This document shows positions 1 to 64,000 of a stretch of 64,000 nt of DNA, piece by piece (within the stretch, counting starts at the first letter, position 1; the number at the start of each line of letters is the position of its first letter). The stretch spans positions 2,886,001-2,950,000 of the forward strand of contig NZ_CP132910.1 in NCBI RefSeq assembly GCF_030846775.1. The letters are read 5' to 3'. Under the pieces are notes generated by a model. That model was not told the DNA's origin and did not search any database. It saw nothing but the letters and a program-made list of their open reading frames with translations. The DNA comes from Geothrix sp. 21YS21S-2 (GTDB lineage Bacteria > Acidobacteriota > Holophagae > Holophagales > Holophagaceae). Both the position numbers and the translations under genes were made by a program.

Positions 1-28
1 ATGAAGTGCGCCTTTGATGGAGTATCCG

Positions 29-601
29 ATGACCGCGACCGTTGACACGATTCTGGCCGAAACCAGGAAGCGCATGAAGTCCTCCCTGGAGACCCTCAAG
101 AAGGAGATGGCCACCGTCCGCACGGGCCGCGCCAACGCGGGCATCCTGGACACCCTGCACGTGGAGTACTACGGCGCCTCCATGCCGCTGAACCAGATCG
201 CGGGCGTGAGCGTCCCCGAGGCCTCCATGCTCGTCATCACCCCCTTCGACAAGACCGCCATCAAGGCCATCGAGCACGCCATCCTCAAGTCCGAGCTGGG
301 GCTCAACCCCGCCAACGACGGCGTCGTGATCCGCCTGCCCATCCCGCCCCTGAACGAGGAGCGGCGCCGGGACCTGGTCAAGGTCGTCAGCCGCATGGGC
401 GAGGAGATCAAGACCGCCATCCGCAACGTCCGCCGCGACGCCAACGAGGACGTCAAGAAGCTGGAGAAGGACAAGACCGCGCCCCTGGGCGAGGACGCCG
501 CCAAGAAGGCCCTGGCCGACATCCAGAAGATCACCGACGAGTCGATCAAGGACGTCGAGGACATCGTCAAGCACAAGGACGCCGAGATCATGCACATCTG
601 A
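29..601 (+). CDS. frr: Ribosome recycling factor
   Basis: Ribosome recycling factor splits the post-termination ribosome together with EF-G in the cytoplasm. The protein has the family's RTGRA motif near residue 31, PPLNEERRRDLVK near 110 and IRNVRRDAN near 130, and from this start it is 190 residues, close to the usual 185. TTG 14 and ATG 17 are also in frame, but GGAG at 19-22 lies 6 nt before ATG 29 and the N-terminus then aligns with family members. The stop TGA shares one base with the ATG of the next gene. frr normally follows pyrH; only the last few bases of whatever lies upstream are in the window (a frame-3 stop at 15-17 could be its end). Confidence 0.95.
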   Translation: MTATVDTILAETRKRMKSSLETLKKEMATVRTGRANAGILDTLHVEYYGASMPLNQIAGVSVPEASMLVITPFDKTAIKAIEHAILKSELGLNPANDGVVIRLPIPPLNEERRRDLVKVVSRMGEEIKTAIRNVRRDANEDVKKLEKDKTAPLGEDAAKKALADIQKITDESIKDVEDIVKHKDAEIMHI

Positions 602-1383
602 TGGTGCATCCGGCAACCCTGGCGCTGCTGGTGCTGGCGGCGCTCCTGGCAGGCTTCGTCGACGCCATCGTGGGCGGCGGCGGGCTCATCACCATACCCG
701 CGCTGATGCTGGGGCTTCCCGCCGGCACGCCCATCACCACCGTCCTGGGCACCAACAAGGTGGTGGCCTCCGCCGGCGCCACCTTCGCCACCGCCCAGTT
801 CCTGCGGGCGAAGATCCTCACGTTCCGCGAAATGCTCGGGCCGGTGGCCTGCGCCATGACCGGGGCGGCCCTGGGGGTGCGCATGGCCTACGTCCTCCAG
901 GGCAGGGGCGACGCCTGGTTCCGGCCCGTGATGGTCGGGCTGATGGTGGTGATGCTGGCCTTCACGGTGTTCCGGCCGGACCTGGGCAAGGTCCACGCGC
1001 CGAAGTACGGCGTGAACCACCAGCGCGGCCTGGCCGCGCTCATCTCCTTCGCCCTGGGCGCCTACGACGGGTTCTTCGGCCCGGGCACGGGCTCCATCCT
1101 CATCTTCCTGTTCGTGGCGGTGCTGGGCTTCGACTTCCTGCGGTCCTCGGGACTGGCCAAGAGCGTGAACTGGGCCTCCAACATCGCCAGCCTCGCGCTG
1201 TTCGTGAGCCAGGGCAGCTGGATGCCGGTGGTGGGCCTGACCATGGCGGTGGGCAACGGCGTTGGCGGGTACCTGGGAGCCCGCACCGCGCTCACCCGGG
1301 GTAGCGGCCTGGTGCGCGCCGTCTTCATCGCGGTCGTGTCCGTCCTGATCCTGCGCCTGGGCTGGCAGATGATAGGAAAATAG
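601..1383 (+). CDS. TauE/SafE-family membrane permease
   Basis: A 260-residue polytopic membrane protein with about eight hydrophobic segments. It shows the two internal repeats of the TauE/SafE (YfcA-like) family: GFVDAIVGGGGLITIPALM near the N-terminus and GAYDGFFGPGTGSILIFLF near the middle, separated by a charged loop. Members are thought to export sulfite, sulfoacetate or other organic anions; the substrate here cannot be read from sequence. Its ATG overlaps the frr stop by one base (TGATG), so it is probably translated by coupling to frr, although no functional link is known. Confidence 0.85.
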   Translation: MVHPATLALLVLAALLAGFVDAIVGGGGLITIPALMLGLPAGTPITTVLGTNKVVASAGATFATAQFLRAKILTFREMLGPVACAMTGAALGVRMAYVLQGRGDAWFRPVMVGLMVVMLAFTVFRPDLGKVHAPKYGVNHQRGLAALISFALGAYDGFFGPGTGSILIFLFVAVLGFDFLRSSGLAKSVNWASNIASLALFVSQGSWMPVVGLTMAVGNGVGGYLGARTALTRGSGLVRAVFIAVVSVLILRLGWQMIGK

Positions 1384-1385
1384 AC

Positions 1386-1432
1386 TTCCCTGACCGGACG
1401 GGTCGGATATAGTGGTGCCTGCTCCAAGGAGG
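1386..1432 (+). promoter_or_regulatory. Probable promoter and ribosome binding site of the superoxide dismutase gene
   Basis: A TATAGT hexamer at 1408-1413 resembles a sigma-70 -10 box; the -35 region about 17 nt upstream is weak. A strong AAGGAGG at 1426-1432 sits 4 nt before the ATG at 1437. Confidence 0.4.
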
Positions 1433-1436
1433 CACC

Positions 1437-2117
1437 ATGGAACGAAGAGAACTGCTGGGCACCCTCGCCGCCGGGACCCTGGCCCTGGGTCTGGCCCCCC
1501 GTCTCGACGCGGCCCAGGCCGCTCCCACCGACCCCCGGGCCGACTACAAGCCCCGCCCCTTCGCCCTGGAGACGGGCCTGCCCGGCCTCTCCAAGGACAT
1601 GCTGGGCGAGCACCTGGCCCTCTACAAGGGCTACGTGAACCGCACCAACGCCCTGCTCAAGGACCTTCACGCCGCCGAGGCCGAGGGCCGCGCCACCACC
1701 GCCGTGCAGGAATCCCGCCGCCGCCTGGGCTTCGAGTTCAGCGGCATGCGCCTCCACGAACTCTATTTCGAGGCCCTGCGCGACAAGGCCGCCGCCCCCG
1801 GCCCCGGCCACCCCCTGCAGAAGGCCATCCAGGCCGGCTGGGGCAGCTTCGACGCGTGGTGGGGGGCCTTCAAGGCCACGTGCACCATGACCGGCATCGG
1901 CTGGGGCGCACTGGTGAAGGATCCGCTCACGGGCCGGCTCATGAACGCGTGGTTCCAGGACCACGAGAACGCCATCCCCGTGGGGACGGTGCCGATCCTC
2001 GTCGTGGACGTGTGGGAGCACGCCTACGTGAAGGACTACGGCGCCACGGCCAGGGCCAAGTACGTGGACGCCATCAAGCCCCTCATCGACTGGGGCGTGG
2101 TGGAAAAGCGCTACTGA
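1437..2117 (+). CDS. Exported Fe/Mn-type superoxide dismutase
   Basis: Iron/manganese superoxide dismutase family, 226 residues, converting superoxide to oxygen and hydrogen peroxide. Candidate metal ligands are H59 (GEHLALYKGY), H107 (GMRLHELYFE), D191 and H195 in the signature DVWEHAYVKDY. Unlike cytosolic enzymes it starts with a short twin-arginine-like leader (MERRELLGTL followed by an Ala/Leu-rich stretch and an Ala-rich cleavage region near 26-29), so export by Tat with the metal already bound is likely. The MRLHELYF second-ligand region marks a divergent subfamily. Fe versus Mn preference cannot be decided. It is a monocistronic gene facing the toxin-antitoxin pair. Confidence 0.85.
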   Translation: MERRELLGTLAAGTLALGLAPRLDAAQAAPTDPRADYKPRPFALETGLPGLSKDMLGEHLALYKGYVNRTNALLKDLHAAEAEGRATTAVQESRRRLGFEFSGMRLHELYFEALRDKAAAPGPGHPLQKAIQAGWGSFDAWWGAFKATCTMTGIGWGALVKDPLTGRLMNAWFQDHENAIPVGTVPILVVDVWEHAYVKDYGATARAKYVDAIKPLIDWGVVEKRY

Positions 2118-2151
2118 GCCGCGCCCGGGCCCTGGTTCCCGGCAGGCGGGA

Positions 2152-2517
2152 TCATTCCTCCGGCGTCCCATAGGGATCGGCGGAGGGTTCGCTGACCCGC
2201 TCCAGGAACGCGGAGCCCCCGGCGGGATACGGCTCCCGTACCGCGAGGGCCGACCTGACCGCCTCGGCGATGATGTCATCCGCCACCCCCTGGCGCCGGA
2301 GGCTTTCGGACACCCGGGTCAGCGGGTCCTTCTCCAGCCGGGCCAGGTCCTTCCGAAGCCCCTGGCCGATGTAGGCACGGATGAGCGGCTGGTAGCCTGA
2401 AAACCCCAGGGCCGGGGCGACCGCTTTCAGGTCCTCGAGGACATCCTCCGGGAACCGGATGGAGATGCTGACCATGGGGCGGTCCTTCTGGAGGCGCTTC
2501 AGGATTTTCTCATTCAT
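2152..2517 (-). CDS. Ribbon-helix-helix (CopG/BrnA-like) antitoxin
   Basis: A 121-residue protein with an N-terminal ribbon-helix-helix pattern: the strand VSISIRF near residues 16-22 followed by helices through GFSGYQPLIRAYIGQGLRKD. Such proteins bind their own promoter and neutralise a BrnT-type ribonuclease through the C-terminal part. The gene overlaps the 3' end of the BrnT-like toxin gene (by 4 nt in the present frame, 8 nt if the toxin frame is restored), the toxin-first order typical of brnTA. The acidic C-terminal tail (EPSADPYGTPEE) is not conserved in families I recognise. Confidence 0.7.
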   Translation of the reverse strand: MNEKILKRLQKDRPMVSISIRFPEDVLEDLKAVAPALGFSGYQPLIRAYIGQGLRKDLARLEKDPLTRVSESLRRQGVADDIIAEAVRSALAVREPYPAGGSAFLERVSEPSADPYGTPEE

Positions 2518-2807
2518 ATTCGTAGGCCCTCCTTTCCGAGGGGGTGGCTGGGCGGGCGGAGATGACCCGGATGGTTTTTCTCGTGGCGGACCCGATGCAC
2601 CACGAACAGCAATGCACCCTCTTCCGAATAGCCCAGGGCCGCATCCCTGGATTGCTCCCGGTCGCTGGCATCGACCCGGCGGATAAAGGGGTCGAAGAAG
2701 ACTTCACTGGCCCGCTCGAAGGAAACTCCATGCTTCTTGAGGTTCAGGAGGGCCTTGCCAGCATCCCATTCAAAGGCTTGGCCATTTCGGATGAAAATTA
2801 CGTCCAC
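2510..2807 (-). pseudogene. BrnT-family toxin, frameshifted near its C-terminus
   Basis: The first ~72 codons (GTG start at 2807) match BrnT (DUF497) ribonuclease toxins: FEWDAGKALLNLKKHGVSFE, FFDP and LLFVVHRVR. The family then continues with EKTIRVISARPATPSERRAYE, but here that sequence lies in the neighbouring frame. The switch point is a run of five T at 2575-2579 (AAAAA on the coding strand); removing one A restores HEK-TIRVISAR exactly and moves the stop to 2510-2512. As it stands the protein is 97 residues and ends with unrelated residues, stop at 2514-2516, so it loses the conserved C-terminal motif. It may be an inactivating mutation, a read error in the homopolymer, or slippage. No clear Shine-Dalgarno is present. 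Confidence 0.65.
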
Positions 2808-2848
2808 AGGTCAAGTGTATATACGTTGTGGCACCCGTCAAGCCCCCC

Positions 2849-3289
2849 TCAAACCTCCACTCCCAGCGCCCTGGCCGGCTCCACCACGAAGGGCCGCGCC
2901 TTGGCCCGGGGATGCGGCAGCTCCAGCACCAGTTCCCCTCCCAGGCCCTCCAGGCCGGGCGGCGCGGGCCAGGTCCAGCGGCCCTCGGCGCCTTCGGCCT
3001 GGATGAGGTCCAGGTCCAGGGTGCGCGGCGCGTTGCGGCCCGCGGAGCGGTTCCGGCCCGCGCGCAGCTCGGCCCGGAGCAGGGCCTCCAGGAGCGCCTG
3101 GGGGTCCAGGGCGGTGTCCACCAGGGCCACGGTGTTGAGGTAGTCGGGGCCCCTGCCGGACTCGTCGGGGGTCTCGGTCCAGAGCGGCGAGGGGGTGACC
3201 TCGCCCAGTTCGGCCAGCAGGGCCAGGCCGGCCCCGAGGTTGGCCCGGCGGTCGCCGAGGTTGGAGCCCAGGGCCACCAGCGCGCGCAT
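2849..3289 (-). CDS. folK: 6-hydroxymethyl-7,8-dihydropterin pyrophosphokinase (HPPK)
   Basis: Transfers pyrophosphate from ATP to 6-hydroxymethyl-dihydropterin in folate synthesis. It begins MRALVALGSNLGDRRANL and carries the signature RNAPRTLDLDLI near residue 95, plus a C-terminal LPHPRAKARPFVVEP. At 146 residues it is slightly short but complete for HPPK. The ATG at 3289 follows the stop of the upstream gene by 2 nt, so it is the last gene of a six-gene minus-strand run. The reading frame stays open far upstream (to 4261), but only this part resembles a real protein. Confidence 0.92.
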   Translation of the reverse strand: MRALVALGSNLGDRRANLGAGLALLAELGEVTPSPLWTETPDESGRGPDYLNTVALVDTALDPQALLEALLRAELRAGRNRSAGRNAPRTLDLDLIQAEGAEGRWTWPAPPGLEGLGGELVLELPHPRAKARPFVVEPARALGVEV

Positions 3290-3291
3290 GC

Positions 3292-4437
3292 CTAGCCCTC
3301 GATGAGGTGGGGCACGAAGGAGCTGCCGTTGTCGGTGATGGGGCCCCTGGCCTCCCGGATGCCCATGCCGGCGGGCTCGCCGTCCACGATCCAGGCGCCC
3401 AGCACGGGCTGGAAGCCGTCGAAGGCGGGAATGGGGGCCAGGGCCTGGTAGACGCTCCCCTCGGCGCCGTAGCAGTCCATGGTCTTGCCGGCGAACACCT
3501 GGCCGCCGGAATGGATCTCGACGTTGGCGCCTTCGCGGGCGAGGATGGGCTTGCGCACGTAGTTCGCCATGTCCCGGGGACCGTCCAGATACGCGGGCAG
3601 CAGGTAGGGACTGCCGGGGAAGAGCTCCCACAGGATGGCCAGGAGGGCCTTGTTGGACAGGAGCATCTTCCAGGCGGGCTCCAGGAACGTGCAGGGCCTG
3701 GGCTGGCGCGCCAGCTGGGCCCCGAAGGCGTCCTTGACCATGAACTCCCAGGGGTAGAGCTTGAAGGCGCTGCGCACGGGGCGCTCGTCCAGGTCGCAGA
3801 AGCCGCCCTTGGCCTCGTCCCAGCCGAGATCCTCCACGAGCATCTGGACGGTGGAGAGCCCGGCCTGGTCCGCGGTGTCCCGCAGGTAGGCCACGGTCTG
3901 CTGGTCCTCCAGGGTGTCCTGGTGGAGGAAGTAGAGGGTGCCCGCGGGCAGGAAGTCCTGGGCGCGCTTCCAGGCCGCGATCAGGCGCTCGTGGAGGGAA
4001 TTGAACTGGTCCCTGCCGGGGAACCGCTCCTCCAGCCAGTACCACTGGGCCACGGCGGCCTCCACCAGGGAGGTGGGGGTGTCGGCGTTGTACTCCAGGA
4101 GCCTGGGGAAGCCCTGGCCGTCGCAGGCGAGGTCGAAGCGCCCGTAGAGGCCCACCTCGTCCCGGTCCCAGCTCTCCCGGATGACGGGCTCCATCCACGC
4201 GGGGATGCCGTACTCCCGGAACCGGCCCTTGTCGAGGACATGCTCGACGGCCTTCAGGCACATGGCCTGGAGCTCGGCCGCGGCCCGCTCGATGCGTTCG
4301 ATCTCGGCGGCGCCGAAGGCGTAGTACGCGTCCTCGCGCCAGTAGGGGCTGCCGTCGTCGTGCGTGTGGAAGGTGACGCCGGCGGCCTCCAGCTTCGATT
4401 CCCAGTCCGGGCGCGCCTTGATCGAATGCCTCTGCAT
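3292..4437 (-). CDS. Glutathionylspermidine synthase-like ATP-grasp protein (YgiC/YjfC family)
   Basis: A 381-residue protein matching the C-terminal synthetase domain of glutathionylspermidine synthase, an ATP-grasp amide ligase. Recognisable segments are YGRFDLACDGQGFPRLLEYN, TPTSLVEAA, FKLYPWEFM, a LLPAYL segment and YVRKPILAREGANVEI, ending in TDNGSSFVPHLI. There is no amidase domain, as in stand-alone YgiC/YjfC proteins whose substrates are not established. It starts 1 nt after the stop of the YgiB-like lipoprotein gene, a pairing that mirrors ygiB-ygiC in E. coli. Confidence 0.85.
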   Translation of the reverse strand: MQRHSIKARPDWESKLEAAGVTFHTHDDGSPYWREDAYYAFGAAEIERIERAAAELQAMCLKAVEHVLDKGRFREYGIPAWMEPVIRESWDRDEVGLYGRFDLACDGQGFPRLLEYNADTPTSLVEAAVAQWYWLEERFPGRDQFNSLHERLIAAWKRAQDFLPAGTLYFLHQDTLEDQQTVAYLRDTADQAGLSTVQMLVEDLGWDEAKGGFCDLDERPVRSAFKLYPWEFMVKDAFGAQLARQPRPCTFLEPAWKMLLSNKALLAILWELFPGSPYLLPAYLDGPRDMANYVRKPILAREGANVEIHSGGQVFAGKTMDCYGAEGSVYQALAPIPAFDGFQPVLGAWIVDGEPAGMGIREARGPITDNGSSFVPHLIEG

Positions 4438-4438
4438 G

Positions 4439-5332
4439 TCAGCCTCCCGATCCGGACGCGTGGCCCGCGGCGCCGAAGCCGCCCCGGCCCACCGAGCCCG
4501 TGGCGGCCTTGCCGGAGATGGAGCCGCGGGGTCCGGCCACGAAGGCCTGCCCGGGCAGGGAACCCGCGCCGCTCACCAGGGGGGGGCGCCAGGCCGAGCC
4601 GCCCAGGAAGACCATGGACCGGCCTCCGGTGGGGGCGGCGGCGGGCGCGAACCGGGAGGCGTCCTGCGGTGCGATGGGGTGGCCCGGATCGTGGAACCGG
4701 TAGCCCGGGGGCATCGGCGCGAACATGCCGCCCCGGTACCCGTAGGCCGAGGGCCGATGGAAGAGGAAATGCCAGAGGAGGTAGTCGTCCAGCCAGGAGC
4801 GGTGGCCCCAGGAGGTGCGGTACCGGTAGTCCCGGTCCTGGTCGCGGATGCGGTCCACCTCCTCGCCGAAACCGTGGCGCTGAGCCAGCACGCGCATCCT
4901 GTCGGCGTCGGCGTAGTCCACCACCCACAGGAGCCGGCCGTTCTCGCGGGGCTGGTCGGACTCGCCCCAGTCCACGTCCCGCAGCCGCTCGGCGGTGAGC
5001 TGGGCCACGTAGGAATTGCCCTTCAGGGGATCGTGGACGTTCACGCCCACGAGGAAGAGGTTCGGGGTGAGCGGCGTGTAGGTGGAGCCCTCCACCTGCA
5101 GCTCGGGGTGGTGCTCGTCCATGAAGGCCTTCACGGCCGTGTCCACCTGGGCCTGCACCTCGGGGGTGGGCGCGGCGGTCTCGGCTTCGCGGCGCTGGCC
5201 GGCCTCCCACTCCTGGTTCTTCCGGGCCGCCTGGGCCCGGGCCTCCTTCCTGGCCTGGGTGTCGCAGGCCAGGGTCCCGGCCGTGGCGGCCAGGATCAGG
5301 ACGAGGGGAGGGACCGCGCCGCGGTATCTCAT
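4439..5332 (-). CDS. Lipoprotein with glycine-rich RGGFG tail (YgiB-like)
   Basis: A 297-residue secreted protein: an N-terminal signal with a lipobox-like cysteine (AATAGTLAC, Cys about residue 23), a charged Ala/Glu-rich linker, a central mixed domain (residues ~55-160), a Trp/Tyr/Asp-rich stretch around residues 170-190, and a Gly/Ser-rich C-terminus containing RGGFG. The RGGFG tail and the position directly before a YgiC-like gene resemble YgiB (DUF1190), but the central part is different, so orthology is only inferred. Its ATG overlaps the queF stop by 4 nt (ATGA). The function is unknown; an envelope role is likely. Confidence 0.6.
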   Translation of the reverse strand: MRYRGAVPPLVLILAATAGTLACDTQARKEARAQAARKNQEWEAGQRREAETAAPTPEVQAQVDTAVKAFMDEHHPELQVEGSTYTPLTPNLFLVGVNVHDPLKGNSYVAQLTAERLRDVDWGESDQPRENGRLLWVVDYADADRMRVLAQRHGFGEEVDRIRDQDRDYRYRTSWGHRSWLDDYLLWHFLFHRPSAYGYRGGMFAPMPPGYRFHDPGHPIAPQDASRFAPAAAPTGGRSMVFLGGSAWRPPLVSGAGSLPGQAFVAGPRGSISGKAATGSVGRGGFGAAGHASGSGG

Positions 5333-5724
5333 GGCCGCTTCCCGTGTTCGGCCTTCACCAGGGTTCGGATGCCGCCGCGGATGAGGAAGTCCCCCTCCAC
5401 CTGGAGCCACTGGGGCTCCAGCGCCGCCACCAGGTCGTCCAGGATCTGGTTGGTGACCGCCTCGTGGAAGGCCCCGCGGTCGCGGTAGCTCCAGAGGTAG
5501 AGCTTGAGGGACTTGGACTCCACGCACAGCTGGTCGGGAACGTAGGTGATGCGCAGGCGGGCGAAATCGGGCTGGCCCGTCATGGGGCACAGGCAGGTGA
5601 ACTCGTCGGTCTCGAAGCGCACCTCGAAGGCCCGGCCCGGACGCGGGCTCTGGAACGTGTCGAGGGTGGTGGAGGGCTCGGTGACGCGGCGCTTGGGGAG
5701 GGTCTTGAGGGTGGGCTTGGGCAA
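5329..5724 (-). CDS. queF: NADPH-dependent 7-cyano-7-deazaguanine reductase
   Basis: Reduces preQ0 to preQ1 in queuosine biosynthesis. The 131-residue protein is the short, unimodular form. It shows the active-site segment EFTCLCPMTGQPDFA (probable nucleophile C46), the QueF motif ESKSLKLYLW at 69-78 and the acid FHE at 86-88. It lies 9 nt downstream of queC in the same direction, so both steps around preQ0 are co-transcribed. Its stop overlaps the next start (ATGA). Confidence 0.95.
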   Translation of the reverse strand: MPKPTLKTLPKRRVTEPSTTLDTFQSPRPGRAFEVRFETDEFTCLCPMTGQPDFARLRITYVPDQLCVESKSLKLYLWSYRDRGAFHEAVTNQILDDLVAALEPQWLQVEGDFLIRGGIRTLVKAEHGKRP

Positions 5725-5733
5725 CGGATGTCC

Positions 5734-6432
5734 TCAGGGTCGCAGGTGGTCGGGGATGAAGGCGTAGGGGATGGGGTCGGCGACGCCGGCCTCCTTGAAG
5801 CCCCGCAGCCGGAGAAGGCAGGAATCGCAGGTGCCGCATGCGGCGCCGTCGGCCTGGTAGCAGCTCCACGTGAGGTGCAGGGGGGCGCCCAGCTTCACCC
5901 CGAGCTCCACGATCTGCGCCTTGCGCAGGTGGATGAGCGGGGCGTGGAAGGCGATGCGGGTGCCGGGTTTCGTGCCCAGGTCCGCCGCTTGCTCGAAGGC
6001 CCGAAGGAAGGCCTCGCGGCAGTCGGGGTAGCCGCTGGAGTCCTCCTCCACGAAGCCCACGTGGACGGCCCCGGCGCCGAGAACCTCGGCCCAGCTCACC
6101 GCGGTGGCCAGGAGGTGGGCGTTGCGGAAGGGGACGTAGCTCACGGGCACGCCCTCCCGGTCCAGGTCGCCCTCGGGGAGCGGAATGGACGGGTCGGTGA
6201 GGGCGCTGCCGCCGATGGCCCGCAGCCCGGCGAAGGGCACCACGAGGCGGCGGGGCGCCGCGTAGAAGTCGGCGATGGCCTCGAAGGCCCGGCGCTCTCG
6301 CGCCTCCGTGAGCTGGCCGTAGTCGGCGTGGAGCAGGGCCAGCTGGAAGCCCGCGGCCCGGGCGGCGGCGGCGGCGACGCAGGAGTCCAGTCCCCCGGAC
6401 AGGGACACGACGGAAATGGGGGCAGGGGTCAT
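5734..6432 (-). CDS. queC: 7-cyano-7-deazaguanine (preQ0) synthase
   Basis: ATP-dependent conversion of 7-carboxy-7-deazaguanine to preQ0. The 232-residue protein has the PP-loop SLSGGLDS at residues 10-17 and a C-terminal zinc site with cysteines in TWSCYQADGAACGTCDSC. The gap to the kinase gene upstream is only 18 nt, leaving no room for a preQ1 riboswitch, so transcription probably starts before the kinase. queD and queE are not in the window, apart from a degenerate QueD-like gene at 27.7 kb. Confidence 0.95.
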   Translation of the reverse strand: MTPAPISVVSLSGGLDSCVAAAAARAAGFQLALLHADYGQLTEARERRAFEAIADFYAAPRRLVVPFAGLRAIGGSALTDPSIPLPEGDLDREGVPVSYVPFRNAHLLATAVSWAEVLGAGAVHVGFVEEDSSGYPDCREAFLRAFEQAADLGTKPGTRIAFHAPLIHLRKAQIVELGVKLGAPLHLTWSCYQADGAACGTCDSCLLRLRGFKEAGVADPIPYAFIPDHLRP

Positions 6433-6450
6433 CGAGGTTCCTTGAACCTA

Positions 6451-8490
6451 CTAAGATAACCCGGCCAGCTCCTTCCGGGTCCTCCGGATCAGGTCCTCCT
6501 TCACCGGCACCAGCCACCGGAAGACGGGGTGGTGCTGGGCGGCGTGGAGGAAGCGCTCCGCCCGGGCCAGCTCGGGCCCGGGGTCCCCCCCCCGGGCCTT
6601 GAGGATCCGCGCCCGGCCGAGGATGACGTGCACCTTGCCGCTGATGGCCCGCGGATTGCCGGGGCGGATGGTCAGCACCGTGTCCAGCAGCGCCTCGGTC
6701 TCCTTCAAGACCCGGAGGGCCTCCCCGGAGGGCAGGCCGGGCTGCTCCAGCCAGCGCAGCCGCCAGTCCGCGGAGGCCAGCCAACCGGTGATATCGCTGG
6801 GGGCGATGCCCTGCGCGGCGCGGGCGGCGGCATCCGCCTGGCGGTACAGGTCCAGGGCGCCCCCGGTGTCCCCGGCCCGCTGGCGCTCCCGGCCCAGGGC
6901 GGCCAGGGCCCGGGACTCCTCCACCTTCGCCTCGTGGAACCAGCGGTTCTTCGCGAACAGCGCCCGCGCCAGCTCCAGGGCCTCGGCCCCCCGGTGCTCG
7001 AAGGTGCGCATCCGGGCGGCGCAGAGGTCCGGCGGCTCCCAGGCCGCCCCCGCCGCCTGCGCAAGGAAGGCCTGGGCGGCCTGGAGGTGGCGCGCGGCGG
7101 CCTCGGGCGCCGGGGGGAGGTCCCCCAGCTGCTCGTGCTCGGTGACCCGCAGGAAGAATTCGCTGTGGGTGCGGCACAGGGCGTAGGCCACGTCGGGGGT
7201 GCGGTACCCGTCGTTCCACGCCTCCTCCAGGACCGCCAGGGCGGGCTCCAGGTGGCGCATGCCCAGGTAGACCCGCCCCAGGGCAAGGTTGCCGGGGCCC
7301 CGGGCCTCGGGGCCCAGGTCGGCGATGTCCTTTTGGATCCGCTCCAGGTCCTCGGCCATCCGCGCCAGGAGGGGCCGCAGGTCGTGGGGAGGATAAAGGC
7401 GCGCCATGCCGAGCCGGGTTTCCAGTTCCTTGGCGTCGTGGGCGAAATGCAGGGCCAGGACCGTCCGGCGTTCCGAGGCCGCGGCCAGGCGCGAGCTCCA
7501 CACCCCGAAACCCGACCCCAGCAGGAGACTGATGCCCAGGGAGGCCGCCCAGGCGGGGTGCCTGCGAAGGAGGCGCCGGCCGCGGCGCAGCCAGTCGGGC
7601 TGATGGGCCACGAGGGGTTCGCCGTCCAGATAGCGCCTGAAGTCCTCCGCCAGGGCCCCCGCGGTGGGGTAGCGGTCCTGGGGCCGCTCCTCGAGACACC
7701 GCACGAGGATGGCCCGCAGCTTGCGGGGCAGGCCGGGCCAGGACGGCTGGGAGGGGGGCTCCTGGGCCCCGGAGGCCCAGGTCCGGCCGCTCCTTCCCGA
7801 GCCCGCGCGGGCCAGGCCCAGCACCGCGCAGAGCGTGGCCCCCAGGGCGTAGACGTCCGTGGGCGGGCCGATGAGCGCGCCCTCCCCGGCCCTCTGCTCC
7901 GGGGCCATGAAGCTGGGGGTGCCCAGCACCCCGTGGGCCAGCGTCAGGCCATCCTCGGCCAGGTCCTTGGCCAGCCCGAAGTCCGCCACGTAGGGCACCC
8001 AGCCGCCCGCGGGGGACCGCTCCAGCAGGATGTTGGAGGGCTTGAGGTCCCGGTGGATGAGGTTCGCGCGGTGGGCGGAGTGCATGGCCAGGGCCACCGC
8101 GGCGAGGACCTCCACCGCCTCCCGCAGGGTCAGGCCCGGGCCCGCCTGGAAGAGGCTGGGGCCGGGCACCAGCTGCATTGCGATGAAGGGGACGTTGTCG
8201 GAGACGTCCACATCGAAGATCCGGCACACGTTGGGATGGCTCACCCGGGCCTGGAGCTGGGCCTCCTTCATGAAGCGCAGGATGGCCGCGGGGTCGGGAG
8301 CCACCAGGGTCTTGACGGCCACCTGGCGGTTCAGGAGGGTGTCCCAGGCCTCGAACACCTCGCCCATCCCGCCCCGCCCCAGGCTCGGGCCCAGGCGGTA
8401 CCGGCCCAGGCGCCTGCCCTCCAGGGCCCAGGGGGGCCGGGCGAAGGGTCCAGCCTCCGGCGGACACCGGGAGATCAACTCGCCATTCAT
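6451..8490 (-). CDS. Membrane-anchored Ser/Thr protein kinase with TPR-like sensor region
   Basis: A 679-residue Hanks-type kinase. The glycine loop is LGRGGMGEVFE (37-47), with catalytic K60 in VAVKTL, HRDLKPSN at 146-153, DFG at 170-172 and APEQ near 196. A single membrane segment follows at about 313-331. The remaining ~340 residues are Ala/Leu-rich helical repeats of TPR type, probably outside the cytoplasm, used for sensing or partner binding. It heads the queC-queF-lipoprotein-YgiC-folK run. The TATAAT at 8497-8502 ends only 6 nt before the ATG and no Shine-Dalgarno is seen, so a leaderless mRNA is possible. Confidence 0.9.
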   Translation of the reverse strand: MNGELISRCPPEAGPFARPPWALEGRRLGRYRLGPSLGRGGMGEVFEAWDTLLNRQVAVKTLVAPDPAAILRFMKEAQLQARVSHPNVCRIFDVDVSDNVPFIAMQLVPGPSLFQAGPGLTLREAVEVLAAVALAMHSAHRANLIHRDLKPSNILLERSPAGGWVPYVADFGLAKDLAEDGLTLAHGVLGTPSFMAPEQRAGEGALIGPPTDVYALGATLCAVLGLARAGSGRSGRTWASGAQEPPSQPSWPGLPRKLRAILVRCLEERPQDRYPTAGALAEDFRRYLDGEPLVAHQPDWLRRGRRLLRRHPAWAASLGISLLLGSGFGVWSSRLAAASERRTVLALHFAHDAKELETRLGMARLYPPHDLRPLLARMAEDLERIQKDIADLGPEARGPGNLALGRVYLGMRHLEPALAVLEEAWNDGYRTPDVAYALCRTHSEFFLRVTEHEQLGDLPPAPEAAARHLQAAQAFLAQAAGAAWEPPDLCAARMRTFEHRGAEALELARALFAKNRWFHEAKVEESRALAALGRERQRAGDTGGALDLYRQADAAARAAQGIAPSDITGWLASADWRLRWLEQPGLPSGEALRVLKETEALLDTVLTIRPGNPRAISGKVHVILGRARILKARGGDPGPELARAERFLHAAQHHPVFRWLVPVKEDLIRRTRKELAGLS

Positions 8491-8535
8491 ATTTTTATTA
8501 TAAATTAATTCTTAAAATTCGGGGAAATATCCTTG
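8491..8535 (-). promoter_or_regulatory. AT-rich promoter region of the kinase-que-folK operon
   Basis: A markedly AT-rich island in a GC-rich region. On the minus strand it holds TATAAT at 8502-8497, directly upstream of the kinase ATG. The -35 element is not obvious. The same island follows the stop of the acyltransferase gene. Confidence 0.4.
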
Positions 8536-8559
8536 CGTTCCGGCTGAAAAAATAATTAT

Positions 8560-9279
8560 TCAATAACTGCCGCGAAACTGCTCCGCCCAGCTCTCCATTC
8601 CGTCGAGTTCCCTCTCCAGGGCGGTCCGGAAGTCCTCCTCGTCCCCCGAGGGGGGCACCTGGAAGGGCACGCCGTAGCGGACCCGCACCTGCGAAAAGGG
8701 TTTGGGCACCAGCATCTCGTCCCAGGTGCGCAACGTCCAGGCGGCCTGGTAGGCCACGCACACGGGCACGATCCAGGCACCGGTCTTGCGGGAAACGGCC
8801 AGGACGCCCCCCTTGACCTCCTGGCGGGGACCCCGGGGGCCGTCCACGGTGATGCCCAGGTCCCAGCCCTCCTTCACGGCCCGGATCATCCGCACGAGGG
8901 CCTGGGCCCCACGGTCCCCGGCGGTGCCTCGCACCGCATGGATGCCGAACCACTGCCAGGTGGCCGCGCTGCGCTCCCCGTCCTTGCTGTCGCTCGAGAG
9001 GATGGCCACGCCGCGGGCCTCGCCGCCGGGGGCGCTGCGGCGGAAGGGGTAGGCCTGGGGCATCATCACCAGGCGCCGGTGGTAGAAGGACAGGATCACC
9101 CGCCGGTCCCCGGCCACCAGGTCCTCGACGGGCTCGAAACCCTCCCGGGCGACGCGCAGGGTGTAGGAGAGGGTCTTCACCAGGGCAGCGGCCACGAAGG
9201 GCACGAACCGGAAGTTGACCCACACGCTGAGGGGCCCGCCCACGGGCCGGCCCCGTTCGACGATCTGGACCCCGCTCAC
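8560..9279 (-). CDS. Lysophospholipid acyltransferase-family protein (DUF374-like)
   Basis: A 239-residue protein of the family that includes DUF374 lipid A/lysophospholipid acyltransferases. It has a hydrophobic N-terminal segment (VPFVAAALVKTLSYTL), then ILSFYHRRLVMMPQAYPF (an SFYHRR variant of the HxxxxD region), LSSDSKDG, and VDGPRGPRQEVKGGVL, which matches the GP(R/K)GP motif. It probably acylates a lipid in the inner membrane; the acceptor is unknown. The GTG start overlaps the hslO stop (GTGA), so the two genes are coupled. Confidence 0.75.
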   Translation of the reverse strand: MSGVQIVERGRPVGGPLSVWVNFRFVPFVAAALVKTLSYTLRVAREGFEPVEDLVAGDRRVILSFYHRRLVMMPQAYPFRRSAPGGEARGVAILSSDSKDGERSAATWQWFGIHAVRGTAGDRGAQALVRMIRAVKEGWDLGITVDGPRGPRQEVKGGVLAVSRKTGAWIVPVCVAYQAAWTLRTWDEMLVPKPFSQVRVRYGVPFQVPPSGDEEDFRTALERELDGMESWAEQFRGSY

Positions 9280-10115
9280 GGCCCCTCCCCTTCCGGCCCC
9301 AGGTCCCCCGGGGCGATGGTGTAGTCCTTGCCGCAGTAGTCGCAGCGCACCTGGACGGGCTGGCCATCCTTGAACATCTCGTGGCGCTTGGCCCGGCCGA
9401 ACCCGGCCAGCGCCTCCAGGAGGCTCTCCCGGGAGCAGCGGCAGCGGTAGCGCATGGCGGTGGTGTTGAGCACCTCGGTCCCCGGGCCCTGGTTGATCCA
9501 GGTGCTGAGGAACTCGGGGGTGCGCTCCCAGAAAGGCACCACGTCGAGGCCCTCCAGGGCCTGGACGAGAGCCCGGAGGCGCTCGGGCGGGCACTCCGGC
9601 AGGAGCTCCACCAGCAGGCCGCCGCTCTCCCCCGTGCCGGGGTCGCACCACAGGTGGACGCTGGCCTGGACCTGCTCGGACTGGAGAAGGTAGGCCTCGA
9701 GCTGGGCCTGGAGGGGACCCTCCACCATCTCGAGGGTTCCCACGTAGGGCGTATCGGAGCCCGTGGAGCGCGTCACCTGGAGGAGACCGGGGGCCTGGAG
9801 CCAGGCGCCCGTCGCGGGGCCCTCGTCCAGCACGCCGCGGATGTCGCCGTCCGGCCAGGAATCGGCCACCACGGCCCGGGCGCGGCCGGCGGTGCGCAGG
9901 TGGATCTGCAGCCGTTCGGAGAAGAAGTTCCGGGCCTGGAGCAGAAGCGCGCTGGCGAGCACTTCCACCAGCACGGCGCAGGCCTCGGCCTCCAGGTGCG
10001 GGTGGCCCCTGCGCACCCCGTCCCACAGCGGGCTCGCGTCCAGGGCGGAAAAGCGGATATGGCGATCGGACGTGAGGGCCCGAACAACCAGGGCGGGGTT
10101 TTCGGCTTCGCTCAT
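9276..10115 (-). CDS. hslO: Redox-regulated chaperone Hsp33
   Basis: Hsp33 holdase, activated when its zinc centre is oxidised. The 279-residue protein has the four conserved cysteines C225 and C227 (CRC) and C258 and C261 (CDYC), and the core substrate-binding domain with DIRGVLDEGP. The frame is open upstream, but MSEAENPALVVRAL is the sensible start. The 53-bp gap to the divergent rsmB gene must hold both promoters. Confidence 0.93.
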   Translation of the reverse strand: MSEAENPALVVRALTSDRHIRFSALDASPLWDGVRRGHPHLEAEACAVLVEVLASALLLQARNFFSERLQIHLRTAGRARAVVADSWPDGDIRGVLDEGPATGAWLQAPGLLQVTRSTGSDTPYVGTLEMVEGPLQAQLEAYLLQSEQVQASVHLWCDPGTGESGGLLVELLPECPPERLRALVQALEGLDVVPFWERTPEFLSTWINQGPGTEVLNTTAMRYRCRCSRESLLEALAGFGRAKRHEMFKDGQPVQVRCDYCGKDYTIAPGDLGPEGEGP

Positions 10116-10168
10116 CCTCCAAGTGTAGCGGCTCCCCATGGCCCCCCGGAATGTGAGAGGCTTGAGGC

Positions 10169-11449
10169 ATGGCAACACAGAGTCGCATCGCGGTGGCACG
10201 GACCCTCCAGATCGTCTTCGGCGAGGGGGACAGGGTCCCCGACGCCTGGGACGCCGCCCTCTCCTCCGAGGACGCGGGACTGGCCAACGCCCTCCTGGGG
10301 CACTGCCTGCGGCGCTGGGGCACCCTCCAGGCCCACTGCCGGCCCCAGCTCAAGAACCCCGCCCGGGGCGTCCCCCTGGGCACCCAGGTGGCCCTGGCCA
10401 TCGGCCTGGCCCAGCTGGCGTGGCTGGAGGGCGTCACGGACCACGCCGCGGTGAACGAGGCCGTGGACCTGGCCGGGGACCGGGACCTGGGCTTCCCGCC
10501 CCACCGGGGCCTCGTGAACGCCATCCTCCGCAGGGCGGGCCGGGACCGGGAGGCCCTCCGGGCCGGCCTGGACGCCATGGACCCCGCCCTCGACCGCACC
10601 CCCTTCGCCGAGCTCACCCTCAAGGCGGCGCTCTACCCCAGGGGCCAGGGCGCGGCCAGGGAGGAGCTGTGGAAGCGCCTCCAGGCCCCGCCCCGTCCCT
10701 TCTTCAGGGCCCTGGGTCCGGCCCCCGGGACCCTCCTGCCCGTCGAGGGCGTCCCCGGCGCGCTGCAGCTGGCCCCCGGCGCCTCCTTCCCCCGGGAGTG
10801 GCTCGCCTCGGGCCAGGGCATGGTGCAGGACCTCAGCTCCCAGGCCCTCCTGGCCTTCGCGTGGGACGGCGCCCCGCGCACCATCCTGGACGCCTGCGCC
10901 GCCCCCGGCGGCAAGACCACGGCCCTGGCCCGGCGCTACCCCGGGGCCGCCCTCACCGCCCTGGAGAAGAACCCGGCGCGCGCCGCGCGGCTCATGGAGA
11001 ACCTCCTGGCCCGCGGGGTCAAGGCGGAGGTCGTGGTGGACGAGGCCGGCCCCTGGATGCGCCGGCCGGGATCCGCCTTCGACCTCATCCTGCTGGACGC
11101 CCCCTGCACCGGGAGCGGCACCCTCCAGAAGCACCCGGAGCTCACCTGGATCGGCCCCGCCATCGACCGCCCCCGCATGCGCGCCGTCCAGCGCGATCTC
11201 CTGGAGGCCGCGGTCTCCCGCCTCGCCCCGGGCGGCCTACTCATCTACGCCGTGTGCTCCTGGCTCTCCGAGGAGGGCCAGGACCACCGGGACTGGCTTC
11301 TCGCCCAGCCCGGCCTGGCGCCCGTGGCCGCGTGGCCCGCGGGCCTGGGCGCGGAGGAGGGCCCCACGGCCTTCTTCCGCCCCGACCCCCTGACCTGGCC
11401 CGGCGAGGGCTTCCAGGCCTTCGCCTTCACCCGAACCCTGGAGTCCTGA
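10169..11449 (+). CDS. rsmB: 16S rRNA (cytosine-C5)-methyltransferase, RsmB type
   Basis: A SAM-dependent RNA m5C methyltransferase of 426 residues with an N-terminal NusB-like helical domain (about 1-140) and a C-terminal Rossmann domain. Visible motifs are LDACAAPGGKTTALA (SAM binding), DAPCTGSGTLQKHPE (motif IV with the conserved Cys) and YAVCSWLSEEGQDHR (motif VI with the catalytic Cys). The NusB-RsmB architecture points to modification of C967 of 16S rRNA, though related enzymes cannot be excluded. It is followed without gap by a small zinc-ribbon gene. Confidence 0.88.
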   Translation: MATQSRIAVARTLQIVFGEGDRVPDAWDAALSSEDAGLANALLGHCLRRWGTLQAHCRPQLKNPARGVPLGTQVALAIGLAQLAWLEGVTDHAAVNEAVDLAGDRDLGFPPHRGLVNAILRRAGRDREALRAGLDAMDPALDRTPFAELTLKAALYPRGQGAAREELWKRLQAPPRPFFRALGPAPGTLLPVEGVPGALQLAPGASFPREWLASGQGMVQDLSSQALLAFAWDGAPRTILDACAAPGGKTTALARRYPGAALTALEKNPARAARLMENLLARGVKAEVVVDEAGPWMRRPGSAFDLILLDAPCTGSGTLQKHPELTWIGPAIDRPRMRAVQRDLLEAAVSRLAPGGLLIYAVCSWLSEEGQDHRDWLLAQPGLAPVAAWPAGLGAEEGPTAFFRPDPLTWPGEGFQAFAFTRTLES

Positions 11450-11794
11450 ATGCCAGCCTGCCCCTCCTGCGGCGGAACCCGCGTCGTGGCCGTCGCCGAG
11501 CACTACGCCGCCCAGGTGCGGATCCCCGAGGCCGACCCCGAGGTCCTGGCCCCGCTGGCGCCGCCCCTGCGGCGCTCGATCTTCCACGGCACCGCCTGCA
11601 TCACCTTCTTCTTCCTGGCCGCCCTCAGCCCCGGCTTCGTCAAGCCCGACCGGGCCCTCCCCGTCCTGTCGACCTTCCTGGCCCTGGGAGCCGTCACCTT
11701 CCTGACCTGGACCCGCTCCCGCAGGACCGACCGCGCCGCCATGGCCGCCTACCAGAAGCGCCGCATCTGCGAGGACTGCCGCTGGACCGGATGA
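11450..11794 (+). CDS. Small zinc-ribbon membrane protein
   Basis: A 114-residue protein of unknown function. CPSCGG at the N-terminus and CEDC at the C-terminus could form one zinc ribbon if the ends meet. Between them are two hydrophobic segments (FHGTACITFFFLAALSPGF and LPVLSTFLALGAVTFLTW), so both ends would be on the same side of the membrane. The ATG follows the rsmB stop directly, suggesting translational coupling. Confidence 0.6.
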   Translation: MPACPSCGGTRVVAVAEHYAAQVRIPEADPEVLAPLAPPLRRSIFHGTACITFFFLAALSPGFVKPDRALPVLSTFLALGAVTFLTWTRSRRTDRAAMAAYQKRRICEDCRWTG

Positions 11795-11849
11795 AGGGCA
11801 TCCGGTCCCCTGCGGTCGGCGCCTTCCGGCGCTCCCGCCCCCCTTCTGC

Positions 11850-11882
11850 CTCCGACCCACCGGTGCGTGCCGGCGGTCGGAG
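11850..11882. terminator. Hairpin between convergent genes
   Basis: An inverted repeat with the perfect outer stem CTCCGACC/GGTCGGAG and an inner CCGG/CCGG. It lies between the convergent rsmB-zinc-ribbon unit and pilC. No T-tract follows on either strand, so a terminator role is tentative. Confidence 0.35.
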
Positions 11883-11905
11883 CAGCCAAGGCTGGAAGCG
11901 CTGCC

Positions 11906-13108
11906 TCAGTCCTTGCCCATGACGTTGGCCAGGTTGAAGATGGGCAGATACATGGCGATGACGATGAAGCCGATGATGCCGCCCAGGACGGCGATGATCA
12001 GGGGTTCCATCATGGCCGTCATGGCCGCCACGGCATTGTCCACCTCGTCCTCGTAGAAGTCGGCGACCTTGCTCAGCATGGCGTCCAGGGCGCCGGTGGC
12101 CTCGCCCACGCCCACCATCTGCACGACCATCGGCGGGAAGACCTTGGTCTCGGCCAGGGGTCCGGCGATGTTGCGGCCCTGTTCCACGGCCTCCCGGGAC
12201 TTCATGATCGCGTTCTGGATCACCAGGTTTCCGGCGGTGCGGGCGGTGATGTCCATGCCCTCCAGGATGGGCACGCCCGAGCTGGTGAGGGTGCCCAGGG
12301 TGCGGCAGAAGCGGGCCACGGCGACCTTCCGGAGCAGCTCGCCGATGACGGGGATCTTCAGGATGAAGCTGTCGATCTGCAGGTGGCCCGTGGGCGTCTT
12401 GTAGTACTGCCGCAGGCCGATCCAGACCAGGGCGATGAAGATCAGCACCACGTAGAAGTAGTTGATCAGCACGTTGGAGATGGCGATGCAGATGAGGGTC
12501 GGGAAGGGCAGGCTGCTGCCCATGCCCTCATACATCTGGGAGAACACCGGGATGACCTTCACCATGATGATGGCCACCACCACGATGGCGATGATGATGA
12601 CGGTGATGGGGTAGGTCATGGCCCCCTTCACCTTGGCGGTGAGCTTCACGGCCTTCTCGATGTAGCCGGAAAGGCGCTGCAGGATGATGTCCAGGATGCC
12701 GCCGGCCTCGCCCGCGCCCACCATGTTCACGTACAGGTCGTTGAAGGCCTTGGGGTGCTTGCTGAGGGCGGTCTGCAGGGTGGCGCCCTGTTCCACGTCC
12801 CTGCGCACGGCGGCGATGATCTTCTGGAAGCCCTTGTCGGCCTGCTGGGCCCCGAGGATCTCGAGGCACTGCACCAGGGGCAGGCCGGCGTCGATCATCA
12901 CGCTGAACTGCCGGGTGAAGATGGCCAGTTCCTTCGCCTTGACGCCGCCCAGGGACTTGCCGCCCGCGGCGCCCTGGGGCTTGATGGAAATGACCTGGAT
13001 GCCGTTGCGCTTGAGCGTGGCGGCGCCCCCGTCCCGGGTTTCGGCGACGATGACCCCTTCCTGAATCTCCCCGAGCCGATTCTTGCCTTTCCATGCATAT
13101 GCGGGCAT
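11906..13108 (-). CDS. pilC: Type IV pilus inner-membrane platform protein PilC
   Basis: The 400-residue GspF/PilC family platform protein, which couples the cytoplasmic ATPases to pilin assembly. It contains two copies of the family's helical domain (KELAIFTRQFSVMIDAGLPL and VARFCRTLGTLTSSGVPILE) and about three membrane segments (residues ~170-195, ~215-235, ~372-392), with the typical MYLPIFNLANVMGKD terminus. It is third in the pilB-pilT-pilC order. Confidence 0.94.
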   Translation of the reverse strand: MPAYAWKGKNRLGEIQEGVIVAETRDGGAATLKRNGIQVISIKPQGAAGGKSLGGVKAKELAIFTRQFSVMIDAGLPLVQCLEILGAQQADKGFQKIIAAVRRDVEQGATLQTALSKHPKAFNDLYVNMVGAGEAGGILDIILQRLSGYIEKAVKLTAKVKGAMTYPITVIIIAIVVVAIIMVKVIPVFSQMYEGMGSSLPFPTLICIAISNVLINYFYVVLIFIALVWIGLRQYYKTPTGHLQIDSFILKIPVIGELLRKVAVARFCRTLGTLTSSGVPILEGMDITARTAGNLVIQNAIMKSREAVEQGRNIAGPLAETKVFPPMVVQMVGVGEATGALDAMLSKVADFYEDEVDNAVAAMTAMMEPLIIAVLGGIIGFIVIAMYLPIFNLANVMGKD

Positions 13109-13192
13109 CAGAACCTCTTCAAGATTTGGGACGTGTCAGTGGGACCAGGATAAGGCCAATGTTTAGCCATGGGAAGCCATGATGTCCTTATT

Positions 13193-14377
13193 CTAGGTGT
13201 ATTTAATATTGGGATTCCGGCCTCCCAGCACGCTGTTCGGCTGGCTCGTTGGCTTGCCCTGGTTCATGGGCACCATGTTCTGGGTGCCGACGCCCCGGTT
13301 GATGAGCTCGCGCAGCTCGTCCTGGTTGGAGGAGTAGGACATGGCCATGTCCTGCGTGATGTCGCCCTTCAGCACCAGCTCGGAGAGGCTCTGGTTGAAG
13401 GTCTGCATGCCGAACTTCAGCTGGCCGGTCTGCATGGAACTGTAGATCTGGTGGATCTTGTCCTCGCGGATCAGGTTGCGGATGGCGGGATTGGGGATCA
13501 TCACCTCCAGGGCCAGGCACCGGCCCTTGCCCGACGACTTGGGGATGAGGGACTGGCAGATGACCCCTTCCAGCACCAGGGAGAGCTGGGCGCGGATCTG
13601 GGGCTGCTGGTGGGCGGGGAACACGTCGATGATGCGGTTCATGGTCTGCACGCACGAACTGGTGTGCAGGGTGCCGAACGTGAGGTGGCCGGTCTCGGCG
13701 ATGGTCAGGGCGGCCTCGATGGTCTCCAGGTCGCGCAGTTCGCCCACCAGAACCACGTCGGGATCCTGGCGCAGCGCCGAGCGAAGGGCCTTCTTGAAGC
13801 TGTGCGTATCGGCGTGGATCTCGCGCTGGTTCACCAGGCAGCGCTTGTGGTGGTGCACGTATTCCACGGGATCCTCGATGGTGAGGATGTGGAGGGGCTC
13901 CACCTCGTTGATCCGGTCGATCATGGCGGCCAGGGTGGTGGACTTGCCCGAGCCGGTGACGCCGGTGACCAGGATCAGGCCGCGGGGCTTGTCGCAGAGC
14001 GTCTGGGCGATGGGGGGCAGGCCCAGCTGCTCGAAGCTGCGGATGGTCTCGGGAATGGCCCGGAACACGCCGGCGGTGGCGCCCTTCTGGTTGAAGACGT
14101 TGGCCCGGAAGCGCGACACCCCCTGCAGGCCGAAGGAGAAGTCCACCTCCAGGTCCTCCTCCAGGCGGTGCTTCTGCTGGTCGGTCATGACGCCGTAGCA
14201 GAGCCACCGGGTCTGGGAGGCCTCCAGGGGCGGCAGCTTCAGGGGGACCATGCGCCCGTCGATGCGCACCTGCGGGGCGGTGTCGGTGGTGACGTGGAGG
14301 TCGGTCCCCCCATATTCGACCATCGTCTTCAGGAGCTGCTGGAGGGGCACTACGTACTGGGCACTGGGTTCGACCAT
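13193..14377 (-). CDS. pilT: Type IV pilus retraction ATPase PilT
   Basis: The hexameric ATPase that depolymerises pili for twitching. In 394 residues it shows Walker A GVTGSGKS (139-146), the Asp box (ILTIEDPVEY), Walker B VGELRD (211-216) and the His box HLTFGTLHTS (231-240). The C-terminal region carries SYSSNQDELRELINRG in place of the usual AIREGLIRNR-type PilT motif, so it could be a PilT2/PilU-like paralogue rather than the main retraction motor. It follows pilB by 21 nt. Confidence 0.92.
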   Translation of the reverse strand: MVEPSAQYVVPLQQLLKTMVEYGGTDLHVTTDTAPQVRIDGRMVPLKLPPLEASQTRWLCYGVMTDQQKHRLEEDLEVDFSFGLQGVSRFRANVFNQKGATAGVFRAIPETIRSFEQLGLPPIAQTLCDKPRGLILVTGVTGSGKSTTLAAMIDRINEVEPLHILTIEDPVEYVHHHKRCLVNQREIHADTHSFKKALRSALRQDPDVVLVGELRDLETIEAALTIAETGHLTFGTLHTSSCVQTMNRIIDVFPAHQQPQIRAQLSLVLEGVICQSLIPKSSGKGRCLALEVMIPNPAIRNLIREDKIHQIYSSMQTGQLKFGMQTFNQSLSELVLKGDITQDMAMSYSSNQDELRELINRGVGTQNMVPMNQGKPTSQPNSVLGGRNPNIKYT

Positions 14378-14398
14378 GATTGCTACCCCTTTATGGGA

Positions 14399-16243
14399 CT
14401 AGAGGACCGTCTCGCGGACGATTTCCTCGATGGTGGTGACGCCGTCCAGGACCTTGCGGCAACCCGAACGCCTCAGGGTGATCATCCCTTCCTTCTGGGC
14501 CTGCTCCCTCAGCTCGATGGCGCTCGCCCCGGTGAGGATCATGTCCTTGAGAGTCTCGGACATCTCCAGTACTTCGTAAAGCCCCACGCGGCCCTTGTAG
14601 CCCCGGCCCCCGCAGATCTCGCAGCCGGCGCCCTTCTTCAGGATGACGCCGCGCTTGACCTCCTCCTCCGTGAAGCCCACCTTGAGCAGGGCCTCCGGGG
14701 GCGGCTGGTGCGGATCGGGCTGCTTGCAGTTGGCGCAGATGCGCCGGACCAGGCGCTGGGCGCAGATGATGTTGACGGAGGTGGCCACCAGGAACGGCTC
14801 CACGCCCATGTTCATGAGGCGGTTGATGGTGGAGGGGGCGTCGTTGGTGTGGAGGGTGGAGAGCACCAGGTGGCCCGTGAGGGAGGCCTTGATGGCGATC
14901 TCGGCCGTCTCGAAGTCCCGGATCTCGCCCACCAGGATGATGTTGGGATCCTGGCGCAGGAAGCTGCGCAGGGCCGCCGCGAAGTTCAGGCCGATCTGCT
15001 CCTTCATCTGCACCTGGTTGATGCCGGCGAAGTTGAATTCGACGGGATCCTCGGCGGTCATGATGTTCACGTCCGCGGTGTTGAGCTTGGAGATGGAGGA
15101 ATAGAGGGTGTTGGTCTTGCCCGATCCGGTGGGCCCGGTCACCAGCACCATGCCGTAGGGCTTGCTGATCTGGCGGTCCCACTGCTGGAGGCTCTCGGGC
15201 TCGAAGCCCAGCTTGGTGAGGTCCAGCATGAGCTTGTCCGAGTCCAGGAGCCGCAGCACGATCTTCTCGCCGAAAAGCGTCGGAAGGATGCTCACCCGGT
15301 AGTCGATGACCTTCTGCTTGCCGCCCAGCTGCACCCGCAGCTTGATGCGGCCGTCCTGGGGCAGGCGCTTTTCCGCGATGTTGAGCTTGGCCAGGATCTT
15401 GACGCGGGAGGTGACGGGGTCCTTGAGCTTGATGCTGGGCCGCATCACCTCCTGGAGCAGGCCGTCGATGCGGAACCGGATGCGGTAGTGCTTCTCGTAG
15501 GGCTCGATGTGGATGTCGGAGGCGCCCTTGCGGATGGCGTCGATGAGCACGATGTTCACGAGCCGCACCACCGGGGCGTCCTCGGACGCCTTGCCCAGGG
15601 CCGTGGCGTTGACCTCGTCCTCCTCGTCCAGCGTCTCGTACTGGGTGGACTCGGCCATCTCCTCCTCGAGGCCCTTCAGGTCGAGGCTGGCGTCCTCGTG
15701 GTCCCCGAAGTCGTCGGAGGGCCCGCCGGCGGAGGCGCCGGCGTCCGAACCCGGCGCCCCGGCGTTGTAGACGCCGCGCCCGTCGTCCTGGCGGTCCCGC
15801 AGGCGGACGGCACTGGTGCCGCCGTAGTAGCGTTCGATCGCCCGTACCAGCCCCCGTTCCGAGGACACCACCGGGTCGATGTTGTAGCCCGTGTGGAACC
15901 GCACGTCGTCCATGGCGAAGATGTCCGTGGGATCGGACATGGCCATGGTGAGCACGTTCCCGGACCGCTGCAGGGGGAGGACCTTGTGCTTGTTGGCCAG
16001 CTCGGAGGGCACCAGGGCGATGACGGAGGGTTCGATGGGGGGCCACTGGTCCAGGTCGGCCGCCGGCACGCCGTACTGCATCCCCAGGAAGCTCACGATG
16101 TCCTGGTCCGAGCAGAATCCCAGGCGGACCACGATGCTGCCGAGCTTCCCGCCTTCGCGGCGCTGCAGCTTGATGGCGTCGTCCAGCTGAATTTCCGTTA
16201 TCAGCTGAGCCTTCACAAGCATTTCACCTAGCTTGCTAGCCAA
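14399..16243 (-). CDS. pilB: Type IV pilus extension ATPase PilB
   Basis: The GspE/PilB extension motor, 614 residues. It has an N-terminal MshEN-like domain (residues ~1-140, LGEMLVKAQLITEIQLDDA), an acidic low-complexity linker (~150-220), Walker A GPTGSGKT (~370-377), Walker B VGEIRD (~438-443) and a four-cysteine zinc motif (CANC and CEIC). The chosen start is TTG 16243: GGGAGGA lies 4 nt upstream of it, and the nearest ATG is internal to the conserved LASKLGEML stretch. MshEN domains in PilB homologues often bind c-di-GMP, which fits the diguanylate cyclase encoded nearby. Confidence 0.93.
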   Translation of the reverse strand: MASKLGEMLVKAQLITEIQLDDAIKLQRREGGKLGSIVVRLGFCSDQDIVSFLGMQYGVPAADLDQWPPIEPSVIALVPSELANKHKVLPLQRSGNVLTMAMSDPTDIFAMDDVRFHTGYNIDPVVSSERGLVRAIERYYGGTSAVRLRDRQDDGRGVYNAGAPGSDAGASAGGPSDDFGDHEDASLDLKGLEEEMAESTQYETLDEEDEVNATALGKASEDAPVVRLVNIVLIDAIRKGASDIHIEPYEKHYRIRFRIDGLLQEVMRPSIKLKDPVTSRVKILAKLNIAEKRLPQDGRIKLRVQLGGKQKVIDYRVSILPTLFGEKIVLRLLDSDKLMLDLTKLGFEPESLQQWDRQISKPYGMVLVTGPTGSGKTNTLYSSISKLNTADVNIMTAEDPVEFNFAGINQVQMKEQIGLNFAAALRSFLRQDPNIILVGEIRDFETAEIAIKASLTGHLVLSTLHTNDAPSTINRLMNMGVEPFLVATSVNIICAQRLVRRICANCKQPDPHQPPPEALLKVGFTEEEVKRGVILKKGAGCEICGGRGYKGRVGLYEVLEMSETLKDMILTGASAIELREQAQKEGMITLRRSGCRKVLDGVTTIEEIVRETVL

Positions 16244-16335
16244 TGGATCCTCCCAAGGGGGTTGATGGGCAGTGTACACCTACAATCAGGTGCTTGGGAT
16301 ATAGCGAGATTCAACCAACAGGCTATCCTGGGGGC

Positions 16336-18300
16336 ATGCCCAGCGCCCAGTCCTCCGGTCAGCGCCTCGATTTGGTCCGGGAACTCATCCGGGAGAAGGG
16401 ACTTTCGCGCCAGGATCTCCAGTTATTGGATGAGATACTTCGCGTCGGAGGCGGCGACGTCTTCCCGCTTTTGGAGACCGGACCCGGGGAGGCCTTCCTG
16501 GTGGGGGAGTCCCTGCACCTCGCGAAACTCCGCCGGGCCTTCGGACTTTTCCTCGCCTTCCTGAACCAGTTCTCCGAAAGGCGGCTGGGCGAGGTGCGTC
16601 CGGCCATGGGCCTGGTGCTCCAGCACAGCCTGGACACCCTGGGCGAACTGGCCTCCGCGGCGCACCGGGAGGTGCTGGACCAGAACCTGGAGCCGGACTG
16701 GGTCATCCACCTCCTGGACCTCATCGCCAGCCTTCGCACCATGGCCACCTCCCTGGGCTCGGGCGAGGGCTCCCAGCTCAAGGACCACTGGACCGCCTAC
16801 CTCCAGGAGGAGCGGGACCACATCCGGAGCATCTTCGCCGTCCTGGCCGGCATGGAGGACGGCCCGGCCCTGGTGGCCAGGCTCAACCAGCAGATGAAGA
16901 CCCTCAACCGGGCCCTGCAGTCCGGCTCGGGCAACCCCCTGGAGGCCATCCGGAAGATGGAGGCCCTCCTGGGCGGCGCCCTGCCCGAGTCCACCCGCCT
17001 GCGGGCCGAACCGCTCCTGCTCGTGCAGCACGTCATCAGCAGCCTGCGCATCATCCTCTTCCGCCCCCTGGACCGCGGCGTCCACTGGCCTGCGGTGGAG
17101 CACATCCGGGGCAGCCTGCAGTGGCTGTGGAACCACCTGGGCTGGAGCCTGCCCCGGGTGGAGGACCGCCTCCTGGAGAAGAGCCTCCCCGGCGACGTGC
17201 GCGCGCTGCTCAAGCAGCTGCGCGAGAGCCACCCGCCCTCCTTCCGCATCGTGGCCCGGGCCCTGGTGAGCCACCTGGCCCTCCTGAGCCTGGTGGAGGG
17301 CATGGAGCCCGCGGTGAACGCCTCCATCCCCAGGCGCTTCGCCTCGGTGCCCCACTTCTACGTCATCGAGAGCGAACTGGGCCGGCTGGCCGAGCGGGTC
17401 TTCCACCCCCGGGCGGCGGAGAACCTGCCCAAGGGCAGCGAGGAGTCCCTGCTCCTGGGCGCCTTCCTGCGCCAGGCGGTGCTGAGCCTCCTGCAGGACC
17501 AGGCCACCATCCGGGGCCTCCTGCTCCAGACCCTGACCAACGACGACGTGGACCAGCTGGCCACGACGCTCGACAACCTCAAGGCCCTCCTCCTGTCCCA
17601 CCAGCGCCAGCTCATGGGCGACCTGGTGGGCCTGTTCAGCCCCGAGCTGCGCCACAAGCTCTTCCCGGACTCCCCGTCCCTCACGGAGGAGGGGGACCGG
17701 CTCCGCCAGCGCCTGCACCGCCTCTGGCAGTACATGGATCCCGCGCTCGGCCAGATCCGGCTCCACCTGGAGCTCCGGAGCTGGCCCCGCCTGGCTCTGG
17801 CCCTCTCCCAGGCCCAGGGCCAGGTGGCGAGCTTCCGCCGGAGCCCGGAGTTCCTCCTCATCCGCAGCGTCGACCGCCAGGAGTTCGAGCGGCTCACCCT
17901 GCAGTTCACCCGGACCCTGGAGGACCCGGCCGTCATCGAGACGTCGCTCGAGGAGGCCTCGGAGACCGTGGGCGAAATCCTGCGCTTCCTGGACCAGTTC
18001 CTGCTCCGCATCAACGCCCGCGTGCCCCTGATCCGCCTGGACCTCACGACCTCCCGGGAGGCGCTGCGCCTGGGGCAGGCGCTTTGCGAGACCCGCGGCG
18101 ACGCCCCGGACCGCTCGAGGCTGACCCACCGCCTGATCCAGACCACCAAGCCCCTGGGCGTGCGGGATCCCCAGGCCCTCAACCTCCTCAAGCGGTGGGT
18201 GCGCGCCGAGCGCAGCGGCCGCGAGGTAAAGACGCAGCTGGACACCCTCCTCTCCCACCTGGAGCACCTTTCCTCCCGCCTCAACGCGGCCCTGAGCTGA
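16336..18300 (+). CDS. Large helical protein of unknown function
   Basis: A 654-residue protein I do not recognise. It is Leu/Arg/Glu-rich, almost wholly helical in appearance, with no signal peptide, membrane segment, Walker motif or Cys cluster. Repeated LLxxLxxxH-like patterns suggest an alpha-solenoid or coiled-coil scaffold. ATG 16336 is preceded by a GGGGG stretch; the frame is open further upstream but that part overlaps the pilB start region. It is divergent from pilB and its stop is 1 nt before a diguanylate cyclase gene, so a role as a partner in pilus or c-di-GMP control is a guess from context. Confidence 0.6.
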   Translation: MPSAQSSGQRLDLVRELIREKGLSRQDLQLLDEILRVGGGDVFPLLETGPGEAFLVGESLHLAKLRRAFGLFLAFLNQFSERRLGEVRPAMGLVLQHSLDTLGELASAAHREVLDQNLEPDWVIHLLDLIASLRTMATSLGSGEGSQLKDHWTAYLQEERDHIRSIFAVLAGMEDGPALVARLNQQMKTLNRALQSGSGNPLEAIRKMEALLGGALPESTRLRAEPLLLVQHVISSLRIILFRPLDRGVHWPAVEHIRGSLQWLWNHLGWSLPRVEDRLLEKSLPGDVRALLKQLRESHPPSFRIVARALVSHLALLSLVEGMEPAVNASIPRRFASVPHFYVIESELGRLAERVFHPRAAENLPKGSEESLLLGAFLRQAVLSLLQDQATIRGLLLQTLTNDDVDQLATTLDNLKALLLSHQRQLMGDLVGLFSPELRHKLFPDSPSLTEEGDRLRQRLHRLWQYMDPALGQIRLHLELRSWPRLALALSQAQGQVASFRRSPEFLLIRSVDRQEFERLTLQFTRTLEDPAVIETSLEEASETVGEILRFLDQFLLRINARVPLIRLDLTTSREALRLGQALCETRGDAPDRSRLTHRLIQTTKPLGVRDPQALNLLKRWVRAERSGREVKTQLDTLLSHLEHLSSRLNAALS

Positions 18301-18301
18301 C

Positions 18302-19474
18302 ATGACCATCGGCCTCCTCGCGATCCACCCTGCCCAGGGGCTCCCGGCCCTGGAGGAGGCCCTGGCCTCGTGGGGGCACGGCCTCTCGCCCGAGCCCGGG
18401 GACGGGACCGTGGTCATCGTCGCCGACCGCCCCGACCCCAGGTGGATCCCCCCTTCCGGTTCCGAGATCCTCTGGTGGGTGAAGGAGGCCGACCCCGAGG
18501 AGGTGAGCCTTGTGCTGAGCCTGCGCTTCGGCTGGGTGGCACGCCAGGACCAGCCCCTGGACCGGGTGCGGGAGGCCCTCCACCGCATCCGCAGCCGGGA
18601 CCTGGGCAGCGACGGCTGGCTCCGGCAGATGATCCACCTGGCCACCCTGGACGAGCTGCTCAGGCCCATCCTCGCCCGGGCCATGGGCCTTTCCGCCGCC
18701 CGGGGCGGGGCCATCTGGATCCGCCAGGAGGAGAGCTTCTTCCAGCGCTGCGGGGCGGGCTTCCCCGAGGCCCCGGTGGGGTTCAGCGAGGCCGAGGCCC
18801 TGGTGGAGGCCGGGGAGGCCTTCTTCCTGTGTCCCCGCGAGAAGCTGGGCCTCCTGCGCCTGGTGGAGCCCCGGGCGCCCCAGGACACGTTCCTGGGCTG
18901 GATCACGGAGGTGGACGACCTCCTGGTGAAGGCCTGGAACCTGGAGCAGAGCCGGAACCTCTCGTACCGGGACGACCTGACCGTGGCCTACAACCGGCGC
19001 TGCCTGGAGGTGGAGCTGCCCCAGGCCATCCGGAGCGCCTCCGTGCGGGGCGAGTCCGTGGCCCTCCTCTTCCTGGATGTGGACAACCTCAAGGAGCTCA
19101 ACAGCCAGTTCGGCCACCCCACCGGGAGCCGGGTGATCTCCACCGTGGCCCTGGAGGCCAAGCAGATCATCCGCAACCTGGACCGCCTCTACCGCTACGG
19201 CGGGGACGAATTCTGCATCATCATCCCCGGCTCCACCGCCCCCGTCGCCGCCAAGATCGGCGAGCGGCTCCTCAACGCCCTGGTGAGAAGCCCGCTCCAG
19301 GTGGGCAAGGTCAAGGTCGCCGTATCCATCAGCGTGGGCGTGGCCTCCTTCCCCGCCGACGCCGACGGCGCCGACCACCTGCTGGAGAAGGCCGACCGCG
19401 CCCTCCTCAAGGCCAAGGCCAGCGGCAAGGGCTGCGTCATGCTGGCCGACGAGACCCGCAACCTGGACAAGTAG
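18302..19474 (+). CDS. Diguanylate cyclase (GGDEF) with N-terminal sensor region
   Basis: Makes c-di-GMP from two GTP. The 390-residue protein has an intact GGDEF at 300-304 and the RxxD inhibitory site (RNLD, 291-294) five residues before it, so product inhibition is expected. The N-terminal ~215 residues contain a GAF-like part (TLDELLRPILARAMGL, GGAIWIRQEE) and an upstream segment without a recognisable fold. No membrane segment is seen. It is 1 nt downstream of the 654-residue unknown gene. Confidence 0.88.
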   Translation: MTIGLLAIHPAQGLPALEEALASWGHGLSPEPGDGTVVIVADRPDPRWIPPSGSEILWWVKEADPEEVSLVLSLRFGWVARQDQPLDRVREALHRIRSRDLGSDGWLRQMIHLATLDELLRPILARAMGLSAARGGAIWIRQEESFFQRCGAGFPEAPVGFSEAEALVEAGEAFFLCPREKLGLLRLVEPRAPQDTFLGWITEVDDLLVKAWNLEQSRNLSYRDDLTVAYNRRCLEVELPQAIRSASVRGESVALLFLDVDNLKELNSQFGHPTGSRVISTVALEAKQIIRNLDRLYRYGGDEFCIIIPGSTAPVAAKIGERLLNALVRSPLQVGKVKVAVSISVGVASFPADADGADHLLEKADRALLKAKASGKGCVMLADETRNLDK

Positions 19475-19481
19475 CTCCCGG

Positions 19482-20468
19482 TCAGCCGCAGGCCATCGCC
19501 ACTTCGCGCAGGAGCGATTCGGCCGAGGGGTTGCGGGCCAGGTTCCGCATCGCCTCGAAGGCCCGGGCCTGGACGGGCTCCAGGGCCATGGGGGACTCGG
19601 CCAGCTTCGTCAGGCCCGCGGCCCAGGGGCCCAGGCGCAGCCCGCGGCCCTCCCGGATCCGCCCGACGTCGCCCAGCACCAGGAGCAGGAGCTCCAGGCA
19701 CTGGCTGACCTGCTCGTTCTGGCTGGCGTCCGAACTCTTGTCCGGGGCCAGCGCGGCGCCGGCGCCACTGAAGGCGGCGCCCCCGGCCACGTTGATCCAG
19801 GCGTCCACCTGGTCCGAGGCGCGCTGGAAGGCGGCCTCGTCCAGGTAGCGCAGGGTCCCGCCGGACAGGGCCGTCCAGCGCGCCCGGTGCGCCTCCTCCC
19901 AGCCCGCCCGGCGGGCCACGGCCCAGGCGTCCTCCGCCGACAGGGGCAGGAAGGGGATGCGCTCGCACCGGCTGCGGATGGTCTGGAGCATGGCCTCGGG
20001 GCGGTGGGTGACGAGCAGGAAGCAGGTTCCGGGAGGGGGTTCCTCCAGGGTCTTGAGGAGCATGTTCGCCGAGGCCCCGTTCAGGCGGTGGGCGTCCTCC
20101 ACGAGGATCCAGCGGTGGCACCCCGGGGCCGGCGCGCGGTGGGCCCAGCTGATGACGCCCCCCTCGACCAGGTCGTCCTCGCGGATCGAGCCGATCTTGA
20201 TGAGGCCGGCCTTCCCTTCGGGGGCGATGCGCAGCAGGTTGGGCAGCTCCACGGGCACCTCCCCCTGGAACATCCGGCACCCCTCGCACGCTCCGCAGGC
20301 GGTGCGGCGGAAGCACAGCTCGCGCTGGGCCAGCTCCATGGCCACGCGGCGCTTGCCGACCCCGTCGGGGCCGGCGAAGAGCAGCGAGCCGCCCACCTTC
20401 TCCTCCTGCACGCGGGTGAGCAGGCGTTCCCGGATGGCCCGGTGGCCCAGGATCAGGGGGTCGAACAC
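19482..20468 (-). CDS. holB: DNA polymerase III delta-prime subunit
   Basis: A clamp-loader AAA+ subunit, 328 residues. It shows a Walker A-like GPDGVGKRR near residue 33, a zinc module (CGACEGC), the sensor segment WILVEDAHRLNGASANMLLK and LEEPPPGTCFLLVTHRPEAM, followed by SRCERIPF. This arrangement is typical of delta-prime rather than gamma/tau. The GTG start at 20468 shares a base with the tmk stop (TAGTG), the usual tmk-holB coupling. Confidence 0.88.
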   Translation of the reverse strand: MFDPLILGHRAIRERLLTRVQEEKVGGSLLFAGPDGVGKRRVAMELAQRELCFRRTACGACEGCRMFQGEVPVELPNLLRIAPEGKAGLIKIGSIREDDLVEGGVISWAHRAPAPGCHRWILVEDAHRLNGASANMLLKTLEEPPPGTCFLLVTHRPEAMLQTIRSRCERIPFLPLSAEDAWAVARRAGWEEAHRARWTALSGGTLRYLDEAAFQRASDQVDAWINVAGGAAFSGAGAALAPDKSSDASQNEQVSQCLELLLLVLGDVGRIREGRGLRLGPWAAGLTKLAESPMALEPVQARAFEAMRNLARNPSAESLLREVAMACG

Positions 20469-21130
20469 TATTCCACCTTCAGCCCGGCGGTGCGCAGGAG
20501 GGGCGCCAGGCTTTTCCAGATGGCCTCCTCCACCGCCTCCGGTGCGTCCTGGGCGGGCACGACCACCACCCGCTGGGGCTCCTTCTGGGCGATGGCCAGG
20601 AAGCGGGAGCGCACCCGCCGGTGGAACTCCAGGTGCTCCTGGTCGAACCGGGTCTCCCGGAAGCCGCTGGCGGCCGCGTTGCGCGCCTCCACCCGGGCCA
20701 GGGAGACGACGGGATCCATGTCCAGGAGGATGGTGAGGTTGGGCTTCAGGCGCCCCAGCACCACCTCCCCGATGCGCTCGACCACGGAGTCGCTGATGCC
20801 CTGGGCCCCCTGGTAGGCGCGGGTGGAATCGTCGAAGCGGTCCAGCAGGACCAGGTGCCCCTTCTCCAGGGCGGGCAGGACATACTCGGCCAGGTGCTGG
20901 GCGCGGTCGGCATAGAACAGCAGGAGCTCGGCCTTGGAGCACCAGGCCTCCCCCGAGGCGTGGGGCTCCAGGAGGAGCTGGCGAAGCTCGCGGCACAGGG
21001 GCGTGCCCCCGGGCTCCTTGGACACGTCCACAGGGATCCCGCAGTCCGAGAGCCGCGAGGCCAGCTTGCGCAGCTGGGTGGACTTGCCCGACCCCTCGAT
21101 CCCTTCCATCGTGATGAACAGCCCCGCCAC
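20468..21130 (-). CDS. tmk: Thymidylate kinase
   Basis: Phosphorylates dTMP to dTDP. It has the P-loop GIEGSGKST (10-18), KEPGGTPLCRELR, the DRFDDSTRAYQG segment (with F where many homologues have Y) and the lid region with R residues at ARVEARN. The length of 220 residues is normal. The GTG start is supported by GGGAGG about 4 nt upstream. Confidence 0.93.
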   Translation of the reverse strand: MAGLFITMEGIEGSGKSTQLRKLASRLSDCGIPVDVSKEPGGTPLCRELRQLLLEPHASGEAWCSKAELLLFYADRAQHLAEYVLPALEKGHLVLLDRFDDSTRAYQGAQGISDSVVERIGEVVLGRLKPNLTILLDMDPVVSLARVEARNAAASGFRETRFDQEHLEFHRRVRSRFLAIAQKEPQRVVVVPAQDAPEAVEEAIWKSLAPLLRTAGLKVE

Positions 21131-21273
21131 GCAACCTCCCAGCGCCCCTCGGCACCCCTAGAGAATACCCGCTCGGGGGCCCGGAGGACGAATCGCCGCC
21201 CCGGCAGGCGCCACTGAAGCTGCACAATCTCCAAAAATGGGCATATCCTTTAAAAAATTGTTTCCCCCCGGAG

Positions 21274-22248
21274 ATGACCGTGACAGAAACCATTCGGTGT
21301 CCAGGCTGCTCCACCCGCTTCACGCTCACCCCCGAACGCGTCCACGCCGGCCTGCGCCGCGCGAAGTGCTTCCGGTGCGAGACGATTTTCGACATCGCCG
21401 AGGTGGTCGGAAGGCTCCTTCCGGCCGCCGCGCCCGTGGAGGAGCCCTCCATCCCCGCCGCGCCTGTGGAGGAGCCCTCCATCTTCGCCGCGTTCGACGC
21501 GCCGCCGCCCCCCTCCCTGACCCTCGGGGACCTGGATGGCGCCGACGAGGAGATCATGGAGAAGACCCTCGTGATCAACCCGCCCCCCGGCGTGCCTGAG
21601 GTCGCCGAAGGCGATCCCACCGCCTCCGGGGGTTTCTCCTCCGCCCGGGACGCCATCTCGAAGCTCATGGGCGAGGACGCCCCCGCCGTCCATGCCTCCA
21701 CCAGCGAGCGCCGCTTCCTGGGCTCCCGCAGCCCCATGGACGTGGAGGCCACCCTCAGCGCCCTGGACGTCACCCTGGGGGGGAACGCCCCGGCCGCCGC
21801 CGCCGAAGCCACCGCCTCCACCATGAAGCTCACGGCCCAGGAGATCCAGGCGGCCATGGCCTCGGTGGGCGCCCGGCCCCCCACGCCCCCGCCCATGCCG
21901 CCGCCGCCCCCCAGGGCCGAGCTGCCGCCGCCGCCCCGGCCCATGGAGGCTCCCGTCGCCCCGGGCGCCGACCTCCTGAAGATCCAGATGGAGCAGGAGA
22001 CCCTGAACAACGTCACCATCGACCAGGTCACCGCCTGGATCGAGCAGGGCCGCGTCCACGAGTACCACATGGTCGCCCGCCAGTTCAGCGACCACTGGAT
22101 CGAGGCGGTCAAGGTCCCCGCCCTGCGTCCCGTCTTCGATCGCAAGCGGCGGGACGGCGCCCCCTCCTCCGCCGAGGCGCCCCTGCCGGCTCCCGAGCTG
22201 GCCCCTGCCAAGAAGAGCCTCTTCGGCGGCCTCTTCGGCAGAAACTGA
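21274..22248 (+). CDS. MJ0042-type zinc-finger protein with proline-rich linker
   Basis: A 324-residue protein whose first 45 residues form an MJ0042-type zinc ribbon: CPGC at 9-12 and CFRC at 32-35 (IRCPGCSTRFTL). A long low-complexity Pro/Ala/Glu-rich region follows, containing a duplicated AAPVEEPSI and a PTPPPMPPPPPR run. A folded C-terminal part (about 230-290, TIDQVTAWIEQGRVHEYHMV) comes next and the protein ends in KKSLFGGLFGRN. Such proteins often act in gliding or regulation, but nothing specific can be claimed. No membrane segment is clear. Confidence 0.65.
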   Translation: MTVTETIRCPGCSTRFTLTPERVHAGLRRAKCFRCETIFDIAEVVGRLLPAAAPVEEPSIPAAPVEEPSIFAAFDAPPPPSLTLGDLDGADEEIMEKTLVINPPPGVPEVAEGDPTASGGFSSARDAISKLMGEDAPAVHASTSERRFLGSRSPMDVEATLSALDVTLGGNAPAAAAEATASTMKLTAQEIQAAMASVGARPPTPPPMPPPPPRAELPPPPRPMEAPVAPGADLLKIQMEQETLNNVTIDQVTAWIEQGRVHEYHMVARQFSDHWIEAVKVPALRPVFDRKRRDGAPSSAEAPLPAPELAPAKKSLFGGLFGRN

Positions 22249-22261
22249 CAAAGGAAGCCCC

Positions 22262-22720
22262 ATGCTCTCCCTGCTCCTGCCCGTCCTGCTCGCCCTCGCC
22301 CCCCAGGAACCCGCCCCCGCCACGCCCCCCCCGGCCCAGCCCCTGAGCTTCGCCAGCTTCCGGCTCCCCTTCACCTGGAACGCCCTGATCCCCATCAAGG
22401 GCGTGGAGATCGACGGCCTGAAGGTCACCTCCATCTACTTCAACAAGCGCGAAGCCAACGTGTGGCCCCTCAAGGGGGCCGATTTCGGCACCCGCGCCAA
22501 GGTCGAGGTGACCAACACCGCTGCCAAGGACCGGACGCCCGGGTTCTCCGTCGCGGTCTTCGACGCCGAGGATCGCCTCCTGGGCGTCGCCTCCGGCGGC
22601 ACCAAGATCGGCAGCGTGGGCGCCGGGACGACCGAGACCTTCGACCTGAACTTCCGGCAGGTCCTGGAGCGGCTCCCCAAGGGGGACCACTTCTACCTCA
22701 GCATCGAACTGAGGGACTAG
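22262..22720 (+). CDS. Small exported protein, possible FxLYD-like domain
   Basis: A 152-residue protein with a hydrophobic N-terminal signal (MLSLLLPVLLALAP), a short Pro-rich linker and a beta-rich domain (KVEVTNTAAKDRTPGFSVAV, LGVASGGTKIGSV) that looks like an FxLYD-type fold. The function is unknown. The IS630-type element inserted exactly at its TAG stop: the TA at 22718-22719 is the duplicated target and the following G belongs to the element end, so the stop codon is kept and the protein is unchanged. Confidence 0.55.
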   Translation: MLSLLLPVLLALAPQEPAPATPPPAQPLSFASFRLPFTWNALIPIKGVEIDGLKVTSIYFNKREANVWPLKGADFGTRAKVEVTNTAAKDRTPGFSVAVFDAEDRLLGVASGGTKIGSVGAGTTETFDLNFRQVLERLPKGDHFYLSIELRD

Positions 22721-22749
22721 TGTAGGCCGCCAGAAATACCTGTAACGCC
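22720..22749 (+). repeat. Left terminal inverted repeat of the IS630-type element
   Basis: Begins GTGTAGGCCGCCAGAA directly after the duplicated TA (22718-22719). It matches the reverse complement of 24555-24584 at 25 of 30 positions. Confidence 0.85.
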
Positions 22750-22777
22750 AATACAGCTCGTCGCATCCAAGCGGCAG

Positions 22778-23884
22778 GTGAGAACTTTGGCGCAAGTGGG
22801 GCGAGTTGATCTAACTGTGGAGCAATTCAGACGCCTTGAGGAAATGGCGCGGAGCCGGACCTTGCCTGCGCGCAGCGTCCTGCGGGCCAAGATTGTTCTT
22901 CATCGAGCTTCTGGCGAGTCCTTTCGTGACATCGGCCAGGCTTTGGGCTGTGATCATCGGACTGCTTGGCAATGCCTCAAGCGATGGGAGGAAGCGGGCT
23001 TCGATGGCCTCGAGAGGGAACGCCCAGGTCGAGGCCGGAAGTCTTGGGTGATTGCTTTGAAGGGGCAAGAGGTGCTCCATAAGACGACGCAGGAACAGCC
23101 CGTCAATGCCACGCACTGGAGCCGGGCCTCCATGGCGCAGGCCACCGGGGTGAGCGAGAGCACGGTGGGACGCATTTGGCGTCAGAATGGCCTCAAGCCG
23201 CACCGCACCGTTGGTTTCAAGTTAAGCAACGATCCTCATTTCGAAGAGAAGTTGGTGGACATCGTGGCCCTGTATCTGGACCCTCCGGAGCATGCCATCG
23301 TGCTGAGCGTAGATGAGAAGAGCCAGATTCAGGCCCTGGACCGGACTCAGCCTGGCCTACCGATGAAGAAGGGTCGCTGCGGCACCATGACGCACGACTA
23401 CAAGCGCAATGGAACGACCACCCTCTTTGCGGCCATGAACACGCTGGATGGTACGGTGATCTCGGCCACGATGCCACGTCATCGCCATGAGGAGTGGCTG
23501 AAGTTCCTCAAGCGGCTTGAGCGGGGTACGTCGAAGCGACTCGCTCTGCACATCATTTGCGACAACTACGCCACCCACAAACATCCGGCGGTCAAAAGCT
23601 GGTTGAAAGGCCATTCGAGGGTCCACGTTCACTTCACCCCCACCAGTTCATCGTGGTTGAACATGGTGGAGCGATTTTTCCGAGACATCACGGAGAACCG
23701 CATCCGAAGGGGTATTTTCAGATCCGTCCCGGAACTCGAAGCAGCGATCCACACCTATATCGCGAGACACAATGCCGCTCCGAAACCATTTGTTTGGACC
23801 GCGTCCGCGAACGATATCCTCGCCAAGGTGACACGAGCACGGCAGGCCCTCGCGGCCATTCGGACGGCCTCTGCCAAGGGTTGA
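22778..23884 (+). CDS. IS630-family transposase
   Basis: A complete 368-residue DDE transposase. The N-terminal helix-turn-helix (SFRDIGQALGCDHRTAWQCL) is followed by a second winged-helix part (SMAQATGVSESTVGRIWRQN) and the RNase H-like catalytic domain with D179 (LSVDEKSQIQ), D262 (ICDNYATHK) and E298 (SSWLNMVERFF). The D262-E298 spacing fits IS630/Tc1-mariner enzymes. The frame has no stop or shift, so it may be active. The GTG start at 22778 is plausible but without a strong ribosome site. Confidence 0.93.
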   Translation: MRTLAQVGRVDLTVEQFRRLEEMARSRTLPARSVLRAKIVLHRASGESFRDIGQALGCDHRTAWQCLKRWEEAGFDGLERERPGRGRKSWVIALKGQEVLHKTTQEQPVNATHWSRASMAQATGVSESTVGRIWRQNGLKPHRTVGFKLSNDPHFEEKLVDIVALYLDPPEHAIVLSVDEKSQIQALDRTQPGLPMKKGRCGTMTHDYKRNGTTTLFAAMNTLDGTVISATMPRHRHEEWLKFLKRLERGTSKRLALHIICDNYATHKHPAVKSWLKGHSRVHVHFTPTSSSWLNMVERFFRDITENRIRRGIFRSVPELEAAIHTYIARHNAAPKPFVWTASANDILAKVTRARQALAAIRTASAKG

Positions 23885-23904
23885 CGGCGAACCTGCCTTT
23901 TTCT

Positions 23905-24044
23905 TTTCCTCGGTATCCTCGGCCTCCTCGGCGCCTCGGCGATGGCTTTCTCAAGTATCAGTCGGCGCAAAGATTACATGCGCCGAAGCACCCGTCGAAA
24001 AGCCCATCGCCGAGGCGCCGAGGAGGCCGAGGATACCGAGGAAA
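23905..24044. repeat. Perfect 41-bp inverted repeat upstream of the cargo gene
   Basis: Arm 23905-23945 is the exact reverse complement of 24004-24044, separated by 58 bases. The arms consist of CCTCGG-rich units (for example CTCGGCGCCTCGGCG). The spacer contains another perfect 7-bp repeat, CGGCGCA (23963-23969) and TGCGCCG (23979-23985), so the whole region can fold into a nested cruciform or hairpin. It lies between the transposase stop and the GxxExxY gene. Confidence 0.9.
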
Positions 24045-24104
24045 GAATTCTGGCCTGAACGTCCCGGCGTGATTGAGCGCACTCCTGACCCGAAGGAGGA
24101 AGTC

Positions 24105-24524
24105 ATGGGTCGGCATTGGGGCGAAGATTGGGGCGACAACTATCCCCATCGAGATATCACCGAAGCCATCATCCTCGCTGCCATCAGGGTGCAGATAGTT
24201 CTGGGGCCTGGACTCCTGGAAAATGCCTACAAGGCTTGCCTCGCCCATGAACTCAGGTTGGCCGGACACGAGGCCCTACGCGAGGTTCACCTCGACATCA
24301 CCTACAAGGAATTGTGCGTCGAGAATGCCTACATCATGGATATCGTGGTGGACCACAAGGTGGTCGTCGAGGCGAAGGCCATTGCGAAGTTTTCGGAGGC
24401 CGACTTCGCCCAACTGAATAGCTGCCTCCACTTTGCAAATTTCGAAGTGGGCCTGCTGATCAATTTTCATAACTGGCCCCTCGAGGACGGGGGCATCAAG
24501 CGACTCGTCAATACCAAGCCCTGA
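24105..24524 (+). CDS. GxxExxY family protein (PD-(D/E)xK nuclease-like)
   Basis: A 139-residue protein with the family hallmark GPGLLENAYKACLAHELR (GxxExxY) and PD-(D/E)xK-like residues: D in AYIMDIVVD and the ExK in VVVEAKAIAKF, followed by LINFHNW. The family is widespread and its role is not established; it resembles small nucleases. ATG 24105 has AAGGAGGA 4 nt upstream; an in-frame GTG at 24069 is less likely. It lies wholly inside the IS630-type terminal repeats, downstream of the transposase and in the same direction, so it appears to be cargo. Confidence 0.8.
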   Translation: MGRHWGEDWGDNYPHRDITEAIILAAIRVQIVLGPGLLENAYKACLAHELRLAGHEALREVHLDITYKELCVENAYIMDIVVDHKVVVEAKAIAKFSEADFAQLNSCLHFANFEVGLLINFHNWPLEDGGIKRLVNTKP

Positions 24525-24554
24525 ACTGGACCCGAGGCGAAGGGGGGGGGACAA

Positions 24555-24584
24555 GGTGTTACCTGTTCTTCTGGCGGCCTACAC
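24555..24584 (-). repeat. Right terminal inverted repeat of the IS630-type element
   Basis: The reverse complement begins GTGTAGGCCGCCAGAAGAAC. It is followed by the duplicated TA at 24585-24586. A run of nine G at 24542-24550 lies just inside the repeat. Confidence 0.85.
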
Positions 24585-24609
24585 TAGGAGCCCGGCCAAG
24601 TAGGCATAC

Positions 24610-24684
24610 GTGTCCCAGACTCCCGCCGCGGTTCGTTGGCGCAGGCAAGCTGCGCCAACGAACCGGGCCGCAAGTCTGGGACAC
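24610..24684. repeat. Large stem-loop between convergent genes
   Basis: The outer stem is GTGTCCCAGACT (24610-24621) with AGTCTGGGACAC (24673-24684). The inner stem is GGTTCGTTGGCGCAG (24630-24644) with its exact complement at 24650-24664 around a GCAAG loop. GGCCAAG (24594-24600) and CTTGGCC further out add pairing. It lies downstream of rfaE1 and, before the IS insertion, would have been about 25 bp after the stop of the convergent exported-protein gene. It may act as a bidirectional terminator or be a REP-like element. Confidence 0.6.
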
Positions 24685-24706
24685 GCACGATTGCTTGGCC
24701 ACCCTC

Positions 24707-25711
24707 CTAGATCGCCTCCTGGTCCTGGTAGTGCCTGAGGATCTCCTCGGGCGTCGCCGTGGCCGTGCCCATCTTGCCCACCACGACTCCGGCCGCGGCG
24801 TTGGCCAGCATCGCGGCCCGCTTCCAGTCCGCCCCCGAGGCGACGGCGGCGGCGAATACCGCGATGACCGTGTCGCCGGCGCCGCTGACGTCGAACACCT
24901 CCCGGGCCTCGGTGGGGATGAGCCAGGGCTCCCGGTGCAGGGCCTCGGGCGTGAAGAGGGCCATGCCCTTCTCGCTGCGGGTGACCAGGAGGCCCTTGAG
25001 CTCCAGGGACTCCACCATGGCCAGGCCCGCCGCGGCCACGTCGGCGTCGGCCTTGGCCGGCATGTGGCTGAGCTCGGTCAGCTCCTTGGTGTTGGGGGTC
25101 ATGAGCGTGGCGCCCCGGTAGAGGGGGGCGTGGGCGGGCTTGGGGTCGACGATCCAGGGGATGTCCAGCCTTGCGCAGAGGAGCCGGACCCGGTCCATGA
25201 CCGGAGGGTTCACGGCGCCCTTGGCGTAGTCGGAGATGATGAGCGCGCCCACGCCTTCCAGGGCCGCCTCGAGGCTGCGGCACAGGCCCTCGACGGCCGC
25301 CGGGGAGAAGGGGTCCGTCTCCTCCCGGTCGATGCGCAGCATCTGCTGCTGCTGCCCGATGACCCGGGTCTTGATGATGGTGGGGCGGGAGGGGTCCTCC
25401 ACCAGCCGGTCCTGCGCGATGTCCAGGCCTGCCAGCAGTCCCCGCAGGCGCCGGCCCGCGGCGTCGTCCTGGAAGGAGCCCACCAGGACCGGATCGGCGC
25501 CCACGGCCTTGAGGTTCGCGGCGACGTTGGCGGCCCCGCCCAGCACCGCCCGCTCCCGGGACACCCGGACGATGGGCACGGGGGCCTCGGGGGAGATGCG
25601 GCTCACCTCGCCGAAGAGGTACTCGTCCAGCATCACGTCGCCCAGCACGGCCACCTTCCGGCCCCGGATCAGCCCCAGGAGGGCGCCGGCCTGTTCCCGG
25701 TCGAGTCTCAT
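24707..25711 (-). CDS. rfaE1: D-glycero-beta-D-manno-heptose-7-phosphate kinase (RfaE1/HldE N-terminal type)
   Basis: A PfkB-family sugar kinase of 334 residues acting in ADP-heptose synthesis for the LPS core. It carries VAVLGDVMLDEYLFGEVSRI, LGGAANVAANLKAVGA and the C-terminal catalytic GAGDTVIAVF (277-286), with KTRVIGQQQQMLRID, a segment typical of HldE kinase domains. The C-terminal cytidylyltransferase domain of bifunctional HldE is absent and must be encoded elsewhere. The ATG at 25711 overlaps the stop of the Trm112-like gene (ATGA). Confidence 0.9.
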   Translation of the reverse strand: MRLDREQAGALLGLIRGRKVAVLGDVMLDEYLFGEVSRISPEAPVPIVRVSRERAVLGGAANVAANLKAVGADPVLVGSFQDDAAGRRLRGLLAGLDIAQDRLVEDPSRPTIIKTRVIGQQQQMLRIDREETDPFSPAAVEGLCRSLEAALEGVGALIISDYAKGAVNPPVMDRVRLLCARLDIPWIVDPKPAHAPLYRGATLMTPNTKELTELSHMPAKADADVAAAGLAMVESLELKGLLVTRSEKGMALFTPEALHREPWLIPTEAREVFDVSGAGDTVIAVFAAAVASGADWKRAAMLANAAAGVVVGKMGTATATPEEILRHYQDQEAI

Positions 25712-25890
25712 CGGGCCTCCTTCGCGGCCTTGTCCTGGAGCATGACGGGAATGCCGTCCTCCACGGGGTAGACCCGCCCGCACCGGGCGCAGGCGAGCCC
25801 CGCGGGGGTCTCGGCCAGGTCGCCGTGGCAGGCCGTATCGCCGTCCACGGCGGGGCAGCAGAGGATCTCGAGAAGGCGCGGATCAAGCAT
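25708..25890 (-). CDS. Trm112-family small zinc protein (YcaR-like)
   Basis: A 60-residue protein with the YcaR/Trm112 pattern: MLDPRLLEILCCP, then CARCGRVYPVEDGIPVML. The cysteines would form a zinc knuckle. In Gram-negative bacteria relatives often sit near lipid A or Kdo genes, which fits the coupled rfaE1 gene downstream. It starts 8 nt after the ETF-QO stop. The exact role is unknown. Confidence 0.75.
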   Translation of the reverse strand: MLDPRLLEILCCPAVDGDTACHGDLAETPAGLACARCGRVYPVEDGIPVMLQDKAAKEAR

Positions 25891-25898
25891 GGGGACTC

Positions 25899-27623
25899 TC
25901 AGCAGAGGGTGTACTTGGGACCGCCGCCGCCTTCGGGGGGCGTCCAGATGACGTTCCCCTCCGGGCACTTGATGTCGCAAGTCTTGCAATGGACACAATT
26001 GGAGAAGGCGATATCCACCCTGGACACGCGCCCGGCGGCGTCGGGATGCATCTCGTACACCTGCGCGGGGCAGAACACCGTGCAGGGGCTCCCCTTGGAC
26101 GCGTAGCAGGAGACGCACACCTGGTCGCCCTTGACGATCTTGAGGTGGCCGGGCTGGTGCTCGTCGTGCATCGTGCCCGAGGCGTAGACGTCGTCCAGCT
26201 TGGAGAACGTGAGCGCGCCGTCCGTCTTCACGCCCCAGTCCAGCTGGTCGCGCTTGAGACCCTCCTTGCCGTAGTAGGCCTCCGTGGTCGCGGTGGCGTC
26301 GGCGTCGGCCTCCAGGCGCAGGGGATCCCCAGGTACCCAGCCGCCCGTGACCTGGCTCAGGGCCAGGTTGAACAGCGCCCCGGGCGTGGGCCCGCGGGCG
26401 ATGATCGCGTGGAAGTTCCGGGCCCGGTAGAGCTCGGTGCCCGCCCAGGAGGCCAGGTAGGACCGGCTGTAGCGCATGAGGGAGGCCTCGCCGAAATCCC
26501 CCTCGGCCAGGGCGTCCGCGATGGTCCCGGCCGCGCACATCCCGCCCTTCATGGCCAGGTGGATGCCCTTGAGGCGCCCAGCGTTGACCATCTGGGCCGC
26601 GTCCCCGGCCAGCATCCCGCCGGCAAAGGCCAGGCGGGGCATGGAGTTCCAGCCGCCGATGGCCAGGGCCTTGCCGCCGTACTGCACCAGCCTGCCGCCG
26701 GCCAGCATCGCCTTGATGCGGGGGTGGGTCTTGAATTTCTGGAGCATCAGGTGGGCGTCGGCGAAGGGGTCCCGGGTGTCCAGGGACACCACGTAGCCCA
26801 CGGCCAGCCGGTCCCCGCCCATCTTGTACACGAAGGAGCCGCCGGATTCGCCCTCGGCCTGGGGCCAGCCCGCGGAGTGCAGGACGAAGCCGTCCGGAAC
26901 GCGGCCCGCGGGCAGCTCCCAGATCTCCTTGGCCCCGGTCTCGTACACCTGGGGATTGACGGCCTGGGCCTGGAGGCCCAGCGCCTCGTCGAGTTCGCGC
27001 ATGAGGTGGCCCCGGGGGCCCTCGCCGAAGACCGTCACCTTGGCCCGCAGGTTGTTGCCGGGCTCGAAGGTGGGCCGGGGGGACCCGTCGGCGTTGACGC
27101 CCCGGTCCGCGGTCTGGACCCCGGCGACCCGGCCGTCCTCCCACAGCACCTTGACCCCCGCGAAGCCGGGCAGGAGCATGACGTCCACGCCGGGCACCTC
27201 GCGCTTCTCGATCTCGGCCGCCATCCAGCGCACCATCCGGCTCAGCGAGACGATGGGGAAGCCGTGGTTGGCCAGGAAGGGCGGCGGGAAGGGCGCCTTG
27301 AGGCCCCCGCGCTCGGTGAAGTACCACACCTCCTCGGACGTCACCCGCCCCTCGGCGGGGAAGCCCCGCTCCGCCCAGTCCGGGCAGAGCTCGTCCAGGG
27401 CCGCGGGATCCAGGACCGCCCCGGAGAAGGCGTGGTCCCCGATCTCGTCCCCCTTCTCGATGAGGCCGATGGTGAGCCCCGTGAGCTTGCGGGCCTCCAC
27501 CAGGTCCAGCAGGCGCCATAGCCCGGCCAGGTTGGCGGGGCCGGCCCCCACGAACAGGACGTCGAATTCCAGGTCCTCCCGCGCCACGCCGGGCCGGGCA
27601 AGCTGGGTCGAGAAATCGGGCAT
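25899..27623 (-). CDS. Electron transfer flavoprotein-ubiquinone oxidoreductase
   Basis: A 574-residue FAD and 4Fe-4S enzyme that passes electrons from ETF to the quinone pool. It shows the FAD-binding VLFVGAGPANLAGLW near residue 25, EKGDEIGDHAFSGAVLDP, GGMLAGDAAQMVNAGRLKGI, and a C-terminal ferredoxin-like region NCVHCKTCDIKCP with a further conserved Cys in VCVSCYASK. The length is typical. No etfA or etfB gene is in the window. It probably supports beta-oxidation or amino-acid breakdown. Confidence 0.92.
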   Translation of the reverse strand: MPDFSTQLARPGVAREDLEFDVLFVGAGPANLAGLWRLLDLVEARKLTGLTIGLIEKGDEIGDHAFSGAVLDPAALDELCPDWAERGFPAEGRVTSEEVWYFTERGGLKAPFPPPFLANHGFPIVSLSRMVRWMAAEIEKREVPGVDVMLLPGFAGVKVLWEDGRVAGVQTADRGVNADGSPRPTFEPGNNLRAKVTVFGEGPRGHLMRELDEALGLQAQAVNPQVYETGAKEIWELPAGRVPDGFVLHSAGWPQAEGESGGSFVYKMGGDRLAVGYVVSLDTRDPFADAHLMLQKFKTHPRIKAMLAGGRLVQYGGKALAIGGWNSMPRLAFAGGMLAGDAAQMVNAGRLKGIHLAMKGGMCAAGTIADALAEGDFGEASLMRYSRSYLASWAGTELYRARNFHAIIARGPTPGALFNLALSQVTGGWVPGDPLRLEADADATATTEAYYGKEGLKRDQLDWGVKTDGALTFSKLDDVYASGTMHDEHQPGHLKIVKGDQVCVSCYASKGSPCTVFCPAQVYEMHPDAAGRVSRVDIAFSNCVHCKTCDIKCPEGNVIWTPPEGGGGPKYTLC

Positions 27624-27678
27624 GGGCGCTCCAAGAGATCCGGCCCAGTTTACCGCGGGCGGTGGCAGAATCTTAGGA

Positions 27679-28050
27679 ATGGATGCGCCCCGCCCCGCCC
27701 CGCCCAGATCCCTGCATTTCGAGGCCGCCGTGGAACGCCCCCTGTCGGTGGTGTACCGCGGGGAGGACGGGACCTGGGAGGGCCACGACTACCGGGTGGA
27801 GGTGATCGCCGCCCGCGAGGGCCTGGACGGCTTCGACGTGGTGGTGGACTTCCGGGACCTGGAGGCCGCCCTGGACGCCCTCCTGGAGCCCCTGCGGGGA
27901 CGCCTCCTGGGCGAACTGGGGCTCCAGGGCCCCATGGACCTGGTCCGCCTGCTGGCCGCGGAACTGGCCTTGAAGGTTCCCCCTCCCGCCCGCCTGACCG
28001 AGGTTGCCCTCACCGACGGCCAGGGACGGCGGCTGGCCTACCGGCCTTGA
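27679..28050 (+). CDS. QueD/6-pyruvoyl-tetrahydropterin synthase-like protein lacking zinc ligands
   Basis: A 123-residue protein with the T-fold pattern of 6-carboxy-tetrahydropterin synthase: LHFEAAVERPL, GHDYRVEVIA and FDVVVDFRDLEAALDALLEPL. In active enzymes the first motif has a His (FSAAH) and the second is HGHNY; here these read FEAAV and EGHDY, leaving one of three zinc-binding histidines, and the catalytic Cys region is missing. It is probably not a working QueD and may bind a pterin or serve a structural role. It overlaps the lepB start. Confidence 0.6.
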   Translation: MDAPRPAPPRSLHFEAAVERPLSVVYRGEDGTWEGHDYRVEVIAAREGLDGFDVVVDFRDLEAALDALLEPLRGRLLGELGLQGPMDLVRLLAAELALKVPPPARLTEVALTDGQGRRLAYRP

Positions 28051-28484
28051 TCTCCCCGCGGCTCCTGGCGGCTGCCCTGGCCCTGGGCCTGGCCCCCCTG
28101 GCCGTGGTGCACCCCGTGCGCATCTCCGGCAGGAGCATGGAACCGGCGCTGCGGGACGGCCAGGTGCGGGTCGCCCTGCGCGCCTGGTGCGCCGGAAGGC
28201 CCGCGGTGGGGGAGGTGTGGCTCGCCAGGGGCCCCTCCGGCACCGTCGTCAAGCGCCTGGTGGCGGGTCCCGGCATGCGGGTGGAGCTCCGCGACGGGGA
28301 GCTGTGGGTGGACGGGCAGTACGTCCCGGAACCCTACGTCGCGGTCACGGAAAGGGCCTCCGGAGGCCCCTGGGAGACGGGCCCCGGCTGGTTCCTCCTG
28401 GGCGACAACCGCCAGGAGAGCCAGGACAGCCGCGCATGGGGGGTCCTGCCGCCCGGGAGCCTCGAGGCCCGCCTGGTGCGCTGA
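28047..28484 (+). CDS. lepB: Signal peptidase I
   Basis: An S26-family membrane protease, 145 residues, which removes signal peptides. One N-terminal membrane segment (LLAAALALGLAPLAVV) is followed by SGRSMEPAL with catalytic S30, the lysine K69 in VVKRLVAGPG, and GDNRQESQDSRAWG. It is shorter than E. coli LepB and closer to compact Gram-positive-like forms. The TTG start overlaps the previous stop (TTGA), indicating coupling. Confidence 0.88.
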   Translation: MISPRLLAAALALGLAPLAVVHPVRISGRSMEPALRDGQVRVALRAWCAGRPAVGEVWLARGPSGTVVKRLVAGPGMRVELRDGELWVDGQYVPEPYVAVTERASGGPWETGPGWFLLGDNRQESQDSRAWGVLPPGSLEARLVR

Positions 28485-28505
28485 GGCCGTCCTCCCGGCC
28501 CGCCG

Positions 28506-29954
28506 TCAGGTCATCAAAGGCACGGCTTCCTGCAGCTCCTCCGGGGTGTAGGCCATGAACCCCAGCCGCGTGGCCGCCGCGGGGCTGCCCGTCAGGTCGA
28601 AGTAGCTGCCCAGCCGCAGTTTGATCCCCTTCAGGCCGCAGGACTTCACCCACAGGTCGAAGCGGGCCGGGTCGGCCAGCTTCCCCTCGCCCCGCAGCCA
28701 CAGGCCCATGCCCTCCTGCGCGGGATCGAAGGCCACCCGCCCGGGCAGGGCGAAGCGCAGCGCGTCGAAGAGGGCCTCCCGGCGGTCCTGGCAGGCCTTG
28801 CGCACGCGGCGCAGGTGGCGGGCCATCTCCCCGTCCAGGAACAGCTCGGACACGGCCCACTCCAGCACCGGATCCCCCTGCCAGTCCATGCGCTGGCGGG
28901 CCCTCGCGAAACTGTCGGCCAGGAGCCGGGGCACCACGATGAAGCCCAGGCGCACCCCGGGGGCGATGAGCCGGGAGAGGCTGCCGCAGTAGAGCACCTG
29001 CCCCGTGGTGTCCTGGGCCGCCAGGGGGCGGATGGGGGCCTCCAGGTAGTCGTATTCCGGGTCCAGTTCCAGGATCGCGAAGCGGTGCTCCCGGGACAGG
29101 GCCAGGATGCGTTCCCGGCGGTCCTGGGCGAGCGCGGCCCCGGTGGGGAAGTGGCACTGGGGCGTGAGCACCAGGAGGCCCAGGCGGGTGACGGCCAGGA
29201 GGGCCTCCAGGGCCTCCACCCGGAGCCCGCCGCCGTCCACGGGCAGGCCGTGGAGCCTCGCCCCCGAGGCCTGGCGAAGGGTGTCCCACACCAGGGGGTT
29301 CCCCGGATTCTCCACCGCCACGTCCCCGTCCCCGTGCCCGATGAGCGCCTGGGCCACCAGGTTGACCGCCATGGAGGTGCTGCGGATGAGCAGGAACTGC
29401 GCGGGGTCCCGCACCAGGGCGCGCTGCTCGGCGAGGTGGTCCGCGAGCACCTTGCGCAGCCGCGCGTGCCCCATGAACTCCGTGGCCTGGAGCAGGGCGG
29501 GCCCCTTGAGGCGCAGGGCCCTGGGGTAGGCCTTGGCCAGGGCCTCCATGGGCGCCAGGCGCGCGTCGGCCACCCCGTCGGAGAAGTCCAGGGTCACGTT
29601 GAGGGTGCTGGTGATGGGCCGCAGCGTTCCGGGCACGTCGAAGCCCGGGACGGCGCTGGAGGCCGCGGAAGGCTCCTGGACAGGGCGCTCGGGGAGCGGG
29701 TCCACCACGAAGAAGCCGCTGCGGGGACGGGCCTCCACCCATCCCTGCTCCTCCAGCTCCCGCAGGGCCGCCAGCACCGTGTTCCGGTGCACGCCGACGC
29801 GGTCCGCCAGTTCCCGGACGCCGGGAAGCGCGTGCCCCGGCCGGATCTGCCCGGCCCGCACCGCCACCAGGATGGCCTCGGCCACGCGCACGTAGATGGG
29901 GCCGGCCAGCGCGGGGTCGAGGGTCAGGTTCAGTTCGTGGGCTCGCAAGGCCAT
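28506..29954 (-). CDS. MocR-type regulator: GntR helix-turn-helix fused to aminotransferase-like domain without PLP lysine
   Basis: A 482-residue protein. Residues ~18-80 are a GntR winged helix (LPGVRELADRVGVHRNTVLA) and ~115-480 a class I aminotransferase fold (TPQCHFPTGAALAQDRR, LELDPEYDYLEAP, APGVRLGFIV). In MocR proteins PLP binds a Lys in the GTFSK motif; here the segment is GSLSRLIAP, with R328 (codon CGG, 28973-28971) at that position. PLP could therefore not form the usual aldimine. It may sense PLP, a PLP adduct or another ligand non-covalently. It is divergent from the lipoprotein gene at 30087. Confidence 0.85.
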   Translation of the reverse strand: MALRAHELNLTLDPALAGPIYVRVAEAILVAVRAGQIRPGHALPGVRELADRVGVHRNTVLAALRELEEQGWVEARPRSGFFVVDPLPERPVQEPSAASSAVPGFDVPGTLRPITSTLNVTLDFSDGVADARLAPMEALAKAYPRALRLKGPALLQATEFMGHARLRKVLADHLAEQRALVRDPAQFLLIRSTSMAVNLVAQALIGHGDGDVAVENPGNPLVWDTLRQASGARLHGLPVDGGGLRVEALEALLAVTRLGLLVLTPQCHFPTGAALAQDRRERILALSREHRFAILELDPEYDYLEAPIRPLAAQDTTGQVLYCGSLSRLIAPGVRLGFIVVPRLLADSFARARQRMDWQGDPVLEWAVSELFLDGEMARHLRRVRKACQDRREALFDALRFALPGRVAFDPAQEGMGLWLRGEGKLADPARFDLWVKSCGLKGIKLRLGSYFDLTGSPAAATRLGFMAYTPEELQEAVPLMT

Positions 29955-30086
29955 CCGTCCGTGGAGGTGTGCCTTGAGTGGACACCAGGCCGGAATCTGG
30001 CACAACCGGGAAATCGGGATGTGTACCTTACCGCTCCCCCCGGGGGACCCGATGCTGGACCTTGCCAGCCTTCCCAGGAGCCGCCC

Positions 30087-31898
30087 ATGAACCGAACCCG
30101 CCTCTACCTTCTCGGCACCGGCCTCACCGCCCTGGGCCTCGCCCTCGCCTGCGGTGGCGGCGGCGCCGCCACCGGCACCGCGACGCCCCCCGCCCAGGGC
30201 ACCGTCGGCTTCATCACCACCGACGCCGCCACCGAGGCCTGGTCCAACGTCGGCATCATCATCCGCAGGGCCTCCCTCGTGCTCGCCGGCGACACCGCCG
30301 CCGCCAGCCCCGTGGTCATCTACGACGGCTCGGGGGACACCACCCCGGTCAACCTCCTCCAGCAGGACCAGGTCGACGAACTGCTCTCCCACGCCACGGG
30401 CGTCCCCGCCGGGACCTACGACCGCCTCGTCGTGGAGGTGGACGGCAGCCCCGACAAGATCACCCTGGTGCCCGCGGCCGATCCCGTCAACGGCACCGTT
30501 CCCGCCGCCGTCGATCCCTCCCTCATCAAGGTCCGGGGCACCGCCGACGCCGCCCATCCCACCTGGATGGTCCTGCCCACCATCACCCTCGCCGCCCCGG
30601 TGGTCGTCGCCGCCAACACCACCACCGCGGTGGCCGTGGACTTCGACCTCGCCCATCCCGCCTTCATCGTCGAGCACGACGTCACCACCGCCGCCGGCAG
30701 CCAGACCCTCTATGTGGTCAACTTCGGCACCCGGGGCATCTTCCGCCACCGCCCCGCGGCAGCCATGAGCGCCTACTACCTGCGCCGCCACCTGGGCACC
30801 GTGGCCTCGGTGGCCGCCGACGGGTCAAGCATCACGATGCTCACCGAGCACGGCCAGACCCTGAAGATCCTCGCCGACAAGGGGACCAGCCCCACCCTCT
30901 TCTACAACCTGGACGTGAAACCCGTGACGGCCGTGCCCAGCGCCGCCGTTCCGGCCACCCTCGCCGCCGGCCTCAACGTGGAGTGCACCGCCCGCTACCA
31001 GGCCGACGGCAGCCTCACCGCCGTGCGGGTGTGGTATTCCGCCACCGCCAACCTCCCGGCCTGGAGGCCCGAGGGCCACATCACCTACGTGGACCGCACC
31101 AACAACCTCATCCGGGTGCTCGACTCCAACGGCAATCCGAAGACCTTCCTCATCAACGCCGCCACCAAGTGGTACTTCAGGGGCGACGCCACCACCGACC
31201 TCTCGGGCGGCAACGGCACCGCCTTCCTTTCCCAGGTGGAGCGGTTCTTCAAGGTGCACCTCACCGTGGCCGATCCCACCGCCACGCCCATGACCGCGAC
31301 CTCGGTGGACATCCAGCGGGGCGTGTTCGAGGGCTCCATCCATCCCGCCACCGCCGCGGGCTTCACGTACACCAAGACCTTCGGGGACCTCTCCACCGCC
31401 ACCCACGCCCTGGGCTACGCCCCCTCCTTCTCGAGCTGGGACTTCACCTTCCCCGGCGCCGCAACCACGGGAACCGCCGGCTTCCTGGCCGAGGCCAATT
31501 CGGGCGTCGTCCTGGACTCGACCGGCGCCACCTTCAAGCCCTACGCGATCAGCACCCTCAACTGGTCCTCGGGCTGGAACGCGGCCAACGCCGTCTTCAT
31601 GCCCATCGCCATCTCCCCCCTGGCCCAGACGGTGACCACCGCCTACGCCTCGGGCTCCATGCAGATCACCGCCAGGGGGGCCACGGCCGTGCCGGTCACC
31701 GTCACCCTCAATTCGGCCGCCCAGGAGCAGCCGCTGGTCACCACCTTCACCCGGCAGGCCGGGGCCGTGGTCACCGTGGCCGGCGTGGACCCGGCCCAGT
31801 GGGCCTCCGTGCTGACCGCGGGCGCGAAGGTGCGCGTCTACGGGGTGCCCGACGGCACCGGGAAGCTCAAGGCGTACTACGTGAACATCTTTCAGTAA
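30087..31898 (+). CDS. Large lipoprotein, DUF4382-like N-terminal domain
   Basis: A 603-residue protein with a lipoprotein signal (LGLALACGGGG, Cys about residue 22). The next ~170 residues (GTVGFITTDAATEAWSNVGI, IIIRRASLVLAG) resemble DUF4382, a secreted beta-sandwich domain. The remainder consists of several beta-rich, Thr/Ala-rich repeats with YVDRTNNLIRVLDSNGNPK-like segments, suggesting more OB- or sandwich-type modules. It is probably surface- or periplasm-exposed. CAGGAG upstream supports ATG 30087. Its 3' end overlaps the convergent glycosyltransferase gene by 32 bp. Confidence 0.75.
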   Translation: MNRTRLYLLGTGLTALGLALACGGGGAATGTATPPAQGTVGFITTDAATEAWSNVGIIIRRASLVLAGDTAAASPVVIYDGSGDTTPVNLLQQDQVDELLSHATGVPAGTYDRLVVEVDGSPDKITLVPAADPVNGTVPAAVDPSLIKVRGTADAAHPTWMVLPTITLAAPVVVAANTTTAVAVDFDLAHPAFIVEHDVTTAAGSQTLYVVNFGTRGIFRHRPAAAMSAYYLRRHLGTVASVAADGSSITMLTEHGQTLKILADKGTSPTLFYNLDVKPVTAVPSAAVPATLAAGLNVECTARYQADGSLTAVRVWYSATANLPAWRPEGHITYVDRTNNLIRVLDSNGNPKTFLINAATKWYFRGDATTDLSGGNGTAFLSQVERFFKVHLTVADPTATPMTATSVDIQRGVFEGSIHPATAAGFTYTKTFGDLSTATHALGYAPSFSSWDFTFPGAATTGTAGFLAEANSGVVLDSTGATFKPYAISTLNWSSGWNAANAVFMPIAISPLAQTVTTAYASGSMQITARGATAVPVTVTLNSAAQEQPLVTTFTRQAGAVVTVAGVDPAQWASVLTAGAKVRVYGVPDGTGKLKAYYVNIFQ

Positions 31899-33183
31899 GG
31901 GCCAGCAGTTCCGGGTCGCCGGGGAACGCCGCCAGTCCGAGGTCCAGGATCCCGGCGGCGCTCTCCGGCTCCTCCGCGTCCAGGAGGGCGTGGATGACGA
32001 TCTGGTGCCACAGGGTCCTGCCGCCGTCGGGCACGGCCCGGAGCGCGTCCAGGGCGTCCGAGGCGACCCGGGGGTCCCGGTACCGCGCCGACAGGCCCAC
32101 CAGGGCCTCCCACAGGAGGGTGTCCCTGGGGTTCTGGTCCAGCCCGGCCTCCAGCACGCTCCGGGCGGACTCCAGGTCCTGGGCCTCCTCCAGCAGGGAG
32201 GCCAGCTTCAGGAAGGGCAGGGTGTAGGCGGGGTCGGCGTCCAGGGCCCTCAGGTAGTCGTCCTTGGCTTCGTTGAGGCGGCCCAGCTTCCACAGCGACT
32301 CGGCCCGGGCGCCCAGGGCCGCGGCGTGGCCGGGCTGCTGGCGCAGGATGTTGCCGAACCAGAGCAGGGAGTCCTCGTACCGCTCCAGGCCCTGCAGGGC
32401 GAGCCCGCCCCCCAGCCACACCAGCATGGGCGCCCGCGGGGCCGAGGCCCGGAAGCGCTCCGCGGCCCGTCGCACGTCCTCCCAGGCCTCCACCAGCAGG
32501 CCCTCCTGCACCACGTTGTACTGGAGCTGCAGGTCCTGGGGCCGGGCCTCGGCCTCCGCCCGGGCGAGGCGGAAGTACTCGCCCTGCTTGGCCCGGTCCC
32601 GCGCCATGTCCAGCTTGCCGAAGTGGTGGATGGGCACCTCCAGTTCCGGCGCGGCCAGGCCCTTCTCCTCGAAGTAGAGCTCGGCGATCTCGTGCACCCG
32701 GCCCCGGTAGACGTCGTCCCGGCGCCTGCGGAAGAGGCGGATGGCCTTCTGGAGGTAGTAGTGGCTGCACTGGGCCCCCTCCCCCGACTCCCGCTCGTTG
32801 CGCCGGGCCGGGCCGTCCATGCCCACGAAGGCCCCGCTGCGAAGGTAGTTCCGGATGGGCAGGGTGTAGGCCTGGACCGCGGCGTCCTCCAGGGCGGCCC
32901 GCAGGGCGGCGTGGTCCGCGGGGTCGATGGCCTCGTCCGCGTCCAGCACCAGGATCCAGTCCCCCGTGCAGCTCCGGATGCAGGCGTTGCGGGCTGCGGC
33001 GAAGTCGTCCACCCAGGTGAAGTCCTCCACCCGGGCCCCGAAGGACCGGGCCAGCTCCCGGGTGCCGTCCGTGGATCCGGTGTCCAGGACCACCAGCTCG
33101 TCCCAGAGTCCCTGGACGGATTCCAGGCAGTGGCCCAGGGAACCGGCTTCGTTCTTGACGATCATGGCGGCGGAAAGGCGCAA
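31867..33183 (-). CDS. Family 2 glycosyltransferase with TPR region
   Basis: A 438-residue protein. The N-terminal GT-A domain has LSAAMIVKNEAGSLGHCLES, VVLDTGSTDGTRELA and the metal-binding ILVLDADEAI. From about residue 220 it continues with TPR-like helices (AAALGARAESLWKLGRLNEA). Such fusions modify glycans or peptides; the target is unknown. The start is taken as TTG 33183 because GGGAG lies about 8 nt upstream and the protein then begins like relatives (M-R-L-S-A-A-M-I-V-K); the first ATG is inside the conserved motif. Confidence 0.85.
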   Translation of the reverse strand: MRLSAAMIVKNEAGSLGHCLESVQGLWDELVVLDTGSTDGTRELARSFGARVEDFTWVDDFAAARNACIRSCTGDWILVLDADEAIDPADHAALRAALEDAAVQAYTLPIRNYLRSGAFVGMDGPARRNERESGEGAQCSHYYLQKAIRLFRRRRDDVYRGRVHEIAELYFEEKGLAAPELEVPIHHFGKLDMARDRAKQGEYFRLARAEAEARPQDLQLQYNVVQEGLLVEAWEDVRRAAERFRASAPRAPMLVWLGGGLALQGLERYEDSLLWFGNILRQQPGHAAALGARAESLWKLGRLNEAKDDYLRALDADPAYTLPFLKLASLLEEAQDLESARSVLEAGLDQNPRDTLLWEALVGLSARYRDPRVASDALDALRAVPDGGRTLWHQIVIHALLDAEEPESAAGILDLGLAAFPGDPELLALTERCSRSTP

Positions 33184-33237
33184 AGTTCGCTCCCGGGGAC
33201 GCCTCAGTTTATGCTGGAACCCGAGATTGGAGTGTCG

Positions 33238-34548
33238 ATGGACAGGCTTGTGATTCAAGGTGGCGTCCCCCTCACGGGGCGCGTGGCCGTCTCCGGGGCG
33301 AAGAACGCCGCCCTCCCCTGCATCGCCGCGGCCCTCCTGGGCGGGGAGCAGGTCACCCTGCGCCACCTGCCGGCCGTCTCGGACATCCGCACCATGCTCC
33401 GCGTGCTCCAGGCCCTGGGCTGCACGGCCGAGGTCACCAAGGACGAGGAGGGCTTCGAGCTCACCGCCGTGGTGGACGCCGCCGGCGTGGCCGGGGGCGG
33501 CCTCCAGGCCCCCTACGACCTGGTCAAGACCATGCGGGCCTCCATCCTGGTCCTGGGCCCCCTGCTCGCGCGGTACGGCAAGGCCTCGGTGTCCCTGCCC
33601 GGGGGCTGCGCCATCGGCGCGCGGCCCGTGAACCTCCACCTGGAGGCCCTGGAGCGCATGGGCGCCGTCATCGAGATCGACCGGGGCTACGTCGAGGCCC
33701 ACGTGCCCGCCGGCCGCCTCAAGGGCATCGACCACACCTTCGAGAAGGTGAGCGTGGGCGCCACGGAGAACATCCTCATGGCGGCGTGCCTGGCCACCGG
33801 CACCACCGTGCTGCGCAACGCGGCCATGGAGCCCGAGATCGGCGACCTGGCCGGCATGCTCGTGGCCATGGGCGCGCCCATCGAAGGCATCGGCACCTCC
33901 ACCCTCACCATCCGGGGGGTGGACGCGCTGGGCGGCTGCGACCACGGCATCATCCCCGACCGCATCGAGGCCGGCACCTTCCTGTGCGCGGTGGCCGCCG
34001 CCGGGGGCGACGTCCTGCTGGAGCGGGTGGAGCCGGACCACCTCCGGTCCATCATCGACCTGCTGGAGCGCTGCGGCTGCGTGTTCACCGAACGCGAGGG
34101 CCAGGAGGGGCTGAACCTGCGCATCCAGCGCGAGGCCGGCCAGAAGCTCCACGCCAAGGACGTCACCACCACCCCCTACCCCGGCTTCCCCACGGACCTC
34201 CAGGCCCAGGTCATGGCCGTCATGACCCAGGCCACCGGCATCTCCGTGATCCGGGAGACCATCTTCGAGAACCGCTTCCAGCACGCCATGGAGCTCGAGC
34301 GCCTGGGCGCCAACCTGCGCATCGACGGCGGCACCGCCATCGTGGCCGGCCCCAGCGCCCTGACCGGCTGCACGGTCATGGCCACGGACCTGAGGGCCTC
34401 CGCCACCCTGGTCATCGCGGGGCTGGTGGCCAGGGGGGAGACCACCGTCGACCGCATCTACCACCTGGACCGGGGCTATTCGGGCCTGGAACAGAAGCTG
34501 AAGGGCCTGGGGGCGCGCATCGAGCGGGTCGGAGGCGGGAAGGTCTAG
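33238..34548 (+). CDS. murA: UDP-N-acetylglucosamine 1-carboxyvinyltransferase
   Basis: First committed step of peptidoglycan synthesis. The 436-residue protein has K22 in VSGAKNA, the active-site C124 in PGGCAIGARP and ENILMAACLATG, and aligns over its whole length. An in-frame ATG at 33211 exists, but GGAG 6 nt before ATG 33238 and the family N-terminus favour the latter. With Cys at the active site the enzyme should be fosfomycin-sensitive. It is divergent from the glycosyltransferase gene. Confidence 0.95.
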   Translation: MDRLVIQGGVPLTGRVAVSGAKNAALPCIAAALLGGEQVTLRHLPAVSDIRTMLRVLQALGCTAEVTKDEEGFELTAVVDAAGVAGGGLQAPYDLVKTMRASILVLGPLLARYGKASVSLPGGCAIGARPVNLHLEALERMGAVIEIDRGYVEAHVPAGRLKGIDHTFEKVSVGATENILMAACLATGTTVLRNAAMEPEIGDLAGMLVAMGAPIEGIGTSTLTIRGVDALGGCDHGIIPDRIEAGTFLCAVAAAGGDVLLERVEPDHLRSIIDLLERCGCVFTEREGQEGLNLRIQREAGQKLHAKDVTTTPYPGFPTDLQAQVMAVMTQATGISVIRETIFENRFQHAMELERLGANLRIDGGTAIVAGPSALTGCTVMATDLRASATLVIAGLVARGETTVDRIYHLDRGYSGLEQKLKGLGARIERVGGGKV

Positions 34549-34613
34549 AATTTTGATTTCCATTCGCCTGTCGAGGCGGGGCCTGGGTTGGTAAACTGGC
34601 CCCTGGGGGAATC

Positions 34614-35564
34614 ATGTTCGGTGAGATGAAGGTATTTTCGGGTTCGAGCCATCCGACCCTGGCCGCCGGCATCGCCGGCCATATCGGGATGCAGCTGGGA
34701 AAATCCCGCATCACCCGCTTCTCCAACGAGAACATCAAGGTGAAGATCGACGAGAACGTCCGGGAGTCCGACGTCTTCGTCATCCAGACCAGCGCCCCGC
34801 CGGTGAGCGACAACCTTGTTGAAATGCTCATAATGATCGACGCCCTCAAGTTCGCGTCGGCGGCACGCATCACGGCGGTCCTGCCCTACTACCCGTACGC
34901 CCGCAGCGACAAGAAGGATGAAGCACGCATTTCCATCACCGCCCGCCTGGTGGCAGACCTTCTCCAGACCGCCGGGGCGGACCGGGTGCTGGCCATGACC
35001 CTGCACGCCCCCCAGATCCTCGGCTTCTTCCGCATCCCCGCCGACCAGCTCCTGGCCACGCCGGTCCTGGTGAACCACTTCCGCAGCTCGGACCTCTCCA
35101 ATTCCGTGGTGGTGGCCACGGACGCCGGCGCCGGCAAGATCGCCGGCCACTTCGCCAAGCGCCTGGGCCTGCCCATGGCCATCATCGACAAGCGCCGCGT
35201 GGACGACAGCGAATCGGCCCGCTCCACCGCCCTCATCGGCGAGGTGGCGGACAAGGACTGCATCATCTTCGACGACGAGATCGCCACCGGCGGCTCCATC
35301 CGCGAGGCCGCGCGGATCCTGCGGGGCTTCGGCGTGCGCCGGGTCCGCGTGGGCGCCACCCACGCCGTCTTCTCCGGGACCGCCCTCACGCGCCTCAAGG
35401 AGGCCGAGCTGGACGAGCTGGTCGTCACCGACACCATCCCCATCCCGCCCGCCATCTCCGCGGAGATCCCCAACCTCAAGGTCCTCTCCACCGCCTCCAT
35501 GTTCGGCGACGCCATCCTGCGCATCCACGGCGGCAGGAGCATCAGCGAGATGATGGAAGCCTAG
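34614..35564 (+). CDS. prs: Ribose-phosphate pyrophosphokinase (PRPP synthase)
   Basis: Makes PRPP from ribose 5-phosphate and ATP. The 316-residue protein shows KVFSGSSHPTLA, AVLPYYPYARSDKKD and the PRPP loop IIFDDEIATGGSIREAA. The PRPP loop (DDEIATGGS) and the flexible-loop region (YARSDKKDEARISITA) differ from the textbook class I forms (DDMIDTAGT, RQDRK), which marks a divergent subgroup. GGGGGA upstream supports ATG 34614. Confidence 0.92.
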   Translation: MFGEMKVFSGSSHPTLAAGIAGHIGMQLGKSRITRFSNENIKVKIDENVRESDVFVIQTSAPPVSDNLVEMLIMIDALKFASAARITAVLPYYPYARSDKKDEARISITARLVADLLQTAGADRVLAMTLHAPQILGFFRIPADQLLATPVLVNHFRSSDLSNSVVVATDAGAGKIAGHFAKRLGLPMAIIDKRRVDDSESARSTALIGEVADKDCIIFDDEIATGGSIREAARILRGFGVRRVRVGATHAVFSGTALTRLKEAELDELVVTDTIPIPPAISAEIPNLKVLSTASMFGDAILRIHGGRSISEMMEA

Positions 35565-36128
35565 TTGGACACCCTCAGGGCCCTCCTGATCCAGCGCGCC
35601 GCGCGGCTCCAGGAATGGCCCGCGGTGACCGCCCCGGAGTGGGGCACGCTCCTGTACCCGGCCTTCCGCAACCGGGTGGAGGGTGTGGCCTTGGGCCTCA
35701 TGGCCGCCCCGCCCCGGTCCGTGTTCAGCCGGGGCGGCGGGCCGTGGGACTGGGCCTGCGAAGTGGCCTGCGCCGCGTGCGGCCTCACCTGGGATCCCGC
35801 GGGCACGGTGGACCCCGAGATCCTCGGGGGCACCCGCTTCAACGGCGAGGAGGGCCGCCAGGCCTACCACGACTGCGACCCGGACCCGGACGCCCTCTTC
35901 CAGGGGACCCTCACCCAGGCCGGGCTGCTCCTGCGCCTCCGGCGCCTCAACGGGCGGCTGGGCTGGGACCATTCCACCCGCGTCGCCCTGCCCCTTGCGG
36001 AGCTGGGATCCCCTGCGGTGCGGGGCGCCCTTTGGAGCGCACTCTACGCCGGAGCCCACGCCGTGCTCCAGCCCGGTCCCGTCCCGGATTTCGAACCCGG
36101 GGCCTTCGGAGCCCTGCTGGCGGACTGA
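35565..36128 (+). CDS. Conserved-looking protein of unknown function
   Basis: A 187-residue protein I do not recognise. The TTG start follows the prs stop directly (TAGTTG), so it is probably translated by coupling. It is rich in Ala/Leu/Pro/Trp, lacks a signal peptide or clear membrane segment, and has CEVACAACGLTW (three closely spaced Cys) near residue 70 and YHDCDPDPD near 100, which might bind a metal. No function is proposed. Confidence 0.55.
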   Translation: MDTLRALLIQRAARLQEWPAVTAPEWGTLLYPAFRNRVEGVALGLMAAPPRSVFSRGGGPWDWACEVACAACGLTWDPAGTVDPEILGGTRFNGEEGRQAYHDCDPDPDALFQGTLTQAGLLLRLRRLNGRLGWDHSTRVALPLAELGSPAVRGALWSALYAGAHAVLQPGPVPDFEPGAFGALLAD

Positions 36129-36136
36129 CGGGGGGT

Positions 36137-36155
36137 TCCCGCAACCTCCGCGGGA
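36137..36155 (+). terminator. Short hairpin after the prs unit
   Basis: TCCCGC (36137-36142) pairs with GCGGGA (36150-36155) around a 7-nt loop, just after the stop at 36128. There is no T-tract. An AT-rich stretch (36172-36196) follows and may hold the promoter of the next gene. Confidence 0.35.
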
Positions 36156-36232
36156 CGGCCTTGCCCTCCCTTGATATATGATTATTTTATAGCGTAGACC
36201 CAGCCGCCGACCTTTCCCCGGAGACCCTGGAC

Positions 36233-37015
36233 ATGCGCTACCTCTATTGCCAGGTGAACGAACTGGCCCTGGCCCTCTTCATGATTTCCGCCTTCACCCT
36301 GGCTGCCGTCGGGACCCTGAAGGCCTCCTACCGGTTCCTGCCCGGGCTGCGCTTCGAACCGGGCTCCTCGGATTTCGGCCAGATCTACGGTGGCGCGGTG
36401 GGCTCCATCTTCGCCCTGGTCTTCGCCCTGGTGATCGTCGCCGTGTGGCAGAACTACGACAAGGTGTCCTCGATCGTGGACCAGGAGGCCAACGCCCTGC
36501 ACAACCTCTACCAGAACCTCGAAGGCTACCCTCCGGAGTTCCGGGATCCGATTCGGGCGGAACTGAAGGCCTACGTCCGGCAGGTCATCGACAAGGAGTG
36601 GACGAGGATCACCGACGGGGACCAGGACCCGGAGACCAACCGGATGATCGCCCATCTCGGCCTGGCCTTCACCACCTACAAGCCGGCCGCCCTGGGCGAC
36701 CTGCCCCTGCATCAGCAGCAGCTCCAGCAGCTGGCCCTTTGCCGGAGCCTGCGCCATGACCGCATCGAAGGCGGGGAAACCTACCTGGACGCGTCCATGT
36801 GGATCTCCCTCGGCATGGGAAGCCTCATCCTGCTGGCCTTCTCCTGTCTCCTGAACATGGGCAGCCTGCGCCAGCACCACCTGATGCATGCCACCCTCGG
36901 CGCCAGCCTGGGCCTGGTCTTCTTCCTCCTGCTGGTCTACAACTACCCGTTCCTGGGCCCGGGGGCCATTTCCCCGGCCCCGTTGAGGATGCTTTTGGAG
37001 CGGTTCTGGGTCTAG
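36233..37015 (+). CDS. DUF4239 (bestrophin-like) membrane protein
   Basis: A 260-residue protein with four predicted membrane segments: residues ~10-32, ~52-75, ~190-210 and ~222-245. The signature after helix 2 is VWQNYDKVSSIVDQEANALHNLYQNL, typical of DUF4239 proteins related to bestrophin-like channels. The middle cytoplasmic or periplasmic loop is helical. The function is not established. Its stop overlaps the convergent kinase stop by 4 bp. Confidence 0.75.
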   Translation: MRYLYCQVNELALALFMISAFTLAAVGTLKASYRFLPGLRFEPGSSDFGQIYGGAVGSIFALVFALVIVAVWQNYDKVSSIVDQEANALHNLYQNLEGYPPEFRDPIRAELKAYVRQVIDKEWTRITDGDQDPETNRMIAHLGLAFTTYKPAALGDLPLHQQQLQQLALCRSLRHDRIEGGETYLDASMWISLGMGSLILLAFSCLLNMGSLRQHHLMHATLGASLGLVFFLLLVYNYPFLGPGAISPAPLRMLLERFWV

Positions 37016-38442
37016 AGCGCTTCCCACAGCTTCTGCAGCTGCCCGCCGACGCGTTCCAGGGCCGGTTTGAGGCGCGTCTTCAGCCCGGCCCTTGCGGCCG
37101 CCGGCAGCAGGCCCGCGGCCTCCAGGGCCTGCAGGCGCAGCGGCGCGTTCAGCGCCCCCCAGTCCCGGGCCAGGGCCGCGGCCCAGGCCCCGTCACCCAG
37201 GCGCGCCCTCGGCACCCAGCGCCAGGAGGAGCCCAGGCCCGGTTCGCGCAGGTGCGGCAGGACCAGGTCCGGGAGTCCGGCCCGCTGCGCGATGAGGCTG
37301 GCGGCCTCGGCCCCCTCCCGCTGGGCGAAGGGGTCCCCCAGGAGGGCCAGCAGGGCCGGTATGGCAGCGGGAGTGCCCACGGCGCCCAGTGCGTTGCACA
37401 GGGCGAACCGCATGGCCTCGGGGGCCTGGGCCAGCTCGGCCAGGAGGAAGCCCTCGTCACCGGCGGCCACGGCGTTCTGGAGGCCTTCGGCCGCGGCGCG
37501 GCGGCTGCCCACGCCGCCGGTGCGCAGGCCGTCCAGGTAGGGTCCCAGCCGCGACCCGGGCTCCTCCTCGGCGTGGCGCCGGACCCGGCTCACGGTCTCC
37601 TGCTCCACGTCCTCGACCCGGAACCCGGGCAGGGGCTGGTCGCCCCACCCGGCGCTCTCGGCGCTCTCCAGCCAATCCGCCCACTCCGCGGCCAGGGCCT
37701 CCATGGAGGGGATGCGCCTGGCGGGATCGGGGGCCAGGGACTGCATGAGGATGCGCGCCATGCGGGGCGGGAAGCCCGTGCGCACCAGGGCGGGCGGGAG
37801 CTGCACCTGGCTGTAGGGACGGCCCGTGGTGAACTCGTAGAGGATGGCACCCAGGGCGTACACGTCGCACCGGCCGTCCACGCTCCTGGGATCGCCGTGC
37901 TGCTCCGGCGCCATGTAGCCCAGGGTCCCCACCACCATCTGGCTGCGGGTGACGCGGGTGCCCTCCCCGCCCTCCCACAGGCACACGCCGAAGTCGGTCA
38001 CCTTGAGGTTGCCCAGGGCGTCGAAGAGCAGGTTGGAGGGCTTCAGGTCGCGGTGGATGATCCCCGCCTCGTGGGCCGTGCGCAGGGCGCCGGCCACGGG
38101 CAGGAGGCGGCGCAGGAACCGCGCCGGCGCCTCTCCGTAGCAGCGCTTGACGTCGCCGCCGGGGAGCAGCTCCATGAGGATGAAGGGCGTGCTCCCCGCC
38201 CGGCCGAAGTCGAAGACTTCCACCAGGTTGGGATGGCTGAGGCGCTTGAGGACCTCCCCTTCCCGCAGGAAGCGCACCACCAGCTCCGAGTCGCCGGACG
38301 CCTCGGCCTTGAGGAACTTCACCGCCAGGGCCCGCCCCGGCCGGAAGGGATCCTCGGCCCGGTGCACCACGGCCATGCCGCCCTCCCCCAGGCGCTCCAG
38401 GACCCGGGCTCCGCCGGCGCGCTTGGGCAGGACCAGGCTCAT
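37012..38442 (-). CDS. Ser/Thr protein kinase with HEAT-like C-terminal region
   Basis: A 476-residue Hanks-type kinase. It has the glycine loop LGEGGMAVVHRAED, the Lys in ALAVKFLK, HRDLKPSNLL, VTDFGVCLWEG and GYMAPEQ. After about residue 280 come Ala/Leu-rich repeats (MRFALCNALGAVGTPAAIPA, LLGDPFAQREGAEAA) resembling HEAT repeats. No membrane segment is seen, so it is cytoplasmic. The ATG overlaps the stop of the FHA-GGDEF gene upstream (ATGA). FHA domains bind phosphothreonine, so the two neighbouring FHA proteins are likely partners or substrates. Confidence 0.9.
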   Translation of the reverse strand: MSLVLPKRAGGARVLERLGEGGMAVVHRAEDPFRPGRALAVKFLKAEASGDSELVVRFLREGEVLKRLSHPNLVEVFDFGRAGSTPFILMELLPGGDVKRCYGEAPARFLRRLLPVAGALRTAHEAGIIHRDLKPSNLLFDALGNLKVTDFGVCLWEGGEGTRVTRSQMVVGTLGYMAPEQHGDPRSVDGRCDVYALGAILYEFTTGRPYSQVQLPPALVRTGFPPRMARILMQSLAPDPARRIPSMEALAAEWADWLESAESAGWGDQPLPGFRVEDVEQETVSRVRRHAEEEPGSRLGPYLDGLRTGGVGSRRAAAEGLQNAVAAGDEGFLLAELAQAPEAMRFALCNALGAVGTPAAIPALLALLGDPFAQREGAEAASLIAQRAGLPDLVLPHLREPGLGSSWRWVPRARLGDGAWAAALARDWGALNAPLRLQALEAAGLLPAAARAGLKTRLKPALERVGGQLQKLWEAL

Positions 38443-39410
38443 GTCCGTCCGTCGAATTCCACCCGGTTCCGGCCCTGGGACTTGGCACGGTAGAGGGCCA
38501 CGTCGGCCCGGGCCAGGAGGGAGCCGGCGTCGGCGTCCTCCGGCCGGAACTGGGCGATGCCGAAGCAGCAGGTGACGTGGAAGGTCTGGCCCGGCGCGTG
38601 GGACGCCATGGCCTCCTCGGCCAGGGCCTTGCGCAGCTCCTCGGCCACGGCGAGGGCCTCGCGGCCCTCGGTCTCGGGCAGGACGATGAGGAACTCCTCC
38701 CCGCCGATGCGGCCCACGTGGTCCGAGGCCCGGAGCCGGCCCATGACCACCTGGCCGAAGCGCTTGAGGACCAGGTCCCCCACGGCGTGGCCGTGCTGGT
38801 CGTTCACGTCCTTGAAGTGGTCCAGGTCGCAGATGATGAGGGTCAGGGGGCGCCCGTGGCGCCTGGCCAGGTCGGTCTGCTTCTCCAGGAAGCCCAGCAC
38901 CGAGGCCCGGTTCGTCAGGCCCGTGAGGGAATCCACCGTGGTCTGGGCCAGGACCGCCTCGTGGTAGTGCTTTTCCATCTCGTCCAGGTGCTTGAGCTTG
39001 AAGGCATGGGTCCCCACCCGGATCACGTCGCCGTGCTGGAGGCTCACCGGCCCGTTGCGCGTGAGGATCTTCCGGCCGTTCACGTAGGTGCCGTTGGTCG
39101 ACCCCAGGTCGGAGATGAGGACGATGGGCGCCAGGTCCTCCTGCCCCACCAGCTCGATGCGGGCATGGTGGCGGCTCACCTCCACCTCGGGGAGCACCAG
39201 GTTGTTCTCCGGGGACCGGCCCACGGTGAGGTTCACCGTGCGCAGGGGCAGGACCTCCCCGATGGGGACGCCCACATAGCGGATGAGCGCCCACTCCCCT
39301 CTGGCCGGCGGCAGCGTCTCGCCCAGCGGGGAGGCGAAGAGCGTCGGCGGATCGGATTCGGCGAAGTCCTCGTAGAGAGGTGGCTGAATGGGCATCGTGT
39401 GGGCTGGCAC
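38439..39410 (-). CDS. FHA-domain diguanylate cyclase (first of two)
   Basis: A 323-residue protein: an FHA domain at about 45-135 (VGRSPENNLVLPEVEVSRHH, DLGSTNGTYVNG) and a GGDEF domain at about 160-320 with GGEEF and the RxxD inhibitory site (RASD) five residues before. It should make c-di-GMP in response to binding a phosphothreonine, perhaps one made by the adjoining kinase. The start is GTG 39410 or ATG 39395; neither has a clear Shine-Dalgarno. Confidence 0.88.
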   Translation of the reverse strand: MPAHTMPIQPPLYEDFAESDPPTLFASPLGETLPPARGEWALIRYVGVPIGEVLPLRTVNLTVGRSPENNLVLPEVEVSRHHARIELVGQEDLAPIVLISDLGSTNGTYVNGRKILTRNGPVSLQHGDVIRVGTHAFKLKHLDEMEKHYHEAVLAQTTVDSLTGLTNRASVLGFLEKQTDLARRHGRPLTLIICDLDHFKDVNDQHGHAVGDLVLKRFGQVVMGRLRASDHVGRIGGEEFLIVLPETEGREALAVAEELRKALAEEAMASHAPGQTFHVTCCFGIAQFRPEDADAGSLLARADVALYRAKSQGRNRVEFDGRT

Positions 39411-39489
39411 AGGCGGGAAGTCCTATGTCATTTAAGCCTTTGTTGCGGAATTCCGCTAGCCCATGATTCGTGTTCCGCCACAAGCCTTG

Positions 39490-40476
39490 TCAACGAGGAG
39501 GCTGGTCGCAGACCACCTTGTTCCGCCCGCCGCGCTTGGCGAGATAGAGCGCCCCGTCGGCCCGGCCCATGAGGGCGCCTCCGTCCCGGTCCTCCTCCCG
39601 GCGCTCGGCCACGCCCAGGCTGCAGGTCACCGCCAGGGGCCCCGAGGGCAGGTCGAAGGGCACCTCGCCCGTGGCCGCCAGGAGGCGTTCGGCGAGCAGC
39701 TGAGCGCCTTCCATGTCGGTTTCGGGCAGCACCAGGAGGAACTCCTCGCCACCGATGCGCCCGGCCACGTCGGTGGTGCGCAGGCCGCGCACCACCCGCT
39801 CCCCGAAGTCCCGGAGCACCTGGTCCCCGGCCAGGTGGCCCAGCGTGTCGTTGATGCGCTTGAAGAAGTCAAGATCGCACATGATGATCGAAAGGGGCCG
39901 GTGGTGGCGCTTGGAGAGGTCGAAGCGCCGCTGCAGCTCCTCCAGCGCGGTGCGCCGGTTGCCCAGGCCCGTGAGGGGATCCTTGGAGCTCTGGTCCAGG
40001 AGCACCGCGTGGAAGGCCCGCTCCATGGCGTCCATGGCCACGAGCTTGAGCACGTGGCTGCCCATGGCGATGCGGTCCCCGGGGGAGAGCTCCATGGTGC
40101 GGGTCACGGCCCGGCCGTTGAGGAAGGTCCCGTTCGTGCTGGCGTTGTCCTCCAGCTGCACCCGGTCCCCGGCGGGACCCTGCCAGAGGGTGATGGTGGC
40201 GTGGGTGCGGCTCACCTCCTCGTCCAGCAGGGCGATGTCCACGCTGGGGCTGCGGCCGATGATGTTGGCCCCGGGCACCAGGGGAAAGACCCGGCCCAGG
40301 TGGGCGCCGGCGTAGACCACCACCACGTACTCGCACGGCACGGGCCCGGTCTCGCCGGGGAAGCGCTTGCGCAGGGCCGTCTCGAAATCCGGCCAGCCCG
40401 AGATGGGCACCGTCGGGTCCGGCGCGTCCACCTCCTCGGTCCAGTCCTTGTCAGGTTCCTTGCCGGGCTTGGACAT
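39490..40476 (-). CDS. FHA-domain diguanylate cyclase (second of two)
   Basis: A 328-residue paralogue of the adjoining gene: an FHA domain (IIGRSPSVDIALLDEEVSRT, NASTNGTFLNG) and a GGDEF domain (GGEEF with RTTD inhibitory site). ATG 40476 is chosen because GGAGG lies 7 nt upstream; it overlaps the previous stop by one base (TGATG). The two paralogues differ mainly in their N-terminal 40 residues, which suggests an old duplication. Confidence 0.88.
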   Translation of the reverse strand: MSKPGKEPDKDWTEEVDAPDPTVPISGWPDFETALRKRFPGETGPVPCEYVVVVYAGAHLGRVFPLVPGANIIGRSPSVDIALLDEEVSRTHATITLWQGPAGDRVQLEDNASTNGTFLNGRAVTRTMELSPGDRIAMGSHVLKLVAMDAMERAFHAVLLDQSSKDPLTGLGNRRTALEELQRRFDLSKRHHRPLSIIMCDLDFFKRINDTLGHLAGDQVLRDFGERVVRGLRTTDVAGRIGGEEFLLVLPETDMEGAQLLAERLLAATGEVPFDLPSGPLAVTCSLGVAERREEDRDGGALMGRADGALYLAKRGGRNKVVCDQPPR

Positions 40477-41264
40477 CAGACATCCTCCACGAAGCAGCAC
40501 ACGATCGATTCGTCATCCTTCTTCCGGGCCAGGACGAAGGGGGCCCTCGGGGCGCCCACGCTCTCCGGGCCGAGGGTGACCAGGAGGCGCCCGGTGGAGG
40601 CCTGATGGTTGATCTGCCGGGTGCCCCGCGCGGGGATCCGGTAGAGGCCCAGCACATCCAGATTACGGATGTTCTCGCCGGTCTCCCGCACCAATTTCAG
40701 GGTATACCGCATCCAGATCGCCTTGGGGAGCTTCTGGACATCCTCCCCCACGAAGGCCACCGGCAGGGCCAGGGCGTGCTCCAGGGCGCGGAAGGACCGG
40801 GGGGCGTCCAGGGCGCAGGGCGCGGCCAGGACCCGGGCCCAGGCCAGGGGCTCCAGCCCGGGCCGGCTCCGGGCGCGAAACGCCTCCGGGGCCACCTCGC
40901 GCACCCGGGGCCTCCGGGGAAGGGGCGGCACCTCGAGGCGGGCGGCCTCCCCGGCCTCGAAGAGCGGCAGGACGCAAACCTGGGCACCCGCGGCCCAGCT
41001 GCCCCACCCGTCCTCCCCGCGAACCTCGGCCGTCCAGCGGAAGGCCACCGCCGTGGGCGGGACCGGTGCCAGCACAGGGACCTGCGCGGTGGCCGCCATG
41101 AGCCGGAAGTCCGGGGCCTGGGCCCGGGTCCCGAGGGGCTCCGCCCCCCGGGCCCCGGGGACCGGCAGGCCGAGGTCCACGCCCCGCGTGGGCGGGTCCC
41201 TGAAGACCCGCCGGATGGTTTCGGCCATGTCGGACATCGCGTCCCGGAACCGGCCGCCCACCAT
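40476..41264 (-). CDS. Unknown protein in FHA-GGDEF-kinase cluster
   Basis: A 262-residue protein I do not recognise. There is no signal peptide or membrane segment. Segments such as AFRWTAEVRGEDGWGSWAAG and LVRETGENIRNLDVLGLYRI suggest a mixed alpha/beta fold. Its ATG is 2 nt after the stop of the preceding unknown gene, and its own stop overlaps the next start, so all these genes are co-transcribed. It may be an adaptor of the signalling system. Confidence 0.55.
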   Translation of the reverse strand: MVGGRFRDAMSDMAETIRRVFRDPPTRGVDLGLPVPGARGAEPLGTRAQAPDFRLMAATAQVPVLAPVPPTAVAFRWTAEVRGEDGWGSWAAGAQVCVLPLFEAGEAARLEVPPLPRRPRVREVAPEAFRARSRPGLEPLAWARVLAAPCALDAPRSFRALEHALALPVAFVGEDVQKLPKAIWMRYTLKLVRETGENIRNLDVLGLYRIPARGTRQINHQASTGRLLVTLGPESVGAPRAPFVLARKKDDESIVCCFVEDV

Positions 41265-41266
41265 GC

Positions 41267-41812
41267 CTACACCGGCTTGACCAGGGTCTGGAGGGCCGCG
41301 GCGACCCGCTCCAGGGGCTCCACGGGATCCATCTGGTAGGCGGCTTCCAGCAGCCTGCCCAGGGCCTGCTCCTGGGCCGGCAGGTCCACGGACTGGGCGA
41401 AGATCACCCGCAGCGGGGCCGCCCCTTCCGCCACCTGGAGCAGCACCTCCCGGGGCGAGGCCCGGAAGCTCTCGCCCACCCGCGCCAGGGGGGACTCCTG
41501 CGTCTTCTGAACCGCCAGGGCCGGGCACTTCGCCTCCCCGTTCCAGCCCCCCGCGAGCTCCGCCGGGGGCAGGATGAAGAGGTCCGGCGGGGACTTGAGC
41601 TCCTTGAGAAGCGTCTTCTGGATCACCTCCTCCTTGAGGTGCGGCTCGAGGGCCTTGCCGTAGAGCACCGCCTGGAGCTTCGTGGGGGTGATGGGCTCGG
41701 TGTAGCGGAAATCCAGCGGGATCCCGGAGGCGTCGGTGAGGAGCAGCCCCCCCAGGTAGCTGGCGCCCTCCTTCATCGCCACGAAATAGGCCAGTTTCAG
41801 GGTATCTGCCAT
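41267..41812 (-). CDS. Unknown protein heading FHA-GGDEF-kinase cluster
   Basis: A 181-residue protein starting MADTLKLAYFVAMKEGASYL, with SYLGGLLLTDASGIPLDFRY near the N-terminus, which looks like a roadblock/longin-type strand-turn-strand. The C-terminal part is helical. No family is assigned. It is the first gene of the five-gene minus-strand run ending at 37012. Confidence 0.55.
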   Translation of the reverse strand: MADTLKLAYFVAMKEGASYLGGLLLTDASGIPLDFRYTEPITPTKLQAVLYGKALEPHLKEEVIQKTLLKELKSPPDLFILPPAELAGGWNGEAKCPALAVQKTQESPLARVGESFRASPREVLLQVAEGAAPLRVIFAQSVDLPAQEQALGRLLEAAYQMDPVEPLERVAAALQTLVKPV

Positions 41813-41883
41813 GGGTGCGTCCGCCTGTGGAGTTGGCTAAGAGGATACCGCGGGTTGGGCCCCCCGCATTTCACCCAAAGGTC

Positions 41884-41911
41884 TTGTTTTCCTCTTGAAA
41901 TTGGATATTCT
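41884..41911 (+). promoter_or_regulatory. Probable tRNA-Gln promoter
   Basis: TTGTTT (41884-41889) and TATTCT (41906-41911) are 16 bp apart. The predicted start of transcription is about 6 nt before the tRNA. Confidence 0.5.
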
Positions 41912-41923
41912 ATTAGTGCCGTT

Positions 41924-41998
41924 TGGGGAGTGGTCTAACGGTAGGACAACAGATTCTGATTCTGTCAGGTGAGGGTTCAAATCCTTCCTCCCCAACCA
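41924..41998 (+). tRNA. tRNA-Gln (anticodon CTG)
   Basis: 75 nt including an encoded CCA. The acceptor stem is TGGGGAG/CTCCCCA, the anticodon stem ACAGA/TCTGT encloses TTCTGAT (anticodon CTG), and the T-loop contains GGTTCAAATC. It stands alone. Confidence 0.95.
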
Positions 41999-42002
41999 AC
42001 CT

Positions 42003-42028
42003 GAAGGGCCTCCGCAAGGAGGCCCTTC
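42003..42028 (+). terminator. Hairpin after tRNA-Gln
   Basis: GAAGGGCCTCC, a GCAA tetraloop, then GGAGGCCCTTC: a perfect 11-bp stem starting 5 nt after the tRNA. No strong T-tract follows. Confidence 0.55.
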
Positions 42029-42187
42029 CGCCGTTCACCCGGGTGGAGGGTCCCCGAGAACCTCAACGGGGCTTCGGGGACGGGAGGGTTTGCCGGCCGC
42101 CACACCGATCTGAAGGGGGTCTGCGGGGCCGGAACGCCAGGGAAAGGGCTTCTGGTATCCTGGCCCATCCTTCCGGGCAGGTCCTCC

Positions 42188-43603
42188 GTGCTGCGTACCG
42201 CCGTTCTATCCCTCTGCCTCCTGGTGGGCTGTGCCTACACGAAGGTCATCTTCCAGAAGGTGCCGGACACCTCGTATCCCGCCTCCGAGGCACGGGCCGC
42301 CGTGCTGGAGCCCCTCGACGGAACCGGCGTGGAGCGTTGGCGGGAGGCCGGCCGCCGCATCATGCGGGCCCTCCAGGCCGACCACCCTGACCCGTGGTCC
42401 CGCTTCAGCCGCGAGGCCTTTCTGGCCCGTGTGGCCGACCTGGATCAAGACCTTCCAAGGCTGAGCGAGTATCAGGCAGCGCTGCGCTGGAAGCGGATCC
42501 TGGCCCGATTGGGGGATGCCCATACGGCACTCCGGGAAACCGCCACATCGGTCAGGAGTTGGCCGCTTCGGACCAGCCATGCCCAGGATGGCCTGAGAAT
42601 CATCCTCGTTGCCCACGGGCAGGAAGCCCTTCTGGGGGCGCGAGTCGTAGCCGTGGGCGGCGAACCCGTGGACGACTACCTTCATCGCCTCGAACCCTTC
42701 ATCGCTGACCCCGTCCCTTCCAAGCGGAGGCAGCTCCTGGCGGGTCTTTTTCCAGTGGGGTGGGCCTGGCTGGAGGCCCTGGGGGAGCTTCCTGGGGGCG
42801 CCCAGCCTCTCCTTGAACTTGAAGACCGGGAGGGGAAGCGGTTTGAGGCGAGGATGGAGGTGGGCCCGGAGGAGGGGAGGCGATGGGCCACGCTGCCCGG
42901 AGCCTGGAAGCGCCCGCGGGATCTTGAGCCCGATCGCTATTATGCCTTCCGGCTGCTGCAGGAGGACCGGACCCTCTATCTGCGCTACGCCAGGTGCCGG
43001 AATCGGACGGATGACCCCATGAAGGATTTCCTTGGGCGGATGGCCGAGGCTTGCCGGAACCGCCCCGTGGCCCGGATCGTGGTGGACCTCCGAGGCAATG
43101 CCGGGGGCGACGAGCGCGTGTTCGCACCCGTGCTGCGCTGGATCAGGAACAACCCGGCCTTCTCTCGGCCCGGAGGCACATGGGTGCTCACGGATGCGGG
43201 AACCCACAGCTCCGGCCACGGAGCGGCGCGGCGGCTCAAAGGGGACGGGGCGCTCCTCGCCGGCGGAGAGACGGGTCAACCTGACAACGCCTTTGGCCAG
43301 GTCCACTTCACGGTGCTCCCCGGACTCAGGCCGGTGTTCGGCTGTTCCGTGCGGCGCTTCCTCTGGGACAAGGGAAACCCGGAAGGCTGGCAGCGGGGCT
43401 TGATTCCGGACGTGCTCCTGGAGCCGACCGTGGAGGATGTTCTGGGCCTGTCGGATACCGTGCTGGATCGCGTGCTGGCCAGACCATTCCCTCTGCAGGC
43501 GCCAGGGATGAGCACCTCCACCCCATCCACCTCGATCAACCCTGACCCGGGATTCACCAAGCCCGGGCCCTCGGGGGCGCCTTTGAAAACCTCCGCAGGC
43601 TGA
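42188..43603 (+). CDS. S41-family peptidase-like lipoprotein
   Basis: A 471-residue exported protein with a lipobox (LCLLVGC, Cys about residue 15). The central part matches C-terminal processing peptidase (S41) folds: DAHTALRE early, ARIVVDLRGNAGGDERVF, and DAGTHSSGHGAARRL, where a Ser could be the nucleophile. The usual catalytic Lys pattern is not clear, so activity is uncertain. The Ser/Thr/Pro-rich tail (about 440-471) looks unstructured. Codon use is looser (lower GC at third positions) than in neighbours. GTG start. Confidence 0.7.
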   Translation: MLRTAVLSLCLLVGCAYTKVIFQKVPDTSYPASEARAAVLEPLDGTGVERWREAGRRIMRALQADHPDPWSRFSREAFLARVADLDQDLPRLSEYQAALRWKRILARLGDAHTALRETATSVRSWPLRTSHAQDGLRIILVAHGQEALLGARVVAVGGEPVDDYLHRLEPFIADPVPSKRRQLLAGLFPVGWAWLEALGELPGGAQPLLELEDREGKRFEARMEVGPEEGRRWATLPGAWKRPRDLEPDRYYAFRLLQEDRTLYLRYARCRNRTDDPMKDFLGRMAEACRNRPVARIVVDLRGNAGGDERVFAPVLRWIRNNPAFSRPGGTWVLTDAGTHSSGHGAARRLKGDGALLAGGETGQPDNAFGQVHFTVLPGLRPVFGCSVRRFLWDKGNPEGWQRGLIPDVLLEPTVEDVLGLSDTVLDRVLARPFPLQAPGMSTSTPSTSINPDPGFTKPGPSGAPLKTSAG

Positions 43604-43763
43604 AGGATGGGCCCGGCCCGATCCCAAAAGGAAAATCATGGCGACTTGACGTTGCATTCTCACCGCCGCAGGCGTTCAATGTGCCTGTCCCACCAGACCC
43701 CATCCCTTGGGAGGATTCCGCCGGCGGATTCCTGGCGGAAGGCCCCCCGCCCCAGGAGGCGCC

Positions 43764-44582
43764 ATGCGACTCGTCCCCCTCGTCCTCACCGCCGTGCTGG
43801 GCTTCCTGCCGGCCCACGCCGATCCGGACCGCCCCGGCTCCAAGGACCATCCGCTCCTGACGCGCATGCAGAACATGCACATCGTCGCCTACCGGACCCA
43901 GGCCTTCGATTCCTACCCCTTCAAGGGCCCCAAGGGCAAGACCACCCCGGTGGAGGGGCGGTTCTTCGAGATCCGCTACCAGGCCGACAAGGGCACCCAG
44001 GCCCCTTCGCCCCTGGCCATCCACCGCAACCACCAGGCCGCCCTGCGGGCCCTGGGCGGCACCGTCCTCCTCGAGGAGGGGCGCTACACGACGATGGTGG
44101 CCGCCAAGGGCGGCGCCGAGACCTGGATCCAGGTGGACTCGGCCTGGGGCGGGGGCTACCAGCTCACCATCGTGGAGAAGGCCGGCATGGCCCAGGAGGT
44201 CAAGGCCAACGCCGACGCCTTCCGGGCCGGCCTGGGCGCCGCGGGCCACGTGGAGGTGCCGGGCATCCACTTCGACTCCGGCAAGGCCGAGCTCAGGGAG
44301 GACTCCCGGGCCGCCGTGGCCGAGGTCGCCGTGCTCCTCAAGGCCAGCCCGGCCCTGAAGGTCTTCGTGGTGGGCCACACCGATTCCGTCGCCGCCCCCG
44401 ACCTGAACCTGAGGCTCTCCCAGGCCCGGGCCGAGTCCGTGGTCCAGGCCCTGGTGAAGGACCACGGCATCGCCCCCGCGCGCCTGCGCGGCTTCGGCGC
44501 CGGCCCCTTCGCGCCGGTGGCTTCCAACGACACCGAGGAGGGCCGCGGGAAGAACCGCCGGGTGGAACTGGTCAAGATGTAG
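43764..44582 (+). CDS. OmpA-family outer-membrane/periplasmic protein
   Basis: A 272-residue protein with a signal peptide (MRLVPLVLTAVLGFLPAHA) and a C-terminal OmpA domain, which binds peptidoglycan: IHFDSGKAELREDSRAAVAE, VVGHTDSVAAPDLNLRLSQA and EEGRGKNRRVEL. The N-terminal ~150 residues are a separate domain, with YTTMVAAKGGAETWIQV, seen in other OmpA-type proteins with DUF4892-like N-termini (weak resemblance). CAGGAGG precedes ATG 43764. It is convergent with and overlaps the alkyltransferase-like gene by 11 bp. Confidence 0.85.
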   Translation: MRLVPLVLTAVLGFLPAHADPDRPGSKDHPLLTRMQNMHIVAYRTQAFDSYPFKGPKGKTTPVEGRFFEIRYQADKGTQAPSPLAIHRNHQAALRALGGTVLLEEGRYTTMVAAKGGAETWIQVDSAWGGGYQLTIVEKAGMAQEVKANADAFRAGLGAAGHVEVPGIHFDSGKAELREDSRAAVAEVAVLLKASPALKVFVVGHTDSVAAPDLNLRLSQARAESVVQALVKDHGIAPARLRGFGAGPFAPVASNDTEEGRGKNRRVELVKM

Positions 44583-44889
44583 CGCCGTCCCAGCCGAAGG
44601 CCTTCAGGTCCAGGTTGCCCGCGTCGTCCACCTCGACGCCCTCGGCCCGGAGCCGCTCGATCTGGAGCATGGCCCCCCACCACCGGCCCCGGCTGGGCAC
44701 GTAGCCCTTGGAATTCACGATGCGGTGCCAGGGCAGGTCCGTGCCTTCGGGCAGGCCCTTGAGCACCATCCCCACCTGCCGCGGCCGGCGCGGGAAGCCC
44801 ACCATCCACGCGATCTGCTTGTACGTCGCCACCCGCCCCCGGGGAACGAGGGCCACCGCGGCGCACACGGCTTCCCGGAAGCCGTTCAC
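44572..44889 (-). CDS. Alkyltransferase-like (ATL) DNA-binding protein
   Basis: A 105-residue protein with only the DNA-binding domain of O6-alkylguanine transferases: VPRGRVATYKQIAWMVG, RQVGMVLKG and LPWHRIVNSKGYV. The methyl-accepting Cys of PCHR is Trp here (PWHR), the hallmark of ATL proteins, which flag O6-alkylguanine for nucleotide excision repair. The GTG start overlaps the stop of the DUF2203 gene (GTGA). Confidence 0.85.
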   Translation of the reverse strand: MNGFREAVCAAVALVPRGRVATYKQIAWMVGFPRRPRQVGMVLKGLPEGTDLPWHRIVNSKGYVPSRGRWWGAMLQIERLRAEGVEVDDAGNLDLKAFGWDGATS

Positions 44890-45251
44890 CCGCGCCGGAC
44901 CTCCGGCTTGAGCGCCACGGGAACCCGGGAGGAGAAGCCCCCCTCGTAGCTGTGCCAGTGGTCCAGGTCCTCCTCGGGGAAGGCCCAGCACCAGTAGCCG
45001 TCCCCGGAATCGAAGTCCACCAGCCAGGGGCCCTTCACGTCGGGGCCCAGGTCGCGCACGGCTTCGGCCCAGCTCTCCATGAGGGCCTCCAGGCGGGTCT
45101 GGAGCGATTCCACCCGCGCATCCTCCTGCCGGTCCTCGGCGGCCTGCAGCTCCTCCGCGAGGCTCGAGGCCAGTTCGAACACCGGTCGCGTGATGACCTG
45201 GACCTGAGGCAGCGCCGCCCGGGCTTCCTCGAGAGTGAAAACTCGGGCCAT
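44886..45251 (-). CDS. DUF2203 family protein
   Basis: A 121-residue protein matching DUF2203: FTLEEARAALPQVQVITRPV at the N-terminus, a coiled-coil-like Glu/Gln-rich helix (about 30-60), then GPWLVDFDSGDGYWCWAF and WHSYEGGFSSRV. The function is unknown. It is coupled to the ATL gene downstream and divergent from the gene before lpxB. Confidence 0.7.
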   Translation of the reverse strand: MARVFTLEEARAALPQVQVITRPVFELASSLAEELQAAEDRQEDARVESLQTRLEALMESWAEAVRDLGPDVKGPWLVDFDSGDGYWCWAFPEEDLDHWHSYEGGFSSRVPVALKPEVRRG

Positions 45252-45283
45252 GGATGCCTCCAGTGTTCCATGATAATCACCTG

Positions 45284-45871
45284 ATGCGATTTGTGCCCCT
45301 CGTCCCTTCCGAAATCGACCCCGGCGCCCATAAGCCCTTCCAGGCCATCGAACTGGCGTGGAATGGCCGACTCCACCCGGCCTGGGCCGGCCTCCCCGTG
45401 CACGCCATCCACCTGGCTCCGGCCCCCTGGGACGAGGCGCTGGGCGAGACCGCCATGGCGGCCCTGCGGGCCCGCCTGGAGCCCGACTTCCTGGTGCTGG
45501 CCGCCGAGGACCCGGAAGCCCGCATGGACGTCTCCCGCTTCCTGGGCGTCCTGGAGGGCCTGCTGGAGATCACCCACGGCACCGGCGTCAAGCTGGCCCT
45601 GCGCCCCGCCCCCGGCGCCGCTCCGGGCCTGGTCAGGCGGCTGCGCGAAGCCCGCGGGGAGGCGGTGGGGTTCTGCTGGGACCGCGGCGTGGGCGCGGAC
45701 CTGGAGTGCATCTCGGACCGGCTCTTCTGCGCGGTGGCCGAGCCCGGCGACGACCTCGCGGGCCTGGAGGCCCTGGGCTACCGGTGGAACGTGGCGGTGC
45801 CCGGGGGCGCCGGCCTGGAGGACCTGGCCCGGGCCTGGCCCGAGGTGCTGTTCAAGGGAGGCGCGCAGTGA
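45284..45871 (+). CDS. Unknown protein coupled to lpxB, possible TIM-barrel
   Basis: A 195-residue protein of unknown function. The alternating strand/helix pattern (ELAWNGRLHPAWAGL, DFLVLAAEDPEARMD, VKLALRPAPG, VGFCWDRGV) is like sugar-phosphate isomerase/AP-endonuclease-type TIM barrels, but it is shorter than most. The start is uncertain: ATG 45254 is also in frame; MRFVPLVPSEID seems the natural N-terminus. The stop overlaps the GTG of lpxB (GTGA). Confidence 0.55.
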   Translation: MRFVPLVPSEIDPGAHKPFQAIELAWNGRLHPAWAGLPVHAIHLAPAPWDEALGETAMAALRARLEPDFLVLAAEDPEARMDVSRFLGVLEGLLEITHGTGVKLALRPAPGAAPGLVRRLREARGEAVGFCWDRGVGADLECISDRLFCAVAEPGDDLAGLEALGYRWNVAVPGGAGLEDLARAWPEVLFKGGAQ

Positions 45872-46980
45872 AGCCCCTCCTCGTCATCGCCGGCGAAGCC
45901 TCCGGCGACCTCCACGGCGCCGAGATCCTCAAGGAGCTCCGAGCCCTGCGCCCCGACCTTCGCATCATCGGCGTGGGCGGCGGCCTCATGACCCCCTTCC
46001 TGGACCGCAAACTGGCGGACGTGAAGGATCTGGGCGTCGTGGGCTTCGTGGAGGTCATCCGCCACCTGCCCAAGCTGCGCCGCCTCTTCAAGCTCATCCA
46101 GGACGTGGCCCGGGAGGAGGGGGTGGGCACGGTCCTCTTCATCGACTATCCCGGGCTCAACCTCCGCCTGGCCAAGGCCTTCCGCAAGGCGATGCCGGGC
46201 CTGCGCCTGCACTGGTACGTATGCCCCCAGGTGTGGGCCTGGAAGGCGGGCCGCATCCCGGAACTGGGCCGCACCCTGGATGCCCTCTACTGCCTGTTCG
46301 ACTTCGAGCCGGCCCTCTTCCAGGGCCTCCACGTGGAGGCCCTCTGGGTGGGCAACCCCCTGGTGGAGGCCGTGGTGCCCGAGGTGGACCGGGAGACCTT
46401 CTTCCGGAGGGCCGGCCTGGACCCCTCCCGACCCCTGGTGGCCCTTCTTCCCGGCAGCCGCGGCAGCGAACTGGACCGCCTCCTGCCGCCCCTGGTGGCC
46501 ACCGTCGCCGGGTGGGACGGCCCGGACGTCCAGTGGGTGCTCCCCGTGGCGCCCACCCTGGATGCGGCCTCCCTCCGGCTGGAAGGCGCCCCCATCCGGC
46601 TGGTGGAGGACCTGGGCTACGCCGCCCGGGCCTACGCCGACGCCGCCCTGGTGTGCTCGGGCACCGCCACCCTGGAGACCGCCCTCCTGGGCACGCCCTT
46701 CGCGATCATCTACAAGCTGAGCCCCCTGACCTATCTGGCCGCGCGGTACTTCGTGCGGATCCCCCACTTCGGCCTGGCCAACGTGGTGGCCGGCCGCGAA
46801 GTGGCGCCCGAACTCCTGCAGGGCGAGGTGAACCCCGTCCGGCTCCGGCAGGTGCTCAAGGACCTCCTGGAACCCGGGAAGGCGGCCTCCATGCGCGAGG
46901 AACTGGCCGGCATCCGGGCCCGCCTGGGCGAACCGGGAGCGGCGCGCCGGGTGGCGGACCACCTTGCCGCGTTTCTCTAG
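45868..46980 (+). CDS. lpxB: Lipid-A-disaccharide synthase
   Basis: A GT19 glycosyltransferase that joins lipid X and UDP-diacylglucosamine. The 370-residue protein shows IAGEASGDLHGAEILKEL, the family's LGVVGFVEVI, IDYPGLNLRLAK, YVCPQVWAWK, LLPGSRGSEL and ALVCSGTATLETAL. The length is normal. The GTG start overlaps the upstream stop. No other lpx genes are next to it. Confidence 0.94.
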   Translation: MKPLLVIAGEASGDLHGAEILKELRALRPDLRIIGVGGGLMTPFLDRKLADVKDLGVVGFVEVIRHLPKLRRLFKLIQDVAREEGVGTVLFIDYPGLNLRLAKAFRKAMPGLRLHWYVCPQVWAWKAGRIPELGRTLDALYCLFDFEPALFQGLHVEALWVGNPLVEAVVPEVDRETFFRRAGLDPSRPLVALLPGSRGSELDRLLPPLVATVAGWDGPDVQWVLPVAPTLDAASLRLEGAPIRLVEDLGYAARAYADAALVCSGTATLETALLGTPFAIIYKLSPLTYLAARYFVRIPHFGLANVVAGREVAPELLQGEVNPVRLRQVLKDLLEPGKAASMREELAGIRARLGEPGAARRVADHLAAFL

Positions 46981-47052
46981 GAAAGGACCGGCCAGGCCTT
47001 ATCCTGCCCTTTCCTCTCGATCCAATTCACATCCCTGTTTCAGCAGGGCCGG

Positions 47053-47151
47053 CCAGGAATGAGAAGGCGCGCAGGCTAGCTGCCTTCGCCGACCCATTCC
47101 TGCAATCGCCCTGCTGAAACAGGGAATCAGATGTATGGGATGGATGGGGAT
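47053..47151. repeat. Hairpin repeat element downstream of lpxB
   Basis: CCCTGTTTCAGCAGGGC (47053-47069) is the exact complement of 47108-47124. Inside it CAGGAATG (47074-47081) pairs with CATTCCTG (47095-47102). It is followed by GGGATGGATGGGGAT (about 47137-47151), nearly identical to GGGATGGACGGGGAT beside the hairpin at 53.1 kb. It sits between the convergent lpxB and outer-membrane protein genes. It is probably a dispersed REP-like element that may also stop transcription. Confidence 0.6.
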
Positions 47152-47213
47152 CTTCCTGCCTTGAGCGCCCCCTTCATCCTGTGTCCAGGAAGCCCCGGGC
47201 TTTGCCGGCAGCC

Positions 47214-47789
47214 CTAGAACCGGTACGTGGCCGCGGCCATGATGGCCACCGCGGTGGTGTCGGGGTCCATCTTGCCCATGAGGGCCTTGACCTCGAAGTC
47301 CAGGGACCGCGTCCAGCGGTACCCGAACCCGAAGGTGCCCGCCATGTGCCCCGCCTTCTGGTCCACCTTGCCCAGCACCGGGTCCGACTTCGACCAGGAC
47401 CATTCGTAGATGCCCACGCCCGCCACCAGGTAGGGGCCCTTGGGGCTGGCCGGGCGCAGCATCCGCACCGCCTCGGCGCTGAGGTGGCCCACGGACACCT
47501 TGCCCGCGGAGCCGGGGAGCTTGGTCAGGTTGCCCCAGAACCAGAAGTCCATGCCCAGGGCCACGCGGTACCGCCAGCCCGGGTAGTACTCGGCCAGGTC
47601 GTTCTCCATCACGAGGCTGATACCCACCCCCGGCGCGTTCCCGCCGCCCACGGCATCCCCCAGGCCCGATTCGGGAAAGCTCCCCCGCAGCTGGAGGCCC
47701 AGGGTGGAGGGCTCGGCCTCCTGGCCCCAGAGCGCGGAGGCCAGGAGGATTCCCGAGGTGATGGCCAGTGTCCTATGGACGGCGTGCAT
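47214..47789 (-). CDS. Predicted outer-membrane beta-barrel protein
   Basis: A 191-residue protein with a signal peptide ending ASALWGQ, then alternating amphipathic strands (GLQLRGSF, YRVALGMDFWFWG, YLVAGVGIYEWSWS, GTFGFGYRWTRSLDFEV) and a terminal aromatic residue (ATYRF), as outer-membrane barrels need for BAM recognition. The size suits an eight-stranded barrel. The function is unknown. Confidence 0.7.
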   Translation of the reverse strand: MHAVHRTLAITSGILLASALWGQEAEPSTLGLQLRGSFPESGLGDAVGGGNAPGVGISLVMENDLAEYYPGWRYRVALGMDFWFWGNLTKLPGSAGKVSVGHLSAEAVRMLRPASPKGPYLVAGVGIYEWSWSKSDPVLGKVDQKAGHMAGTFGFGYRWTRSLDFEVKALMGKMDPDTTAVAIMAAATYRF

Positions 47790-47821
47790 GGCGGATCCTA
47801 TGGAAGTGGCTCCAGTCTACT

Positions 47822-48340
47822 TCAGTACGAGGCCACCACCTCGTCCCAGTGCCCCTGGGCCCGCAGGATGGCCTCGGCCACGGCCCGCACCACGCCGGCT
47901 CCACCGTCCACGGGCACGACCAGGTGGCAGGCCGCGCGCACCTCCGCCACGGCGTCCCGGGGACAGCAGGCGAGGCCCACCCGCGTGAGCAGGGGCAGGT
48001 CGGCCAGGTCGTCGCCCACGTGGGCGACCTCCTCGGGGGCCAGGCCGTACTTGGCGCAGAGCTGGTCCAACACCGGCTTCTTGGCCAGGTGGCCCACGAA
48101 GCAGTCCTCCACCTTCAGGTCCCAGGCCCGGTGGATCGTGGCCGGGGAATCCAGCCCCGAGATGAAGGCCACCGGGATCCGGAACCGCTGGAGCCACTTG
48201 ATCCCCGCGCCGTCCCGCACGTTGAAGGCCTTGGTGTGCCGGGGATCCGTGCCGTAGACCAGGGCCCCGGTGGTGAGCACCCCGTCCACGTCGGTGCACA
48301 CGAGGCGGATGGCCCGGGCCCTTTCTTCGATGCTGGTCAT
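47822..48340 (-). CDS. kdsC: 3-deoxy-D-manno-octulosonate 8-phosphate phosphatase
   Basis: A HAD-family phosphatase releasing Kdo for LPS. The 172-residue protein has the motif I DVDGVLTTGALVYG with nucleophile D17, FNVRDGAGIKWLQ, FISGLDS, the KKPVLDQL lysine and HVGDDLADLPLL. It lacks a cap domain, as in tetrameric KdsC. Where many KdsC have FISGR, this one has FISGL. Confidence 0.88.
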   Translation of the reverse strand: MTSIEERARAIRLVCTDVDGVLTTGALVYGTDPRHTKAFNVRDGAGIKWLQRFRIPVAFISGLDSPATIHRAWDLKVEDCFVGHLAKKPVLDQLCAKYGLAPEEVAHVGDDLADLPLLTRVGLACCPRDAVAEVRAACHLVVPVDGGAGVVRAVAEAILRAQGHWDEVVASY

Positions 48341-48399
48341 GGGATCGCCTCCGGGAACGGAACAAGGATATCTTCTAAAGCATCTTAGGAAAGGATCCC

Positions 48400-48504
48400 A
48401 TGTACCTGGGCAAGGCAGTGCTCGTTCTGGCCCTGGTCTGGGGGATCCTCTTCATCGTCAAGCAGATCCTGCTCTTCTTCCGTGGAGGCCAACCCCGTGG
48501 GTGA
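48400..48504 (+). CDS. 34-residue single-pass membrane protein
   Basis: A short frame (ATG 48400, TGA 48502-48504) with AGGA about 7 nt upstream. It encodes a short N-terminus, one membrane helix of about 22 residues (AVLVLALVWGILFIVKQILL) and a basic end (FFRGGQPRG). It overlaps the start of the rhodanese gene by 23 bases, so it may recruit or couple that protein at the membrane. The composition and ribosome site support it; expression is unproven. Confidence 0.5.
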   Translation: MYLGKAVLVLALVWGILFIVKQILLFFRGGQPRG

Positions 48505-48760
48505 TTTCGACCAGCTCAAAGCCGCAGGCGCCCAGCTCGTGGACGTGAGGACCCCGGCCGAGTACGGCCAGGGCAACGTCCCCGGCAGCGTCAACATCCC
48601 CCTGGACCAGCTCCAGCTCCGCGTGGCCGAGATCGATCCCGGGCGGCCGGTGATCGTCTTCTGCGCCAGCGGGGGCCGGTCCGGCATCGCCAAGCAGTTC
48701 CTGGAGCGGGAGGGATGCGTCGAGGTCCACAACGGCGGGGCCTGGACGAACCTGCTGTAG
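48482..48760 (+). CDS. Rhodanese-like single-domain protein
   Basis: A 92-residue rhodanese domain: QLVDVRTPAEYGQGNVPGSV, IPLDQL and the active loop FCASGGRSGIA with the catalytic Cys. It carries persulfide sulfur or acts as a thiosulfate sulfurtransferase. The start is GTG 48482, or GTG 48497 if translation is coupled to the 34-residue gene upstream. Its stop abuts the stop of the convergent MFS gene with no base between. Confidence 0.82.
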   Translation: MEANPVGDFDQLKAAGAQLVDVRTPAEYGQGNVPGSVNIPLDQLQLRVAEIDPGRPVIVFCASGGRSGIAKQFLEREGCVEVHNGGAWTNLL

Positions 48761-50146
48761 CTACCGTTCCTGGCAGGGGAGCTCGAGGCCGAAGCCCTTG
48801 GCCTTGTCCTCCATCTTCAGGAGCAGGCCGAACACCACGGCCAGCACGCCCAGGCAGGTGAAGATCATCATGGGCAGGGCGTAGTTGTAGGCCGGGCTGC
48901 TGACGCCGTCCACCACCCGGGTGCCGACGATGCAATAGCGGTCAAGCACGTACCCGATGAGGTAGGGGACGCCCCACAGGGCCACCAGGTTCTGGGTCCA
49001 GAAGATCAGGGCGTAGGCCGTGCCCAGCTGGCGGTGGGGAATGAACTTGGGCACCGACGGCCACATGGCGGAAGGCACCAGGGCGAAGGCGAAGCCCAGG
49101 AAGATCGTGGCGACCAGGGCCACCACCCAGCTGTTGAGCAGCGGCACGGTGAACACGAAGTGCACGGCCACCAGGAGCACGGAGCCCATGACCATGAGGG
49201 TGGCGCCCCTGCCCTTGCGGTCGTAGTAGCTGCCGAAGAGGAACGTCAGCGGCATGGCGGCGTAGGGGAGGATGCTGGGGATGGAGCCGGCCAGGCTCTC
49301 TTTCACGTGGAACTTCTGGACCATGAGGTCCGGGGCGTACTTGAGGAAGGGGAAGACGCCCGAATAGAAGAGGGCGCAGAGGATGGTGATGTACCAGAAC
49401 CCGCGGATGCGCAGGATCTCGCCGATGTCCGACAGGCGGAAGGCATCCTCCTCGGCCACGCCCTGGGTGTCGACCCCCTCGGTCCGGTCCAGCTTCAGGT
49501 CCATGGCGCAGTAGAAGAAGTAGGCCACGAGGCCCACGCCCAGGAGCACGACCCCCACGAGGATGGGCGCCCCCACGGACTTGAAGTAGACCGCGATGGG
49601 CCCGCCCAGGCCGATGGCGAGGCCGGTCCCGATGCGGGCCGTGCCCACCTGGAGCCCCATGGCCAGGGCGATCTCGTAGCCCTTGAACCACCTCGCGATG
49701 ACCTTGGTGGCCGTGACCCCGACGATCTCGATGCCCACCCCGAAGGTGGCGAACCCCAGCGAGGCCGCCATGACCTGGCCCTTGACGTGGACCAGCGGGA
49801 CCATGGTCCCGTCCAGGGCGTGCGTGCTCACCGCCCACCACTTGATCCCGCAGCCGATCACCATGAGCGAGCTCGCGAGGATGCCGGTGAACCGGGCCCC
49901 CATCTTGTCCAGGATGATGCCGCCGAAGATGAGCATGAAGAGGAAGACGTTGAACCAGGCGTAGGCGCCCGTGACGAACCCGTACTCCGCGCTGGTCCAC
50001 TTCAGCTGCTGCTCGATCAGGGGCTTGAGCGGGGACAGGACGTCGGCCACGTAGTATCCGCACAGCATCGTGAACGACACGATGAGCAGGGACGTCCATC
50101 GGGCCAGGACCGAATCGCGCAGGGATCTTCTGATGGCTTCCGTCAT
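48761..50146 (-). CDS. Major facilitator superfamily transporter
   Basis: A 461-residue protein with about 12 membrane helices in two halves joined by a charged loop ([19 protein letters not shown]). MFS features include [15 protein letters not shown] in loop 2-3 and [14 protein letters not shown] at the equivalent place in the second half. The substrate is unknown; the layout is like organic-anion or nitrate-type facilitators. Confidence 0.82.
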
Positions 50147-50272
50147 GGGGCTTCCCGGGGAAAGTGGTTTGGATCCAGGCTACAGGACCGGCCCCCCCTT
50201 GTCTTCCTCCCAAGTCACAGCTTCCGGCCGCGCCCCGATCGTGGCAGCCTGGGAACCTCGGGAGGTGCAGCC

Positions 50273-51052
50273 ATGGAACTGGGAATCACGGGCCGCGTGG
50301 CCATGGTGGCGGCCGCCAGCAAGGGCCTGGGGAAGGCCGCCGCGGCCGCCCTGGTGAAGGAGGGCTGCCGGGTCTCCATCTGCGGCCGGGACCGGGCCGC
50401 CCTGGAGGCCGCCAGGGCCGAGCTGGGCGGCTCCGTCCTCGCCGTCCCCTGCGACGTCACGAACCCCGCCGAGATCGAGGACTGGTTCAAGGCGACCCTC
50501 GCCGCCTTCGGCCAGGTGGACATCCTGGTCACCAACACCGGGGGCCCCCCCGCCGCCACCTTCCTGGACCTCACCGAGGCCCAGTGGGAGAGCGGCGTGC
50601 AGAGCACCCTCCTGAACGTGGTCCGCATGTCCCGCCTCGTCCTGCCCGGCATGCGGGAGCGGAAGTGGGGCCGCATCGTCCACATCACATCCCTGGTGGC
50701 CAAGCAGCCGGTGCCCCTCCTGACCATCAGCAGCGCCCTGCGCGCCGGCCTGTCCGCCCTCACCAAGACCATGGCCACCGAGTTCGGCCCCGACAACGTC
50801 CTGGTGAACGCCCTCCTGCCCGGCCACGTCCTGACGGACCGCCAGCTCCACCTGGCCGAGGTGCGTTCGCGGAAGGACGGCACCACCGTGGAGGACTACT
50901 TCGAGAAGGCCAACGCCTCCATCCCCGTGCGCCGCCTGGGGCGGCCGGAGGAGATCGGCGACGTCATCGCCTTCCTGTGCAGCGAGCGAGCCAGCTACCT
51001 GACGGGTAGTTCCATCCAGGTGGACGGGGGGATCATCCAGGGCACGCTCTAG
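50273..51052 (+). CDS. Short-chain dehydrogenase/reductase family protein lacking YxxxK
   Basis: A 259-residue Rossmann protein with [19 protein letters not shown] (NAD(P) site), [22 protein letters not shown] and the C-terminal GSSIQVDGG. The catalytic segment is [20 protein letters not shown]: Ser is present, but the Tyr and Lys of YxxxK are replaced (S and R). It belongs to a FabG-like subgroup with altered active site; reductase activity is doubtful. GGAGG lies upstream of ATG 50273. Confidence 0.8.
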
Positions 51053-51138
51053 GCCGGCCCGGGCATGGATTGGAATAACATCTTTTATAGCTTTTTTTAG
51101 TCGGGTAGGCCGGGGAGCTTGCGCCCCCGGCCCCCCTC

Positions 51139-51172
51139 AGATCCGGACGTGCGGGACTACCGCATCCGGCTC
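51139..51172 (-). ncRNA. Group II intron domain V
   Basis: On the minus strand a 34-nt hairpin runs from GAGCCGGATGCGG to CCGCACGTCCGGATCT around a TAGT loop, with the catalytic-triad-containing stem typical of domain V. Confidence 0.8.
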
Positions 51173-51176
51173 CTCG

Positions 51177-52505
51177 TCACGGTCGCTGAGGACGTAGTTT
51201 CGATGCGTAACTGATGGCTGGGGCCAGTGGGAACCGAGCCAGAAGCTTGTTCATGCGATCCCAGGTCATGCGGGCCCGCTGGGACCTCCGGTTGAGCCAT
51301 CCACGCCACCTTCGCCCAACTTCATAGCGGAAGTGCGCCAGGGCCCTGGAGTTCCCCGTGATCCCGTAATACCTGAAGTGACCGACCAGTTTCTGGTTGA
51401 TCGTCCGCCATTGCTCGCGCACCGGGAGGTGGCGGTGTTTGGCCATCCACTCCCCGATCTTCGTGAGCGCCCGACTCATCCGGCTCTTCGCGGTCTTCCG
51501 CTTCACCACCCACCGGCCGTTCTTGGCCGTGGCCCAGTAGTGGGTGAATCCCAGGAAGTCGAAGTGGCCTGGTCCCCCATTGGGGTCCCTGGGCTCCCTC
51601 GGCTTCCAGAACTCCACCAGCCGGGTCTTATCCGGGTGGATCGTCAGGCCATACCGCTCGAACCGCTTGGGCAGGACTTCCATAACCCGCTTGGCATCCT
51701 CCTCCTGGGCAAAGCCCATCACGAAGTCGTCCGCGTAGCGCACCAGGAAGGCCCGACCCCGGAGTCGGGGCTTGACCTCCCTTTCAAACCACACGTCCAG
51801 CACCTCGTGGAGGTAGATGTTGGCGAGCATCGGACTGACCACCCCGCCCTGGGGCGAGCCGGTTTCCGGGTGCGTGATGCATCCTTTCTCCAGCACGCCC
51901 GCGTTGAGCCATTTGCCGATCAGGCGCCTCAGAACGCCGTCCTTCATCCGCAGGTCAAGGATTTCCCGCAGCTTCCCGTGGTCCAAAGTATCGAAATACT
52001 TACGGATATCCACGTCAAGCACCCAGCCTCCCCCCATGTCCATCAACCCCTGCCAAATCGCCTCCAGCGCCATGTGCGCGGAGCGCCCGGGCCTGAACCC
52101 GTAGGAGCAGTCCAGGAAGTCCTGCTCATAGAGCGGTTCCATCACCATCACCACGGCCCTTTGCAGGACCTTGTCTTCGAAGGCGGGAATGCCCAGGGGG
52201 CGTTGGCTGCCATCCCCTTTCGGGATGTAGGTTCTCCGGACTGGAGGGGCCTTGTAGGTGTCGCCGTTCTTAGCCCGGTTCAGGAGGCTCTGGAGGTTGG
52301 ACTCCAGGTTTTCCCCGTATTCCTTGCCCGTCACGCCGTCCACCCCGGTCGCCCCATCCTTGCGGGTGCGCCCGAAGGCTTCCTTCATCCAGTCCAGGTC
52401 CATGTGGTAGGCCAAGGAGGTGAAAGCCACCTCCGGGTGGATCCTGGCCAGTTCTGCGATCCGTTGTTGTTTCGTGGAGACGCTGTTGGATGTCATTGCA
52501 CCCAT
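51177..52505 (-). CDS. ltrA: Group II intron reverse transcriptase/maturase
   Basis: A 442-residue protein. The reverse-transcriptase domain has TYIPKGDGSQRPLGIP, YGFRPGRSAHMALE, GSPQGGVVSPMLANIYL and the catalytic FLVRYADDFVMGF (YADD). A maturase X domain follows, and a C-terminal RSQRARMTWDRMNKLL. There is no HNH endonuclease domain. ATG 52505 has GGGA upstream; ATG 52496 is an alternative. The frame is open upstream to 52694, but that part is intron RNA. All motifs are intact, so the element may be mobile. Confidence 0.93.
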   Translation of the reverse strand: MGAMTSNSVSTKQQRIAELARIHPEVAFTSLAYHMDLDWMKEAFGRTRKDGATGVDGVTGKEYGENLESNLQSLLNRAKNGDTYKAPPVRRTYIPKGDGSQRPLGIPAFEDKVLQRAVVMVMEPLYEQDFLDCSYGFRPGRSAHMALEAIWQGLMDMGGGWVLDVDIRKYFDTLDHGKLREILDLRMKDGVLRRLIGKWLNAGVLEKGCITHPETGSPQGGVVSPMLANIYLHEVLDVWFEREVKPRLRGRAFLVRYADDFVMGFAQEEDAKRVMEVLPKRFERYGLTIHPDKTRLVEFWKPREPRDPNGGPGHFDFLGFTHYWATAKNGRWVVKRKTAKSRMSRALTKIGEWMAKHRHLPVREQWRTINQKLVGHFRYYGITGNSRALAHFRYEVGRRWRGWLNRRSQRARMTWDRMNKLLARFPLAPAISYASKLRPQRP

Positions 52506-53098
52506 TATCTTTCCCTTCAACGGTTCCGTGATCCGGCAGCTCCTTGGCTCCAGCGGGTCCCGGCGGCCCGGTTCCCCGCGATCATCGCTACTATGAGCTG
52601 CTCCGACTTCCGGCCACCCCTCCCGCGCTCCTTCGTTTCCTTCAGTTTGCGGTACCGCCCTGTGCCGGCTGTTCGCTCCCGCCGGGGGCGGCACCCCCCG
52701 GCGAGCCTGGGTTCGTTTTACGTGGCTTCCCTCACCACTGGGTTGTTGGCGGAGATGGCTGGATCTCCCAGGTTCCTGGGGAACCCCTGTGCACGTGCCC
52801 TGCTCTATGACCCCGGTGGGACCCTACGGTCAGGCCCTTGCGACCTTCGGGTGCTGTCTTCCGATCGGAGAACGGCGTCGACTCCCACGGTTGGATGCTT
52901 TCGGGGCTCCATCACACGGCCCATGCACTCCCTGTCTACGCTTCACGAGGTCGGTCGCCCTTCCCCACGCAAGACTCGGTTCCGGCTGCTGGCCAGCTTT
53001 GCCGGGCGGGGCTTGCTGCCTCCCCGCTGGGCTCCATTGCGAGGTTTCAGTCTGTCTTAGGTCATCCATCCTCCTCGCCCAGGCTTGGCCTGGCGCAC

Positions 53099-53192
53099 TC
53101 CCCGTTCATCCCCGGCGATTGAAAGCCAAGGATGCTGCCGAAACGCTGGGACCGAAGCACCCGGCGTTCTATTCGCCGGGGATGAACGGGGA
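53099..53192. repeat. Perfect 20-bp inverted repeat at the intron insertion site
   Basis: 53099-53118 and 53173-53192 are exact reverse complements (TCCCCGTTCATCCCCGGCGA). The spacer is 54 bases. The intron begins at the very next base (53098). Next to the right arm is GGGATGGACGGGGAT (about 53189-53203), shared with the hairpin element at 47.1 kb. Confidence 0.8.
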
Positions 53193-53220
53193 TGGACGGG
53201 GATGGAAAAGGGATAAGAGA

Positions 53221-53241
53221 AGGGGGCCATGCAGGCCCCCT
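53221..53241 (-). terminator. Probable der terminator
   Basis: AGGGGGCC/GGCCCCCT stem with an ATGCA loop. On the minus strand it is followed by a pyrimidine/T-rich stretch (TTCTCTTATCCCTTTT). It begins about 20 bp after the der stop. Confidence 0.55.
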
Positions 53242-53259
53242 CCTGCATCGCATCGATTC

Positions 53260-54948
53260 CTACTTCTTCTTGCTGACCTGCCGCTTGGCCGAGTGCCCAG
53301 CACGGGTGGCCGACAGCCCCTTCACGCCCCTGGACGCTCGGCCCTTGGCGGGAGCGGCCTTGGTCGCCCGGACCGGGCGGGTGGCCGCGGGCCTGGCCGG
53401 CTTGGCGGGAGCCTTCGGCGTGCGGGGCGGGCGCGGCTCGTCCGCCTCGCCCTCGGCCTTGGGCCGGTGGAAGGTGCGGGACCGGGTGGAGGGCCCCTGG
53501 GAGGAATGGGACTTGGCCTCGGCGCTCCGGCTGGGCTTCAGCCCCTCGCCGGGATCCAGGATCCTCCGGACCTTCGCGGTGCCTTCGTCCTGGCCCTCGC
53601 CCACCCCGCGCTTGCGGAAGGCGAGGCGGATGGGGGTGCCGATGAACCCGAACTGCTCCCGCAGGCGGTTCTCCAGGTAGCGCTGGTAGCTGAAGTGCAG
53701 TTCGCGGTCCGTGTTGGTCTTGATGACGAAGCTGGGGGGGCGGGTGCCCACCTGGGTCATGAAGTAGAGCTTGGGCTTCAGGCCCTCGGTGGCCGCGGGC
53801 GGGAAGTTCGACACGGCTTCCCGGAGGAAATTGTTGAGCTTGCTGGTGGGGATGCGCCGGGCGTGGGCGTCGGCCACCTCGTGGATGAGGGCGAAGATCT
53901 TCGATACCCGCTGGCCCGTGAGGGCCGACACGAAGATCATGGGCGAGTGCTGCAGGAAGCCCAGGTCCTGGCGGATCTTGTCCTCCATGGACAGCGACGT
54001 GAAGGTGTCCTTCTCCACCAGGTCCCACTTGTTCACCACGATGATCACCGCGGCGCCGGCGTCGTGGGCGTAGCCCGCGATGACCGCGTCCTGGTGGGTC
54101 ACCCCCTCCACCGCGTCCACCAGGAGCAGGGAGACGTCGGCGCGGGCCATGGCCTGCTTGGCCTTGAGGATCGAGAGCTTCTCGGCGCCCTCGTTGGTCT
54201 TGCCCTTGCGGCGGATGCCGGCGGTGTCGATGAGGCGGTAGATGCGCTCCTCCACCTGGAACACCGTGTCCACCGTATCCCGGGTGGTGCCGGCCACGTC
54301 GCTCACCAGGCTCCGCTCGTAGCCCAGGAACTTGTTGACCAGAGAAGACTTGCCCACATTGGGGCGGCCCACCACGGCGAAGCGCAGCTCGTCGCCGGGA
54401 TCGTGGATCTCCGCCTCCTCGGGGGTGCGGTGGAAGGGGAGGTGGGCCTTGATGCTCTCCAGCAGCTCGGGCACCCCGTCCCCGTGGGCGGAGGAGAGGA
54501 TGTGCACCTCGTCGAAGCCCAGCTCGTAGAAGGCGCTGTCCGGGGACCCGCCCCGCACGCCGTCGATCTTGTTGATGACCAGGATGGAGGGCTTGCCCTG
54601 GACCCGGATGCGGGTGGCGATCTCGGCGTCGTCGGGATTCCAGCCGTCGTGGGCGTCCACCATGAGGACGAGCACGTGGGCCTCCTGCATGGCCGCCTCG
54701 GCGATGCGGGTGATGCCCATGGTGATCACGTCGGCCCCGTCGAAGTCCAGGCCGCCGGTGTCCACCAGCTCGAACACCTCCGTGGGATCGCCGAGCTCAT
54801 CCAGGCAGGTCACCCGTCCGTAGCTCCGGTCCCGGGTCATGCCCGGCAGATCGTGCACGAGTGCCGCCCGGCTCCGGGTCAGTCGGTTGAAAAGAGTAGA
54901 CTTGCCCACGTTGGGACGACCACACAGGGCTACGATGGGGAGTTTCAT
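53260..54948 (-). CDS. der: Ribosome-assembly GTPase Der (EngA) with long basic C-terminal tail
   Basis: A double-GTPase protein needed for 50S assembly. Domain 1 has GRPNVGKSTLF, DLPGMTRD and NKIDG; domain 2 has GRPNVGKSSLVN, DVAGTTRD, DTAGIRRKGK and NKWD; the KH-like domain ends near residue 448 (RLAFRKRG). The remaining ~114 residues are low-complexity Lys/Arg/Ala/Pro-rich and end in KRQVSKKK, giving 562 residues against about 490 in E. coli. The tail could bind rRNA. The tRNA operon terminator lies between this gene and the tRNAs. Confidence 0.94.
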   Translation of the reverse strand: MKLPIVALCGRPNVGKSTLFNRLTRSRAALVHDLPGMTRDRSYGRVTCLDELGDPTEVFELVDTGGLDFDGADVITMGITRIAEAAMQEAHVLVLMVDAHDGWNPDDAEIATRIRVQGKPSILVINKIDGVRGGSPDSAFYELGFDEVHILSSAHGDGVPELLESIKAHLPFHRTPEEAEIHDPGDELRFAVVGRPNVGKSSLVNKFLGYERSLVSDVAGTTRDTVDTVFQVEERIYRLIDTAGIRRKGKTNEGAEKLSILKAKQAMARADVSLLLVDAVEGVTHQDAVIAGYAHDAGAAVIIVVNKWDLVEKDTFTSLSMEDKIRQDLGFLQHSPMIFVSALTGQRVSKIFALIHEVADAHARRIPTSKLNNFLREAVSNFPPAATEGLKPKLYFMTQVGTRPPSFVIKTNTDRELHFSYQRYLENRLREQFGFIGTPIRLAFRKRGVGEGQDEGTAKVRRILDPGEGLKPSRSAEAKSHSSQGPSTRSRTFHRPKAEGEADEPRPPRTPKAPAKPARPAATRPVRATKAAPAKGRASRGVKGLSATRAGHSAKRQVSKKK

Positions 54949-54962
54949 GAGGGTGGCTCCCT

Positions 54963-54992
54963 AAAAAAGTCGCGCCCTCATGACGAGGGCGC
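54963..54992 (-). terminator. Intrinsic terminator of the tRNA-Val/tRNA-Asp operon
   Basis: On the minus strand GCGCCCTC-GTCAT-GAGGGCGC is followed by GAC and six T. It begins 11 nt after the tRNA-Asp CCA end. Confidence 0.75.
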
Positions 54993-55002
54993 TTCCTTTT
55001 AC

Positions 55003-55079
55003 TGGCGGGGCTGACGGGGCTCGAACCCGCGACCTACGGCGTGACAGGCCGTCACTCTAACCGACTGAGCTACAACCCC
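55003..55079 (-). tRNA. tRNA-Asp (anticodon GTC)
   Basis: 77 nt with encoded CCA. The 5' end is GGGGTTGTAGCTCAGTCGG, the anticodon arm ACGGC-CTGTCAC-GCCGT and the T-arm GGTTCGAGCC. It follows tRNA-Val by 21 nt. Confidence 0.96.
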
Positions 55080-55100
55080 TGGTTTTCAAAGCACCATTTC

Positions 55101-55176
55101 TGGTGGGCGATGACGGACTCGAACCGCCGACATGCTGCGTGTAAAGCAGCTGCTCTACCGACTGAGCTAATCGCCC
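55101..55176 (-). tRNA. tRNA-Val (anticodon TAC)
   Basis: 76 nt with encoded CCA. The 5' end is GGGCGATTAGCTCAGTCGG, the anticodon arm GCTGC-TTTACAC-GCAGC and the T-arm GGTTCGAGTC. Confidence 0.96.
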
Positions 55177-55192
55177 GTATCGCCGAACATTG

Positions 55193-55221
55193 ATACTCTC
55201 ACGTGACACCCGCTGCGTCAA
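55193..55221 (-). promoter_or_regulatory. Probable promoter of the tRNA-Val/tRNA-Asp operon
   Basis: On the minus strand TTGACG (55221-55216) and GAGTAT (55198-55193) are 17 bp apart. Transcription would start a few bases before tRNA-Val. Confidence 0.45.
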
Positions 55222-55255
55222 GGCTAAATCCCTGGCTTGAGGTATGACTGCGAAG

Positions 55256-55283
55256 TTGAGAGAATGTCTGGCTCCCTTATCTA
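55256..55283 (+). promoter_or_regulatory. Probable promoter of the atp operon
   Basis: TTGAGA (55256-55261) and TATCTA (55278-55283) are separated by 16 bp, about 65 bp upstream of the first atp gene. Confidence 0.45.
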
Positions 55284-55349
55284 GGACCTTCCTTCCTGCG
55301 CCCCGGGCGGTCCGAGTTGAGGGGAAACGCAGGCCAATTGGAGGAATCC

Positions 55350-55862
55350 GTGCTACCTGATGTTCTGATGTCGATTGGCGGGGCAGGGATCCTTCATGCA
55401 GGCGAGCCCCAGGGTTTCATGGACGCGCTGCCGGATCCCATGAAGATCGATCCGGGGACCCTCGTCTTCGTGATGGTCCTGGTGACGGCCCTCTTCATCT
55501 TCCTCAAATACGCCTTCTTCAAGCCGATCATCCAGGTCATGGACGACCGCGAAACGGCCATCCAGTCGGGCGCCAGCCGCAGGGCCGAGGCCGCCGCCCT
55601 GGTGGAGGAGCGCCAGGCGGACTATGCCGCCCGTCTCAAGGAGCTCCGGGCCAAGGCCTTCGAGCACCGCAAGAGCCTTTCCGCCGCCGCGTCCGCGGAG
55701 AAGGAGGCCCTGCTGGACAAGGCCCGCGCCGAATCGGCGGGGCACCGGGAGCGCGCCCTGGCCGAACTGAAGGCCACGCAGGAATCGGCCAAGGCCGATC
55801 TCATGACCCAGGTGGAAGCCCTTTCCGAATCCATGGTTTCCCATCTTCTCCGGCAGGCATGA
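55350..55862 (+). CDS. atpF: ATP synthase F0 subunit b
   Basis: A 170-residue peripheral-stalk subunit: one membrane helix (PGTLVFVMVLVTALFIFLKY), then a long charged coiled coil and a helical end (ALSESMVSHLLRQA). The GTG start at 55350 is chosen because GGAGG lies 5 nt before it; the frame is open back to a TTG at 55317. It is the first gene of the operon; atpB (a) and atpE (c) are not in the window. The next gene overlaps by 4 bases. Confidence 0.8.
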   Translation: MLPDVLMSIGGAGILHAGEPQGFMDALPDPMKIDPGTLVFVMVLVTALFIFLKYAFFKPIIQVMDDRETAIQSGASRRAEAAALVEERQADYAARLKELRAKAFEHRKSLSAAASAEKEALLDKARAESAGHRERALAELKATQESAKADLMTQVEALSESMVSHLLRQA

Positions 55863-56605
55863 TGAAAATCCTCCGACCGTTCGTTTTCCTGGCCCTTCTC
55901 TGCGGCCTCGCTTCCGGAACGCCCGCCCTGCGGGCCCAGGAGCCCGCCGGCCACGCCCAGGCCAAGCCCGAAACCAAGCCTGAAGGGCATGAAGCAAAGC
56001 CCGAAGGCCATGAGGCTTCGGCCGGCCATGAGGCCGCAGCGGCCCACGAGGGCGGCCATGAGGCCACCGGCGAAGGGCACGGGGGAGCGCACCACGTCCC
56101 CTTCAAGCTCTTCGGCATGGAGCTGGGCAAGGCCGGCCAGTTCGGGATCCAGGCCTTCAATTTCGCCCTCTTCGCGGGGCTGCTCTTCCTCCTCCTGAAG
56201 GGCGCCCTGTCCAGCGCCTTCAAGGCCCGGGCCAAGGAGCTGGAGGACAAGCTCAGCCAGGCCGAGCGCGAGCGCGCCGAAGCCGACGCCCAGATCGCCG
56301 AGCTGGAGGGCCGCATGGCCGGGCTCCAGGCGGAGCTGGCCGGCATCATGGCCAAGGCCGAGACCGAGGCCGAGGCGGAGAAGGAGCGCATCATCCAGTC
56401 CGCGCAGGCCGAGGCCGCCCAGATCCGGGCCCAGACCGCCGCCGACATCGACTACCAGAAGCGCGCCGCCGAAGCCGAGCTGCGCACTCTGGTGGCCACC
56501 CTGGCCGTGGAGGGCGCCAGCCGCCGGCTCCAGAACCAGGTGACCGGCGACGTGGCCGCCCGCGTCATCGACCAGTCCATCCAGCAGGTCGGAGGTGCCC
56601 AGTGA
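55859..56605 (+). CDS. atpF: ATP synthase F0 subunit b' with signal-like leader and His/Glu-rich insert
   Basis: A second b-type stalk subunit, 248 residues. It begins with a cleavable-looking signal (LRPFVFLALLCGLASGTPAL), followed by about 50 residues made of repeated GHEA/PEGHEA units, then a membrane helix (~97-118, AFNFALFAGLLFLLLKGAL) and a coiled coil with many Ala/Glu. Two b subunits with different sequences are usual for b/b' heterodimers. The His-rich insert is unusual and would lie on the periplasmic side, where it might bind metal. ATG 55859 overlaps the preceding stop. Confidence 0.78.
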   Translation: MMKILRPFVFLALLCGLASGTPALRAQEPAGHAQAKPETKPEGHEAKPEGHEASAGHEAAAAHEGGHEATGEGHGGAHHVPFKLFGMELGKAGQFGIQAFNFALFAGLLFLLLKGALSSAFKARAKELEDKLSQAERERAEADAQIAELEGRMAGLQAELAGIMAKAETEAEAEKERIIQSAQAEAAQIRAQTAADIDYQKRAAEAELRTLVATLAVEGASRRLQNQVTGDVAARVIDQSIQQVGGAQ

Positions 56606-57144
56606 GCAACCGCCTCGTCGCTCGCCGTTACGCCAAGGCCCTCGCGGATCTGGCCCAGAAGGAAGGCAAGCTCGCCGCCTACCGGGAGGAGCTCACGGAG
56701 ATCTCCGCCCTGGTGAAGGCCAACCCCGACCTCACCCGCCTGGCCTTCTACCCCCTCCTGGCCCCGTCCCGCAAGGCCGCGGCCTTCGACGCGATCCTCG
56801 AGCAGGGCAAGATGAGCGCCACGGTGCGCACGTTCTTCCAGGTGGTGGCCAAGGCCGCTCGCCTGCCGCTGGTCCACGAGATCGCCGAGGCCTACTCGGA
56901 ACTCGTCGACCAGGCCACGGGCGTGGTGGAAGCCCGCGTGCAGAGCTCCCAGCCCCTCACCGGGGCCCAGACCACGGCCCTCACGGCCACCCTGGCCCAG
57001 CGCACCGGCAAGACCATCCGGTTCCGCTGGCAGCCGGATCCCGCCATCCTCGGCGGCGTGAAGGTCCAGGTGGGCTCCACCGTCTACGACGCCTCCCTCC
57101 AGGGCCAGCTCCGGCTCCTGAAGGCCAAGCTCCTTTCTGCCTAA
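56602..57144 (+). CDS. atpH: ATP synthase F1 subunit delta
   Basis: A 180-residue subunit at the top of F1 that links the stalk to alpha. The N-terminal six-helix domain starts NRLVARRYAKALADLA, and the C-terminal part has VEARVQSSQPL and GGVKVQVGSTVYDASLQGQL, both typical. The GTG start overlaps the upstream stop (GTGA). Confidence 0.92.
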   Translation: MSNRLVARRYAKALADLAQKEGKLAAYREELTEISALVKANPDLTRLAFYPLLAPSRKAAAFDAILEQGKMSATVRTFFQVVAKAARLPLVHEIAEAYSELVDQATGVVEARVQSSQPLTGAQTTALTATLAQRTGKTIRFRWQPDPAILGGVKVQVGSTVYDASLQGQLRLLKAKLLSA

Positions 57145-58740
<1,596 letters not shown>

Positions 58741-58743
58741 CCC

Positions 58744-61081
<2,338 letters not shown>

Positions 61082-61088
61082 GGCTGCC

Positions 61089-61505
61089 ATGACCGACTCC
61101 ATCCTCCTCGAAGTGCTTACCCCCGAACGCCGGGTCTTTTCCGCCCACGTCTCGGAGGTGCAGTTCCCCACCGCCGAGCTGGGCTACTACGGCGTGCTGC
61201 CCGGCCACACCCCCCTGGTGACGGCCCTGGGCACCGGCCTCGTCTACTACACCGAGAACGACCAGAAGCACTGGCTCACGGTCTTCGGCGGCTTCGCCGA
61301 GGTGGGTCCCGACCATGTGACCGTCCTGGCCCGCATCAGCGAGACCGTGGACATGATCGACGCCGACCGCGCCGAGGCCGCCCGGGTCCGCGCCCTGAAG
61401 ATGATCAAGGACGCCGACACCGAGGACGAGCTGGACGTGGCCCAGGCCAAGCTCGCCGCCAGCCTGGTGCGCTTGCAGGCTGCAGGGAAACCGATCGGGC
61501 ACTGA
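61089..61505 (+). CDS. atpC: ATP synthase F1 subunit epsilon
   Basis: A 138-residue subunit with the N-terminal beta-sandwich (LEVLTPERRVFSAHVSEVQF, YYGVLPGHTPLVTALGTG) and a two-helix C-terminal domain that can inhibit ATP hydrolysis. It is the last gene of the operon. Confidence 0.94.
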   Translation: MTDSILLEVLTPERRVFSAHVSEVQFPTAELGYYGVLPGHTPLVTALGTGLVYYTENDQKHWLTVFGGFAEVGPDHVTVLARISETVDMIDADRAEAARVRALKMIKDADTEDELDVAQAKLAASLVRLQAAGKPIGH

Positions 61506-61522
61506 TTGAACGACCTGGGAAT

Positions 61523-61550
61523 GAAGGGCCGGGATTCGTCCCGGCCCTTC
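61523..61550. terminator. Terminator between atpC and the convergent Fic gene
   Basis: A perfect GAAGGGCCGGGA/TCCCGGCCCTTC stem around a TTCG loop, 18 bp after the atpC stop and just before the fic stop. It is suited to stop transcription from both sides. Confidence 0.65.
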
Positions 61551-61552
61551 GT

Positions 61553-62602
61553 TCATGCGAGGTCGTACCAGACGCCCCGCCCCTGCCCGTGCTGGTTCAG
61601 CAAACCCCATACCACCAGGGTCCGGAGCTGCACCTTGAGCGTATTCCGGCTGGCGCCCGTAACCCGGACCGCTTCCCGCATGGTGATCCTTCCCTGCTCG
61701 CGGACGAATTCGACCATGAGGAGGGAGTGCCTGGGCAAGGCCGCCAGCACCTTCTTCTCGCGCTCGATCTTGCGGCCAAGGACGCGGGTCTGCTCGTGCA
61801 GGGACTGCAGGAAGAATCCCACCCAGGGCTGCCAGTCCGGAGCCTGGGTGCGGATGGTTCCCTGGGTCCTTCGCAGCGCGAGGTAATACGCCTCCTTGTT
61901 CCGCTCGATGATGCTCTCCAGGGAACTGTACGGAACGTAGGCGTAGCCCGCCTTGAGGAGAAGCAGCGTCGTCAGGGCACGGCTGAGGCGGCCGTTGCCG
62001 TCCTGGAACGGGTGGATCTCCAGGAAGACCACCACCCAGATGGCGATGACGAGCAGGGGATGGATCCGGCGACTCTCCAGCTCCTCCCGGACCCACCCGG
62101 TCAGCTCCCCCATCAACCGGGAGGTGTCGTACGGCGCGGCGGTTTCGAAGACCACCCCCACCTGGTTCCCTTCCGCATCAAAGGCCGCCACGGAGTTGGA
62201 AGTGGTCTTGTAGTCGCCCCGGTGCCAAGCGTCCTTGTCGCTGTGGACCAGCAGGTCCCGGTGGAGCTGGCGGACATGATTCTCGGTGAAGGCGATGTCC
62301 TGCCATGAGGCGAAAATCAGCTCCATCACCCCCGCGTAGCCAGCGACCTCCTGCTCGTCCCGGGTTGCGAATTCCCGGATCTCCAGGGCACCCAGAAGGC
62401 GTTCCACCTCCCTGTCGGTGAGCCGGCTGCCCTCGATGCGGGTGGAGGATCCAATGCTTTCCACCGTAGCCACCCGGCGCAGGGTCGCCAGCCGGTCCGG
62501 GGCCAGAACGCCCAGGGTGCGCCAGATTCCCTTGAATTCCTCGATCCTCGCGATGAGGTTCAGGAATTCCTGGGTGATCTGGAGGGATTCAGTGCGGAAC
62601 AT
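61553..62602 (-). CDS. Fic-family protein with inhibitory helix and winged-helix domain
   Basis: A 349-residue enzyme, probably an AMP-transferase. An N-terminal helix contains the autoinhibitory motif STRIEG (S53xxxE57G58), the catalytic motif is HPFQDGNGR (197-205) and the C-terminal ~70 residues are a winged helix (FVREQGRITMREAVRVTGAS). This class II, self-inhibited layout is common in stand-alone Fic regulators. Two near-identical 22-bp repeats sit just upstream of the ATG and are possible operators for the winged helix. Confidence 0.9.
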   Translation of the reverse strand: MFRTESLQITQEFLNLIARIEEFKGIWRTLGVLAPDRLATLRRVATVESIGSSTRIEGSRLTDREVERLLGALEIREFATRDEQEVAGYAGVMELIFASWQDIAFTENHVRQLHRDLLVHSDKDAWHRGDYKTTSNSVAAFDAEGNQVGVVFETAAPYDTSRLMGELTGWVREELESRRIHPLLVIAIWVVVFLEIHPFQDGNGRLSRALTTLLLLKAGYAYVPYSSLESIIERNKEAYYLALRRTQGTIRTQAPDWQPWVGFFLQSLHEQTRVLGRKIEREKKVLAALPRHSLLMVEFVREQGRITMREAVRVTGASRNTLKVQLRTLVVWGLLNQHGQGRGVWYDLA

Positions 62603-62614
62603 GCACCCAAAACT

Positions 62615-62677
62615 ACACCCAATTTCACCCAATTCAAGCACCGACACCCACAATGACACCCCATTTCACCCAATTCA
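62615..62677 (-). repeat. Two 22-bp direct repeats upstream of the Fic gene
   Basis: 62615-62636 and 62656-62677 are identical except for one base, with a period of 41 bp (nearly four helix turns). Each contains two shorter TTGGGTG-like words on the minus strand. They start 13 bp upstream of the Fic ATG, in the position of an operator. Confidence 0.75.
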
Positions 62678-62759
62678 CGCTGGGGAATGAACGGCCTATC
62701 CAAACCGTTTCAAAGTCCGGTTTTCAATCGGTTCAATTCCTGAGGACATGAGCGTTGCC

Positions 62760-63521
62760 CTACCACTGGAATCGTGAGTCCTGATCCAGAAGCTTCAACC
62801 GCTTATCCTTCAGTGCCTTCAGTTCGGGCAGCATCACCGCCCGGTCCCCCGGCGTCAGGTGGTAGATGCCCACCGGCACGTCCACCTTGAGCTTCTTCAG
62901 TTCCTTCCCCAGCTTCTCCGGGGTCAGGTGCTTCGAGGCGTCCGCCAGCCAGCCCTGGGCATTGGGGAAGCTGGCTTCGGTGATGAAGAGCCGCAGGTTC
63001 GGCGTGGCGTTGGCCACCTCGTAGACCTTGTCGGTGGCGGCGGTGTCGGAGCTGAAGATGAAGGCGGAGTGGTCGTCCTCCACGCAGTAGCCCACGCAGG
63101 GCACCAGGTGGTTCACGGGGATGGGCGTGATGCGCAGGCCCTCCACCTCGTAGGTGCGGCCGGGCTCGATCTCGGTGAAGCGGATGATGGGGTTGTCGGG
63201 GCTGGGGATCACCGAGAAGTCGGGCCACAGTTCGTCGTTGAAGAGGTGCCGGCGCAGGGCGTCCAGGGTCTCGGGCAGGGCGTGGATCTCCACGGGCACG
63301 TCGGTGTGCCCGAAGATGTTCTTGGTGAAGAAGGGCAGCGTGCAGATGTGGTCCAGGTGCGAGTGGCTGATGAAGATCTGCCGGATCTCCACCTGCTCCT
63401 CGAGCGAGAGGGCCTGGGTGAGGCTCCCCGCGTCGATGGCGACGGTGCCGTTCACGAGGAGCCCCGTCAGGCGGTTGCCCTCGGCCTCGCCTCCCGAACA
63501 TCCTAGAACGCGCAGTTCCAT
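62760..63521 (-). CDS. Metallo-beta-lactamase-fold hydrolase (class II cAMP phosphodiesterase/RNase Z-like)
   Basis: A 253-residue protein with the MBL motif SHSHLDHI (H53, H55, D57, H58), IPVNHLVPCVGY and FIFSSDTAATDKVYEV, further metal-site regions. The overall form resembles class II 3',5'-cyclic nucleotide phosphodiesterases and RNase Z-like enzymes. The substrate is not known; with the signalling genes in this region a cyclic nucleotide is possible. It is 157 bp upstream of fic in the same direction. Confidence 0.78.
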   Translation of the reverse strand: MELRVLGCSGGEAEGNRLTGLLVNGTVAIDAGSLTQALSLEEQVEIRQIFISHSHLDHICTLPFFTKNIFGHTDVPVEIHALPETLDALRRHLFNDELWPDFSVIPSPDNPIIRFTEIEPGRTYEVEGLRITPIPVNHLVPCVGYCVEDDHSAFIFSSDTAATDKVYEVANATPNLRLFITEASFPNAQGWLADASKHLTPEKLGKELKKLKVDVPVGIYHLTPGDRAVMLPELKALKDKRLKLLDQDSRFQW

Positions 63522-63528
63522 TCGGCCC

Positions 63529-64000
63529 CTAGAAGCGGATGCCCCCGTACAGGGCGACCTGGAAGGAAGGCGCCATGGCCTTGCGGAATTCCTCGTTGCC
63601 GTCGCCCTTGGCAGGGGTGCTGAGCGGCGCCGCCACTTCCAGGCGCACGAAGGGACTCACCACCGGCAGGGGGGCGGAGAACCCCAGCCCCGCGCGCACC
63701 CAGGGGCGGCCGAGGTTCGTGGTCTCGGTCGGCAGGCCGGGCCCGGAGGTGGTCAGCTTCTCGAACCGGTAATCGATGCCGGCGTTCAGGTTGATGATGA
63801 ATTTCCAATCCGCTTGCAGGCCCACGGCGGAATATTCGCTTCCGTACTTGCCCAGGGTGGCCGAACCCAGCTTCAGGTCGCCCTCGGCCTTGGGGTGGTA
63901 GGTCACGGCCGCGCCCAGGCCCGCGATCTTCAGGTCCAGGAAGGTGTAGGCCGCGCGGAAGCCCAGGCCGGTGGGGCCCACCGAATCGTAGTTGCCCGCC
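63529..64000 (-). CDS. Outer-membrane beta-barrel protein (5' end outside window)
   Basis: Only the C-terminal ~157 residues are inside the window; the frame stays open to base 64000. It has alternating strands (FRAAYTFLDLKIAGLGAAVT, DWKFIINLNAGIDYRF, WVRAGLGFSAPLP) and ends in ALYGGIRF, the terminal aromatic signal of outer-membrane barrels. It could be a porin- or transport-like barrel. Its stop is 7 bp before the hydrolase start, so the two may be co-transcribed. Confidence 0.72.
   Translation of the reverse strand, partial: AGNYDSVGPTGLGFRAAYTFLDLKIAGLGAAVTYHPKAEGDLKLGSATLGKYGSEYSAVGLQADWKFIINLNAGIDYRFEKLTTSGPGLPTETTNLGRPWVRAGLGFSAPLPVVSPFVRLEVAAPLSTPAKGDGNEEFRKAMAPSFQVALYGGIRF

Follow-up and report, generated by a model that had tools for sequence, protein, structure and literature searches.

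Regulators of the MocR type act through PLP bound to a Lys residue. In a comparison of 1331 aminotransferase-like domains in six well-populated groups, to which Acidobacteria do not belong, this Lys and an Asp (Lys312 and Asp279 in GabR) are reported to be conserved across all clusters (PMC6677901). The Lys302His variant of EnuR is reported to have lost PLP and to repress constitutively (PMC8739950), and K314A in MpaR is reported to abolish reporter activity (PMC10790758). Direct repeats are reported to be the preferred DNA sites of PdxR in its apo form (PMC5320631). A search of the literature available without subscription found no report of a natural MocR protein that lacks the Lys.

Here, we consider a regulator with Arg in the place of this Lys. 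Its gene lies in a window of 64,000 nucleotides from Geothrix sp. 21YS21S-2, i.e., the whole stretch of DNA that was analysed, and the features discussed below are collected in Table 1. The winged helix-turn-helix of the protein is followed by a domain that begins at about residue 120 and matches Aminotran_1_2 (PF00155, E 8.7e-17). An AlphaFold2 model, built from 11 sequences and with a mean pLDDT of 82 that falls to low values over residues 1-6 and the 91-119 linker, has full-length GabR as its best match among solved structures (Foldseek E 9e-35). From these three observations it follows that the regulator is of MocR type by architecture, with an N-terminal GntR winged helix-turn-helix and a C-terminal aminotransferase-like domain of fold type I. 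Its top NCBIfam match is the PdxR model NF052282, with a score of 265.3 bits, short of the 320 bits set as its curated cut-off. The genome of the window carries several paralogues of the regulator, and a second copy of the Arg-type regulator, at G000:C1:2796740-2798155, has 56% identity to it.

Table 1. Features of the regulator locus, with positions counted from the first letter of the window.
Feature	Position	Strand	Remarks
Small PTPS-like gene	27679-28050	+	before the signal-peptidase-like gene
Short signal-peptidase (S26)-like gene	28047-28484	+	tail-to-tail with the regulator gene
MocR-like regulator, Arg-type	28506..29954	-	482 aa, frame open throughout
CGG codon of Arg328, at the GabR Lys312 position	28971..28973	-	three alignments
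Codons of Leu297-Asp298-Pro299, opposite GabR Asp279-Asp280-Tyr281	29058..29066	-	MAFFT, hhalign
Codon of Asn219, at the position of the PLP-stacking Tyr205 of GabR	29298..29300	-	alignment
GntR-type winged helix-turn-helix, residues 21-83	29706..29894	-	PF00392, E 2.5e-17
Candidate operator CTGGCACAACCGGGAAATCGGGATGTGTACCTT	29997..30029	+	CTGTACC-like boxes as a direct repeat, the first of them degenerate
Divergent lipoprotein-like gene, 603 aa	30087..31898	+	DUF4382, sub-threshold DUF5666
Ser/Thr protein kinase gene	37012-37998	-	about 7 kb from the regulator, non-adjacent

The first-pass annotation of the locus, made from the letters alone, had proposed that Arg replaces the Schiff-base Lys, with GSLSR in the place of GTFSK, and had called for an alignment with known MocR proteins. 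The proposal holds, as does the CGG codon that it gave for the residue. Arg328 falls on GabR Lys312 when the protein is aligned with the PDB chain by phmmer, in a MAFFT alignment of 141 rows and in a profile-profile alignment by hhalign, and in none of the three does any Lys of the window protein fall in this column, which rules out both a misalignment and another Lys in the PLP column. In the MAFFT and hhalign alignments, E296-L297-D298-P299 of the regulator are opposite E278-D279-D280-Y281 of GabR, so that the Asp that contacts the pyridine nitrogen is replaced by Leu and the ring-stacking Tyr281 by Pro; phmmer gaps the 279-281 stretch differently, yet does not give an Asp-x-Tyr there either. 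There is also Leu at the position of GabR Arg207 and Tyr at that of Arg430. The Schiff-base Lys, the pyridine-nitrogen Asp and the stacking aromatic of a PLP-dependent MocR protein are thus all absent, while the fold and the residues on the phosphate side (positions 309/311 and R319) are retained. The first-pass annotation described most motifs of the domain as kept, which is correct for the fold and the phosphate side, but not for the residues at positions 279, 281 and 205, whose replacement it had not noted.

When the columns of the PLP residues are excluded, a tree of 141 rows places the window gene in a clade of 16 Arg-bearing genes from 13 assemblies, with support 100. The named members are MAGs labelled Holophagaceae or Holophaga, and two more are labelled Deltaproteobacteria and Bryobacterales. 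Arg is common to all 16 at the Lys312 position, where it is encoded by CGG, CGC, AGG or AGA. At the Asp279 position, there is Leu in 15 and Val in one of them, at the Tyr281 position Pro in ten, Ser in three, Ala in two and Gly in one, and at the Tyr205 position Asn in 11, Asp in three and His in two. Between the window gene and its congeners, the dN/dS ratio is 0.20-0.29, and over all seven close pairs tested it is 0.03-0.29. With Arg in 16 of 16 genes, four codons and these dN/dS values, Arg328 is neither a result of decay nor an isolated mutation, and the earlier view that the intact frame speaks against simple decay is borne out by relatives that conserve both the Arg and the open reading frame. 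The nearest sister group (loci L068-L071), i.e., four sequences from another genus with about 46-47% identity, has Lys, Asp279 and Tyr281.

The Lys is lost in other parts of the family as well. The sample for alignment consisted of 140 distinct, Holophagaceae-centred sequences out of 172 matching frames, from which duplicates and partial sequences that miss the Lys region had been dropped; it includes a few outgroup rows that belong to other families, and leaves out at least eleven matches that are weaker or partial. In 77 of the 140, Lys312 is absent, and its position is taken by Gln (39), Arg (35), Pro (2) or His (1). Most of the Gln sequences belong to one clade, in which Arg319 has likewise become Gln. 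Another clade of 28 sequences, here called KQ28, has kept the Lys, with Asn, Leu or another residue at position 279 and mostly Gln at 281. In total, the tree requires seven changes of state. That the sister group retains Asp279 and Tyr281 as well makes several losses of the Lys seem likelier than a single loss followed by a regain in that group; the branch supports leave room for both. In a sample of 396 genomes of the phylum, five outside Holophagaceae have a match at E<=1e-50, and four of these have Lys (the fifth is L187).

The Gln-type clade has features of its own. It comprises 39 rows (38 with Gln and one with Pro), occurs in many Holophagaceae (e.g., G000:C1:4567975-4569396, i.e., L004, and L129-L174) and combines the change at Lys312 with Glu or Asp at Ser311 and, in 39 of 39 rows, with Gln at Arg319. 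Upstream of its genes, the words CCGTCAAG and CCTTGACG recur.

What the regulator may control is suggested by its neighbours. The product of the divergent gene has an N-terminus that, read from its sequence, resembles a lipoprotein signal, and a relative of this DUF4382 gene adjoins the regulator in 12 of the 16 clade members, divergently in eight, upstream on the same strand in three and convergently in one. In three of the other four members, the upstream region is truncated by a contig end, and L067 has no such gene nearby. A profile search found no DUF4382-type gene beside regulators outside the Arg clade. The DUF4382 lipoprotein gene is, by this association, the probable target of the regulator. 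On its other side, the signal-peptidase-like and PTPS-like genes are syntenic in L052-L054.

The gap of 132 bp between the regulator gene and the lipoprotein gene contains the candidate operator. It is identical at 32 and 28 of its 33 positions to sites in two congeneric loci, where the flanks align poorly. Its first box, CTGGCAC, has three mismatches to the strict pattern, whereas other loci of the Arg clade have a clean direct repeat, CTGTACC...CTGTACCT, with box starts 23 or 24 bp apart. In L076-L080, such a site occupies the gap between the divergent genes; in L058, L059 and L073, it precedes an operon whose last gene is the regulator; in L065-L067, it follows the regulator gene and precedes the one after it; and in L060, a locus left out of the derivation of the motif, it is upstream of the lipoprotein gene. 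Taken together, a candidate operator lies near 15 of the 16 Arg-clade genes, and the sixteenth (L064) is at a contig end. The related DUF4382 paralogues elsewhere in these genomes do not have the operator in those checked (L197-L199).

How specific the pattern is depends on how strictly it is defined. The exact pattern TGTAC[CTG]-N17/18-TGTACC is present in 23 of the 32 loci of the Arg clade, which are overlapping fetches with the pattern at 13 places, and absent from all 157 other loci (1.02 Mb), a contrast to which homologous neighbourhoods contribute much of the evidence. When one mismatch is allowed, there are 11 sites in the Arg-clade loci (139 kb) versus 11 in the other loci (1.02 Mb), and with two mismatches 15 versus 39 over the same lengths. 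Genome-wide, a slightly stricter exact pattern is found at 19 sites where the genome has an Arg-clade gene (10 of 12 such genomes) and at eight sites where it has none (8 of 65; Fisher p 2e-6 for the contrast), and a control with the pattern written backwards matches many genomes of the family, so that patterns of this kind also arise by chance. Repeated boxes, direct or mixed, near the regulator gene are the mark of MocR-type operators, and they are found here by computation; the site is in this sense a predicted operator. For other clades, counts from de novo motif searches give hints only. Three RB15 regulators have repeated TGGTCCG words upstream that are 24 bp apart; the spacing is that of the operator in the window's clade, the word a different one.

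Beyond the adjacent lipoprotein gene, other operator sites precede genes for PKD/GH44, beta-helix and similar proteins, and a second operator in L196 is ahead of an operon for an OmpP1-like protein and a kinase. A few sites are off this theme, e.g., one in L192 that adjoins the gene for the DNA polymerase III alpha subunit. The long operator consensus, with three mismatches allowed, gave no match in the regulator's own genome, the site in the window included, and we therefore claim no wider regulon there. Genome G017 (L190-L193) has seven exact operator-like sites, several of them ahead of genes for large secreted repeat or beta-helix proteins, and these sites could possibly form a larger regulon.

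The reading that we prefer, and think probably correct, is that the regulator is a working DNA-binding protein of MocR architecture for genes of envelope and secreted proteins, which has given up the PLP aldimine. It is the best reading because a natural loss of the PLP site is conserved and paired with a direct-repeat operator, and from the conservation of the protein and of its candidate DNA target the regulator seems still to work. The loss of the PLP residues, the conservation, the operator-like repeat and the gene context are read directly from sequence; the DNA binding, dimerisation, direction of regulation and input are what we infer from them. The aminotransferase-like domain would now serve as a dimerisation and allosteric scaffold, which would keep the two winged helix-turn-helix heads in a form that binds direct repeats. 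A dimer would then sit on two CTGTACC-type boxes 24 bp apart and control the adjacent DUF4382 lipoprotein gene and, in relatives, other genes for envelope or secreted proteins. The input would be something other than PLP with an amino compound. It could be another non-covalent ligand, probably anionic, which Arg328 could hold together with the retained phosphate cup, or, only in those relatives that have a neighbouring kinase, phosphorylation by the adjacent Ser/Thr kinase. A different ligand is also one of the possibilities that the first-pass annotation had raised.

An alternative that we consider possible but doubtful is that the regulator has remained a ligand sensor of the MocR type, in which the pocket still binds PLP, another B6 vitamer or a phosphate-bearing ligand non-covalently and Arg328 pairs with the aldehyde or carboxylate or with the phosphate. 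Fixation of the Arg suggests that this residue has a role, and the phosphate side is mostly kept in the clade (Ser at position 311 in 15 and Arg at 319 in 12 of the 16). The suggestion in the first-pass annotation that PLP is bound without a covalent link has become less likely, since the pyridine Asp279 and the two stacking aromatics, Tyr281 and Tyr205, have been replaced along with the Lys, and the Lys-to-His protein of EnuR is reported to have lost PLP (PMC8739950). It also speaks against this alternative that the genes predicted to be controlled encode surface and secreted proteins and do not belong to B6 or amine metabolism.

A second alternative, to be regarded as rather unlikely, is that the regulator is phosphorylated by a membrane-linked Ser/Thr kinase whose gene is its neighbour, and that this has replaced PLP as the signal. 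Kinases were searched for with an HMM made from neighbouring kinases, with representatives checked with Pfam, and counted as adjacent when their ORF was within 400 bp of the regulator gene (four RB15 loci and L046 were scored on longer stretches). By this count, a kinase adjoins 54 of 105 relatives with a damaged PLP site and is absent beside all 35 that retain both Lys and Asp, numbers that refer to related genes and not to independent events, so that Fisher and binomial values overstate the evidence. A kinase adjoins 8 of the 16 members of the window's Arg clade, always tail-to-tail, and also 15 of 15 in a second Arg clade, 3 of 4 in a third, both members of a Pro/Gln pair, the lone Arg row L046 and 25 of 28 in the KQ28 clade, where Lys is kept in a degenerate site. 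For the second Arg-type copy in the genome of the window, the kinase is at about G000:C1:2795962-2796708. Within 400 bp, none was found in the Gln clade (0/39), the canonical rows (0/22), the sister group (0/4) or the outgroup rows (0/9). The arrangement is tail-to-tail, upstream operonic or downstream operonic, depending on the clade, and these differences speak for a kinase association that arose more than once. In the whole genome of the window, there are just 28 kinase genes (from 29 matches, of which two share a frame), the operon behind the second operator of L196 includes a kinase gene, and in Streptococcus suis, FadR, a regulator of the GntR family, is reported to be phosphorylated by an STK (PMC12463286). 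On the opposite side stand the Gln-type clade, the window gene itself and L009, L053 and L064, its nearest relatives, none of which has an adjacent kinase. A direct kinase partner for the window gene is unsupported, its neighbours being the signal-peptidase-like and DUF4382 genes.

The KQ28 genes (e.g., L090 4425-7388) seem, in 25 of 28 cases, to share an operon with a long gene for a Ser/Thr kinase. A broader proposal, which we make tentatively and would not expect to hold in full, is that Holophagaceae repeatedly made MocR regulators into PLP-independent 'pseudo-aminotransferase' transcription factors, that several lineages rewired them to Ser/Thr kinases so as to control the cell envelope by phosphorylation, and that the loss of the cofactor site is the sign of this switch of input.

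It is very improbable that the Schiff base has been relocated to another Lys: Lys445 (position 424 in the small domain of GabR) is Lys in all 15 clade members that have a residue there, and not in the Lys-bearing sister sequences shown, but phmmer, MAFFT and hhalign all place it off the PLP column, and the loss of the ring-binding residues leaves no obvious site for the ring. That the regulator is a decaying, non-functional duplicate, as the several paralogues in its genome might suggest, or the result of a sequencing error is hardly credible and can be dismissed, because Arg is conserved in 16 genes of 13 assemblies, with four codons and under purifying selection, and because the neighbouring gene and the operator-like repeat are conserved with it.

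If the preferred reading, a working regulator that has given up the PLP aldimine, is true, this natural and conserved lineage without Lys312 and Asp279 means that the MocR fold can regulate without its cofactor. Sister proteins with an intact site, with only the Lys, without the Asp and with a fully dismantled site would then be a ready set for the study of how PLP gained and lost control of DNA binding, and the kinase association would be a concrete candidate for the replacement signal. There would also be a warning in this, in that genes of this kind should not be annotated as PLP-dependent.

Of the described systems, GabR of Bacillus subtilis (PDB 4n0b, 5x03) is like the regulator in the order of its two domains, in the fold of the full-length protein and in the phosphate-side Arg319. 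The identity between the two is about 23%, and Lys312, Asp279, Tyr281, Tyr205, Arg207 and Arg430 of GabR correspond to Arg, Leu, Pro, Asn, Leu and Tyr; the predicted target is a lipoprotein gene, whereas that of GabR is GABA metabolism. PdxR (NF052282; cryo-EM structure 7zla and others) has the same divergent layout of regulator and target, and the direct-repeat boxes of the regulator resemble those that apo-PdxR is reported to favour (PMC5320631). In contrast to PdxR, the regulator scores below the cut-off of its model, has a dismantled PLP site and has no recognised B6 gene alongside. The Lys302His variant of EnuR is, like the regulator, a MocR protein without the PLP lysine, and is reported to be still a dimer and a constitutive repressor (PMC8739950); it is laboratory-made and, by that report, non-inducible, whereas the loss of Lys in the regulator is natural and conserved across species. 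The STK-FadR pair of S. suis, in which a regulator of the GntR superfamily is reported to be under a Ser/Thr kinase, is a precedent for kinase input (PMC12463286), with the difference that this regulator is of the FadR subfamily and ours a MocR protein, whose possible link to a kinase comes from the gene neighbourhoods of its relatives.

Follow-up and report, generated by a model that had tools for sequence, protein, structure and literature searches.

The window analyzed here, a 64,000-nucleotide stretch of the genome of Geothrix sp. 21YS21S-2, contains a cluster of five genes, all on the minus strand (37012-41812). Along that strand, gene A (181 aa; 41267..41812) is followed by gene B (262 aa; 40476..41264), by two genes encoding FHA-GGDEF diguanylate cyclases, FG1 (328 aa; 39490..40476) and its paralog FG2 (318 aa; 38439..39395), and by a gene for a Hanks-type Ser/Thr kinase (476 aa; 37012..38442). 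The cluster, which had been claimed in an earlier note on this DNA, is real: all five ORFs were found, with matches to the FHA, GGDEF and Pkinase domains of Pfam. The description of the genes as overlapping holds for B and FG1 (1 nt) and for FG2 and the kinase gene (4 nt), whereas A and B are 2 nt apart, and 94 nt lie between FG1 and FG2. No descriptions of the five-gene cluster, of A or of B were found in the open-access papers searched, in agreement with the earlier note, whose author knew of no described system of this exact make-up.

The kinase and the FHA-GGDEF cyclases

The kinase (Pkinase E=1.5e-35) contains the complete set of Hanks motifs, including AVK at 40, HRDLKPSN at 130 and DFG at 150. 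Its best NCBIfam match is the PknB model, with a score of 199 against a cut-off of 450, and neither PASTA nor any other extracellular domain was found in this protein. The C-terminal half is HEAT-like; the similarity is weak in the window kinase (HEAT_2 E=4e-5, under the Pfam cut-off) and clear in its relatives (E=3e-16).

FHA-GGDEF cyclases are already known. In the two proteins of this cluster, Pfam profiles match both the FHA domain (E=1.6e-17 and 1.8e-20) and the GGDEF domain (E=6.9e-42 and 2.9e-43). Both carry the active-site motif GGEEF, and the I-sites are RTTD in FG1 and RASD in FG2. The GGDEF and RxxD sites are intact, as the earlier note said, and so are the motifs of the FHA domains and of the kinase. 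Among 51 FG1 sequences, the phosphothreonine-site residues G74, R75, S89, R90, H92, N115 and G116 of the FHA domain are invariant (100%) and T114 is present in 96%, with 100% conservation of the GGEEF active site and the RxxD I-site. The FHA site of FG2 is similar; the R and D of its RxxD motif are conserved in 100% of the sequences, and the active site reads GG[D/E]EF in nearly all. Within the otherwise variable N-terminal tail of FG1, position 33 (codon 40378..40380) is Thr in 98% of the 51 aligned proteins; this Thr is a candidate phosphosite that the FHA domain would read. No such column exists in the tail of FG2, where Thr is found at the position of window T18 in only 45% of the sequences.

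The proteins encoded by genes A and B

The earlier note proposed profile search and structure prediction for the two unrecognized proteins. Neither A nor B matched any family in Pfam or NCBIfam, and a sequence search among solved structures turned up nothing convincing for A and nothing at all for B; structure prediction assigned a fold to A and none to B.

The model of A (pLDDT 91) adopts a predicted Endonuclease V/PIWI-type RNase H fold, with Foldseek matches at E values down to 3e-8 and a top Z of 13.3 over 169 residues. The VIA-align Z scores are 13.3 for human ENDOV, 12.7 for PIWI of A. fulgidus and 12.3 for the DUF99 protein 2qh9. None of the 46 A homologs matched the Endonuclease V profile (PF04493), and the window A lacks any Pfam match. 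In a register set by profile alignment (P=0.012) and secondary structure, no conserved acid was found among the 46 A sequences at the places of the Endonuclease V catalytic acids (strand 1, helix 1 and strand 4). The reading of A as a working Endonuclease V was dropped because these acids are not conserved. Instead of cutting as Endonuclease V does, A probably attaches to nucleic acid or to a partner. No relatives of A were found in viral contigs.

B, which adjoins A in Holophagaceae, is predicted to be mostly disordered, with a short N-terminal helix, a long low-confidence linker and, at the C terminus, an ordered domain of roughly 100 residues (residues 160-262; 40479..40787; block pLDDT mostly 84-92). 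Structure comparison for the model of B returned nothing usable (best match fetuin-B, Z 3.3), which does not prove a new fold. An N-terminal E-T motif of B is nearly invariant in Holophagaceae, and its Thr is not retained in the sister family. Profile comparisons of Holophagaceae B with the genes in the B position elsewhere gave weak scores (hhalign P of 0.004 for Acanthopleuribacteraceae, 0.001 for Aminicenantes and 0.03 for Synergistota). On the basis of these scores and the location beside A, homology is probable for the B-position genes of other Acidobacteriota and only possible for those of Synergistota.

Gene order and association with flagella

The order A-B-FHA/GGDEF-FHA/GGDEF-kinase is strongly kept, being complete in 49 of the 54 Holophagaceae loci, a count made up of 45 loci where all five genes stand in this order and 4 near a contig end; the conservation that the earlier note proposed to look for is thus present. 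The order A-B-FHA/GGDEF-kinase was seen in Aminicenantes and in one further acidobacterial family, whereas Acanthopleuribacteraceae have A-B-kinase without an adjacent GGDEF gene. Given these orders, A, B and the kinase look like the ancestral core of the cluster. Where A and B are lost, the kinase is lost too, but either cyclase can remain alone: an orphan FG1 is retained in non-flagellate Geothrix, and an orphan FG2 in one non-flagellate genus. Therefore, the FHA-GGDEF cyclases are of use without flagella, too.

The cluster is kept in swimming Acidobacteria and absent from their non-swimming relatives, and A, B and the kinase are nearly confined to genomes that have flhA, a flagellar export gene (for B, tested within the class). 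The good genomes of the class comprise 38 with both A and flhA, none with A but not flhA, one with flhA but not A, and 21 with neither (Fisher 3e-15); the corresponding counts are 8, 1, 67 and 188 for the phylum outside the class (p=2e-4) and 75, 2, 10 and 34 for the Synergistota-phylum sample (p=9e-19), all of these statistics ignoring shared ancestry. Further A-bearing genomes outside Acidobacteriota all contain flhA (30 of 30). In Synergistota and one Fusobacteria MAG, A lies within a cheA-cheC-cheD-sigma factor-FapA operon, after those genes; in Gastranaerophilales, it follows a sigma gene. The distance between A and flhA is about 11 kb in, for example, genomes G369, G374, G390 and G397, and a DUF6115 gene follows A-B at locus L115. 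The window cluster itself lies about 2.3 Mb from flhA in its genome and does not adjoin flagellar genes. A divergent A, adjoining an SNF2-Mrr protein, is encoded in genome G101, which lacks flhA.

Conservation in swimming Acidobacteria, together with the presence of the family inside flagellar operons of other phyla, indicates that A and B are probably previously unknown parts of flagellar control. The earlier note had interpreted the two proteins as likely core parts of phosphorylation-controlled c-di-GMP synthesis. Part of this interpretation is supported, namely the conserved order, the intact motifs (to which the tail Thr of FG1 can be added) and the core position of A and B, which is even more pronounced than that of the GGDEF genes. 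What does not stand is the specificity of A and B for c-di-GMP, given that A belongs to a flagellum-linked family found across several phyla and that A-B-kinase occurs without an adjacent GGDEF gene.

A putative signaling module and its relation to known systems

From the observed gene order, flhA co-occurrence, domain motifs, conserved Thr and predicted fold of A, we infer, at what we consider an even chance, that the cluster is a flagellum-associated signaling module. A and B would be an old pair of flagellum-linked proteins to which Acidobacteriota added a HEAT-repeat Ser/Thr kinase that is soluble and, in most acidobacterial lineages, FHA-GGDEF diguanylate cyclases, either one or two. Through A-B, the module would sense the state either of the flagellum itself or of flagellar gene expression; the kinase would phosphorylate Thr33 in the FG1 tail, as inferred for DgcB of Bdellovibrio; and an FHA domain, that of FG1 or that of FG2, would bind the phosphorylated tail. 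The GGDEF domains would then come together and make c-di-GMP, within the limit imposed by the RxxD sites, which would tune swimming. Every regulatory step, the direction of signaling and A-B binding belong to the proposed part of this scheme. More tentatively, A might represent an undescribed family of Endonuclease V/PIWI-fold flagellar regulators that bind nucleic acid or a sigma-factor-linked partner, without cutting, and that are wired in Acidobacteriota via the kinase to phospho-gated c-di-GMP synthesis. To our knowledge, this fold has so far been known from nucleases and Argonautes.

Counting against the module are the distance of the window cluster from flhA, the orphan FG1 and FG2 of non-flagellates, the Acanthopleuribacteraceae loci and the A of G101, and some of these observations fit other explanations. 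The kinase could act mainly on A or B, with the FHA domains of both cyclases binding phospho-B (or phospho-A) in trans, so that the cyclases would be a later add-on reporting the state of A-B rather than a kinase target. This is a possibility to be taken seriously, if a minority one: it accommodates the A-B-kinase loci, the loss of the kinase with A and B while a cyclase persists, and the E-T motif and long linker of B, but FG1 has a strongly conserved tail Thr of its own, self-recognition has a solved precedent (PMC6733907), and B of the sister family has not retained its Thr.

It appears unlikely that the module lacks a direct flagellar role and instead acts as a general surface or biofilm switch whose retention in motile lineages reflects the joint loss of lifestyle traits. 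Such a switch would be compatible with the location of the window cluster and with the orphan cyclases, but not readily with A being embedded in che/sigma/FapA operons and next to a sigma gene in Gastranaerophilales, or with the recurrence of the flhA association in two phylum samples. The least probable of these readings, and a very unlikely one, makes A a catalytically active member of the Endonuclease V nucleases that would serve, for example, to repair DNA or to defend against foreign DNA, its operon neighbors being incidental. We retain this reading because DUF99 (Endo_dU) proteins are active although their catalytic tetrad is incomplete (PMC11585767); the fold matches of A and the SNF2-Mrr neighbor in G101 are in its favor, whereas the lack of any conserved catalytic acid and the co-occurrence of A with flagella speak against it.

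Compared with known systems, A resembles Endonuclease V (PF04493), PIWI and DUF99/Endo_dU in predicted fold and differs from Endonuclease V in the lack of a Pfam match, the non-conserved catalytic acids and the genomic linkage to flagella and a kinase. The operons in which A is found in Synergistota and the Fusobacteria MAG are flagellar/chemotaxis operons ending in cheC-cheD-sigma-FapA; no described counterpart of A or B was found for such operons, and A-B of Holophagaceae lies away from flhA. Spanning Acidobacteriota to Synergistota and Gastranaerophilales, the A family, which has no Pfam or NCBIfam entry, offers a concrete entry point to an unrecognized layer of flagellar control outside model bacteria. 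The kinase shares the Hanks domain and all catalytic motifs with PknB/Stk1-type Ser/Thr kinases but has HEAT-like C-terminal repeats in place of PASTA domains.

The closest parallel for the signaling module is DgcB of Bdellovibrio bacteriovorus, the FHA-GGDEF diguanylate cyclase that has been studied best and that provides the precedent for activation by a phosphorylated tail (PMC6733907). DgcB and FG1 share a disordered N-terminal tail with a conserved Thr, an intact FHA phosphothreonine site, GGEEF and an RxxD I-site; at position +3 of the tail motif, FG1 has Arg and DgcB has Val, and FG2, unlike DgcB, has no conserved tail Thr. The cluster further differs in combining two paralogs with a neighboring kinase gene and with A and B. 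The kinase acting on DgcB was not identified in the paper describing this protein (PMC6733907), whereas here a candidate kinase is encoded beside candidate FHA-GGDEF substrates, and the kinase-cyclase idea is therefore directly testable.

Composition and conservation of the cluster

The cluster lies on the minus strand of the window, in a single-contig genome of 5.25 Mb (family Holophagaceae), and consists of genes for protein A (41267-41812), protein B (40476-41264), the FHA-GGDEF proteins FG1 (39490-40476) and FG2 (38439-39395), and a Hanks-type kinase whose C-terminal half is HEAT-like (37012-38442). Searches of Pfam and NCBIfam returned no match for A or B. This is the set of a kinase, two FHA-GGDEF proteins and two unknowns described in the earlier note; the gene overlap it reported is found at B/FG1 (1 nt) and FG2/kinase (4 nt), and not at A/B or FG1/FG2, which are separated by gaps of 2 nt and 94 nt, respectively. 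Upstream is a tRNA-Gln gene in the opposite orientation; downstream, a bestrophin-like membrane protein gene (36233-37015, plus strand) is convergent with the kinase gene, their 3' ends sharing 4 nt. Elsewhere in the window (44572-44991, minus strand), a 139-aa ORF resembles, by eye, an alkyltransferase-like protein of the MGMT family with PWHR replacing PCHR.

The gene order is conserved in other genomes. Among 54 Holophagaceae loci, drawn from two sources with some genomes counted twice, 45 carry the full A-B-FG1-FG2-kinase order and 4 more do so near a contig end, three have A-B-FG1-kinase, and two are cut by a contig end. All FG1 proteins fall into one clade and all FG2 proteins into another (support 0.94 and 0.99, respectively), with the single FHA-GGDEF proteins from other groups alongside, consistent with an origin by duplication. 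A form with one cyclase, A-B-FHA/GGDEF-kinase, is present in Aminicenantes (L099-L101) and another acidobacterial family (L116, L172, L173), and A-B-kinase with no GGDEF gene in Acanthopleuribacteraceae and relatives (L054-L058); the Pkinase-HEAT architecture is kept in these groups. Because the simpler forms retain A, B and the kinase, these three make up the constant part of the cluster across acidobacterial groups, in agreement with the proposal that the two unknowns are core components. In one Holophagaceae MAG (G080), A and B alone remain, with one gene in between. In the Holophagaceae MAG Nt197P3bin133 (L105:6001-8080), a same-strand 229-aa gene lies between A and B, and kinase and FHA-GGDEF genes are absent nearby.

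Association of the A family with flagella

The unrecognised element is the A family, linked to flagella across phyla and, in Acidobacteriota, partnered by B; it is a more interesting part of the cluster than the c-di-GMP circuit. Among 93 genomes of the class Holophagae, A and B nearly always accompany each other within the family and are also absent together, and the genomes lacking both are nearly the same set as those lacking the flagellar export gene flhA; the kinase follows this pattern within the family. In the good genomes of this sample (at least 90% complete, at most 5% contaminated), 38 encode A and flhA, none A without flhA, one flhA without A (G082) and 21 neither (Fisher test, 3e-15), with agreement in 17 of 18 genera. 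The absences fall into five groups: part of genus g3, genera g2, g7 and g14, and family f3.

In Acidobacteriota outside the class, flhA was detected in 8 of 9 A-bearing genomes versus 67 of 255 without A (p=2e-4), and in a phylum sample built around one Synergistota genome, both genes occur in 75 genomes, A alone in two, flhA alone in 10 and neither in 34 (p=9e-19). These tests ignore ancestry, yet the link recurs in separate phyla. All 30 A-bearing genomes checked outside Acidobacteriota encode flhA; some Gastranaerophilales encode additional flhA-family genes, so that there flhA is a marker rather than proof of a flagellum.

The genes around A give the same picture. Synergistota (e.g., L120) and a Fusobacteria MAG (L108) share the arrangement cheA-(cheW)-cheC-cheD-sigma-FapA-small ORF-A, with a further gene behind A in the position of B; at L120, Pfam identifies CheA-type kinase domains with CheW, CheC, CheD, sigma-70 regions and FapA. 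flhA lies about 11 kb from A in, e.g., G369, G374, G390 and G397, and in Gastranaerophilales A is immediately preceded by a sigma-70-type gene, taken to be fliA. At L115, a gene for a DUF6115 protein comes after A and the gene at the B position. In the window's genome, the cluster is 2.3 Mb away from flhA.

Predicted structures of A and B

In structure comparisons, the AlphaFold2 model of A (46 homologues; mean pLDDT 91, pTM 0.86) comes closest to Endonuclease V (EndoV; Foldseek E down to 3e-8; human ENDOV, VIA-align Z 13.3, rmsd 3.8, 169 residues), to the PIWI domain of Argonaute from A. fulgidus (Z 12.7) and to 2qh9, a DUF99 protein (Z 12.3). Aligned by profile with 21 EndoV sequences, A scores weakly (P 0.012) yet stays in register along its whole length, with a common E-P motif at the last helix. 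Besides the first Met, Y9, G21, P32, F35, T38, Y51, G52, L68, G113, E165, P166 and R169 are invariant in A. The catalytic acids of EndoV have no conserved counterpart among the 46 homologues. A is therefore most probably something other than an EndoV enzyme, and the EndoV assignment was set aside; the missing acids do not prove inactivity, since DUF99 proteins cleave DNA despite an incomplete catalytic set (PMC11585767). In G101, which lacks flhA, a divergent A homologue directly precedes a protein of 856 aa that combines SNF2, helicase-C and Mrr nuclease domains (L171:5298-8429) and has an N-terminus that looks B-like by eye; the A-B pair has possibly been redeployed there in a restriction-like setting.

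The B model comprises a helix (3-20), a long, very low-confidence region (mostly 28-159) and a confident C-terminal domain (160-262), and a structure search against known folds gave no match. B-position proteins of other groups show weak profile resemblance to B.

Proposed phosphorylation and c-di-GMP control

Across 51 FG1 sequences, RxxD and GGEEF are each 100% conserved, bearing out the claim of intact sites for this protein, and the phosphothreonine-site residues of the FHA domain are 96-100% conserved. The N-terminal tail is variable except for one column with 98% Thr (T33 in the window, within D-F-E-T-A-L-R), followed by Arg at +3 in 90%; upstream, P-T-[VL]-P (T22 in the window) is common to many non-Geothrix sequences. 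No conserved Thr was found in the FG2 tail. The N-terminal helix of B (41205-41258) contains a nearly invariant E-T-[LI]-R-R in Holophagaceae, resembling E-T-x-L-R around T33, and the two motifs are perhaps a common kinase site.

The kinase encoded beside FG1 is, from gene order, the obvious candidate for its phosphorylation. We propose that it would phosphorylate T33, which would be bound by the FHA domain of either FG1 or FG2; c-di-GMP would then rise, capped by the I-sites, and A and B would provide flagellar input or the site of action. In the strongest rival scheme, the kinase would act on A or B, and the FHA domains would recognise the phosphorylated protein in trans. It is ranked so because A-B-kinase occurs with no GGDEF gene next to it and because FG1 or FG2 is retained as an orphan without A, B, kinase and flagella in non-flagellate Geothrix (FG1; L166, L167) and genus g7 (FG2; L168-L170); the conserved tail Thr of FG1 fits the T33 scheme. 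The interpretation in the earlier note, phosphorylation-controlled c-di-GMP synthesis, is partly supported, and the observation behind it holds.

The proposed circuit would be a new version of phospho-gated c-di-GMP control. In the Bdellovibrio bacteriovorus diguanylate cyclase DgcB, the tail is phosphorylated at T14 and bound by the protein's own FHA domain, and the locked state renders the enzyme active (PMC6733907). Both DgcB, for which the study names no kinase (PMC6733907), and FG1, which has a candidate kinase encoded in the same cluster, carry a tail Thr before the FHA domain (T14 and T33, respectively).
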